30,586 nucleotides of DNA from a virus. This document shows positions 1 through 30,586 of the stretch, piece after piece (within the stretch, counting starts at the first letter, position 1; the number at the start of each line of letters is the position of its first letter). The DNA is taken from IMG/VR virus record IMGVR_UViG_3300050821_023955, positions 1-30,586 of that record; one strand, given 5' to 3'. The position numbers were made by a program, and so were the translations under genes. The notes under the pieces were generated by a model. That model made no database searches, was not told the origin of the DNA, and worked only from the letters and a program-made list of their open reading frames with translations.

Positions 1-405
1 CTGGAAGTCGGAGCTGTCGACGGGCAGCTCGGGCTGCACGTGGTCCGGTTTGTCCACCACCGACGTGTTCAGGTAGTCACCGTTGCGCTGCACCATCACC
101 GTGTAGGCGGTGCCGTCAAGCCTCCCCAGCGCGGTGCCAACGCTCTCCCACGAGTCATACTCGTCAACGTCAAGGCCGAGCCCGTCCAGTACCTGCCGGG
201 TGAAGTACGAGGCCTTGCCAGAGGTACGGTGAAACGACGTCCAGTAGTGAGCAAAGTCGGCCGTCTGCCACTCAAGAATCACCATCGTGTCGCCCGCCCG
301 TGACGCCCCAACCTTGCCGGTCACCAGGGTCGCCGTGTGCCGGCCGTCCGGCGGCTCGATGGTGTCACCGCGGTTGGATTCGGCCTTGAAGGCGTCGAAG
401 CTCAT
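1..405 (-). CDS. Partial DUF669/ssDNA-binding-like phage protein
   Basis: The first 135 residues are visible; the gene runs off the left edge without a stop. The start is the ATG 13 bases after the RecT stop. The order of features resembles DUF669-type phage recombination proteins: an N-terminal beta strand after 'EPPDGRHTATL', a central 'MVILEWQTA' strand, a helical 'SYFTRQVLDGLGLDVDEYD' stretch, then 'LDGTAYTVMVQRNGDYLNT', like the closing OB strands. Such proteins sit beside RecT/Erf annealases and probably bind single-stranded DNA. Position directly downstream of RecT supports this. The assignment rests on pattern and neighbourhood only; it could be another OB-fold protein. Confidence 0.55.
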   Translation of the reverse strand, partial: MSFDAFKAESNRGDTIEPPDGRHTATLVTGKVGASRAGDTMVILEWQTADFAHYWTSFHRTSGKASYFTRQVLDGLGLDVDEYDSWESVGTALGRLDGTAYTVMVQRNGDYLNTSVVDKPDHVQPELPVDSSDFQ

Positions 406-417
406 CGCAGGCCTCCG

Positions 418-1311
418 TCAGTCGCCCTGATAGCGATAGGCGCTGCCCGGCTCTTTCTCCGGGTACACCTCCTGGGAGCTGGGCCCAGCGCCGGTTCCCT
501 GCGCCACCGCACGCGCCTGCTCCAGTCGCGCGCCGACCACGGCCCTCGATAGCCCGCGGAGCATCGTGATGCCGGCGACAGGCACGCCGTTGAAGTGCTC
601 ACCCATCTTGAGCACGAAGTCCTCGGCGTCGACCGGCAACTGGCCGGCGATCTCCTTCACTGAGTCGACGGCCCCGCGGAGCTGCGCGTCGTCGTCGGTG
701 ACCGGGCCATACGGTAGGACCGGCGCCGCGGGCGGCGTGGCCACTTCGGTGGCCGCGACCACGCTCTCGTCAGCCTCAGGGTCGTCCTCGCTCAGTCCGA
801 AGTCAGCCGGCGTGTAGACCGGCCCCGCGAGCACGTCCGGGCAATACCACTTGACACCGTTTGACATGGCCCGCGCGAACAGCATGTTGCGCGGCGTCTT
901 TCGGTAATTGTCGTTGGATTCGAGCCCCTGCTTTCGAGCGTCATCGATCGTGAACTCGCTGATGTTGGTCTCGCCGGTCTCCTTGTCAGAGAACTCGATC
1001 GCGCACCGCTCGTCGTTATGCGGCTTGAGAACCTTGTAGTCGTAGCGCGGGTGTGCCTTGACGGCCGCGGCCATCAGGTTCGCGGAAACAGTGACTTTTC
1101 CTTTCACGATGTAAATGCCGGTCATCGAGGCGACCGGGCCGAAGCCAAACTCACCGCCGGCCATCACCTTGACGGCGGCCTGGGCGGCGTCTCTTGAGTC
1201 GGCGAAGAACCCGCTGCGGGCGAGTACCTCGCCCAGCTCGACGGGGGTCATTGGGGAGGTACTGATGGGAACGCCGTTCGCCGGCCGGCGCACTAGGGCG
1301 GTGGTACTCAC
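418..1311 (-). CDS. recT: RecT-family single-strand annealing protein
   Basis: 297 residues, within the normal size for phage RecT. RecT anneals complementary single strands and promotes strand invasion in phage recombination and replication. The core matches the family: 'IVKGKVTVSANLMAAAVKAH' (about residues 69-87), 'HPRYDYKV' next to it, and the highly characteristic 'YRKTPRNMLFARAMSNGVKW' (136-155), followed by 'YCPDVLAGPVYTP'. The C-terminal 110 residues are variable, Pro/Ala-rich, with a short helical part, as is common. The start is GTG, overlapping the upstream gene's stop as GTGA, so translation is probably coupled. No RecE-type exonuclease is visible in the window. Confidence 0.93.
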   Translation of the reverse strand: MSTTALVRRPANGVPISTSPMTPVELGEVLARSGFFADSRDAAQAAVKVMAGGEFGFGPVASMTGIYIVKGKVTVSANLMAAAVKAHPRYDYKVLKPHNDERCAIEFSDKETGETNISEFTIDDARKQGLESNDNYRKTPRNMLFARAMSNGVKWYCPDVLAGPVYTPADFGLSEDDPEADESVVAATEVATPPAAPVLPYGPVTDDDAQLRGAVDSVKEIAGQLPVDAEDFVLKMGEHFNGVPVAGITMLRGLSRAVVGARLEQARAVAQGTGAGPSSQEVYPEKEPGSAYRYQGD

Positions 1312-1919
1312 TTGAACAGCTCCTCGTGGTTGAGCTTCGTGGCCGGCGGCTCAGGAGGCTTCGACGGCGCCGCATTCTCAGCGGGTAGCTCGGCGCGGTC
1401 ACCGGGCTCGAACGCACCGGGGGCCGCCGAAGCCTCCTCAGTCGCCTGTGGAATCAGGTCCACCGACCGGGTAACGGTCAGCTTGTCCGGCTTGTCTTTC
1501 CAGGTACAGCACGCCTCCACAGCCCTGCGAGCGCCGCCGTCGAGGCGGTCGCGTAGTGACTTGGCCTTGGCACGGGCGACGACCGGCGCCGGGTGAGTGA
1601 TCACGTCGGCTACGTCGCCGACGTTGACGTGGCCCTCATCAACCAGGTACTTGAGTACAGCCTCAAGCCCCTCGGCGTCCCACTCGCTCTCTCGGCCGCC
1701 CTCTAGGCGTACCTCGTAGTCACCGAACTGCTTGAACCGCAACTCGAGCACCCTCAGCCGCCTGCGCAGCTCCTGCTCGATCGCGCCGCTCCACCGCTTC
1801 ATCTCAGCCTGCCGGGCTTGGATCTCCGCGAGGGTGTCAGCGAGGGACTCCGGTGGCTGCTGGTCGAGGTGCTCAAGGATCTCGCCGGTCGCGGGGTTGA
1901 CGGCCTCGATTTCAGTCAT
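1308..1919 (-). CDS. Unknown early protein upstream of RecT (coiled-coil N-terminus)
   Basis: 203 residues, not recognised with confidence. It opens with 'NPATGEIL', a start seen in several phage recombination-cluster proteins. A charged helix that could form a coiled coil follows (about residues 26-64). Then come a compact part ('YEVRLEGGRESEWDAEGLE', about 68-95), a helical segment, a CC pair near 136 with 'DKLTVTR', and a low-complexity Ala/Pro-rich tail. The position and the helix-then-beta layout recall Gam-like nuclease inhibitors, but I see no decisive motif. It overlaps RecT by four bases and the upstream gene by eight, so it belongs to the same early operon. Confidence 0.75.
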   Translation of the reverse strand: MTEIEAVNPATGEILEHLDQQPPESLADTLAEIQARQAEMKRWSGAIEQELRRRLRVLELRFKQFGDYEVRLEGGRESEWDAEGLEAVLKYLVDEGHVNVGDVADVITHPAPVVARAKAKSLRDRLDGGARRAVEACCTWKDKPDKLTVTRSVDLIPQATEEASAAPGAFEPGDRAELPAENAAPSKPPEPPATKLNHEELFK

Positions 1920-2103
1920 TGGATTCGTCCGGGAAGATCGTGTTGCCGTACTCGTCCTCGATCGCGACTACCGGCGAGTCGCCGAGGATCGTCAGCTTCA
2001 CTTGCCCGTTGGGGGTGTCGGCGATGGCGGTGACGGCCACCAGTCCCCAGGCCTCCTGCAGCGCTCGTAGCTCGCGCGTGAGGTCAGGGACGCCGCGGCT
2101 CAC
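1912..2103 (-). CDS. Small protein of unknown function
   Basis: About 63 residues if the GTG that overlaps the upstream stop (GTGA) is the start. An ATG nine codons earlier gives a 72-residue form with a basic 'MARRRRGR' head, but would overlap the previous gene by 31 bases. The first half is a helix ('LTRELRALQEAWGLV'). The second half looks like alternating strands ('QVKLTILGDSPVVAIEDEYG') with an acidic end. No family was recognised. Coupling to neighbours on both sides places it in the early recombination operon. Confidence 0.6.
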   Translation of the reverse strand: MSRGVPDLTRELRALQEAWGLVAVTAIADTPNGQVKLTILGDSPVVAIEDEYGNTIFPDESND

Positions 2104-2357
2104 GACACGGCCTCGTCTTCGCCGCGCCATGGTGATCCGTTGCTCGGGCGCAGTTGCTGCCAGTCGGTCGAGTCAAGCCAGGACTGCACGGCGTCGTGGC
2201 CGTTCACGTCGCGGTACTCGCGACTGCGGCGCAGCTCCCGGGCGGCGCGCAACCTGGCGTCAAGCCAGAGCGTGCACAGTCCGATCAGAACGACGATGCT
2301 GACGGCCAGCAGAACGCCGAGCGTCACGAGCAGCGAAGTGGTGAACGTTGGGCTCAC
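2100..2357 (-). CDS. Small single-pass membrane protein in early operon
   Basis: About 85 residues from a GTG that overlaps the stop of the PAS-XRE gene (GTGA); a GTG three codons upstream is also possible. A strong hydrophobic segment near the N-terminus ('LGVLLAVSIVVLIGLCTLWL') is followed at once by Arg-rich 'RLRAARELRRSREYR', so the positive-inside rule predicts an outside N-terminus and a cytoplasmic tail of about 50 residues. The tail contains several Trp residues and ends acidic. The family is unknown. A membrane protein coupled directly to a regulator raises the possibility of superinfection exclusion or a sensing partner, but nothing in the sequence proves either. Confidence 0.65.
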   Translation of the reverse strand: MSPTFTTSLLVTLGVLLAVSIVVLIGLCTLWLDARLRAARELRRSREYRDVNGHDAVQSWLDSTDWQQLRPSNGSPWRGEDEAVS

Positions 2358-3367
2358 CACTCCCACGCTTTCGGCGCGGGCGGCACCGACGTCTGCCGGC
2401 GGTGGAACCAGCTTGCGCCCTCCGCGATGCCGAGAGCCTCAGCGATCTGTTCTTGGCGGTCCCACTTCGGGGTGTGGTCACCGGTCTCCCAGCCGGCAAT
2501 GATCGAGTGGGCCTGATCGCCCCGGTACCCGATCTTATGCGCGAGCTGCTGCTGTGTCTTACCTCGGTCAACGCGAGCCAACCGAATCATCTGACCGACG
2601 AGGAGCTTATGGTCGGAGATCTGGGCGGCGCTCATGCCACGAGAGAATGCGCCGATGAAGTCCTCCGGTCCAGTCGCACGTTGTGCAACATGTGGCACGC
2701 CGTGCAACACTTTCTTCGCTACGTGCGTGGTATTTGTTTTCACCTCCTCTCGGTCCGTTTCCGCTAGTTGGAGAAATAGCTCGCTTGACAAAACCGGCCG
2801 GATACGGCAGCGGTAGCCCGTGATTGTCTCGCCGTCGCCGTCGCGCTGAGCAAGCGTGTCACTCGCGAGCACGACGGGTGCGCCGCCCTTGGCATCGAGC
2901 ATCGTGAAGCCGCGCCAGCGCGCGACGTGCGCAACGTCGATCCCGGCGCCTTCCTCGGGAATTACGCGCCACAAGGTGATCAGGTATCCACCGCGCGTAG
3001 GCCCGACGTTCGTCTTGACCGCAACGGTTGCACCCGAGGAGGCCAACATCAACGCCACGCCGGCCCAGCCCAGCTCACATTCCAGTCGTCCAGCTTCCCC
3101 GTCCGCTTCGAGCGCGTACTCCTCAATTCGATGCCCGAGCACTTCCGCCGTAGGCCATCCGAGCAGATTCTGCGCGTCCCAGCACATCACCCTGTAGTCG
3201 AAGCTGATCCAGATGCGTCCGATGGCCTGACGGTGCACCCGTGGAAACAGCTCCCGGAAGTGCCGGCCCAGCACTTCCGATTCCTGCCAGCCGAGGATCG
3301 CCGTCGCCGCGTCGTCCCACACGGTGTACTCGTGCGCCGCATTCGTCCATACAACGGCCTGGTACAT
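2354..3367 (-). CDS. PAS-like / XRE helix-turn-helix transcriptional regulator
   Basis: 337 residues. Residues 16-41 contain 'AILGWQESEVLG' followed by 'RHFRELFP', a classic PAS helix/loop pattern. It repeats at 57-85 as 'LLGWPTAEVLGHRIEEY', followed by beta-rich sequence ('ATVAVKTNVGP', then 'GGYLITLWRVIPEE') that completes a plausible PAS fold near 137. A middle region of unknown fold (140-235) leads to an XRE helix-turn-helix (about 254-315: 'RGKTQQQLAHKIG', then 'IIAGWETGDHTPKWD'). An in-frame stop ten codons upstream rules out a longer N-terminus. Inference: a DNA-binding regulator controlled by a ligand or protein contact. It heads the RecT operon and is divergent from the other XRE gene. 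Confidence 0.78.
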   Translation of the reverse strand: MYQAVVWTNAAHEYTVWDDAATAILGWQESEVLGRHFRELFPRVHRQAIGRIWISFDYRVMCWDAQNLLGWPTAEVLGHRIEEYALEADGEAGRLECELGWAGVALMLASSGATVAVKTNVGPTRGGYLITLWRVIPEEGAGIDVAHVARWRGFTMLDAKGGAPVVLASDTLAQRDGDGETITGYRCRIRPVLSSELFLQLAETDREEVKTNTTHVAKKVLHGVPHVAQRATGPEDFIGAFSRGMSAAQISDHKLLVGQMIRLARVDRGKTQQQLAHKIGYRGDQAHSIIAGWETGDHTPKWDRQEQIAEALGIAEGASWFHRRQTSVPPAPKAWEW

Positions 3368-3527
3368 GACGTCGAACCCCTGGTGAGAACCCGACTATTT
3401 TTAGGTGGCTTTTGTTTGCGCTCACACCACGAGCGAGGCGCGGATGATACAGCGCGCCACGCATAGGCGCCCCACACCTAGAGCAGCAAAACTCTAGACA
3501 CAAATGGTCTGGTCCAGCAATCTCTGA
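3368..3527. promoter_or_regulatory. Divergent regulatory region between two XRE genes
   Basis: This 160-base gap is the longest non-coding stretch in the window and lies between the divergent starts of the two helix-turn-helix genes, so it should hold both promoters and their operators. It is locally AT-richer than its surroundings (TATTTTTAG and TTTTGTTTG near the minus-strand gene; CAGCAAAACTCTAG near the plus-strand gene). I could not identify -35/-10 pairs with correct spacing on either strand. The perfect inverted repeat listed separately lies about 30 bases before the plus-strand start. Confidence 0.6.
3478..3497. promoter_or_regulatory. Inverted repeat, candidate operator
   Basis: CTAGAG, an eight-base spacer, then CTCTAG: perfect 6+6 dyad symmetry over 20 bases, the size expected for an XRE/cI-like dimer site. 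It lies in the divergent intergenic region, 31 bases before the plus-strand XRE start, where binding could block or activate that promoter. Its right arm overlaps the palindrome TCTAGA. I saw no second perfect copy nearby, so the operator role is inferred. Confidence 0.45.
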
Positions 3528-3821
3528 ATGATGGGACGACGTGGCCGGCCCGAGTTTCGGGTGCGGGTTGGGCAACGCATTCGAGATCGGCGACTCGCCG
3601 CGGGCTGGTCGCAGGGCCAGCTCGCGCGCAAACTCCCGGGCCACGTCGAGGGCACGACGGTCAGCCGCTGGGAACTTGGTAAATCGTGGCCGTCCTACCC
3701 GAACGTGATGGCGCTCGCGAAGGTGTTCGACATCACCGAGGAGGAGCTGCTCTGCATCGACGTGCCGAAGCAGCCGAAGCAGCGCCGCAAGTCACCGCGC
3801 GCTACCGCCACCAACCACTAG
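3528..3821 (+). CDS. Small XRE-family repressor/Cro-like regulator
   Basis: 97 residues and the only convincing plus-strand gene. The helix-turn-helix covers about residues 14-75: 'IRDRRLAAGWSQGQLARKL' is helices 1-2, 'EGTTVSRWELGKSWPSYPNV' contains the recognition helix and the usual W-E-x-G turn, and 'LAKVFDITEEELL' closes the domain. A basic, probably disordered tail follows ('KQPKQRRKSPRATATNH'). Two consecutive ATGs are possible starts; neither has a clear ribosome-binding site. It is divergent from the PAS-XRE gene and convergent with the late operon, with which its TAG stop overlaps (shared CTAG). It is probably one arm of a genetic switch; which arm is unknown. Confidence 0.88.
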   Translation: MMGRRGRPEFRVRVGQRIRDRRLAAGWSQGQLARKLPGHVEGTTVSRWELGKSWPSYPNVMALAKVFDITEEELLCIDVPKQPKQRRKSPRATATNH

Positions 3822-4066
3822 CCCTCCTCCAAGGCGGTGACCCTGGCGTCAAGCTCGTCAAGCGCGTCCTGAGCCACGCCGGGAGGCCCCTGCGGACCTG
3901 CCGGCCCCTGCGGACCCGTTGCTCCGGTGGGACCCGCGGGACCGGTCGCCCCCGCCGGACCTGCGGGTCCTGTAGGCCCGGCCGGCCCGGCGCCACCACC
4001 GCCACCCTCCTGCAGCTCGGTGACCGCCTCCCGTAGATCGTCCATTCCACTGACTGGCTCTGGCAT
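3818..4066 (-). CDS. Mini collagen-like protein
   Basis: 82 residues. A short helical head ('MDDLREAVTELQEG', about 8-21) leads to a poly-Gly hinge, then about 13 Gly-x-y triplets ('GPAGPTGPAGPAGATGP' and on), then a helical tail ('ALDELDARVTALEEG') with a heptad-like pattern. This suggests a collagen triple helix held by short trimeric coiled coils. The ATG was chosen because GAGGAGGAGGT lies directly before it; a longer frame upstream has no such signal and overlaps the amidase gene. It is the last gene of the late block. It may be a free fibre, a fibre accessory or a lysis-associated factor; the function is unknown. Confidence 0.75.
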   Translation of the reverse strand: MPEPVSGMDDLREAVTELQEGGGGGAGPAGPTGPAGPAGATGPAGPTGATGPQGPAGPQGPPGVAQDALDELDARVTALEEG

Positions 4067-4077
4067 ACCTCCTCCTC

Positions 4078-4977
4078 TCAGGGTGCGGGCGCAAACCCGA
4101 TCAGGTTGGCGATCCGGTTCTGCGCCGCGCCGTTCCAGGCGCTGGCGCCCTTTGACTGCCACGTGTAGACGGTCGAGCCGTCATCGAGCGTGACGAACAG
4201 ATGCATCGCGCCGGCACGTGAGACCTCGGCGGTGACGCCCCGGATCGTGCGCCCGCTCGGCGCCTCGGCGAAGCGCTGCATCCCTGCGACCCGCTGGCCC
4301 TGCTGGCCGCCATTCCAGGCGGTCTGGTTGGCTCGCTGCCACGTGTACCAGACGGTCCGCCGCTGCGGGCCGACCATGAACACGTGCAGGCTTCCGTTGT
4401 CCGCGACGGCGGACGCGATCATCTCGACCTCCTCGGCCGCTGGTGGTTTCTCTGGTGTCGGGGCCGGCGCCGAGCCCGCGGGCATCCCCGAGCGCACCCA
4501 TGCGATCAGGTCCGGGCCGGGGCACGCGGTCGCGAAGTCGCGGCCGTGCCAGGACTGCTCAAGCCGGCGTCCCGCGACGCTGCCCAACCAGTCATATAGC
4601 TGCCGCGAGCTGGCTTTCATCGCGTCTGAAATCGGCGCGGTCGAGGCCCCGGCGCCGGTCGACGGCTGTAGGTGACAGACACCCCAGCCGTCCGTGTTGC
4701 GCGGCGGGGAGTGAATGCCCCGGACGTCACGGCCGCAACCCTCGTAGATCGTGCCGGACTGGCCGATCAGAAAGTTGTAGCCGGGCGCCGCGCCCCAGCC
4801 CTGATTGCGGTGTATCCGCTCAATGTCGCGGCACCACTGCCGCTCGTCGCGGCTGGACATGACGGGCCAGTGCACGACGTAGAACCTCCGGGCGGCCGGC
4901 GACACGCCCCGGCCACTCGGAATGGTTGTCGCGGCTCCCCACTCGCGACGGCTGACGATGCGAGGTTGGGCTGCCAT
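4078..4977 (-). CDS. Endolysin: N-acetylmuramoyl-L-alanine amidase with propeller-like repeats
   Basis: 299 residues. The N-terminal 160 residues are an amidase_2/PGRP domain that cuts the bond between muramic acid and the stem peptide. It begins with 'IVSRREWGA'. Likely zinc ligands are H36 ('VVHWP'), H144 ('SWHGRDF') and C152 ('ACPGPDL'), with Y67 ('GYNFLIGQSGTIYEG') in the usual catalytic tyrosine place. A Pro/Ala linker (165-185) follows. Then come two similar repeats, near 197-222 ('LHVFMVGPQRRTVWYTWQ') and 258-282 ('MHLFVTLDDGSTVYTWQ', then WNG), resembling blades of PLL/tectonin-type sugar-binding propellers. It starts in a TGATG overlap with the holin-like gene. No signal peptide, so it needs a holin. 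Confidence 0.9.
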   Translation of the reverse strand: MAAQPRIVSRREWGAATTIPSGRGVSPAARRFYVVHWPVMSSRDERQWCRDIERIHRNQGWGAAPGYNFLIGQSGTIYEGCGRDVRGIHSPPRNTDGWGVCHLQPSTGAGASTAPISDAMKASSRQLYDWLGSVAGRRLEQSWHGRDFATACPGPDLIAWVRSGMPAGSAPAPTPEKPPAAEEVEMIASAVADNGSLHVFMVGPQRRTVWYTWQRANQTAWNGGQQGQRVAGMQRFAEAPSGRTIRGVTAEVSRAGAMHLFVTLDDGSTVYTWQSKGASAWNGAAQNRIANLIGFAPAP

Positions 4978-5438
4978 CAGGCTGTGTCAGGTCCGACGTC
5001 TTCGGCCTCACCGTCCTCGAGCGTCTTGGTCTCCTCCTGCTCCTCCTCGTCGTCGTCCAGCTCCTGGTCGGGCTCCACGCCCGGTCCGGGCTCGTCGTAG
5101 CCGGGCTCGTCGACAAACGGCCGCTCCTGCTGCTCCTCCTGCGGGTTGTCTTCGGTTGTCATGCCGCTCCCTCCTGCCATCGGGGGTCCGATGACGGTTT
5201 GTGTTTTGCCCCACCACGCGGCGAGGTTGGTCATCCACTTGGCCTGGGATAGGTAGGTGACGCCGGCCCCGACAGCGAACGTGAGCGCGTCGTTGATCGC
5301 CTTCGCGGTCTGGTCGCTGCCGAGCCCGGCCTTGCCGAGCAGGCCGAAGTGGTTGTCAAGCCAGACGGCGACCGAGCCAGCGGCGATGGCGATGGGTCCG
5401 GCGGCCCACGCAACCACCCGCTCGTAGGGAATGCTCAC
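4977..5438 (-). CDS. Holin-like membrane protein with acidic tail
   Basis: 153 residues from a GTG that overlaps the upstream stop (GTGA). A longer frame exists but would run into the M15 peptidase gene. Two hydrophobic segments are seen: 'VVAWAAGPIAIAAGSVAVWL' (about 6-25) and 'ALTFAVGAGVTYL' (about 46-59). Trp-rich amphipathic 'WMTNLAAWWGKTQTVIGPP' follows, then a very acidic C-terminus of some 60 residues with runs of E and D. Small size, two helices and a place between two lysins fit a holin that opens the membrane to them. The long acidic tail is unusual. The exact holin class is not recognisable. Confidence 0.72.
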   Translation of the reverse strand: MSIPYERVVAWAAGPIAIAAGSVAVWLDNHFGLLGKAGLGSDQTAKAINDALTFAVGAGVTYLSQAKWMTNLAAWWGKTQTVIGPPMAGGSGMTTEDNPQEEQQERPFVDEPGYDEPGPGVEPDQELDDDEEEQEETKTLEDGEAEDVGPDTA

Positions 5439-6064
5439 TTCGCGCCCGGCTTCCCGAGCGAATACCACGTCGCATTCTTCTTGCCGGCCACGGCGCCAGC
5501 CCAACCGCCGTCCTTGGCGTGCCACGCATGCCACACCTCGCCGTTCTTGTCCTCCACGAACAGCTCGAAGCGGCCGTCCTTCATCACTCCCAATGCAATT
5601 GCCACGGGTTCTATCTCCTTCGGTAGATCAGGGATGGCCGGCGCCGCGCCGGTCCCGGTCGGTCCCGGGTCCGGCCCGGACCACACGCCGGCCCTGTACT
5701 TGATGTGCCACCACTCGCTCGGCGCGTCGGACCACTCCTTCGCGTATCCGTACTTGCGGCCGATCCGGTCGAGCATCGCGCGCATCTGCGTCGTCGCGAG
5801 ATCAACCGCCAGTCCCCAGCCGTGGTTGGACGTGCCGGGCCGGGCGGCTAGGTTGCCCTTCCCCGACAGATAGAGGTTGTAGAGCTCAACCTGCTGCGCG
5901 TAGGTCCGGTAGCTGGATTTCGAGCCGGTCGGGCGCAGCTCGACGCCGTTGCGCCGCGCCTCTGCGTTCATCGCATTCCACGCCGCCGCGGCGAACTTCT
6001 CAAGCTGACCGCCGGCAATCGGCGCGAGTGCCTCAGGTGGAAGTTGACCGTTAGACGCCACCAC
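5435..6064 (-). CDS. M15-family peptidoglycan peptidase (VanY/CwlK-like) with repeat
   Basis: 209 residues. Metal-dependent M15 peptidase that cuts wall stem peptides (either D-Ala-D-Ala carboxypeptidase or L-Ala-D-Glu endopeptidase; sequence alone does not decide). Motifs: 'SSYRTYAQQ' (50-58), 'TSNHGWGLAVDLA' with zinc ligands H81 and D88, then 'EWWHIKY' with catalytic-type E117 and zinc ligand H120. The catalytic domain ends near 130. A linker is followed by one repeat ('ELFVEDKNGEVWHAWHAKDG', then GWAG) like those on the neighbouring amidase and GH19 enzyme. Its start overlaps the GH19 stop. No signal peptide. Confidence 0.88.
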   Translation of the reverse strand: MVASNGQLPPEALAPIAGGQLEKFAAAAWNAMNAEARRNGVELRPTGSKSSYRTYAQQVELYNLYLSGKGNLAARPGTSNHGWGLAVDLATTQMRAMLDRIGRKYGYAKEWSDAPSEWWHIKYRAGVWSGPDPGPTGTGAAPAIPDLPKEIEPVAIALGVMKDGRFELFVEDKNGEVWHAWHAKDGGWAGAVAGKKNATWYSLGKPGAK

Positions 6065-6774
6065 TACCCGCCCGGTGTTCCGAGGGAAGACCAGCCCGAC
6101 CAGCCGCCGCCGGGCGCGTTCCAGCGGTGCACGACCTCGCCGGACTCGCGCTGCAGAAACACCTCGGCGCGTCCGTCGCGCATCTGGGCGATCGCCACCC
6201 GGTCGTCTGGCTTGGGCGTCGGCGCCGCCGCTGCCGGCGCACCGCTAACAACCACCTTCGCGCCGAGCCCCTTGCAGCGCGCATACCGCGACTGGCGGTC
6301 GGAGAGACCGTTCAGCCCGCCGTTGATCCGCCGGGTCGCCGCCGTCACGTCTCCGGTGTCGGAGATCTGGTTCAGCCCGTGGGTGAACCACCACCACGCG
6401 GACACCCGGAAGGCGTACCGGGGGTCGGCGGCCATCGGCGGGTTGTCAACGAGCGGGAGCTTGAGCGCGTTGCCGGCGGTGGTGTAGTTCGCGCGGCCGG
6501 TGAGCTGTATCGGCCCGCGGCCCTTGTACCGGACGCCGTCGCCAGGCTGGGTGTTGCCGAGGTCCTTGCGGCCCTCGTAGGCGGCGCCTGAGGCGATCTC
6601 CTCGAAGTAGCGAAGGCTCACCGACTCGTGGCCGACCTGAGCCAGCCACATTCGCGACCGCGCCTCGCTGGTGATCTGAAACTCGCGTTGCGCCGCCTCC
6701 ATCGACGGCAGGTAGCTGGTAGCCAGCGAGCGGGTCAGCCCCGGCATCGCGGCGAGCAGGGTGTCAACGTTCAT
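6064..6774 (-). CDS. GH19 chitinase-like lysin with repeat
   Basis: 236 residues. Glycoside hydrolase family 19 fold, used by phages to cut the glycan strands of peptidoglycan. 'LAQVGHESVSLRYFEE' places the catalytic acid at E50, with E58/E59 as the second. 'GVRYKGRGPIQLTGRANY' (80-97) and 'TRRINGGLNGLSDR' (148-160) are standard GH19 landmarks, and 'AFRVSAWWWF' lines the cleft. The catalytic domain ends near 170. An Ala/Pro linker leads to one repeat ('VFLQRESGEVVHRWNAPGGG', then WSGW) matching the amidase and M15 tails. It overlaps the small membrane-protein gene upstream by 11 bases. Confidence 0.9.
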   Translation of the reverse strand: MNVDTLLAAMPGLTRSLATSYLPSMEAAQREFQITSEARSRMWLAQVGHESVSLRYFEEIASGAAYEGRKDLGNTQPGDGVRYKGRGPIQLTGRANYTTAGNALKLPLVDNPPMAADPRYAFRVSAWWWFTHGLNQISDTGDVTAATRRINGGLNGLSDRQSRYARCKGLGAKVVVSGAPAAAAPTPKPDDRVAIAQMRDGRAEVFLQRESGEVVHRWNAPGGGWSGWSSLGTPGG

Positions 6775-6997
6775 CGGTCTCGTCCTCGTCGTCTTTCGTG
6801 TCGCTCTGGTCTATGTGGCGGATTCCGAGGTAGGCGGCGACGGCGCCGACGGACGCGCCGCCGAGCGTCGATAGGAAGGCGATCTCCTCGCTGGTGACCT
6901 TGGTAGGTGTCAGCTCGGCGGTGAGCACGCCGGCCACGAGCGCGATCGCCACGCCGACCGCGAGTACCAGCGCGACGACACCTCGCCAGTCCCTCAC
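6764..6997 (-). CDS. Two-helix small membrane protein, possible holin/antiholin
   Basis: 77 residues from a GTG that overlaps the fibre gene's stop (GTGA); longer frames here only mirror the fibre gene. Two hydrophobic segments, '[21 protein letters not shown]' (7-27) and '[21 protein letters not shown]' (39-59), flank a short Thr/Glu-rich loop, and the C-terminus is acidic ('[15 protein letters not shown]'). This is a good size for a class II holin. As a second candidate holin lies 1.3 kb further on, one of the pair might be an antiholin. No family motif was recognised. Confidence 0.75.
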
Positions 6998-8727
6998 AGC
7001 AAGTCCTTCGGGCCGTCCTCGATGACAGTTCCCGCGTCGATCGTGCCCACGCGCTGGACCTCGATGAAGGAGTGCATCGAGCCGTCGCCGACGTTGTTGG
7101 CCAGGTTGGTGGTCCGGTTTGAGTAGCCGCCCATCGCTCCGATGCGGTTTCCGACGAGCGCCGGCACGGTCGAGGTGATGCTGAACACCGCGAACGGCAG
7201 CATGGACCCGGGTACCTGCTGAGGCACGTAGCCCATCGCGATTCGCTGGAAGCCGCCGTTGACCGTGATCCCGAGCAGGAACGCGGTCTCCGGATCGTTT
7301 GGCATGTGCGCGATCCCCCAGCTCACGGTGACGCGATACAGCCCGCCCGTGGAGCACAAATACTCGCCGTATTGGTCAAACAGCGTGTCCAGCCCGCCGC
7401 CGGGTGTATCGAATGGCAGCTGCACGAACTGGCCTTGGTTGATTGAGAACGCTCCCATGCGGGAACGCCGAGCGAAGAGGCCCCACGCGCCGGGGTCGGT
7501 CCCGCCGGGCGGTCCCGGTTCGCCGGTATCACCCTTCGGGCCGATCGGGCCGATCTCGCCCTGCGGCCCCTGCGCACCTGTCGCGCCAGTGGCGCCCTGA
7601 GGCCCGGTGGCGCCCGGTAGACCGATCCCTGGCTCACCGGGGGTTCCCTGGACGCCCTGTGGACCCTGCGGCCCTGTGGGGCCTGTGGGGCCGCCTGGGC
7701 CGGTCGCGCCGGTGGCGCCGGTAGCGCCCCTGTCACCGGGCGGTCCTGGCGGCCCCTCAATCGCGTCATCGGCATCGATGACGATGCCCTTGACTTTCAC
7801 GACGTAGGCGAGGACGACAAACGGCGGCATGTTGTTGTGCGGCTGGTCGCCGCCGGCCGGGATATGCGGGTAGGCGAGCGGCACGTTCGTTCCCTGGATC
7901 GGTGCCGCGTCACCGGCCTGCCCCTCTCGGAACCCGAAGAAGTAGTCGTTGGGGCCGCCGTGCGCGTGCGCCGGCAGCTCCTCAACCGTTAGCTGGTGCT
8001 CGAGCTCACCGCCTGCGGCGCCAAACGGCGGACTCTCAGGCCGGCTGCCGGCAGAGAACAGGAACCGATCGCGTAGGTCCGGGACGGTGAAGGTGCGCGG
8101 GTAGGCATTGACGTCGACCGACCAGAGCGGATTGCCGCCAAACGCCTCGTCAACGGCGAACGAGAAGCCCTGCGGGTAGTCGTCCTGGGTGTACTGACGA
8201 CCGTCGCAGAGCACGAACCCGGGCGGCAGGCCCGCCTTCCCGGACCAGGCGATGACCGCACCGATCGGCGAGGTCTCGATCCCCGGCCCCTCCGGCCCCT
8301 GAGCGCCGTCGTTACCGTCCTGCCCGTCCTCGCCGCGCTCGCCCTGCGGCCCCTGCTCACCCTGCGGACCCGTGGGCCCAAGGTCGCCCTGCGGACCCTG
8401 CGGCCCCTGCGGTCCGGCTGCGCCCTGGACGCCCTCTGAGCCCTGTGGACCCGTCCCGCCGGCCGGGCCGACCGGACCTTGGTCGCCGCGCGGCCCCTGC
8501 TCACCAGGCTCCCCCTGCGGCCCGGCAGGCCCCGGCGGGCCACCCGGGTCCCCGGGGTCGCCCTGCGGCCCCATCGGTCCCTCGGGGCCGGCTGGTCCCT
8601 GCGGCCCGCCGGGAGGTCCGACGCCGCCCATCGCAACCTGCGGGATGGTCACCGGGCCGAGCACCACCCGAACCTCGGCCGGCCGGCGCGTGGAGTCCGC
8701 CAGGTCGATCGTGACACGACCGCTCAT
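6994..8727 (-). CDS. Tail fibre: collagen - tail collar - collagen - C1q-like tip
   Basis: 577 residues from the ATG overlapping the previous stop (ATGA). Residues 1-34 are a short beta-rich attachment part. Residues 35-148 are Gly-x-y collagen repeats. Residues about 152-314 form a tail collar/microcystin-dependent-protein-like domain ('[19 protein letters not shown]', 'LCDGRQY', '[15 protein letters not shown]', 'LPAHAHGG', '[16 protein letters not shown]'). Residues 325-409 are a second collagen run. Residues 410-577 look like a C1q/TNF jelly roll ('[16 protein letters not shown]', '[11 protein letters not shown]'). Such domains make trimeric, receptor-binding fibre tips. Last gene before the lysis cassette. 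Confidence 0.88.
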
Positions 8728-9095
8728 CGGGTCACGTCCAGATCGCATTGCACGTCGCCCTGAATCAGCGTCACCGGTTCGGAGTCGGCCATCGTCCAGA
8801 CGCAATCCCAGGCGCCCTTGAACCGGTCGGCGTCCTTCATCAGCGCACGGGTGTCCTCGCTAGCGAGCCGCAGGACGAGAACGCCCTGCTCAGCCTCGGC
8901 CATCTCGACCGCCCACTCCGCGAGGGCAGCCTGGTCGCGGCGGGATGCGCGGATCTGTGCCCGCACCGTTCCGCGGAGGTCAAACGGCTCGCCGTCAAGG
9001 TCGGTTGCGGTCAGGCGCAGGTTCGCCCCGTCCCCGGCGTAGAGGACGAGGTTCACGACCGGAGGTACGAGCGAAACGACGCTTGGCCGAGCCAT
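8724..9095 (-). CDS. BppU-N-like tail/baseplate attachment domain protein
   Basis: 123 residues, one compact beta-sandwich-like domain. '[20 protein letters not shown]', then 'PFDLRG', then '[15 protein letters not shown]' and '[20 protein letters not shown]', then '[11 protein letters not shown]', follows the pattern of the N-terminal domain of baseplate upper proteins (BppU_N), which attach receptor-binding proteins to the baseplate. Here it stands alone rather than being fused to a fibre, and is coupled (ATGA) to the large collagen fibre, so it may be that fibre's adaptor. The fold assignment is by pattern only. Confidence 0.65.
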
Positions 9096-9382
9096 CAGTC
9101 ACCCGGTTCCGGGGCCTCGATGATTTCTGGCGTCGGCCCCTCCGAGGGCGGTGGCGGGTAGTCGACATCGAACACCGTCTTCTCGTAGGCCGCCACGACT
9201 GTCGGTTGGGTGAACGTGCGGGACTCACCCCGCGCGAGCGAACCGGCCGACCGGAAGGGTCCGCTGGTCTGATTGGAATACTCAAGCCCGCCGCTGATGA
9301 CCTTGACGACTGCGGTCATCTCCTCATGGGCTGAGAAGGCGTAGTAGTTATTTTCGAGCGCAAGCTGCATCGGGCTCCTCAC
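9095..9382 (-). CDS. Small structural protein of unknown function
   Basis: 95 residues from a GTG overlapping the upstream stop, or 91 from an ATG four codons on, which has GAGGAG just before it and is the more likely start. The middle is beta-like ('NNYYAFSAHEEMTAVVKVIS', then 'SRTFTQPTVVAAYEKTVFDV') and the end is Pro/Glu-rich and probably disordered. No family was recognised. Its position between a collar fibre and the BppU-like protein suggests a small fibre or adaptor component. Confidence 0.6.
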   Translation of the reverse strand: MRSPMQLALENNYYAFSAHEEMTAVVKVISGGLEYSNQTSGPFRSAGSLARGESRTFTQPTVVAAYEKTVFDVDYPPPPSEGPTPEIIEAPEPGD

Positions 9383-10194
9383 GTCTTGATCAGGTAAACG
9401 ACGATCTGGTACGGCGGCATGTTGGTGTGAGCCCAGCCGGCGCCCTCGCCGTAGGTTTGAATGCCGGTCCCGGCCCCGTAGATGCCGATGCCGGTGCCAG
9501 AGCCGCGCGTCCGCGGTGCGGTCAGGAAGAACCGATATGGCGCGGAGCCGACCGCCGCGAACAGGCCGCTCCCCCCACCGGATATCTGCCAGTGCATGAA
9601 CCCGACGCTCGGATCATCGGCCCATTCCAGCCCCTCGTATGGCAGGTGGACGTGTCCGGGGTCGGCGATCGTGTGCGCGTGCCCGGGGTCATAGACCCCG
9701 TGCGCGTGGCTCGGCATTTCCTGTGTGGACAGGGCGACCGTCTCAGCCCCGCCAACCTGGCCGCGGAATTGGGTGGCGTGCCCCCATGCAAAGCGCCCCG
9801 CCAGGTTGGGAATGTTGAACGTGGTTGATCCGTCACCGCCGCCGTAGGCCGTGCCGATTGCAGCGAACAGGGGCGCGAACACGGTCCGGGATACCGCCTG
9901 CCCGCTGCACTGCAACCAGCCCGGTGGTGCGTCGGCGCGCGCCGACGGGATGATCAGCCCCGGGACGAAGAACCGCGATACGAGCGCGTCGATTGCATCG
10001 GCGAGGTTGCCAATGTCGGTCGGCGCGTCGGCAGGGTCAACGTCACCGGGGACGGGGAGAGCGAGGTTCGGTGTCCTGCGCGACGGGCGCAGGTCGTCCT
10101 CGGGTACCTCGGCGTGAGGCACGTCGACCATCAGCGCCTCGGCGATTGACTCGGGTTCTCGCGGCGCGGGACGTTCGAGCAGCGTTCCGGTCAT
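9379..10194 (-). CDS. Tail collar domain fibre protein
   Basis: 271 residues. After an N-terminal linker region (1-75), the domain starts with 'FVPGLIIPSARADAPPGWLQ', then 'CSGQAVSRTVFAPLFAAIGT' and 'STTFNIPNLAGRFAWG', the standard tail collar signature. It continues through 'TQEMPSHAHG' and His-rich repeats ('DPGHAHTIADPGHVH'), and ends 'HTNMPPYQIVVYLIKT'. These proteins form trimeric tail fibres, with histidine pairs that may bind metal. It is a paralogue of two other collar proteins in the window. It overlaps the gpI-like gene by four bases, which fits attachment to the baseplate. Confidence 0.88.
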   Translation of the reverse strand: MTGTLLERPAPREPESIAEALMVDVPHAEVPEDDLRPSRRTPNLALPVPGDVDPADAPTDIGNLADAIDALVSRFFVPGLIIPSARADAPPGWLQCSGQAVSRTVFAPLFAAIGTAYGGGDGSTTFNIPNLAGRFAWGHATQFRGQVGGAETVALSTQEMPSHAHGVYDPGHAHTIADPGHVHLPYEGLEWADDPSVGFMHWQISGGGSGLFAAVGSAPYRFFLTAPRTRGSGTGIGIYGAGTGIQTYGEGAGWAHTNMPPYQIVVYLIKT

Positions 10195-10994
10195 TCAGTT
10201 TCTCCTCTCAGTGTTGGCTGGTCACGGTGCACCTCGCGCCACGAGTCATAGGTCGCGTTGACCTCGGCCCAGCTCGCTCGCCGGTTGCGCAACATGAACC
10301 ACGCCTGCCCGTGGCGGACCTGATAGTCGAGGATGATCCCGGCGGGCTTGGCGGCCTCGAGCGCGGCACGTACCAGCGCCGGGTCGTGATCGATGAACGT
10401 GTAGGTGAACACGCGCAGGCCGTAGGCGCGCTCGTGCCCGGCGCCGAGGTCAGCGCGCTCCTCGAAGTACAGGAGGTGATCGGGCGTGCCGGGCGGTAGG
10501 AACCGGCGGGCGGCGGCGATCATGTTGGCGCGCGTGCCGCGCCACATGCCGGGGCCGCCGTTGCCGATCAGCTCCCGCAGGTCGGATTCGGACATGACGT
10601 CCGGCCGGCGAATCCCCGCCCACTGCGCGAGTACCCGCAACCAGTCGGTCGGGCATCGCCGCGGTGAGGCGAGGACGACCCACGGTTCGGACCCGTCATC
10701 GGGGCGGGTGACTTCGGCGATCGGGTCAAGCAGCTCCCCCAGCGAGTCACAGAGCTTGCGCCACGCGCCATTGGTTTCGGAGTCCGCGAACGCGGCCGGG
10801 TAGGTGCCCTCGAACAGGTCCTCGCCGGTCGAGCGAAACCCGACTCGTGGCGGCGGCTCGGGCAGCTCCGGAATCGGCGGGATCGGCTCGGGCGGCAGCG
10901 TGTCAAGTTCGAGGAGGCCGTCCCAGGTGAACCCCTGATCAACGAGGTCATCCCACGTTCCGAGGCCAATGACTTGATCCCAGCTTCGGCTCAT
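10191..10994 (-). CDS. Baseplate wedge protein, P2 gpI-like (tail protein I)
   Basis: 267 residues. The 'DWLRVLAQWAGI', 'ESDLRELIGNGGPGMWRGT', 'ANMIAAARRFLPPGT' and 'LVRAALEAAKPAGIILDYQV' segments match the general layout of phage tail protein I, which joins baseplate wedge to fibres in contractile tails. The first 50 residues are an extra Trp/Pro-rich extension ('SWDQVIGLGTWDDLVDQG' and 'PPEPIPPIPELPEPPP'), probably a flexible linker or contact peptide. Its neighbours (gpJ-like upstream, collar fibre downstream) are in the expected order. Confidence 0.8.
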   Translation of the reverse strand: MSRSWDQVIGLGTWDDLVDQGFTWDGLLELDTLPPEPIPPIPELPEPPPRVGFRSTGEDLFEGTYPAAFADSETNGAWRKLCDSLGELLDPIAEVTRPDDGSEPWVVLASPRRCPTDWLRVLAQWAGIRRPDVMSESDLRELIGNGGPGMWRGTRANMIAAARRFLPPGTPDHLLYFEERADLGAGHERAYGLRVFTYTFIDHDPALVRAALEAAKPAGIILDYQVRHGQAWFMLRNRRASWAEVNATYDSWREVHRDQPTLRGETE

Positions 10995-11671
10995 TGCAAC
11001 CCGTACAACGTGGCGCGAGATCCGGGGGCGAAGAACCCCGAGGCGTTGAACATCGCGATCGCTTCAATCGTGTCGGCGGCGCGGCAGATCCCCGAGATCG
11101 TGCGCAGGTCGAACTGTGTTGATCCTCGCGACGACGTCTGTGCCTGGAACGTGCACGCGCCGTCACGCGAGTAGTCGGGAAGGTCAACCACGACGGTGCC
11201 GCGCGTGCCCTGAGGAGCCGTTTGCGCGGGCAGGACCCCCAGCCGAGCGTTGGTGGTATCCAAGAGCTGGAAGGTGGTCAGGTTGCCGTTCAGCCCCTGG
11301 ATCTCGACCCAGTCGTAATCATTCGAGGTGATCCCGTTGAACTGCATCGACGCCACGTCGCTCTGAGCGCCCGCGCTAGACCGTGCCGCGATGATCAGGC
11401 GCAGGTGGCTGAACGTTTGTGGAATGTCGGCGAACTCGATCCGCCCGATCTGGGCGGTCAGTATCTGATCCTCGATCAGCTCAAGGTGACCGCCACCGCC
11501 ACCACCAGACCCGGGCTCGGGGATCTGGTCCTCGATCAGTTTCAGCGTCTCGTCGACCTTGTCGGCGAGGGCTCGCAGCGCAGTGACGCCATCGGCGTCC
11601 TCGCTCCCGCCGGGTACCGGCAGGTGGAAATTCGGGGTGGTGTACGGCGGGCGGCCGGGTGTGATGCTCAT
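10991..11671 (-). CDS. Putative tail fibre / receptor-binding structural protein
   Basis: 226 residues. The N-terminus is extended and followed by a helix ('VTALRALADKVDETLKLIED') and a poly-Gly hinge (about 75-80). The rest is a beta-rich domain with 'IPQTFSHLRLIIAARSSAG', 'MQFNGITSNDYDWVEIQG' and a closing 'FFAPGSRATLYGL', a pattern that recurs in phage tail-tip proteins that I recognise but cannot name precisely. Helix, Gly hinge and beta head are typical of a trimeric fibre. It starts overlapping the micro-ORF that follows the gpJ-like gene. Confidence 0.68.
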   Translation of the reverse strand: MSITPGRPPYTTPNFHLPVPGGSEDADGVTALRALADKVDETLKLIEDQIPEPGSGGGGGGHLELIEDQILTAQIGRIEFADIPQTFSHLRLIIAARSSAGAQSDVASMQFNGITSNDYDWVEIQGLNGNLTTFQLLDTTNARLGVLPAQTAPQGTRGTVVVDLPDYSRDGACTFQAQTSSRGSTQFDLRTISGICRAADTIEAIAMFNASGFFAPGSRATLYGLQ

Positions 11672-11706
11672 GGGAGGTTCACCGTTCCTGTAATCACTGG
11701 GCTCAT
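11668..11706 (-). CDS. Candidate 12-codon micro-ORF between gpJ-like gene and fibre gene
   Basis: Encodes MSPVITGTVNLP. Its ATG overlaps the gpJ-like gene's TGA (ATGA) and its TGA overlaps the next gene's ATG (ATGA), so it fills the gap exactly and could relay ribosomes. The peptide resembles the first strand of Ig-like fibre domains (V-x-I-T-G-T-V-x-x-P), so it may be a remnant of a lost domain. No ribosome-binding site of its own was seen. Confidence 0.35.
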   Translation of the reverse strand: MSPVITGTVNLP

Positions 11707-12980
11707 ACGGTCATCCCTCCGCTGGGCGCCGGCACCGTCACGGAGCCGCTGATCTGCCCGGGCTCCGGGAGCGAGTAGGGCTGAGGGAGCGTGTAGTCGT
11801 CGGCCTGCCCGTTGATCTGCACCCCACCGATCGGTACGAAGTCGACGCCGCGCTGGCGGTCGAGCAGCGAGACCAGGTCGTTGACTCGCAGCGTCTGCCG
11901 GCCGGGTGACTGCCCGGGGGCGGGTGGGTCGATCTGCTCGCCGCCGACAATTGACGGTGACGTTGTGCCAAGCCGAAAGTTCGAGGGCGAGAGGTAGTCG
12001 GCCAGCGCTTCGTCGCACAGCTCCTTGACCATCGCGGGGTCCTGTTCGGCGAACGCGACCACCTGGTAGGTGACGTCGACCTCCTCATAAACCGCGTCCC
12101 TCACGTAGATGACGAAGTTCACCTCGCGCAGAACGTCGAGGTATGCGGCAACCTGCCGGCGAACCTCTTCCAATACCGGTTTGCCGTCATCGCCGGTCAG
12201 GATCAGGGTGATCGTCCGCTCGTGGCCCCAGGTGCCGTCCGTTGGGTCATACAGGTCCATCGCGACGGCGCGCCCGACGCCGTAAACGCGCAGCGCCAGG
12301 ATCGCGAAGTCAAGCGGCAGGATCGGTCGTAGCGCGATGACGCGCATGAGCATGATGAGCTGCGTGAGGTAGTCCTCAAGCGTCTGGCCGTTGAGTCCGC
12401 CAGCGGTCGGCTGGGAAACGGTGACCTCCTGTACCCACGACAGCGGGTCGATCAGCTCGGCCGGCCCGTTCAAACCGTTGCCCTGCGCGCCGTCTGCGAT
12501 TGCGACGATCTCCACGCCGTCCACACTGTCCTGCCCCTGCGGGATCTCGACGCTTGAGAGAACCTCAAAGGCGACGAGGTCGTCACCGGTACGAGCGAGC
12601 GTCAGTTGGATGCCGGCGGTGATGGTGTAGCCCTGTTTGTCGAGGGCGGTCCAGGTCGACGTGCCGACGGCCGGCGCGGGCGGTGTCGCGGGTATGCCGA
12701 GCACCTCCTCGCCATAGGTCTGGTAGATCGCCTCTGGGACGGTCACAGCCTCCTGGCGCAGCTCGGCCGCTACGGCGCTCCACTCGTCCGTCAGTCCGAC
12801 CTCAAGGTTCCCGTCGTGCGCCACCCAGCCGGGGAACCGCGAGGCGAGCCCGTCGTAGATCCGCTCGGCGATCGCCCGGGTGTCGGTCTCGACGTCCGGG
12901 CGGGCCATCGCGGTCTCCTCGAACGCCATGTCCGCGTTCGGGTTGGGTACCTCCTCGGGGTCGCTGTCGAAGAAGCTCAT
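11703..12980 (-). CDS. Baseplate J-like protein (P2 gpJ / Mu gp47 family)
   Basis: 425 residues, normal for the family, which forms the main arm of the wedge in contractile-tail baseplates. The N-terminal helical part ('TRAIAERIYDGLASRFPGW') leads to a 'GTSTWTALDKQGYTITAG' strand region. A central segment follows ('LSWVQEVTVSQPTAGGLNGQ', then 'TLEDYL'), where the family typically has a 'N..  A.GG.D.E....Y' signature. The C-terminal half has 'VNFVIYVRDAVYEEVDVTYQ', as expected of gpJ. Its last 40 residues are Pro-rich. It overlaps the gp25-like gene by four bases. Confidence 0.88.
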   Translation of the reverse strand: MSFFDSDPEEVPNPNADMAFEETAMARPDVETDTRAIAERIYDGLASRFPGWVAHDGNLEVGLTDEWSAVAAELRQEAVTVPEAIYQTYGEEVLGIPATPPAPAVGTSTWTALDKQGYTITAGIQLTLARTGDDLVAFEVLSSVEIPQGQDSVDGVEIVAIADGAQGNGLNGPAELIDPLSWVQEVTVSQPTAGGLNGQTLEDYLTQLIMLMRVIALRPILPLDFAILALRVYGVGRAVAMDLYDPTDGTWGHERTITLILTGDDGKPVLEEVRRQVAAYLDVLREVNFVIYVRDAVYEEVDVTYQVVAFAEQDPAMVKELCDEALADYLSPSNFRLGTTSPSIVGGEQIDPPAPGQSPGRQTLRVNDLVSLLDRQRGVDFVPIGGVQINGQADDYTLPQPYSLPEPGQISGSVTVPAPSGGMTV

Positions 12981-13321
12981 GTTTCACCCCCTTCGTCGTC
13001 CTCCTGGTCAAAGCCCCACATCGCGCGCAGCCGCAGAATCCCCTCGTCGGCCTCAGAGTCGTCGCGCTCGAGGAACACCCGGGCGCGCGGCTCGGCGTTC
13101 TCGATTGACTGTTGCGTCTCGGCGACGGCGAGGTCACGGTCGGAGGTGAACTCCAAGAAGTCAGGCCGGCCGAACTCAGGCAGCGTCCGCCGCTCGCCCT
13201 GAACGGTCCGGAGGGTGAGCTCGACGCAATCGGCGACCTCCGCGGAGGTGTCCTGCTCGGTGACGGCGAAATGGTCGCCCTCAAGGCGGAACGGCATCCC
13301 GAAGTGAGGTAGCTCAGTCAT
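12977..13321 (-). CDS. Baseplate wedge protein, gp25/gpW-like
   Basis: 114 residues, the usual length. T4 gp25/P2 gpW-family proteins sit in the inner baseplate and start sheath assembly. The family pattern 'F.v.eqd... v...v...L.T..GER..lPeFG' is seen as 'AVTEQDTSAEVADCVELTLR', then 'TVQGERRTLPEFGRPDFLEF', including the conserved E-F-G. The acidic C-terminus 'DQEDDEGGET' is an addition. It lies directly before the gpJ-like gene, as in most contractile systems. Confidence 0.88.
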   Translation of the reverse strand: MTELPHFGMPFRLEGDHFAVTEQDTSAEVADCVELTLRTVQGERRTLPEFGRPDFLEFTSDRDLAVAETQQSIENAEPRARVFLERDDSEADEGILRLRAMWGFDQEDDEGGET

Positions 13322-13544
13322 CGAGAGGCGCTCTTACTGGTGGCGGGCCGGGGAGCCCGGCGCTGGGCGGGGGATCGATGGCGCCGGTCGGCGCCCCGAG
13401 CCCGGGCGGGATCTCGATGGGCTCGGGCACGGCGGTGATCGAGAGCACGTGCTCGTTGTCTGCGAGGTCCCAGTCGTGCAGTCGGTCGACGAGCTGGGTG
13501 GGGTCCGGGGCGTGTAGCAGGAACAGGACGTTGAAGGTGGCCAT
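13314..13544 (-). CDS. Small unknown baseplate-region protein
   Basis: 76 residues. The first half is a plausible small alpha/beta unit ('FNVLFLLHAPDPTQLVDRL', then 'DWDLADNEHVLSITAVPEP'). The second half is nearly all Pro and Gly and probably unstructured. No family was recognised. It lies between the spike-collar protein and gp25, overlapping the latter by eight bases, so a role in baseplate assembly is a reasonable guess only. Confidence 0.6.
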   Translation of the reverse strand: MATFNVLFLLHAPDPTQLVDRLHDWDLADNEHVLSITAVPEPIEIPPGLGAPTGAIDPPPSAGLPGPPPVRAPLDD

Positions 13545-13552
13545 CGGACCTC

Positions 13553-14470
13553 TCAGAACTTGATGACGTAGTTGAGTCGCTGGTATGGCTGCATGTTGTT
13601 GTGGGCGCCGTTGCCGCCCTCGCCGGTGATCGCGTGGAGGTGGTCGAGGCTCCGGTCTGCGCCAGCGGTGGTGAATGAGTGCAGGTGGTCGGGCGCCCCC
13701 TCGTCGTTGGTTCTCATCCCGTCACCGCCCCACCAGCCGGCGCCGCCGCCGACGGTTTGCAGTTGCGCGTATGTGCCGCCGCCCCAGACGCGATCGAACG
13801 CCCCCGCGACCTGCCCCCAGAACATCGCGTGCCCGTGTACGAGCGAGCGGTCCGAGCCGTTCGTCATCCCGCCATGCAGATGGTCAATGCTCCGGTCCAT
13901 CGCCTGCGTTGCCCCGCCGTGGGCGTGGTGCGGCATCTCGGCAGGAGACAGGGCGACCGCCGCCGCGCCGCCGGTAGCGCCCTCGGCCTCAGACCCTGCT
14001 CCGACCGCAACCCGGTCGCGGAGGTCAGGCACGTTGAACGTGGTGGCGCCGTCGCCAGCGCCGTAGGTGGTGCCAATCGCCTCGAACAGCGCGGCATACT
14101 CCTCGCGGTCGATCGCTTGGCCGCGACACAGCAGCCACCCAGCGGGCGCCGTGATGCGGCCGGTCATCTTCACGTCACCGACGTCGACGCCCGGCGTGCC
14201 GCCGCCACCGCCGCCGCCGCTGCCGCCGACGCCGAGCAGCCACGGCCGGCCACGATTTGACAGGACCACGGTCACCTGATCACCGACGCTCGCGGTGGCG
14301 CCCTCAGGCATGCAGGGTCCCCATTGAAGCTTGCGGTCAAAGCCGGGGATGGTCACGAACACGCCGCGGGCGTCGACGCGGTTGACGCGCGCCTCCCACG
14401 CCTGAGAGTTACCGAACGCCTGCGGGGTCTCCGGGCGGGAAGGGGCAAACAGGAGGTCGAGGTCGGGCAT
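13553..14470 (-). CDS. Baseplate spike-like OB-fold fused to tail collar domain
   Basis: 305 residues. Residues 25-85 look like the OB-fold of gpV/gp5-type spike proteins ('WEARVNRVDARGVFVTIPGF', then 'WGPCMPEGATASVGDQVTVV', then 'LSNRGRPWLLG'). A poly-Gly hinge (84-91) leads to a tail collar domain: 'VKMTGRITAPAGWLLCRGQA', 'ATTFNVPDLRDRVAVGAG', 'SPAEMPHHAHGG', and closing 'HNNMQPYQRLNYVIKF'. In between are His-rich repeats of the type 'DRSLDHLH' and 'DRSLVHGH'. A spike normally carries a beta-helix, so the collar domain is an unusual replacement. Located between the hub and gp25, as a spike should be. Confidence 0.75.
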   Translation of the reverse strand: MPDLDLLFAPSRPETPQAFGNSQAWEARVNRVDARGVFVTIPGFDRKLQWGPCMPEGATASVGDQVTVVLSNRGRPWLLGVGGSGGGGGGGTPGVDVGDVKMTGRITAPAGWLLCRGQAIDREEYAALFEAIGTTYGAGDGATTFNVPDLRDRVAVGAGSEAEGATGGAAAVALSPAEMPHHAHGGATQAMDRSIDHLHGGMTNGSDRSLVHGHAMFWGQVAGAFDRVWGGGTYAQLQTVGGGAGWWGGDGMRTNDEGAPDHLHSFTTAGADRSLDHLHAITGEGGNGAHNNMQPYQRLNYVIKF

Positions 14471-16432
14471 CTACAGGCCTCTCCAATGCCGTTGCACGAA
14501 CCCGCCGACCGATCGCGGAGTCGCCCAGTTAGTTCCGCCGCTGCCGCCGCCCGTGTCAAACCGCCACTTACTGCCGATCCCGTTCCAGCGAATCCAAATG
14601 TGACCGGCGTTGCACATGACCGTGAAGTACCTCCCCGGCCCGGACTCGCCCCAGCCGGTAAAGGCGCCCGACACGGGCGCGTTCGGGCGCATCGACCCAG
14701 GGATCGGAATGCCAGCCCTAACCAGCACCCACGACACACCGCTTGAACAGTCCGCATAGCCTCCGGACCGCTGGCTGTTCCGTTGCCCCTGGGAATAGCG
14801 CCACCGCATCCTCGACGCCTCCTCCCCGGCCACGTAGGCGCGCTGGGCGAGCAGCGGGGCGCCGCTGTTTGCGACCGACGCGCCGTTGAGCGCGCCCATG
14901 CCGCTGGTCTGCTGGGAGGACTCGCCGGTCGGCGTGTTGACGGTAACGGTCTCGGTGCGGGTGGTCGGCGCCGGTTCCGGCAGCGCCACCCGCTGGCGGG
15001 CGAGCGTTACCTCGGTCTGGCGGCTTGCCAGGTTGCGCCGCGTACTGGATACCAGCCACGGCCCGGAACCGGGGCCTTCCTCCACGATCTCGATCACGTC
15101 CCCGGGAAACAGCGAGTATCGGCGGGTGAGCACGGACAGGCTCGCCTCGGTCGCACGGCGCCGCGTCTCGTACTCGAAGGTGAGTGACACCACGCCGGTC
15201 GAGAACTCGCTGAGCCGGGCGACGGGGCGCTGCTTGCCGAGCCACTGATCGGACACGTACCAGACCTGCCCGCCGCGTGAGAAGAACCGCCACTGCACCT
15301 CGTCCGCGAGGCGCCGGCAGCACTGCCAGCTTGTCTCCCGCTCGTCAGCGGACCCGCGCGAAAACTCATACGGCTCGACGCGGGTGACTTCATAGGACGA
15401 GGTCTCGCTCCCCGATGAGCCGGCGCCGAGCGACAGTGAGGACAGGTCACCGCCGGAGCCGATGAACGCGGCGGTGAACGCCAGCCCCTCCTGGAACCAC
15501 CTTGCCGGCGCGCTCGGATGCGCCGACCGCTGCGTCTTGTGGCTTGCAGTCAGCCAGCCGTAGCCCTTCTTACGGTAGGCGAGGAACTGATCGAGAAACT
15601 TGCGGATCGCGTAACTCGGGGTCGTAATCTCCGCCGGGCTCCCCCAGCCCATCGAGGTCCGCTGCTGGTAGAGCCCCAGCGAGTCGCGGTCGCCGTGGTT
15701 GATGTTCGATAGCCCCGACTCTTGAATCGCGGTCGCAATGGCGCCGGCACAGCTTTCGCGGTCGCCGCCGCGCTGCCGGGTGGTGAGCACGATCAGCCTG
15801 CCCATTTCGAGCTGGTGCCTGCTCGCCTGCACACCCTTCACCCGCAGCCGCGACAGGTTCACGGCGGCCTGTTCGTTCGCGGCGACGACCCGCGTCGACG
15901 GGCCGCCGCTGCCGCCGTCACCGCCGCCGCTGCCAGTGCCCATGTCCGGCTTGAGGGTGGGCTGGCGCTCGTTCAGCTCCGGGCAGAAGAACGGAATCAC
16001 CGCTTCGGCCGGCTCCTGCACCAGCCCGCGGATGAACTGCGCCCGGGTTGTGTTCGCCCGGTTGGCCTTCCGGGGCTGTGAGTAGCGGCGCAGCAGGTTG
16101 ACCGCGAGATCCTCGAAGGTCAGCGTCAGCTCGTTGCCGTCACGGGCGACCTTGACGAGCACGTAGGGCACGCTGTCGAGCATCAGGCCGGTCCGGCTCT
16201 GCGCCAGCGGGGAGTTCAGCAACCTCCGTGAGTGATCCCGGACTTTGAGCGTCAGGGTTGACGCGCCCTCGATCGTCGTCTGCAGCTCGGCCGAGGTCAC
16301 GGCTTGGCGCAGGTTCGCGACCAGGCCGCGGTCGCCGCGCACGATGATGTCCCCAATGTCGAGGTCGTGGGCCGGCGGGCGGAACGTGCCGAGCGATTTG
16401 GCGTTGGTCTTGACGGTGACGACCGCCATCAC
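14471..16432 (-). CDS. Tail hub (gp27/gpD-like) with embedded lysozyme-like and C-terminal NlpC-like domains
   Basis: 653 residues (GTG, or the ATG one codon later, which makes TGATG with the upstream stop). Residues 1-160 and about 345-480 look like the two halves of a baseplate hub ('RLADEVQWRFFSRGGQVWYV', 'SLFPGDVIEIVEEG'). Between them, 200-325, is a lytic transglycosylase/lysozyme-like insert: 'AIATAIQESGLSNINHGDRD' with likely catalytic E238, then 'SLGLYQQRTSMGWG'. The C-terminus (555-653) is NlpC/P60-like: C562 in 'YADCSSGVSWVLV', H611 in 'CNAGHIWIRW', and closing 'GGFVQRHWRGL'. Such a hub would open the wall during injection. Confidence 0.82.
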   Translation of the reverse strand: MMAVVTVKTNAKSLGTFRPPAHDLDIGDIIVRGDRGLVANLRQAVTSAELQTTIEGASTLTLKVRDHSRRLLNSPLAQSRTGLMLDSVPYVLVKVARDGNELTLTFEDLAVNLLRRYSQPRKANRANTTRAQFIRGLVQEPAEAVIPFFCPELNERQPTLKPDMGTGSGGGDGGSGGPSTRVVAANEQAAVNLSRLRVKGVQASRHQLEMGRLIVLTTRQRGGDRESCAGAIATAIQESGLSNINHGDRDSLGLYQQRTSMGWGSPAEITTPSYAIRKFLDQFLAYRKKGYGWLTASHKTQRSAHPSAPARWFQEGLAFTAAFIGSGGDLSSLSLGAGSSGSETSSYEVTRVEPYEFSRGSADERETSWQCCRRLADEVQWRFFSRGGQVWYVSDQWLGKQRPVARLSEFSTGVVSLTFEYETRRRATEASLSVLTRRYSLFPGDVIEIVEEGPGSGPWLVSSTRRNLASRQTEVTLARQRVALPEPAPTTRTETVTVNTPTGESSQQTSGMGALNGASVANSGAPLLAQRAYVAGEEASRMRWRYSQGQRNSQRSGGYADCSSGVSWVLVRAGIPIPGSMRPNAPVSGAFTGWGESGPGRYFTVMCNAGHIWIRWNGIGSKWRFDTGGGSGGTNWATPRSVGGFVQRHWRGL

Positions 16433-17289
16433 TTCGCCTTCCCGCGCGGGAGCCGGCGCAGCGCGGCCGGCTGGTAGAACTCGAGCAGGTTGACCGTCAC
16501 CTGTTGGCGCATCCGCCGGCCGGTCGCCTGATCGCGGATGCAGTCACCCCATTCGAGGCCCTGGATGATCCAGCGCTTCTCGGTATGCGGGACGGCGCCG
16601 TAGAGCCTGACCGAGTGCGGGGTCTCATCCCCCTGCTGGCGGATCGCGAGCGATTCAAGGTCGGCCAGCATCGATTCGATCCACAGCCCCTGAGGCCGCG
16701 CGCTCGTGCGATTGCGGACGGGCGCGGGCCGGCGAGTCCGCGGCTCCGGGAGCACGCCACGATTGCTTGGCCGCGAGGGTCCCGGCGTGCGGGTCCGCGG
16801 GGCCGCCATCCGGCCGCCGAGGCGCCCGGGCGGTTTCGGCGGCGGTGGTATCGGCCGGCGCGTGGCGACCGCCGCTGCCGGTGGTTTGGATGCCGGCGGT
16901 ACCGGCCGACGGGTGCCGGACTTAATGACCATCCCGATGGGCCGGCCGGTGCGCCGGTTCTGGAACTGCACCCCGGTCGGGAGCCGCGGCGGGCCGATGA
17001 ACGACGCGCGTAGCTGCGGGATGATCGGGTGCGCCATCCAGCCGTCGAACAGGAGGTCGACCGTCATCTCAAGGTTCGGCTCGGTGGTCCACTCGGTGAT
17101 CGACTTCGAGCGCGGCACCGACGTCTGCTCCCAACCGCCGTACCCGCCCGTCACCCGCGCGCCCTCAGGGCCGAGCATCGCGAGCGCCCAGTGGTTCGAG
17201 ACCGCGTAGGCCTGGATCACGACCCAGTGCCCGCCCATCAGCTTCCCCGGCTTCTGCTTGGTGACCGGGATCGTGCGCCAGCGGGCCAT
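16429..17289 (-). CDS. Baseplate protein, LysM/gp53-like, with Pro/Arg-rich insert
   Basis: 286 residues. The N-terminal part ('NLEMTVDLLFDGWMAHP') and the C-terminal part ('WIESMLADLESLAIRQQGDE', then 'HSVRLYGAVPHTEKRWIIQG', then 'LEWGDCIRD' and 'MRQQVTVNLLEFYQP') match two sections of the small proteins that cap the tube in contractile systems (Afp7/XkdP/gp53-like). Between them, about 123-200, is a Pro/Arg/Gly-rich, probably disordered insert. The family assignment is by pattern. It lies between tape measure and hub and overlaps the latter's start. Confidence 0.68.
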   Translation of the reverse strand: MARWRTIPVTKQKPGKLMGGHWVVIQAYAVSNHWALAMLGPEGARVTGGYGGWEQTSVPRSKSITEWTTEPNLEMTVDLLFDGWMAHPIIPQLRASFIGPPRLPTGVQFQNRRTGRPIGMVIKSGTRRPVPPASKPPAAAVATRRPIPPPPKPPGRLGGRMAAPRTRTPGPSRPSNRGVLPEPRTRRPAPVRNRTSARPQGLWIESMLADLESLAIRQQGDETPHSVRLYGAVPHTEKRWIIQGLEWGDCIRDQATGRRMRQQVTVNLLEFYQPAALRRLPRGKAK

Positions 17290-19094
17290 CAGCGCGCCGC
17301 CTGCTGGTCAGCGGCGAATGACGCCATCGCCTCAGCGATCATCCGCCGGTCAAGAAAGACCTGTGCGACCATCGGCCGCCCCCCGTCGCCGGTTAGCTGC
17401 GAGGCGGCGAGCTGCGGCGGCGGCAGCGGCGTGATCCGGGTGCCGGCGGGGAACGTCCCTAACTCCGGGCCGCGCTCGCCGACCAGCGCGGTCGTGCGGC
17501 GGCTGGCGTTCAGCCCCGTCTGCGCGGCGATGATGCCGCCGGTCGCGAACGGGTTGATCGCACCGAGCGCCTTGCCGGGCAGGGAGGTCACGGCGCCGGC
17601 AGCGTCAGAGAGCGCGCCCCCGACCTTGGCAGGGATCGACTTGATCTCGTTCACGACCTTGGTGACCAGGCCGATGATCGCCTGGATCTTGTTCTTCACC
17701 CAGTCCGCGGCGCTGGTGATCGCCGTTTTGATCGGCTTGAACATGTCCGACCCGACCCGGGCGACCTGCCCGGGGATTGCGGTCACGAACCCGACGATCT
17801 GCTTGACGCGGGCGCCCACGAAGCCGACCGCCGAGCTGATCGCGCTCTTGATCGCGCCGAAGACGGCGCCGACCTGGTTGCGCAGGAGGTAGAACGCGGC
17901 GCCGGCCGCGGCGAGCGGGGCGCTGATCGGAGCCAGCAGGATGAACGCCAGCAGCTTCCAGTTGTTCTTGATCCAGTTGATGACCGCCGCCACGACGTTC
18001 TTGACGGCGTTGAACGCAGCGTTGACCGCGTTGCGGAACCAGCCGACCTTCTGGTAGGCGAGCACGAGGCCGGCGCCGAGCGCGACAAGCGCGACGACGA
18101 TCAACAGGACCGGGTTGGCGGTCATCGCCGCGTTCCACAGCCACTGCGCCGCGGCGGCGATCTTCGACGCGGCGGCCTGCACCAGGGTCACGTTCTTGAA
18201 CTGCGTGACCAGCGCGTTGAGCTTGTTGATGACCATCATCGCCGCGAGCGCGCCGGCCAGGGCGATGATCGCGGTCGTCAGCGCCGGCGACTTGTTCAGC
18301 AGCGCTGTGAACTTCGTGATGATCGGGGTGATGATCGTGGCGAGCTTCGAGAGGATCGGCACCAACGCCGAGCCGACCGACACCTGAACCCCGGTCATCG
18401 CCATCTTGAGCGTGCGCTGCTGCTTGGCCATGTCGAGCGCGGCCTTGCCGGTCTTGCCCAGCGGCGGCACGAGCTTGTTCGCGGCGTCGAGCTGTTCGCT
18501 CATCGCCGTGCCGCCCTCGTTCAGAATCGGGAGCAGCTGCTGGCCGGCGCGGCCGAATACCCGTTGCGCGAGCGCCGCCTTGTTCGCCCCGTCCGGCATC
18601 TTCGAGAAGGCGTCGGAGATCGCCGCCATGCGCTGCTCCATCGGCATCTGGAGCAGCCGCTGCTGGTCGAGGCCGAGCTGCTGGAACATCTTCGATGAGG
18701 CCTTTGTGGAGCCGCCGAGTGCGCCTAGGTTCCGGCCCAACGTCGCCATCCCGGTCTGCAACTGCTTGGTCGCGATCCCGCGCTGCTGCGCGATCACGAC
18801 CCAGGCCTGTGACTCTTTGGTACTCAGCCCGGACGCGCGGGCGAAGCCGGCGGTGTCCTTCGCGAGCGTCGTGGTCGTGTTGATCGCGCCCTTGAGCGCC
18901 CCATAGCCCTTGTAGAGCACGGCCGCCGCGGCGGCGGCCTTGAGCAGCCCGCCGGCACCCTTCTTGGCGCCAGCGCCGGCCTGCTGGCTGGCCTCACCGA
19001 CCTGGCTGGTTGACTGCTCAGCCTGGCCCATGACGCGCGTGAAGCTGTCATCGATCTCAGCTCGCAGCCGCGCGACAACATCTTCTTCGGGCAT
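17289..19094 (-). CDS. Tape measure protein
   Basis: 601 residues. It sets tail length and occupies the tube until injection. The N-terminal half is helical and Gln/Ala-rich ('DDSFTRVMGQAEQSTSQVGE', 'LDQQRLLQMPMEQRMAAISD'). The middle has hydrophobic segments that could cross the host membrane ('LTTAIIALAGALAAMMVI', 'PVLLIVVALVALGAGLVLAY', 'LLAFILLAPISAPLAAAGAA'). The C-terminus has an Ala/Gly-rich 'TGGIIAAQTGLNAS' and 'LVGERGPELGTFPAG', typical of tape measures. Its start lies just inside the end of the frameshifted chaperone. At about 1.5 angstrom per residue the tail would be near 90 nm. Confidence 0.93.
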   Translation of the reverse strand: MPEEDVVARLRAEIDDSFTRVMGQAEQSTSQVGEASQQAGAGAKKGAGGLLKAAAAAAVLYKGYGALKGAINTTTTLAKDTAGFARASGLSTKESQAWVVIAQQRGIATKQLQTGMATLGRNLGALGGSTKASSKMFQQLGLDQQRLLQMPMEQRMAAISDAFSKMPDGANKAALAQRVFGRAGQQLLPILNEGGTAMSEQLDAANKLVPPLGKTGKAALDMAKQQRTLKMAMTGVQVSVGSALVPILSKLATIITPIITKFTALLNKSPALTTAIIALAGALAAMMVINKLNALVTQFKNVTLVQAAASKIAAAAQWLWNAAMTANPVLLIVVALVALGAGLVLAYQKVGWFRNAVNAAFNAVKNVVAAVINWIKNNWKLLAFILLAPISAPLAAAGAAFYLLRNQVGAVFGAIKSAISSAVGFVGARVKQIVGFVTAIPGQVARVGSDMFKPIKTAITSAADWVKNKIQAIIGLVTKVVNEIKSIPAKVGGALSDAAGAVTSLPGKALGAINPFATGGIIAAQTGLNASRRTTALVGERGPELGTFPAGTRITPLPPPQLAASQLTGDGGRPMVAQVFLDRRMIAEAMASFAADQQAAR

Positions 19095-19095
19095 C

Positions 19096-19832
19096 TCAGC
19101 GGCGCTTGCGCCGGTTCTCCATGTCGACCAGCTCGTTACGGATCAGGCGGGCGAGGTTCTTATCCAGCTCGTGGCGGTAATAGGCGGCGCGCTCCACCAC
19201 GTGCGCCATCGCGACCCGTTCAAGCGGGTCGGCGCGGAGTAGACCGGCAGGATTCACGCCGAGGGCGAGCGCGGCACCGAGGGCGTCGATGTCCCGCCGG
19301 TCGAGGCTTCCCCCGCGATGTCCTCCTCGACTAGCCCCATGAAGTCAGCGATCCGGCCGACGTGGGAGCCCAACGCGATCCCGTTGCCGTCGAACATCGT
19401 TTCGTAGACCGTGCGAACGGGGAACGTGAAGTCCTCGTCGGGGCGCGGCCAGCGCAGTAGCCGCGCGAGCCGGTCATCGAACGTGACGGGGCCGAGGTCG
19501 TCCTCCAGGACCAGCCACTCGCCGGTCGATGGGTCAAACGCCTCGATGGCCTCACACGCCTTGGCGAGGATCTCAAGGGACTGCGCGACGTTGGAGCTGC
19601 TGGACAGCTGCGTGGCGTCCTGGAACCGCTCGAGCTCATCCAGACCGACCACGCCGTAGCGGGCGCGGAGCTTGCCCTTCCAACGGCCGGGAATGTCAAC
19701 GGTGACGTTCGCGACGGCGCGCTTCTCCGCGGCTGTCTGGCGTAGCTCGGCCAGCAGCGACCCGGGGGCGGCGTCGCCTGCTTGCCCGGGCTGTGAGACG
19801 CCGGGAATTGGAAACTTGTCGATGGTGCTCAT
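19096..19832 (-). CDS. Tail assembly chaperone, -1 frameshift product (G-T-like)
   Basis: Reading the first chaperone frame as far as GGGGGAA and slipping back one base gives an extension of about 72 residues that ends just before the tape measure start. It begins 'GSLDRRDIDALGAALALGVN', continues 'RADPLERVAMAHVVERAAYY', and ends in a basic 'MENRRKRR'. The -1 frame has a stop 59 bases upstream of the site and no start of its own near the beginning, so frameshifting is the simplest explanation. This is the known gpG/gpGT arrangement that wraps the tape measure. The exact slip position is inferred; it could lie elsewhere in the short overlap. Confidence 0.72.
19254..19832 (-). CDS. Tail assembly chaperone, unshifted form (G-like)
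   Basis: 192 residues from the ATG that overlaps the tail tube stop (ATGA); a start seven codons further upstream would run into the tube gene. It is acidic overall: a strand-rich beginning ('VTVDIPGRWKGKLRARYGVV'), then helices ('LSSSSNVAQSLEILAKACEA'), 'LLRWPRPDEDFTFPVRTVYE' and a Ser/Thr/Pro-rich end after the slip site. Position between tail tube and tape measure, size and the second reading frame identify it as the first tail assembly chaperone. Confidence 0.8.
   Translation of the reverse strand: MSTIDKFPIPGVSQPGQAGDAAPGSLLAELRQTAAEKRAVANVTVDIPGRWKGKLRARYGVVGLDELERFQDATQLSSSSNVAQSLEILAKACEAIEAFDPSTGEWLVLEDDLGPVTFDDRLARLLRWPRPDEDFTFPVRTVYETMFDGNGIALGSHVGRIADFMGLVEEDIAGEASTGGTSTPSVPRSPSA
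19308..19314 (-). promoter_or_regulatory. Putative -1 ribosomal slippery sequence
   Basis: GGGGGAA on the minus strand, in the unshifted frame read as GCG GGG GAA. A one-base slip lets the P-site glycine tRNA re-pair perfectly and the A-site codon change from GAA to GGA. It lies in the short stretch open in both frames, near the end of the chaperone gene. Confidence 0.55.
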
Positions 19833-20239
19833 GCGACCGAGTCGATCGTGCACTCGACTTCGAGCATCGAGGCGTCACCACCCATTGAGTCGTGGGAGGG
19901 TGGTGTGCACGCCTTGAGCGTCCCGCCGAGCCACTCGACCGGCCCGTTCTGCTGGCCGGACCCGTTCAGCGGGACGCGGCCGATCGTGATGCGGGTCTTG
20001 CCGCACTGCTGACGTATCCACTTCACCAGCCCGCCAAGCCAGTCGTCGTGGTGGCGGCTCATGGTGACGTTGCCGAATGTCTGACGGCCGCCGAGGGAGA
20101 TCGCGCGGTCCATCCCGCCGGGGCGGAACACTGACTCCTCGGAGTCGGTCTCACCGCCGTCGAACGTGTCCCAGGTGCCGAGGTCGACACCGCCCACGTT
20201 GAAGACGACCAGCCAGGTGTCTTCGCGTTGATTAGCCAA
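19829..20239 (-). CDS. Tail tube protein
   Basis: 136 residues. It forms the inner tube of the contractile tail. 'DTWLVVFNVGGVDLGTWDTF' (strand-turn-strand), 'RPGGMDRAISLGGRQTFGNV', then 'TMSRHHDDWLGGLVKWI' and 'SMLEVECTIDSV' fit a tube protein of the contractile family. The start is TTG: AGGAGG lies six bases before it and overlaps the sheath stop. No ATG or GTG in this frame fits; a longer frame to the right only mirrors the sheath gene. Position between sheath and chaperone supports the call. Confidence 0.85.
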   Translation of the reverse strand: MANQREDTWLVVFNVGGVDLGTWDTFDGGETDSEESVFRPGGMDRAISLGGRQTFGNVTMSRHHDDWLGGLVKWIRQQCGKTRITIGRVPLNGSGQQNGPVEWLGGTLKACTPPSHDSMGGDASMLEVECTIDSVA

Positions 20240-20245
20240 TTTCGT

Positions 20246-20251
20246 CCTCCT
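20246..20251 (-). promoter_or_regulatory. Ribosome-binding site deciding the TTG start of the tail tube gene
   Basis: AGGAGG, followed by ACGAAA and TTG. The same AGGAGGACG context precedes the major capsid gene's ATG, the other gene for an abundant protein. This strong site supports the TTG as the start. Confidence 0.75.
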
Positions 20252-21764
20252 ACACCGACTGTGTGATCGGTGTCTTCTGAATTTCGATGACGACCCACTC
20301 GCCGGGCGGGGAGGTGCGCAGGCGAACGATCGCGTGCACCTCCCCGGCGGCGATGGTCTCTGTCGTGTTGACCGACTGCGTGTCGATCGAGAAGGCCTCC
20401 TCGGGCTCGTCCCCGTACAGGGCGCCGAGTCCGAACCACTCAAGGCAGATCCCGCCAAGCGCGACTTCAAGGCGGGTGAACAGCCGGCGCTGCCCGTCGA
20501 TTTGACGGTGCACGAACTCCTCGGCGGCGTTGTCGAACTCGTGAGCCATCGCGAGCACGGTCCGGCTGCCGGGGAACCACATCCAGTTGGTGTCGTCCGG
20601 GCCGGCGACGGTGCGCGTCCCGTAGGTGCGCATCACCCCGGAGCGCATCATGCGCGGCAGGGTCACCCCAAGGTCGTTGAGCAGCTCGCGGGTGTCGTTA
20701 TCGAACTCCCGCGCGTAGCCCCTGGCGACGAGTGACTCACCGTTGGAGCCGGCGGCTGCCTCGTTGGGGTTGTTCGTAGTCGCGTCGGCGCGAGCGATGA
20801 TCCCGGCCTGCACGGCGCTGTAAGGAATCAGCATGGTCGTGCCGGACACCGGGCCGGGGTAGATGATCCGCGGCGCCAGCACGGCGGCGAACCGCGAGCC
20901 GGGAACCCCGTGCAGCGCGTTGGCGTCCGACGCGATCGTCGCGTCGTCCTGATCGTTGAGGTCAAGTAGCGCGGGCCGGCGGTTGCGGTCGCAATGAGCG
21001 AGGATCGCCGCGTGCACGTCTGAGTCGGTCGCGCCCGGGTAGAGCACCTGCGCGAACCCCATGGTGTAGGGGAACCGATTCAGTGTCTTGCTAACGACCT
21101 CGGCGGTGATGTTGTTGTCGTCGGTGCCGCCGGTCAGGTCCGTCGCGGCGGTCGGCGTCAGCGGCTTCTCCTCGTCGTCGGCGTCGGCCTCAAGGCTGAG
21201 GTAGTCCGAGCCGGTGCGAGCCCAGGAGAGGGCCTCACCAACGGTGCGGACCTGCCTTGAGCGCTCGACGACCTGGCCGCCCTCGGTGACGACTACCCGG
21301 ACCGGCCCGGCCGGGTCGCCGTTCCCGGTGCCGTTCTCGTTGCCGTTCTCGTCATCCCTGGTGGTCTTACGGGTCTTGGGCGCAGCCGTCTTCGCCAGCA
21401 GCGGTGACACGTCCGCGACGATTGACACTTGTACGTTGTTGCCCCACGTGCCCGGGCTGCCGGCGCTCACCTGTAGGTCAGCGACCTCGGCCTGCGCGGC
21501 GCTGGCGCTATCCCCCGCTAGCCGTAGGAACTGCAAGTTGGACCCGCGCTCGGTGAAGAACGCCCGGACGGAGTTGTGCGCCACCGGTCCGCCGGCTCGG
21601 GGGCCGAACCGCCGCTCCCACAGGGACAGGGAGCCGACCGATGCTGGGCGGTCGACCGGGCCGCGCTGTGCAACGCCGACCATGAACGCCTGGCCGGTGT
21701 CGAGTTCCCCGCCGCCGCCGGGCGACGGCTCACTTATGAGAATGTCAGTTCCGGGACGTGGCAT
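20250..21764 (-). CDS. Contractile tail sheath protein
   Basis: 504 residues. It forms the outer sheath that contracts on infection. The N-terminus 'DTGQAFMVGVAQRGPVDRPA', then 'SLSLWERRFGPR', 'SVRAFFTERGSNLQFLRLAG' and 'SAGSPGTWGNNVQVSIVADV' are typical sheath motifs. The C-terminus has 'YGTRTVAGPDDTNWMWFPGS', 'RTVLAMAHEFDNAAEEFVHR' and 'LEVALGGICLEWFGLGAL', the conserved region that contacts the tube. An acidic/Asn-rich loop near 140-150 ('DDENGNENGTGNGD') is probably surface exposed. It overlaps the upstream neck gene as TGATG. Confidence 0.93.
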   Translation of the reverse strand: MPRPGTDILISEPSPGGGGELDTGQAFMVGVAQRGPVDRPASVGSLSLWERRFGPRAGGPVAHNSVRAFFTERGSNLQFLRLAGDSASAAQAEVADLQVSAGSPGTWGNNVQVSIVADVSPLLAKTAAPKTRKTTRDDENGNENGTGNGDPAGPVRVVVTEGGQVVERSRQVRTVGEALSWARTGSDYLSLEADADDEEKPLTPTAATDLTGGTDDNNITAEVVSKTLNRFPYTMGFAQVLYPGATDSDVHAAILAHCDRNRRPALLDLNDQDDATIASDANALHGVPGSRFAAVLAPRIIYPGPVSGTTMLIPYSAVQAGIIARADATTNNPNEAAAGSNGESLVARGYAREFDNDTRELLNDLGVTLPRMMRSGVMRTYGTRTVAGPDDTNWMWFPGSRTVLAMAHEFDNAAEEFVHRQIDGQRRLFTRLEVALGGICLEWFGLGALYGDEPEEAFSIDTQSVNTTETIAAGEVHAIVRLRTSPPGEWVVIEIQKTPITQSV

Positions 21765-22072
21765 CAGGCAAACAGCTCCTTGGCGACGGTGGCGGCGAGA
21801 TCAGGCCCTTCCAGACGCGGCGGACGAGCGGCCATGTAGGCGGTGCCGCCGAACACGAAGCGCGCATAGGGAACGTCGGAAACAATCTCTGCGCCGTCAG
21901 CGGTCTCGCGGACCCGAAAGCTCGCGGCGAGCGTGCCGGTGTCAACCGGGACACCGACCACCCGGGTCTGACGCGCAACCTCAGCGGCGACGACATGGGA
22001 CTGGCCGGCGCGCTCGGTGAGCGTTGCAAGCATGCGGTCAACCGCCGAGGTATCGAACTGAACGTCGATCAC
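21764..22072 (-). CDS. HK97 gp10-like neck/tail completion protein
   Basis: 102 residues. 'VARQTRVVGVPVDTGTLAAS', then 'FRVRETADGAEIVSDVPYAR', then 'FVFGGTAYMAARP' matches the 'P.dTG.L..S...' ... 'v.YA.yve.Gt' pattern of HK97 gp10 family proteins, which help join head and tail. The N-terminal helix 'AVDRMLATLTERAGQ' is as expected. Located directly before the sheath and coupled to both neighbours. Confidence 0.85.
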   Translation of the reverse strand: MIDVQFDTSAVDRMLATLTERAGQSHVVAAEVARQTRVVGVPVDTGTLAASFRVRETADGAEIVSDVPYARFVFGGTAYMAARPPRLEGPDLAATVAKELFA

Positions 22073-22719
22073 GGCAGTGGCTCCTTTACGACGTCGACCT
22101 CGACCGTCTTGGCGCGCGGGTACACGTAGTCGGGCAGGTCGGGCTCGTTCGGCCCGCCGGTCGGGTCCATGAGGTTGTTCGAGCGGACCAGGAAGTTCGA
22201 TGTGCCCTTGAGCAGGTACCGGCCGGCGCGCTGGTCCCCGGGTACCGGCGCCAACGTCATGCCGGTGAAATGAATCCAGTCGAGCGGTTCATCGTGGGCG
22301 TGCTGGACCATCAGCCGCCTGAGGACACCCTCATAGAGCGAGGCGGCACGTCGCGTCTGGCGCGGGTCCTGCCCGCGCACCGTCACCGACACCGCCACGC
22401 GCCACGCGGCGCCGTAGAACCGTGCGGTGCCGCCCCTGACGGAGCCCTGCGCGGTGTCCATCCGAGCGGTCTCTGACACAACCGCCGGCAGCGGGTGGTC
22501 GAGCAGCTCCGCGTCGGTCAGCGCGATCGCCCACTCGCGCGGCTGCTGCAGTTCGATACCGCGCTCCTGCTTGAGGCGCCGTAGGTGCGTGTACATCCAC
22601 GTCTGAGCGACGGCGAGCACCGCGTCGTCAATGTCGACGCTGGTGACGAGCGGACCCCAGCTCGCCAGCCCGAGCTTGGCCTCGGCCTCGGCCGGTTCGA
22701 ATGCGGGCAGGGCGCTCAT
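22069..22719 (-). CDS. Putative head-tail joining / tail terminator protein
   Basis: 216 residues, not recognised with certainty. 'VDIDDAVLAVAQTWMYTHLR' and 'LKQERGIELQQPREWAIALT' form a helical start, followed by beta-rich 'GTARFYGAAWRVAVSVTVRG', then 'RQTRRAASLYEGVLRRLMVQ', and 'WIHFTGMTLAPVPGDQ', resembling tail terminators that act between connector and tube. Its place between the connector-like protein and the gp10-like protein is where such a protein would be expected. The family call is by context. Confidence 0.62.
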   Translation of the reverse strand: MSALPAFEPAEAEAKLGLASWGPLVTSVDIDDAVLAVAQTWMYTHLRRLKQERGIELQQPREWAIALTDAELLDHPLPAVVSETARMDTAQGSVRGGTARFYGAAWRVAVSVTVRGQDPRQTRRAASLYEGVLRRLMVQHAHDEPLDWIHFTGMTLAPVPGDQRAGRYLLKGTSNFLVRSNNLMDPTGGPNEPDLPDYVYPRAKTVEVDVVKEPLP

Positions 22720-23462
22720 ACGAGCCTCAGCGCCCCGGCGCCGATCGCGCCGGCCTCGGCTTCGATGGTTTCGGTCACCGCGGCGATACCCGTGTTGAAC
22801 AGGTCTCGGTAGAGCGCTACCTGTGACTCGTTGATCTGCTCGCGGAAGAACGATCCCTCGATCAGGATGGCGGTGTACAGCGCGATCAGGTGACCGACCT
22901 CGCCGTACACGCTCTCCGGAAACCGCGGCTGTAGCTGCGTGAGCACGGCCGGCGTTGCCTGATCGATCAGCCGCTGCACTTCCTCGGCCGGCGGGCGCGT
23001 GTCATCAGTGAAGTCCGCGTGCTCGAGTACACCCTCGGTGTACGTCCGGGTGCGCACGAGGATCGCCACGTCCTCGACGCTCGGCGCGACCGCATCCGGG
23101 TCGACCTCAGGCCAGTCGGACCCCCAGCCCCAATCGCCGAGCCCGGTGCGAACGAACAGCGGCACGAAGATCTCCACGACCGGCACCGCGCCCGCGTCCA
23201 TCCACACCAGGTTGAACATGCCGGCCGCGAGCGCCGCGGCGAGCGCGGGGTCGACCGCGCCGAACTCAGCCGGCCGCTGCGAGGTGGCGGGCGGTGCCTC
23301 CATCTCCACCGACCAGACAAAGCCGCTCAGCGTGGCGGGACGCCAGTAGCCGACGATCGCGCGGGTGACCGGCACCTCGATACGCGCCCCGAGCTGCACG
23401 TCGCCGAGCCCGGAAGGGTCGATCAGGGTCGCGGTGAACGGGGCGCCGGCCGCTACGTACAT
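22716..23462 (-). CDS. Ig-like domain fused to gp6-like head-tail connector
   Basis: 248 residues. The first 110 are beta-rich and end 'AAGMFNLVWMDAGAVPVVEI', then 'FVPLFVRT', a pattern like an immunoglobulin-type domain. Residues about 125-240 are helical: 'SVEDVAILVRTRTYTEG', then 'TRPPAEEVQRLIDQATPAVL', then 'LIALYTAILIEGSFFREQIN', as in HK97 gp6-type connector (adaptor) proteins that form a ring under the portal. The combination of a connector with an extra beta domain would decorate the neck. It starts in a TGATG overlap. Confidence 0.7.
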   Translation of the reverse strand: MYVAAGAPFTATLIDPSGLGDVQLGARIEVPVTRAIVGYWRPATLSGFVWSVEMEAPPATSQRPAEFGAVDPALAAALAAGMFNLVWMDAGAVPVVEIFVPLFVRTGLGDWGWGSDWPEVDPDAVAPSVEDVAILVRTRTYTEGVLEHADFTDDTRPPAEEVQRLIDQATPAVLTQLQPRFPESVYGEVGHLIALYTAILIEGSFFREQINESQVALYRDLFNTGIAAVTETIEAEAGAIGAGALRLV

Positions 23463-23722
23463 CAGCCACCTGACCGCCTGGTGCGCCGGCCGCCACCGGT
23501 CGGCTTGGCCTGCTCCTTTGCCTCAGTGTCCGGCTCGGGCTCAGGCTCGGGCTCGGCCGCGGCTACCTCTTCCAGCGGCGCGTCGACCTCGCCCTCAAAC
23601 GCGCCGCTCTCGACTTCCAGGTGGTCCGGGATCGGCTTGCCCGCGAAGATGCGACGGCGGACCTTGACCCCGCCGCCCATGTCCTCTAGGCCGTAGGTAT
23701 CACGCCGCGCGATGCGCACCAT
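23462..23722 (-). CDS. Small protein with acidic Pro-rich tail, head region
   Basis: 86 residues. 'GGVKVRRRIFAGKPIPDHLE' is a short beta motif common in small phage head proteins. It is followed by Glu/Pro-rich 'AAEPEPEPEPDTEAKEQ' and an Arg/Gly-rich end ('GGGRRTRRSGG'). It lies directly after the capsid gene, a usual place for a small head-completion or decoration protein; the function is unknown. Confidence 0.65.
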   Translation of the reverse strand: MVRIARRDTYGLEDMGGGVKVRRRIFAGKPIPDHLEVESGAFEGEVDAPLEEVAAAEPEPEPEPDTEAKEQAKPTGGGRRTRRSGG

Positions 23723-23723
23723 C

Positions 23724-25109
23724 TCAGTCGCCGTTGTCTTCGTCGGCGACGACGCCGGTGAGGTCCGCGATGGCGAAGCTCGACGGCCGCCACACGGGGA
23801 ACGCGATCCGCGTCTCCGCGAGGATCGTCACCCGGTTGCGAACGAAGTCGTCCTGATCGCTGTCGCTGGTCTTGACGTTCACACCTTCGCGAACGAGCAG
23901 CGAGCAGCCCATCGAGTCGCCGACCAGCGGCTTGGTCGCCGGGATGGCGCGGCTTGTCGTGAGCACGAGGCCCCAGATCGTTTGCGCCGCGATGCCGCCC
24001 GGCAACTGGCCCGGGGTGCCGTAGATGTAGTTGCCGTTCGCGTTCTTCATGAGGAGGAGGTTCTGCCACGTGATCGGGTTCAGAGCCGCGAAGTTCGGCT
24101 CGCCGTCAGAGAGCACGATCACCGTGATCGCGCGCAGCACGACGTCGGCGATGTTGTCGTCGGCCTCTGCCGCCGCCTGGCCGACGCCGACGGTGTTGTA
24201 GATGCCGGTCAGGTTCTGGCCGGTGCCGCTGCCGTTGAGAACCTGCGCGAGCACCTTGCGGCGCACGTCGAACGGCAGCAGCATGTTGAGCATCGACCCG
24301 AGCCCGGCCGTGTCATCGAGCGCCGCGCGCTGGACCTTGATCCAGCCGGCGATCGTGCGGACCGGCGCCGAGGCGTCCAGCAGGGTCAGCCCGGACTGCG
24401 GCTTGATGGAGCCCTCGGCGACAACGTCGGCGTGGCCGGGGATCGCGATCACCTGCACGTACTCGACGCTGTTTGAGTCCGTCGTGCCGGCCGGGATCAT
24501 GTCCAGCAGCGACAGGCTCATGAGGTTCGGGGGAACGATGCCCTGGTAGTCCGGGCGGATCGCCCCGCCCATCCCGCCGGAACCGATCGGACCCGGGGGC
24601 GCCGTCGGCAGCTCCGCGGCCAACGACCGCGAGCGCAGGAAGCTCAGGGCCTCGTCGCGGTTGGCGAGCTGGCCCAGCTCGATCGTGCCGAACTTGCCCG
24701 TCGAGGAGAACAGGCCGCGTTGCCGCGCCTCGGTGTAGGCCGCTGAGCCGGCGAGCAACCGGTGGCCGTTCCAGCCGGCTGCACCCTGCTGCGCTGCCGC
24801 GCCGAGCGTCTCCGCGTGGCCGTTGTCGTGACCGTTGGACTCGCCCAGCAGCCGCAGTAGCGCGACCTCGGAATCCTGGTGGGAGGCGATCTCATCCCTG
24901 AGGTCACCGACCTTCTTGACCGCCTGCTCGGCGGCCTTGAACTCCGATGTCTCGGTCAGCTTCACGTCCTCGGCGAAGTTCGCGCCGCCGAATGCTTCCT
25001 TGGCGGCGTCCTGTTCCTTGCGTGCCGCGACCAGACGGCTGCGCAGATCCGCGAGCTGCTCGCGTATGCGCTGGAGTTGGTCGCGGATTCCGCTGTCTGC
25101 GACGGGCAT
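23724..25109 (-). CDS. Major capsid protein, HK97 fold, with N-terminal scaffolding region
   Basis: 461 residues. The first ~80 residues form a charged coiled coil ('RDQLQRIREQLADLRSRLVA', then 'RKEQDAAKEAFGG'), the delta domain that acts as scaffold and is normally removed by the head protease. The rest is the HK97 capsid fold: 'AEGSIKPQSGLTLLDASAPV', then 'RTIAGWIKVQRAALDDTAGL', 'VRRKVLAQVLNGSGTGQNLT', then 'GIYNTVGVGQ', 'TTSRAIPATKPLVGDSMGCS', and 'ILAETRIAFPVWRPSSFA' at the end. AGGAGG lies five bases before the ATG, the best ribosome-binding site in the window together with that of the tail tube. Confidence 0.93.
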   Translation of the reverse strand: MPVADSGIRDQLQRIREQLADLRSRLVAARKEQDAAKEAFGGANFAEDVKLTETSEFKAAEQAVKKVGDLRDEIASHQDSEVALLRLLGESNGHDNGHAETLGAAAQQGAAGWNGHRLLAGSAAYTEARQRGLFSSTGKFGTIELGQLANRDEALSFLRSRSLAAELPTAPPGPIGSGGMGGAIRPDYQGIVPPNLMSLSLLDMIPAGTTDSNSVEYVQVIAIPGHADVVAEGSIKPQSGLTLLDASAPVRTIAGWIKVQRAALDDTAGLGSMLNMLLPFDVRRKVLAQVLNGSGTGQNLTGIYNTVGVGQAAAEADDNIADVVLRAITVIVLSDGEPNFAALNPITWQNLLLMKNANGNYIYGTPGQLPGGIAAQTIWGLVLTTSRAIPATKPLVGDSMGCSLLVREGVNVKTSDSDQDDFVRNRVTILAETRIAFPVWRPSSFAIADLTGVVADEDNGD

Positions 25110-25114
25110 TGCGT

Positions 25115-25120
25115 CCTCCT
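25115..25120 (-). promoter_or_regulatory. Strong ribosome-binding site of the major capsid gene
   Basis: AGGAGG, then ACGCA and ATG. The hexamer lies in the 16-base gap between the protease stop and the capsid start, so the capsid gene has its own strong initiation site rather than relying on coupling. Confidence 0.7.
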
Positions 25121-25125
25121 AGTGG

Positions 25126-26469
25126 TTAGGGCTGTTGGCCCATCACGGCCAGCAGGCGCTCCCTTTCGGTCGACGTGTACGTGACTGGTTCAGGTGATGG
25201 ATCGAGATCGACCGACGCTTCGCTGCGGCGCCGCTCGAGCGCGGCGCGGCCGGCGGGGCTCGCGACCCTGCGCACGGTGTCCCCGAGCGTGCCGACGGCA
25301 TCCGCGAGCCCGGCGGCCCTGGCCTGGCGCGCGTGGAACATGCGCCCGCCGCCGAACGCGGCGCCGTCATATGCCGGGACGTCGACGCCACGGCCGCGGG
25401 CGACCGCGCGGACGAACATGCGGTAGTAATCGTCCACGTCGCTCTGCATCGCGGCGCGTGCCTCGTCGCCGAGCGGCTCGTAGGGGTTGTCCTCGACCTT
25501 GTACTTGCCGGCTGAGATCAGGGTCGGCTTGATGCCGGCCTGCTCGTGCGCGGCGGACAGGTCGAGGTGACGCTGGTAGACGCCGACCGAGCCGACTTCG
25601 CCGGAGTCGGTCACGACAATCTCGTCGGCCTGTGACGCGAGCCAGTAGGCCGCGCTGGCGACCTGCGTGTTCGCGACCGCGACGATTGGCTTGGTCGCGC
25701 GCGCCGCGCGGATCTGGTCGGCGGTCTCGGGGATCTGGTCGACCATTCCGCCGGGCGAGTCAATGTCCATCACGATCACGTCGACCTCGGGGTCAAGGGC
25801 GGCGTCTGAGAATTGGGTCTGGAAGGTCTGCAGGCCGCCGCCGCCGAACAGCAGCGCGAACAGGCCGCCCATCTGCGGCATCAGCACGCCCTTGAGTGAC
25901 ACGACCGCGACACCGCCGCCGCTCCGGGACGGCCGGCGCGGCTGCGCGGCCTCGGTTGCGAGCTGCGTTTCGGTGTCGATCAGCGCGGTGTCGAGCGCGT
26001 ACAGCGCCCCGAGCACGCGCCGGTCAATCGCCCAGGCGCGGTGGTCGGCGAATAGGCGCACGCCGGCTGTGAGCACGGCCTCAGGCAGCGTGGCCACGCG
26101 GCTGGCGACGAACTCGTCACGCTCGGCTTCGCTGCTGCTGTCGCGCTCGTCGTTGAATCTGTCTATGTGGCGTTGAAGGACCGAGCGGACGTCGTCGCGA
26201 TCGGCCTCAGGAACGCGCGACTGCGGCAGCCGTGACAGCGCGTTTCGGCAGCCGTTGACGTTCGCGGAGGCAACGCGGCCGTTGTTGAGCACCTCGTGGT
26301 GCGGGAGCGCGTAGGCGGCCTTCGTGTCCTCGTCGCCGTCGGGGTCGCGCCAGGCGTACATGCGCTCAAAGACGGCGCGGCCGGCGTCGTTGTCAATGCG
26401 CGCCTCGCTGGCGGGGCCGTCCCACGGCTGGTCAACGACAGGGGTGTTGCGGAACGGAGTCGCGGGCAC
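25126..26469 (-). CDS. Head maturation protease, S49 (SppA/SohB) family, with N-terminal domain
   Basis: 447 residues. Residues 185-400 are an S49 serine protease: 'VAVVSLKGVLMP', 'VDVIVMDIDSPGGMVDQIPE', nucleophile S272 in 'NTQVASAAYWLASQ', 'GEVGSVGVYQRHLDL', and Lys partner K322 in 'ISAGKYKVEDNPYEPL'. Residues 35-110 ('MYAWRDPDGDEDTKAAYALP', then 'HHEV', then 'GCRNALSRLPQSRVPEADRD') resemble a domain found at the start of several phage head proteins, here fused to the protease. The GTG start is the only one between an upstream in-frame stop and the domain. It sits before the capsid gene, whose delta domain it should remove. Confidence 0.9.
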   Translation of the reverse strand: MPATPFRNTPVVDQPWDGPASEARIDNDAGRAVFERMYAWRDPDGDEDTKAAYALPHHEVLNNGRVASANVNGCRNALSRLPQSRVPEADRDDVRSVLQRHIDRFNDERDSSSEAERDEFVASRVATLPEAVLTAGVRLFADHRAWAIDRRVLGALYALDTALIDTETQLATEAAQPRRPSRSGGGVAVVSLKGVLMPQMGGLFALLFGGGGLQTFQTQFSDAALDPEVDVIVMDIDSPGGMVDQIPETADQIRAARATKPIVAVANTQVASAAYWLASQADEIVVTDSGEVGSVGVYQRHLDLSAAHEQAGIKPTLISAGKYKVEDNPYEPLGDEARAAMQSDVDDYYRMFVRAVARGRGVDVPAYDGAAFGGGRMFHARQARAAGLADAVGTLGDTVRRVASPAGRAALERRRSEASVDLDPSPEPVTYTSTERERLLAVMGQQP

Positions 26470-26502
26470 TCCCGCGACGTTTACCGGCTCTGAGCGGCCT
26501 TT
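26470..26502. other. Gap between zinc-finger gene and protease
   Basis: 33 bases. It includes a short dyad, GGCC-TTTTTA-GGCC. This could be a weak stem-loop, but it is too short and too weak in pairs to call a terminator, and the protease gene lies directly after it in the same operon. Confidence 0.35.
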
Positions 26503-26751
26503 TTAGGCCTGAGGGCGGTTTCGCAGTATCGCCGGATATCTTGCGGCCGTGTTGCCGACCATCGCGAAATGCGCGCTCGTGTCGCCGCAGGAGCGCGTGT
26601 GCCCGGAGCGTAGGTTGCCCGCCCAGACGGCGGTCCGCCGGCCGCAGTCACACCGGCACCAGTAGCGCGACTCACGCCAGTCGTTCTGTCCCTCGATGCC
26701 CTCGACAGTGAGCATCCCGAACCGCTGGCCGCTGAGTGACCCGCGGATCAT
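26503..26751 (-). CDS. Small zinc-finger-like phage protein
   Basis: 82 residues from the ATG overlapping the portal stop (ATGA); a longer frame mirrors the portal end. The pattern 'LSGQRFGMLTVEG', 'YWCRCDCGRRTAVWAGNLRS', 'GHTRSCGD' matches a small protein seen in many phages, with Cys at 32, 34, 36 and 55, likely to bind zinc. The last Cys of the usual S-C-G-C motif is Asp57 here. Its function is unknown; relatives often lie near homing HNH or AP2 genes, so it may be a moron gene inserted between portal and protease. Confidence 0.72.
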   Translation of the reverse strand: MIRGSLSGQRFGMLTVEGIEGQNDWRESRYWCRCDCGRRTAVWAGNLRSGHTRSCGDTSAHFAMVGNTAARYPAILRNRPQA

Positions 26752-28178
26752 GCCAACGCTAGGTCGTAGTCGCGGTCCTTTGAGCGCACGTGCAGTCGGT
26801 GGCCGACCGGCTGCGATGAACCGGGCCACGTCGCCGTGGGCATCGGCGGCGAGCCGACCGGCTGCAGGTTGTTGAACGGCAGGTAGAACTGATCCATCCC
26901 GGGGGAGACCGACTTGGCCATGTTGAGCACGCCGCGGCCCTCGTTGGGGGTCATCAGCGCCGAGCTGATGGCTTCGCGCAGCGCCTGGATTTCCTGTAGC
27001 CGGTCGCCGCGGAGCACCACGCCGAAGTCGAACTCGACAAAGATGTCGGGCTCGGCCATCAGCCGCCAGACGAGCTGCGCGTTGACCGCCGCTTCAAGCA
27101 GGATCAGCGGCGGCCCGAGGCACTCGGTGTAGATCATCTCCCGCTGGGTCTCGATATTGCTGTAGGTCGCCCGGTCGAGAATTCCGAGCATCGGCGGCGG
27201 GATCATGTAGACGCCGCAGATCTCCTCGCGGACGACTCGGCGCTGCTCCATCAGCTCGGCCTCAAATGAGGCGTGCGTCAGCGGTTTCCAGTCAAGGCCG
27301 GGCGGCAGCAGCGCCGGCTTGCCGGCGTTCTCAGGCCCGGCGTAGATCTGGTTCAGGTCGGCGCGGAGCTGGTTGAGAACCTGCTGGCGCTCCGCGCGCC
27401 CGAGACCCAGAAACTCGTTCGACTGAGTCACCGCGGACGGCGGGCGGCCGGCGTTGGCGAAGGTCGCACGGGTGAAGCGCTGCGCCGCGTCCTCGATCTG
27501 GATGGAAACGCCGAGCTGCTGTAGCGGTGACACGCCGAGCGGGCCGGCGGGCGACCAGTAGGCGATGTGGAGCACGTTGTCGACCGACACCTCGCGCATC
27601 AGGTCGGGCTCATCGACGTCGAGCTTGAACCCCTGTAGCGAGTCCCGCCAGGCGTAGATCGGTGAGCAGTAGCGCCAGTCCTTCGGCGTAAAGGTGATCG
27701 CGTCGTTCGCGCCGGACTCGATGTGCGTGACGGAGTTACCGTGCACGAGCACCGGGCCGAGCAGCGACATGATCAGCTGCGGCGCCGAGCGGCCGTCCTG
27801 GTGCAGGATCGCGGCAGCGAGCGGATGGTCCCATTCCCGCAGCCGCGTCCGGTCGGCGGGGTCGATGCCCTCTCGCCGGTAGACCTTCAATGGCACTCTG
27901 ATGGCCCACGTCAGCATGCGCATCACCGCCGCGGCGATCCACGGCTGGGCCATGAACAGGCGGGCGAACGATACGGGCCGGCCGCCGACTGTCCACAGCG
28001 CGATCGGCGGGTCGTACTCGCTCCAGGAGGCGCTGTTCAGGTCGCCGCGCCCGGGCGCGACCTGCACCCTGCCGGTGCCGACGTTGTCCGGTGTCGGCCA
28101 CACCGGGCCGGCATGGCGCTCGCGGCGCCGCTCCTCTAGCCGCGCGACCCGATCCTCACGCTCTTGCTGTGTCTCCAT
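26748..28178 (-). CDS. Portal protein, HK97 family
   Basis: 476 residues. Twelve copies form the ring through which DNA enters the head. 'SFARLFMAQPWIAAAVMRML', then 'TWAIRVPLKVYRR', 'LIMSLLGPVLVHGNSVTHIE', 'VLHIAYWSPAGPLGVSPLQQ', 'FANAGRPPSAVTQSNE' and 'EICGVYMIPPPMLGILDRAT', then 'YSNIETQREMIYTECLGP' are clear family motifs in the right order. The C-terminus is Pro-rich. It starts four bases after the large terminase stop, which is the normal head gene order. Confidence 0.94.
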   Translation of the reverse strand: METQQEREDRVARLEERRRERHAGPVWPTPDNVGTGRVQVAPGRGDLNSASWSEYDPPIALWTVGGRPVSFARLFMAQPWIAAAVMRMLTWAIRVPLKVYRREGIDPADRTRLREWDHPLAAAILHQDGRSAPQLIMSLLGPVLVHGNSVTHIESGANDAITFTPKDWRYCSPIYAWRDSLQGFKLDVDEPDLMREVSVDNVLHIAYWSPAGPLGVSPLQQLGVSIQIEDAAQRFTRATFANAGRPPSAVTQSNEFLGLGRAERQQVLNQLRADLNQIYAGPENAGKPALLPPGLDWKPLTHASFEAELMEQRRVVREEICGVYMIPPPMLGILDRATYSNIETQREMIYTECLGPPLILLEAAVNAQLVWRLMAEPDIFVEFDFGVVLRGDRLQEIQALREAISSALMTPNEGRGVLNMAKSVSPGMDQFYLPFNNLQPVGSPPMPTATWPGSSQPVGHRLHVRSKDRDYDLALA

Positions 28179-28181
28179 CGC

Positions 28182-29708
28182 TTACAACGGTTCGATCCTG
28201 TAATCCGACAGGTTGCCAGCTAAACGCGGCGGCGTCGAATCAGGTACGAGCGCCCGCGCTTCCCAGGCAAGTACAGCAGCGAGTGCGGCAGCAATCGGCG
28301 CGTCATGTTGGAGGTCCGGTGCGAGGTACATGTGACCGCGGGAGATGCTGACGCGCGCCGCCAGGATTGCGGCCCCTAGGCGTCGGTCGCCGTCGTGGGT
28401 GACTTGCCCGGAGCGCGCGTCGGCGCGGAACCGTTTGACGATCTGCTCGGTGCGAGGGCTCGCCAGCTCAGCGTGAACTTCGACCACTCGCTTGCGCCCC
28501 ATGTCCCGGCGCCAGCCGTCCGCGAGCGAGCGCCACTCCGGGCTCGTTGAGGAGAACACGACGTTGACGCGGTACTCGGCGACCGCGCGCTGTAGAGCCG
28601 CGTCGGCCTGCTCGTGGGAGTCAGGCTCGCCGGCCTCGCCGGCCCCGATAGTGAACAGGCTGCCGTCCCGCCGGCAGGCGACAAGCGCCCAGCTATCCGA
28701 CGCGCGGAACCCGAGCGTCACTTGGTCGTTGCGGTCGATGGTCAGGGCGACGTCTTCAAGCGCGCGCCACTCCTCCAAGGTGAGAAACGCGCCCGCGCTC
28801 GACGCCCAGACACAGCCGTGTAGCTGCAGGAACCGGCCCGGGGTGAGCTTCGGTGACTTTGACAGCGCCGCGAGCCGCTCGGTCGATATCCACGACGCGG
28901 GGTTGGCGGCGCGCACCGCGTCCATGTCCTCCGGATCGTCAGTGTTGGCGCAGTAGTTGTAGACCAGGGTCCGGGACTCGTGGTGCCGGGAGATCGTCAG
29001 CCCGCGGTGCACCCGTTCCAGTTGCCCGTCGCGCTCGTTTGAATCGAGGAGCTGCCCGAGGATGCCCTCGACCCGCTCGTGCGGCTCGCCGGCGTGGCTG
29101 ATGACGAACACGCGCGCCGCCTCGCGGGTCAGCTCGCCGGCCGTCGCGATATCCGCCCAGGTGCGGCGACGGCGCGGCGTGTTCCATTCCGCCAGCTCGT
29201 CCACCACGACGGTCGACGGGTTGTAGCCGGCGGCGGCGCCCGTGTCACCGGACACGCGGTAGAGCGTGCCGAAGGTGCCGATGTGCGCTATCTGCCCCTC
29301 GTGCTCACGGATGATTAGCCGCGCACCCAGCCACGGGTCGGACTTGACGTAGCGCACGGCCGCGTCGAACAGCCGGCCCGCCTGCTTGTCGGTCGCGGCA
29401 GCGAGCAGGATCTCCGGGGCGCCGTCGTTCTCAACCAGCTCGTACAGCGCATAGGCGGCCAGCAGCGCGGTCTTGCCGTTCTTCTTCGGCAGCACGAGCA
29501 CGACGGTCTGCCAGTAGGCAACGTCCTCGTCCAGCTCGGCGAGCGCCTCGTCCATCATCGGCCGCTGCCAGTCGGGCTCGAGTATCAGCGGCAGGCCGGC
29601 GAACCGGTCCGTTGATTGAAAGCAGTGCTCGGCGCACCACCAGGCGAAGTGCTCGCCGCGGGTGGCCTCCGCGTAGCCCTCCCAGCGTTCGCGGGCTACG
29701 ACGACCAC
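28182..29708 (-). CDS. terL: Terminase large subunit with altered nuclease site
   Basis: 508 residues. The packaging motor. The ATPase is intact: Walker A 'VLVLPKKNGKTALLAAY' (70-86), Walker B 'STVVVDELAEW' (165-175), coupling motif region 'VFVISHAGEP'. The C-terminal half aligns well with RNase H-like terminase nucleases, but the usual acids are absent: the family 'GFDGS' is 'GFRAS' (R335), the second-strand 'ADP' is 'SSTSP' (386-390), and the final 'KIDAAVA' is 'DAPIAAALA' (469-477). The surrounding 'THDGDRRLG' is kept. The start is GTG. Followed closely by the portal. Confidence 0.9.
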   Translation of the reverse strand: MVVVARERWEGYAEATRGEHFAWWCAEHCFQSTDRFAGLPLILEPDWQRPMMDEALAELDEDVAYWQTVVLVLPKKNGKTALLAAYALYELVENDGAPEILLAAATDKQAGRLFDAAVRYVKSDPWLGARLIIREHEGQIAHIGTFGTLYRVSGDTGAAAGYNPSTVVVDELAEWNTPRRRRTWADIATAGELTREAARVFVISHAGEPHERVEGILGQLLDSNERDGQLERVHRGLTISRHHESRTLVYNYCANTDDPEDMDAVRAANPASWISTERLAALSKSPKLTPGRFLQLHGCVWASSAGAFLTLEEWRALEDVALTIDRNDQVTLGFRASDSWALVACRRDGSLFTIGAGEAGEPDSHEQADAALQRAVAEYRVNVVFSSTSPEWRSLADGWRRDMGRKRVVEVHAELASPRTEQIVKRFRADARSGQVTHDGDRRLGAAILAARVSISRGHMYLAPDLQHDAPIAAALAAVLAWEARALVPDSTPPRLAGNLSDYRIEPL

Positions 29709-29809
29709 TTAGCGCCCGCGCTGCCCGCCATGCTCGGGCCTCGGGGCGCATTGCCCCTTGCTGCTCTCGGGTCGAGCCCGTGCCCGCGCGGGCGCCTGGT
29801 CGTATTTCA
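29709..29809. other. Intergenic gap between small and large terminase genes
   Basis: About 100 bases with no gene. It holds the dyad GGGGC-GCATT-GCCCC (29744-29758) and the 12-base palindrome GCCCGCGCGGGC (29783-29794). Such symmetry beside terminase genes could be a packaging (cos/pac) or RNA structure, but both are common by chance at this GC content. Confidence 0.4.
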
Positions 29810-30586
29810 TCACTCGACCGCTCGCAACCGCCTACGCGGCGGCCCGGCCGCGCGGTCAGCCGCCGAGGCCGCGCCCGGTGGGCGGCCGGCGCCGATGTGC
29901 CGCGCCAGCTTCATCCGCGAGAGCGGGTCAAGGCCGAGCTGCGCGGCGAGCTGCGCGGCCTCGCGGCGCGCCATCGCGATCTGCGCCGGCAACGGGTGCG
30001 GCACCTCGGCCGAGCCGGTCGCGCCGCCGAGCGTCATCACCGGGCGGCCCTCGTGCTCCCAATGCGCTTGCAGCGAGGCGACGGCCGCGACGGACTCGGC
30101 GTATCGCTCGACCGCGCCCGCGCTCAGCTCAGGCGGCTCGCCGATCCTCGCGAGCGTCATCTGCGCCTCGGCGCGCGCGCGGTCCGCGGCCAGCTCGGCG
30201 ATCGCCGACGTGTCGAATGGCTCCTTCTCGTCATGCAGGCGCCGTTCGAGCATCCAGGTCGCGGCGTGCCAGTCCTCGCTCGCCGCCTTCGAAACCTGCG
30301 CCACGTTGCGGACCTCGGCCTGCGCGCGCGCCGCGTGCACGTCGGCGGCGAACTCGACGTAGGGCTCCCGCCCGCCCGCGCCGCGCGCGATCCAGTCCCG
30401 CACGGTCGCGTCACCGAGGCCGCACGCCCGCGCCGACGCGCGGATCGAGTTGCCGGCGCGGAGCATTCCGAGCAGCCGCGCGGCCAGCTCCGGCGTGTAG
30501 GCGGTGCGCGCGTGCCGCAGGTGCGGCCCGCAGTAGCTCTCGCCGGCCAGCGCGTCCCGGCGGCAGCGGTGGCCGGTCCGCGTCAT
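29810..30586 (-). CDS. Terminase small subunit-like protein (HTH)
   Basis: 258 residues, with the ATG on the last bases of the window, so an upstream extension cannot be excluded. A Cys/His motif at the start ('CRRDALAGESYCGPHLR') could bind zinc. Next is a helix-turn-helix ('AGNSIRASARACGLGDATVR', then 'DWIARG', about 44-69) of the type small terminases use to bind packaging sites. A long helical middle follows ('AQAEVRNVAQVSKAASED'). The end has 'AAQLGLDPLSRMKLA', typical of small terminases. Direct position before terL supports the call. Confidence 0.75.
   Translation of the reverse strand: MTRTGHRCRRDALAGESYCGPHLRHARTAYTPELAARLLGMLRAGNSIRASARACGLGDATVRDWIARGAGGREPYVEFAADVHAARAQAEVRNVAQVSKAASEDWHAATWMLERRLHDEKEPFDTSAIAELAADRARAEAQMTLARIGEPPELSAGAVERYAESVAAVASLQAHWEHEGRPVMTLGGATGSAEVPHPLPAQIAMARREAAQLAAQLGLDPLSRMKLARHIGAGRPPGAASAADRAAGPPRRRLRAVE

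Follow-up and report, generated by a model that had tools for sequence, protein, structure and literature searches.

Organization of the PAS-XRE Locus

The window, i.e., the whole stretch of DNA that was analyzed, is a 30,586-base virus record that ends at the RecT side, and the gene addressed in the present study occupies 2354..3367 on its minus strand. The ORF has an ATG start and encodes a protein of 337 aa (P0001), which was assigned as a PAS-XRE regulator from the ORF itself, Pfam and NCBIfam profiles, and coding-frame scores. Codon scores, for which 15 other window genes served as the training set, placed the frame of P0001 above the other two sense frames from residue 1 to approximately 320, in 16 of the 17 scoring windows starting inside the gene; the exception was the last, in which the next gene overlaps. 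At residues 61-100, in one scoring window, an antisense frame was marginally above the annotated one (-0.01 vs -0.07).

The minus-strand genes at 2354-3367, 2100-2366, 1912-2130, 1308-1919, and 418-1311 overlap end to start. Directly downstream of the P0001 gene is that for a small membrane protein with one strongly hydrophobic 19-mer (2100..2366, minus strand), which is followed on the same strand by a 72-aa ORF overlapping its neighbors, with sub-threshold family matches only (1912..2130), a 203-aa early protein designated g1308 (1308..1919), and a RecT-like annealing protein (418..1311; PHROG 561, 2.3e-19). Upstream of P0001, a divergent intergenic region of 160 bp (3368..3527), presumed to contain the operator and promoter, separates the operon from a plus-strand gene for a 97-aa XRE protein (3528..3821; PF01381 43.6 bits; PHROG 3 1.1e-13), which is a candidate CI/Cro-type partner. 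The initial annotation, in which the gene led a RecT operon and faced a second XRE gene, is thus borne out by an overlapping operon ending in RecT and by the 97-aa XRE gene across the gap. It had also described an operator-like dyad in this gap. The dyad, CTAGAG-N8-CTCTAG at 3478-3497, does exist; however, it is no better than chance, because a dyad with 6-bp arms arose in 34% of 300 shuffles of the 160-bp gap. With two mismatches allowed, the pattern was expected 0.47 times and found once in the window, and no sigma-70-type site was detected in 3300-3600.

Regarding the rest of the window, eight genes were scanned by profile and assigned to an amidase (PF01510), a GH19 lysin (PF00182), Baseplate_J (PF04865), a tape measure protein, a tail sheath protein (PHROG 23, 6.1e-33, with the Pfam sheath models sub-threshold), a major head protein, a portal protein, and the large terminase. 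The structural genes among them indicate a contractile-tailed phage, the terminase of which showed 25-29% identity among the 15 matches listed of 341 phage records. Collagen-like Gly-X-Y repeats were noted by eye in proteins of the tail and lysis region (3818-4162 and 6994-8805).

Domain Composition of P0001

The XRE-type helix-turn-helix (HTH) is located at residues 258-316 (2420..2596, minus strand). Whole P0001 passed PF01381 (23.7 bits, cut-off 23) and fell short of PF13560 (26.5 vs 27) and PF12844 (27.4 vs 30.2), and its C-terminal 97 residues passed all three models (PF01381 26.7, PF13560 29.7, and PF12844 30.7 bits), in agreement with the C-terminal XRE domain that had been annotated. 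The S24 autoprotease (PF00717) was not listed for P0001 in the Pfam scan; the cI control from VP882 scored 71.5 bits.

At the N terminus, PF00989 matched whole P0001 with 26.7 bits (cut-off 22.6), and PF08448 (22.4 vs 23.1) and TIGR00229 (20.4 vs 22.9) were just below their cut-offs. When residues 1-140 were scanned alone, PF00989 (29.2 bits), PF08448 (24.9 bits), and TIGR00229 (23.6 bits) were all above them. The profile search suggested by the initial annotation therefore found PF00989 passing in the whole protein and PF08448 for residues 1-140. Since the cut-offs of PF00989 and PF01381 were both passed by whole P0001, the co-occurrence of PAS and XRE sequences in one phage protein is upheld. 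As judged from its sequence, P0001 is a phage transcription regulator joining a PAS sensor-type domain to an XRE repressor-type DNA-binding domain. AlphaFold2 in the single-sequence mode returned a mean pLDDT of 32.8 for whole P0001 and 33.6 for residues 1-140.

The PAS-type motifs were also located as originally described, with AILGWQESEVLG at residues 23-34 and NLLGWPTAEVLG at residues 67-78 at a spacing of exactly 44. The underlying repeat, residues 6-39 against 52-83, gave a Smith-Waterman score of 61 (null mean 22), which was not reached in any of 5000 shuffles (0/5000), and it is the best internal repeat of whole P0001 (0/60 whole-protein shuffles). The DNA identity of the two copies is only 52% over 96 bases, and, thus, the duplication is not recent. 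We refer to the first copy, residues 5-43 (3239..3355, minus strand), as N1 and to the second, residues 52-83 (3119..3214, minus strand), as N2, each corresponding to the N-terminal half of a PAS domain. The PAS profile matches in P0001 cover the first copy only (residues 5-43 or 5-53), that of PF00989 being limited to profile positions 14-52 of 113. N2 alone gave no profile match, and no Pfam or NCBIfam model matched residues 41-140, which comprise the second copy and the following strands. The profile scan of residues 139-250 yielded MacB_PCD only, far under its cut-off, and no PHROG v4 family matched the PAS part of P0001 or of the related proteins P0002 and P0003 described below (limits E 1, 0.1, and 0.01).

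The restriction of the profile matches in P0001 to one N-terminal half, together with a second copy that matches nothing, may be taken as a sign that the similarity to PAS is confined to a short motif and arose by chance. We consider this extremely unlikely, given that one curated PAS cut-off was passed by whole P0001 and three by residues 1-140, and that a syntenic relative in the phage G058 independently passes PF00989.

Searches for Homologues

A full-length homologue of P0001 was not found in IMG/VR, GTDB, phages, plasmids, or solved structures. In IMG/VR, the whole protein retrieved one match restricted to the HTH (42% over residues 257-315) and its N terminus none that was confirmed; in GTDB genomes, none of 25 pattern matches was confirmed. 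By tblastn against phages, 35 records were obtained, all in the HTH region, and the N-terminal 248 aa gave none at E up to 10. Among plasmids, 23 records were retrieved, each with its best place in the HTH region, and of the solved structures, three chains were matched by whole P0001 in the HTH region (E limit 1) and none by residues 1-140 (E limit 10).

A search guided by RecT gave 71 loci, found by short patterns, to which PF00989 was applied at E<=0.01 (49 records) or E<=0.1 (22 records). It had one match over the 71 records, in G044, and PAS-XRE was found in 0 of the 71. P0001 had no match in the 30 of these records that were compared with it, and P0003 had one in 47, at residues 172-219 around the HTH. 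The G044 protein (L074, 1111-1872, minus strand; 253 aa) matches PF08447 over the complete PAS domain (43.9 bits) and has hydrophobic C-terminal segments discerned by eye; as a relative of P0001 it was rejected as unrelated, with no HTH family listed. The phage G058 carries RecT, yet it lies outside the 71 because these had been collected by short patterns.

Since the searches with P0001 gave only HTH domains, phage relatives were sought through other genes, and searches with the terminase and tail sheath yielded, in addition to the window, nine virus records that are related to it (G051-G059). The proteins of these relatives were also used as queries: P0003 gave no match in phages at E up to 1 and 49 records in plasmids, of which all 30 that were listed matched within the PAS region, with 0.004 as their best E value, and in IMG/VR, P0002 retrieved its own record only. 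A search of IMG/VR with the amidase gene gave nothing. An alignment of the baseplate protein gave 591 pattern matches in GTDB, none of which was confirmed, and no host or prophage was found there.

PAS-XRE Genes in Related Phages

A PAS-XRE gene is present in two of the nine related records, G053 and G058, or in three of ten when the window is counted, and in both it stands at the same place as in the window and is followed by the same small membrane ORF. The survey of homologues envisaged at the outset accordingly found the PAS-XRE order kept in two of nine records, six of the other seven being fragments of 17.7 kb or less, and did not refute the initial annotation. The start codons of both proteins, P0002 in G053 and P0003 in G058, are ATG codons chosen by us, with which both begin MQ-x-x-VDG.

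The sheath of G053 is 84% identical to that of the window, and a 95-aa XRE gene, the product of which shares 33% identity over 66 aa with the 97-aa XRE protein of the window, is divergent from the P0002 gene (approximately 304 aa). When the N terminus of P0002 was scanned apart, PAS_4 was matched at positions 5-92 with 21.4 bits, slightly short of its 23.1 cut-off; the XRE match at the C terminus of P0002 was weak (PF13560 17.9 vs 27 bits; PHROG 4, 5.1e-05). In G058, the sheath of which is 70% identical, PAS_4 and HTH_3 matches were found in one open frame (P0003, 256 aa). PF00989 matched P0003 with 33.1 bits, or 35.2 bits for residues 1-121 alone (cut-off 22.6); its HTH was sub-threshold in Pfam (HTH_31 20.7 and HTH_3 14.5 bits), and residues 185-237 matched PHROG 7950, a transcriptional repressor (1.9e-07).

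The membrane ORF after PAS-XRE shows 36-41% identity to that of the window in G053 and G058, and this small membrane protein could be a partner of, or a signal input for, the PAS-XRE regulator. Its copies at 2100-2366 (-) in the window, L086:9020-9241 (+), and L104:677-904 (-) have a single span and a conserved soluble tail, DAxxxWL ... NGxPW/F. Beyond the membrane ORF, homologues of g1308 (41%) and RecT (61%) come next in G058. No match to the RecT or g1308 of the window was found in G053, in which an exonuclease stands there instead (PHROG 298, 4.4e-36), and, thus, the operon behind the PAS-XRE gene is not constant.

No divergent XRE gene was found in G058. Instead, two genes that overlap each other (156 and 190 aa; L114:7622-8661, minus strand) lie upstream of PAS-XRE on the same strand, at the position that the divergent XRE gene has in the window and G053; their products have a winged-helix look by eye, with sub-threshold Pfam hints, and the 156-aa protein has a 29% relative in G057.

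A tyrosine integrase was identified in G053 (PF00589 36.6 bits; PHROG 1 2.9e-38), which makes the lineage probably temperate; a search with this integrase gave no match in either the window or G058. A tRNA-like sequence (L086:15838-15906, minus strand; 18.7 bits, E 0.83) was observed immediately beyond the integrase gene of G053. It is below the Rfam gathering score and is, thus, perhaps due to chance; if real, it would be a candidate attP and could point to the host.

The other seven related records gave no PAS match. Six of them (G051, G052, G054, G055, G056, and G059) are fragmentary, with lengths of 7.8-17.7 kb, and no match to the early-region genes of the window was found in G051, G052, G054, G055, or G056. 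G057 (41.9 kb, sheath 42%) is a more distant relative with XRE genes and without a PAS match, in which a serine integrase (L088:6017-7381; PF00239 64.3 bits) takes the place of the tyrosine integrase. A 137-aa protein of G057 with two tandem HTH_3 matches (L116; 40290-41117) is encoded divergently from another XRE gene.

Conservation of the Sensor Half and Possible Exchange of the DNA-Binding Half

The PAS regions of P0002 and P0003 aligned with 43% identity over 98 aa (E 5e-17), and the PAS domains of G053 and G058 are clearly homologous by this comparison. In the search with the whole proteins, residues 1-96 only were matched, and the C-terminal parts showed no detectable similarity (922/3000 shuffles). 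The sensor half may have been inherited and the DNA-binding half swapped, which would be the reverse of what is expected if the operator is the stable part.

P0001 showed no significant full-length similarity to P0002 or P0003 (BLASTP E 0.12-0.14 at best), and hhalign of P0001 against the P0002/P0003 pair listed the HTH region as its only match, with a probability of 4%. An HMM of the P0002 and P0003 PAS domains did not place P0001 above shuffles. Pairwise comparisons with the PAS domain of P0003 gave 9/3000 shuffles for the first copy of P0001 and, for the second copy with the strands, a score of 49 (6/3000 and 2/3000 shuffles in two runs); those with the PAS domain of P0002 were not significant (1491/3000 for the first copy and 428/3000 for the second with the strands). 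Because sequence similarity is weak, the common descent of P0001 with P0002 and P0003 is inferred mainly from place, neighbors, and domain order, and by these comparisons P0001 is the furthest drifted of the three PAS-XRE proteins. They also bear on the earlier view that only the second copy forms a full PAS domain. The profiles detect the first copy and no model matches residues 41-140, contrary to that view; however, residues 41-140 align with the PAS domain of G058, which is in its favor as weaker evidence.

Possible Nesting of Two PAS Domains

The order of the half-domains in P0001 is odd, with an N-half, a second N-half, a C-half, and perhaps a second C-half, the last step being weak. The C-half, C2 (residues 95-138; 2954..3085, minus strand), is similar to the C-halves of the PAS domains of G058 (9/3000 shuffles) and G053 (16/3000). 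The possible second one, C1, which is tentative (residues 148-192; 2792..2926, minus strand), gave 5/3000 shuffles against C2, 4/3000 against the C-half of G058, and 306/3000 against that of G053. As the likeness of C1 had been noticed post hoc, the shuffle counts were redone by scanning residues 141-337 whole, which resulted in 38/5000 against C2, 76/5000 against G058, and 1710/5000 against G053.

When N1 and C1 were joined, the PF00989 match lengthened to positions 14-102 and scored 25.9 bits versus 25.4 for N1 alone (+0.5), a gain that is not decisive; N1 joined to C2 scored 24.8 bits and N1 joined to a hand-typed scramble of C1, the composition of which was unchecked, 24.2 bits. The joined N2+C1 string gave no PAS match, and the FixL-type PAS chains retrieved from the PDB with the joined N1+C1 string had E values no better than 0.06. 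In a MAFFT alignment, N1 was aligned to the PAS start of the relatives and most of N2 appeared as an insertion.

This N-N-C-C order is perhaps what would result from one PAS domain inserted in another, a hypothesis that would explain why the first copy had looked cut short. A search of the literature on nested PAS domains, judged by titles, found nothing related; if true, the arrangement would be an unusual way of building a sensor.

A Model of Early Gene Control and Its Alternatives

Our preferred reading, in which we place moderate confidence, is that P0001 is a dimeric PAS-XRE factor, that its gene comes first in the early (RecT) operon, and that its PAS module sets the grip of the HTH on its operators. 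In this model, the PAS module would hold two P0001 monomers together, and a ligand, cofactor, or partner bound by it would set how tightly the HTH pair grips candidate operators in the 160-bp gap, such that early-gene transcription, and with it the lysis-lysogeny choice, would be tuned to the state of the host cell. Within the lineage, the sensor half would have been kept and the DNA-reading half exchanged. The PAS module of the window would have gained an additional N-half, and perhaps an additional C-half too, the simplest route being the insertion of a PAS inside a PAS. A signal, either a chemical or a protein, may thus be read by these phages in their choice of dormancy or lysis. Only tentatively do we extend this to a temperate contractile-tailed lineage with its early operon under a PAS chemosensor fused to an exchangeable XRE domain, in which the sensor of the window is a nested PAS (N1-N2-C2-C1), possibly with two inputs.

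The sensing of a small molecule, redox state, or light that the initial annotation envisaged is speculative; PAS domains can act purely as dimerisers. If that of P0001 is a dimerisation or protein-partner domain without a ligand, control would depend on the amount of the regulator or on a partner such as the small membrane protein. The irregular PAS of the window with its two N-halves, the membrane ORF after PAS-XRE in all three phages, and the requirement of the PAS domain of VqmA for dimerisation, as stated in an excerpt of the report on that protein (PMC8284805), are in line with this alternative. On the other hand, the PAS domain is the only part detectably conserved between G053 and G058, and a plain dimeriser needs less constraint, an argument that is not decisive. 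We regard this alternative as a real possibility, albeit one with a chance of well under one half.

By position, the P0001 gene is the first early gene and occupies a Cro-like place, and the divergent XRE gene (97 aa in the window) is at the place of a CI-type repressor in the window and G053. The opposite assignment, P0001 being the lysogeny repressor itself (the CI equivalent) and the 97-aa XRE protein that of Cro, appears rather unlikely to us. It is consistent with the larger, two-domain build of P0001, which is like that of CI-type repressors, and with G058, in which the PAS-XRE gene is the sole HTH_3 match of its record (16.7 bits, sub-threshold) and its HTH resembles the phage repressor family PHROG 7950. 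However, the P0001 gene stands first in the early RecT operon, a place from which a repressor of this operon would not normally be expressed in a lysogen, no S24 autoprotease domain was found by Pfam, and in the window and G053 the divergent monocistronic XRE gene suits the CI place better.

As for the preferred reading, in which the PAS module sets the HTH grip, P0001 is small and expressible, and together with its 160-bp target region it allows the question of which signal the phage reads to be asked.

Comparison with Known Systems

Phages usually link the control of lysis and lysogeny to DNA damage, peptides, or quorum signals, and the best-known chemical cases are read by LuxR-type proteins. 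VqmA of the vibriophage VP882 is the receptor of DPO and activates an antirepressor gene. In two reports, its N-terminal PAS domain is described as both ligand-binding and required for dimerisation, and its C-terminal HTH as the part that picks the promoter (PMC8284805, PMC12802170). The choice of promoter is described in an excerpt of the former as residing in the DNA-binding domain (PMC8284805), a finding with which a changing DNA-reading half and a constant sensor in the present lineage are in accordance. P0001 is similarly phage-encoded, with an N-terminal PAS and a C-terminal HTH. In contrast to the LuxR/GerE HTH of VqmA, that of P0001 is of the XRE type with no GerE match listed; as a control, VqmA itself gave 58.4 bits for PAS_4 and 41.9 bits for GerE in Pfam. 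The PAS domain of VqmA matches as one regular stretch, unlike that of P0001, and the VqmA gene lies approximately 4 kb from the VP882 gene read as cI by its S24 and HTH_3 matches, whereas the P0001 gene heads the RecT operon. VqmA belongs to phrog_27555 and has no PHROG in common with P0001-P0003, for which only HTH-region or weak matches were obtained.

The MmyB/MltR family of actinomycete XRE regulators, which have a PAS-like fatty-acid-binding domain, resembles P0001 in joining an XRE HTH to a PAS-like ligand domain, and its members are described as dimeric and actinomycete-rich in an excerpt on MltR (PMC3406030). PF17765 (MLTR_LBD) was weakly matched by the PAS domain of G058 (20.0 bits), which is under the cut-off of 26.3, and was unlisted for P0001 and P0002. 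The HTH is N-terminal and the PAS domain C-terminal in this family (PMC3406030, PMC10717218), the reverse of P0001, and membership of P0001, which fails on this already, is very improbable.

CI/LexA-type repressors, which combine HTH_3 with Peptidase_S24, share with P0001 an XRE-type HTH, the immunity-region position, and the divergent layout; in P0001, by contrast, S24 is absent, the HTH is C-terminal, and PAS replaces the autoprotease. Phage homoserine lactone receptors of the LuxR type, in which an autoinducer-binding LuxR domain is joined to a LuxR HTH, reportedly represent phage genes that read host chemical signals; unlike in these receptors, the autoinducer-binding domain and the LuxR HTH were not found in P0001.

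In the open-access literature, as searched by titles and abstract starts, VqmA of VP882 was the only PAS regulator of a phage or prophage found, which is not proof of absence, and the combination of PAS with XRE was found in the MmyB/MltR family, in the reverse order. Phage PAS-HTH regulators are, thus, already known from VqmA with its LuxR-type HTH, and what would be new here, on sequence grounds, is the XRE reader in a separate lineage. PAS-XRE would represent a sensor domain with a different DNA-binding partner for the lysis-lysogeny choice, and its retention as the leading gene of the early operon throughout this lineage would show a second, independent phage route to a general sensor domain.

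Follow-up and report, generated by a model that had tools for sequence, protein, structure and literature searches.

What becomes of genome packaging when the large terminase (TerL) lacks the acids with which its nuclease would cut DNA? This question is raised by an open reading frame in an IMG/VR virus record that is 30,586 bases long. The stretch, here called the window, represents about 30 kb of a genome expected to reach 40 kb. The 508-amino-acid product matches TerL families in both Pfam (PF03354; E value, 3.6e-9) and PHROG (phrog_9; E value, 1.8e-49). An initial annotation of this DNA had described the frame as undamaged, the Walker motifs as intact, the nuclease half as full length and alignable, and all three nuclease Asp residues as replaced. 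It left open whether other acids serve, another nuclease cuts, or DNA is packaged without specific cutting. The first two descriptions hold, as the frame runs for 508 codons from a GTG start without an internal stop and both Walker motifs are present in full (Table 1). The gene stands in a recognizable packaging and head module, with the small terminase (TerS) upstream and the portal, S49 protease, and HK97-type capsid genes downstream. Elsewhere in the window are genes for a tail sheath, a tape measure, tail fibers, two endolysins, a repressor-like protein, and a RecT-like annealing protein, and the source of this fragment is most likely a phage with a contractile tail.

Table 1. Features of the TerL locus in the window, with the TerL region of contig L121 in the last row
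Feature	Position	Strand	Remarks
terL, large terminase, putative nuclease-dead variant	28182..29708	-	508 aa
Walker A PKKNGKT, TerL residues 74-80	29469..29489	-	intact
Walker B VVVDE, TerL residues 167-171	29196..29210	-	intact
RNase H-like nuclease domain, TerL residues 329-487	28248..28724	-	AlphaFold2 and Foldseek; catalytic Asp lost
R335 (HK97 catalytic D302)	28704..28706	-	Arg in 20/20 clade TerLs
S387 (HK97 catalytic D388)	28548..28550	-	Ser in 19/20, Ala in 1/20 of clade
A473 (HK97 catalytic D471)	28290..28292	-	Ala in 16/20, Ser in 4/20 of clade
D465 (HK97 active-site K463)	28314..28316	-	Lys in no clade member
terS, small terminase	29810..30586	-	PF05119, phrog_4102; contig stops within or at terS
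Portal protein	26748..28178	-	PF04860
Head maturation protease, S49-type	25126..26469	-	
Major capsid protein, HK97 fold family	23724..25109	-	PF05065
L121 TerL, with an Endonuclease VII gene on either side	39-491, 472-2070, 1902-2531 (of L121)		PF02945

In HK97, the TerL nuclease site is formed by D302, D388, and D471, with K463 contacting both D302 and D471 (PMC9410871). Alignment with HK97 and other TerLs places R335, S387, and A473 of the window TerL at the three catalytic positions, so the Asp residues are indeed all replaced. The motif comparison behind the original claim was correct except in the third motif, which had been read as APIAA, one residue out of register; in our alignment, K-I-D-A-A corresponds to P-I-A-A-A.

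These replacements are shared by a group of related proteins. Scans of viral contigs with the window TerL, and then with growing alignments, recovered further members of what we refer to as the clade: 20 IMG/VR TerLs including that of the window, 18 of them distinct, which are 54 to 100% identical and are all encoded by open frames. Every one has Arg, then Ser or Ala, then Ala or Ser at the three catalytic positions, whereas all 101 other aligned TerLs, HK97 included, have Asp at each (DDD TerLs); the TerL of contig L121, with K, D, and I, stands apart from both counts. Trees built from the ATPase half, from the nuclease half (first five members), and from the complete protein without the motif columns (18 rows) all unite these proteins in a single clade (support, 100/100), and the nearest DDD relatives are about 45 to 50% identical to them in the ATPase half. 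Since one clade appears in all trees and its members share the same triple loss, the Asp residues would have been lost once, before the clade diversified. Judged from sequence, the triple loss is a single ancient event and not chance or a one-off mutant. The clade occurs in many metagenomes. When 84,980 bacterial and archaeal genomes were scanned first with a single sequence and then with a five-row alignment, neither scan returned a relative of this TerL, and among isolated phages no close TerL was found, the best matches to the window and L054 TerLs being at most about 31% identical. Two of the clade contigs, L003 and L022, join their TerL to a portal type that differs from that of the window (SPP1-like by eye), a difference indicating that TerL and head modules have been exchanged. 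Another, G042 (also L298), carries an integrase gene and, at 1666-2679, a Ku-domain gene.

The position of the active-site Lys has changed as well. Of 98 aligned DDD TerLs, 97 have Lys at this position, which is equivalent to HK97 K463. None of the clade members does, and among the 18 included in that alignment, 11 carry Asp instead. It is possible that D465 is a charge-swapped partner of R335. A salt bridge between R335 and D465 does not hold as a rule for the whole clade, however, because position 465 is Asp in only part of it.

The nuclease half is nevertheless retained. AlphaFold2 predicts a confident RNase H fold for this domain (mean pLDDT, 91), and the best Foldseek match in the PDB is HK97 TerL (6z6d), with the nuclease domains of G20c, P74-26, and Sf6 also matched; the half is full length and alignable, as described. 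In nine clade pairs, the dN/dS of the nuclease half is 0.18 to 0.48, with every 95% interval below 1; these values equal or exceed those of the ATPase half in the same pairs, and more distant, saturated pairs reach 0.59. Taken together with the model, the sequences suggest that the nuclease half is very probably dead by descent, yet retained as a domain. We also considered whether TerL might still be an active nuclease, its metal site rebuilt from D338, the acid at position 410, D430, and D465. Some of these residues are well conserved, since positions 338 and 410 are D/E in all 20 members (E410 in the window, a clade-specific gain) and D430 is Asp in all 20. Of the other substitute acids named initially, E391 is not conserved, D465 varies as noted above, and E483 is conserved but sits some ten residues inside the C-terminal helix, whose first residue is 473. 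A working two-metal site appears unlikely because an invariant Arg replaces the central metal-binding Asp, and we know of no RNase H-type nuclease without its first-strand Asp. We therefore regard a rebuilt, active site as quite unlikely, in disagreement with the first of the options offered initially, and predict with high confidence that TerL is nuclease-dead.

Does cutting continue in these phages? The contig ends of clade relatives coincide at a conserved joint next to TerS, outside the window. Situated between an HNH endonuclease gene and TerS, the joint reads GAGCAAG^CTCAC, or has CTGAC or CCCAC after the caret, and CGGAAAT or a near variant lies 18 to 19 bases past it. It is read through in eight clade contigs, seven with GAGCAAG and one (G003) with GGGCTAG^CTCAC. 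Three separate IMG/VR records (G001, G002, and G035) start exactly at ^CTCAC, right after the heptamer; G034 starts at the homologous base, 18 bases before CGGAAAT, the same as G001 and G002; and G036 and G029 have an identical first stretch (18 bases). Support came from scanning the viral collection twice for exact patterns: hits in clade contigs lay at one constant distance from the contig end, and the remaining hits were scattered. A cos site yields just such a mixture of cut and uncut forms, so cutting apparently continues, and the contig ends, as indirect evidence of physical ends, suggest that the clade phages still cut at one fixed site. No terminal repeats were found in G034, G036, G041, or G042, and the right-end sequences of G034 and G036 gave no clean alignment to an uncut relative. 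A similar clustering of contig ends at TerS is seen in the DDD sister group, where many contigs (L012 and L062-L094) end about 365 to 485 bases upstream of TerL, near a CAGAAAT or ACGGA-like motif, as would happen if the genome end were fixed. It may be possible to find cos sites on a large scale from the ends of public metagenomic contigs.

These ends bear directly on the readings that dispense with specific cutting. Loss of the nuclease site would suit a domesticated or gene-transfer-type particle, the nonspecific packager suggested in the initial annotation, or a decaying prophage. The exact terminal base common to contigs argues against both, as do the open frames and purifying selection, the RecT-like protein and endolysins of the window, and the presence of primase-like, methylase, or integrase genes (integrase in G042) in contigs of about 40 kb; we find either hardly credible. 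If instead preformed unit-length genomes were packaged, as in phi29, a terminase cut would not be needed and fixed ends would be expected, and phi29 gp16 offers a known precedent for a vestigial TerL nuclease domain (PMC7672431). However, the clade phages have TerS, a TerL of full size, and an HNH gene at the joint, and no protein-primed polymerase was seen among the genes tested in a partial annotation. Moreover, eight clade contigs read through the joint where four others end, which indicates that ends are joined and cut. We consider phi29-like packaging very improbable.

A candidate for the cutter is the HNH protein (phrog_144) encoded at the joint. Seven clade contigs either extend 2.5 kb or more upstream of TerL or approach 40 kb in length (G003, G004, G032, G033, G034, G036, and G037), and the HNH gene occurs in all of them; it was later found in G041 and G042 too. 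The gene either immediately precedes the joint or, in contigs of about 40 kb, occupies the opposite end. The latter holds for G034, of 40.3 kb, and G036, of 39.1 kb, where it is 91 to 200 bases from the contig end opposite TerS, the layout of HK97. The catalytic His and Asn and the zinc-type Cys residues are conserved among the clade HNHs. The mere presence of an HNH gene was rejected as a discriminator, as many DDD relatives carry one, and the subtype was used instead. When the HNH alignment was used for a scan, nine hits shared at least 47% identity with the query, and every contig encoding one of them also has a TerL of the clade; two of these contigs (G041 and G042) were found through the HNH alone and not through TerL. 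Three weaker matches accompany DDD TerLs.

The search of the flanking DNA for a nuclease, proposed in the initial annotation, thus succeeded in all seven relatives that could be judged and found no HNH within the window itself, which fits the absence of the right part of this genome. The window lacks the HNH gene and the joint because the contig ends at TerS, and by analogy with its relatives the phage would carry both beyond that end. The option that another nuclease cuts gains support, since all clade members whose contigs extend far enough have an HNH with intact motifs beside the conserved genome-end site. From its position and motifs, this HNH probably makes the terminal cuts. A different cutter, either a PD-(D/E)XK-like gene product encoded near TerS or a host nuclease, seems unlikely: a small PD-(D/E)XK-like gene (PF11645) does lie beside TerS in L022 (1388-1858, between HNH and TerS), and similar sequence is found at the left ends of L051 and L120, but most members show no such gene in that interval; the HNH, in contrast, occurs in every one that could be assessed.

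We propose, then, that TerL and TerS would still recognize the genome and that the TerL ATPase would pump DNA through the portal, while the RNase H-like domain would no longer cut and would stay as a structural part docking to the portal, TerS, the HNH, or DNA. The small HNH, encoded just upstream of the cos joint, would be recruited by the TerS-TerL complex to cut the genome ends. We infer that TerL has no residual activity and that the HNH is the nuclease, cutting both strands. We consider it likely that these are cos-type phages whose terminal cuts are made by the HNH and whose TerL serves as a packaging ATPase, its nuclease domain being kept for structure. We lean, somewhat less firmly, toward a fuller version in which all terminase cutting has been handed to a dedicated HNH as the initiating and terminating nuclease, TerL has become a pure motor, and the active site has been refitted structurally (Asp to Arg, Lys to Asp). 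A plausible history is a TerL and HNH system whose TerL nuclease became dispensable.

If true, this would be a fourth packaging arrangement beside a cutting TerL (cos or pac) and phi29. A literature search found no report of an inactive nuclease together with an HNH in terminases. An entire clade with TerS and a full-length TerL that lacks the catalytic acids would amount to a natural separation-of-function experiment, a chance to learn which cuts the HNH makes by itself in HNH-type packaging machines and which roles the nuclease domain has beyond cutting. It also warns that packaging mode should not be inferred from TerL family alone.

Among known systems, the HK97 cos machine (TerS, TerL, and the HNH protein gp74) is similar in its TerL fold, as the 6z6d match indicates, in the order TerS-TerL-portal-protease-capsid, and in carrying the HNH gene toward the right end of the genome, with TerS at the left. 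HK97 TerL is stimulated by gp74 (PMC9410871); unlike the clade TerLs, which lack all four residues, it keeps D302, D388, D471, and K463. In phi29 gp16 and its relatives, a packaging ATPase keeps an RNase H-like domain that has lost catalysis (PMC7672431), as we predict for the clade; however, phi29 has no TerS, a smaller protein, and protein-capped unit genomes, whereas the clade has TerS, a full-length TerL, the HNH, and a cos-like joint. The nearest HNHs in isolated phages are those of the actinophages phiSASD1, Dubu, NBR1, and Gudmit, which lie about 60 to 360 bp from the right genome end with TerS and TerL at the left end, but the TerLs of these phages are all D, D, D. Finally, L121 (IMGVR 3300021081_000002) has lost two of the three catalytic Asp residues (motifs GFK..., VVADQQ, and YIIGA). 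It lies elsewhere in the tree, and its neighbors are genes for Endonuclease VII, another HNH-like (His-Me) nuclease, rather than the HNH subtype of the clade. This one contig hints at a possible convergent loss of the TerL nuclease, an independent parallel to the clade.
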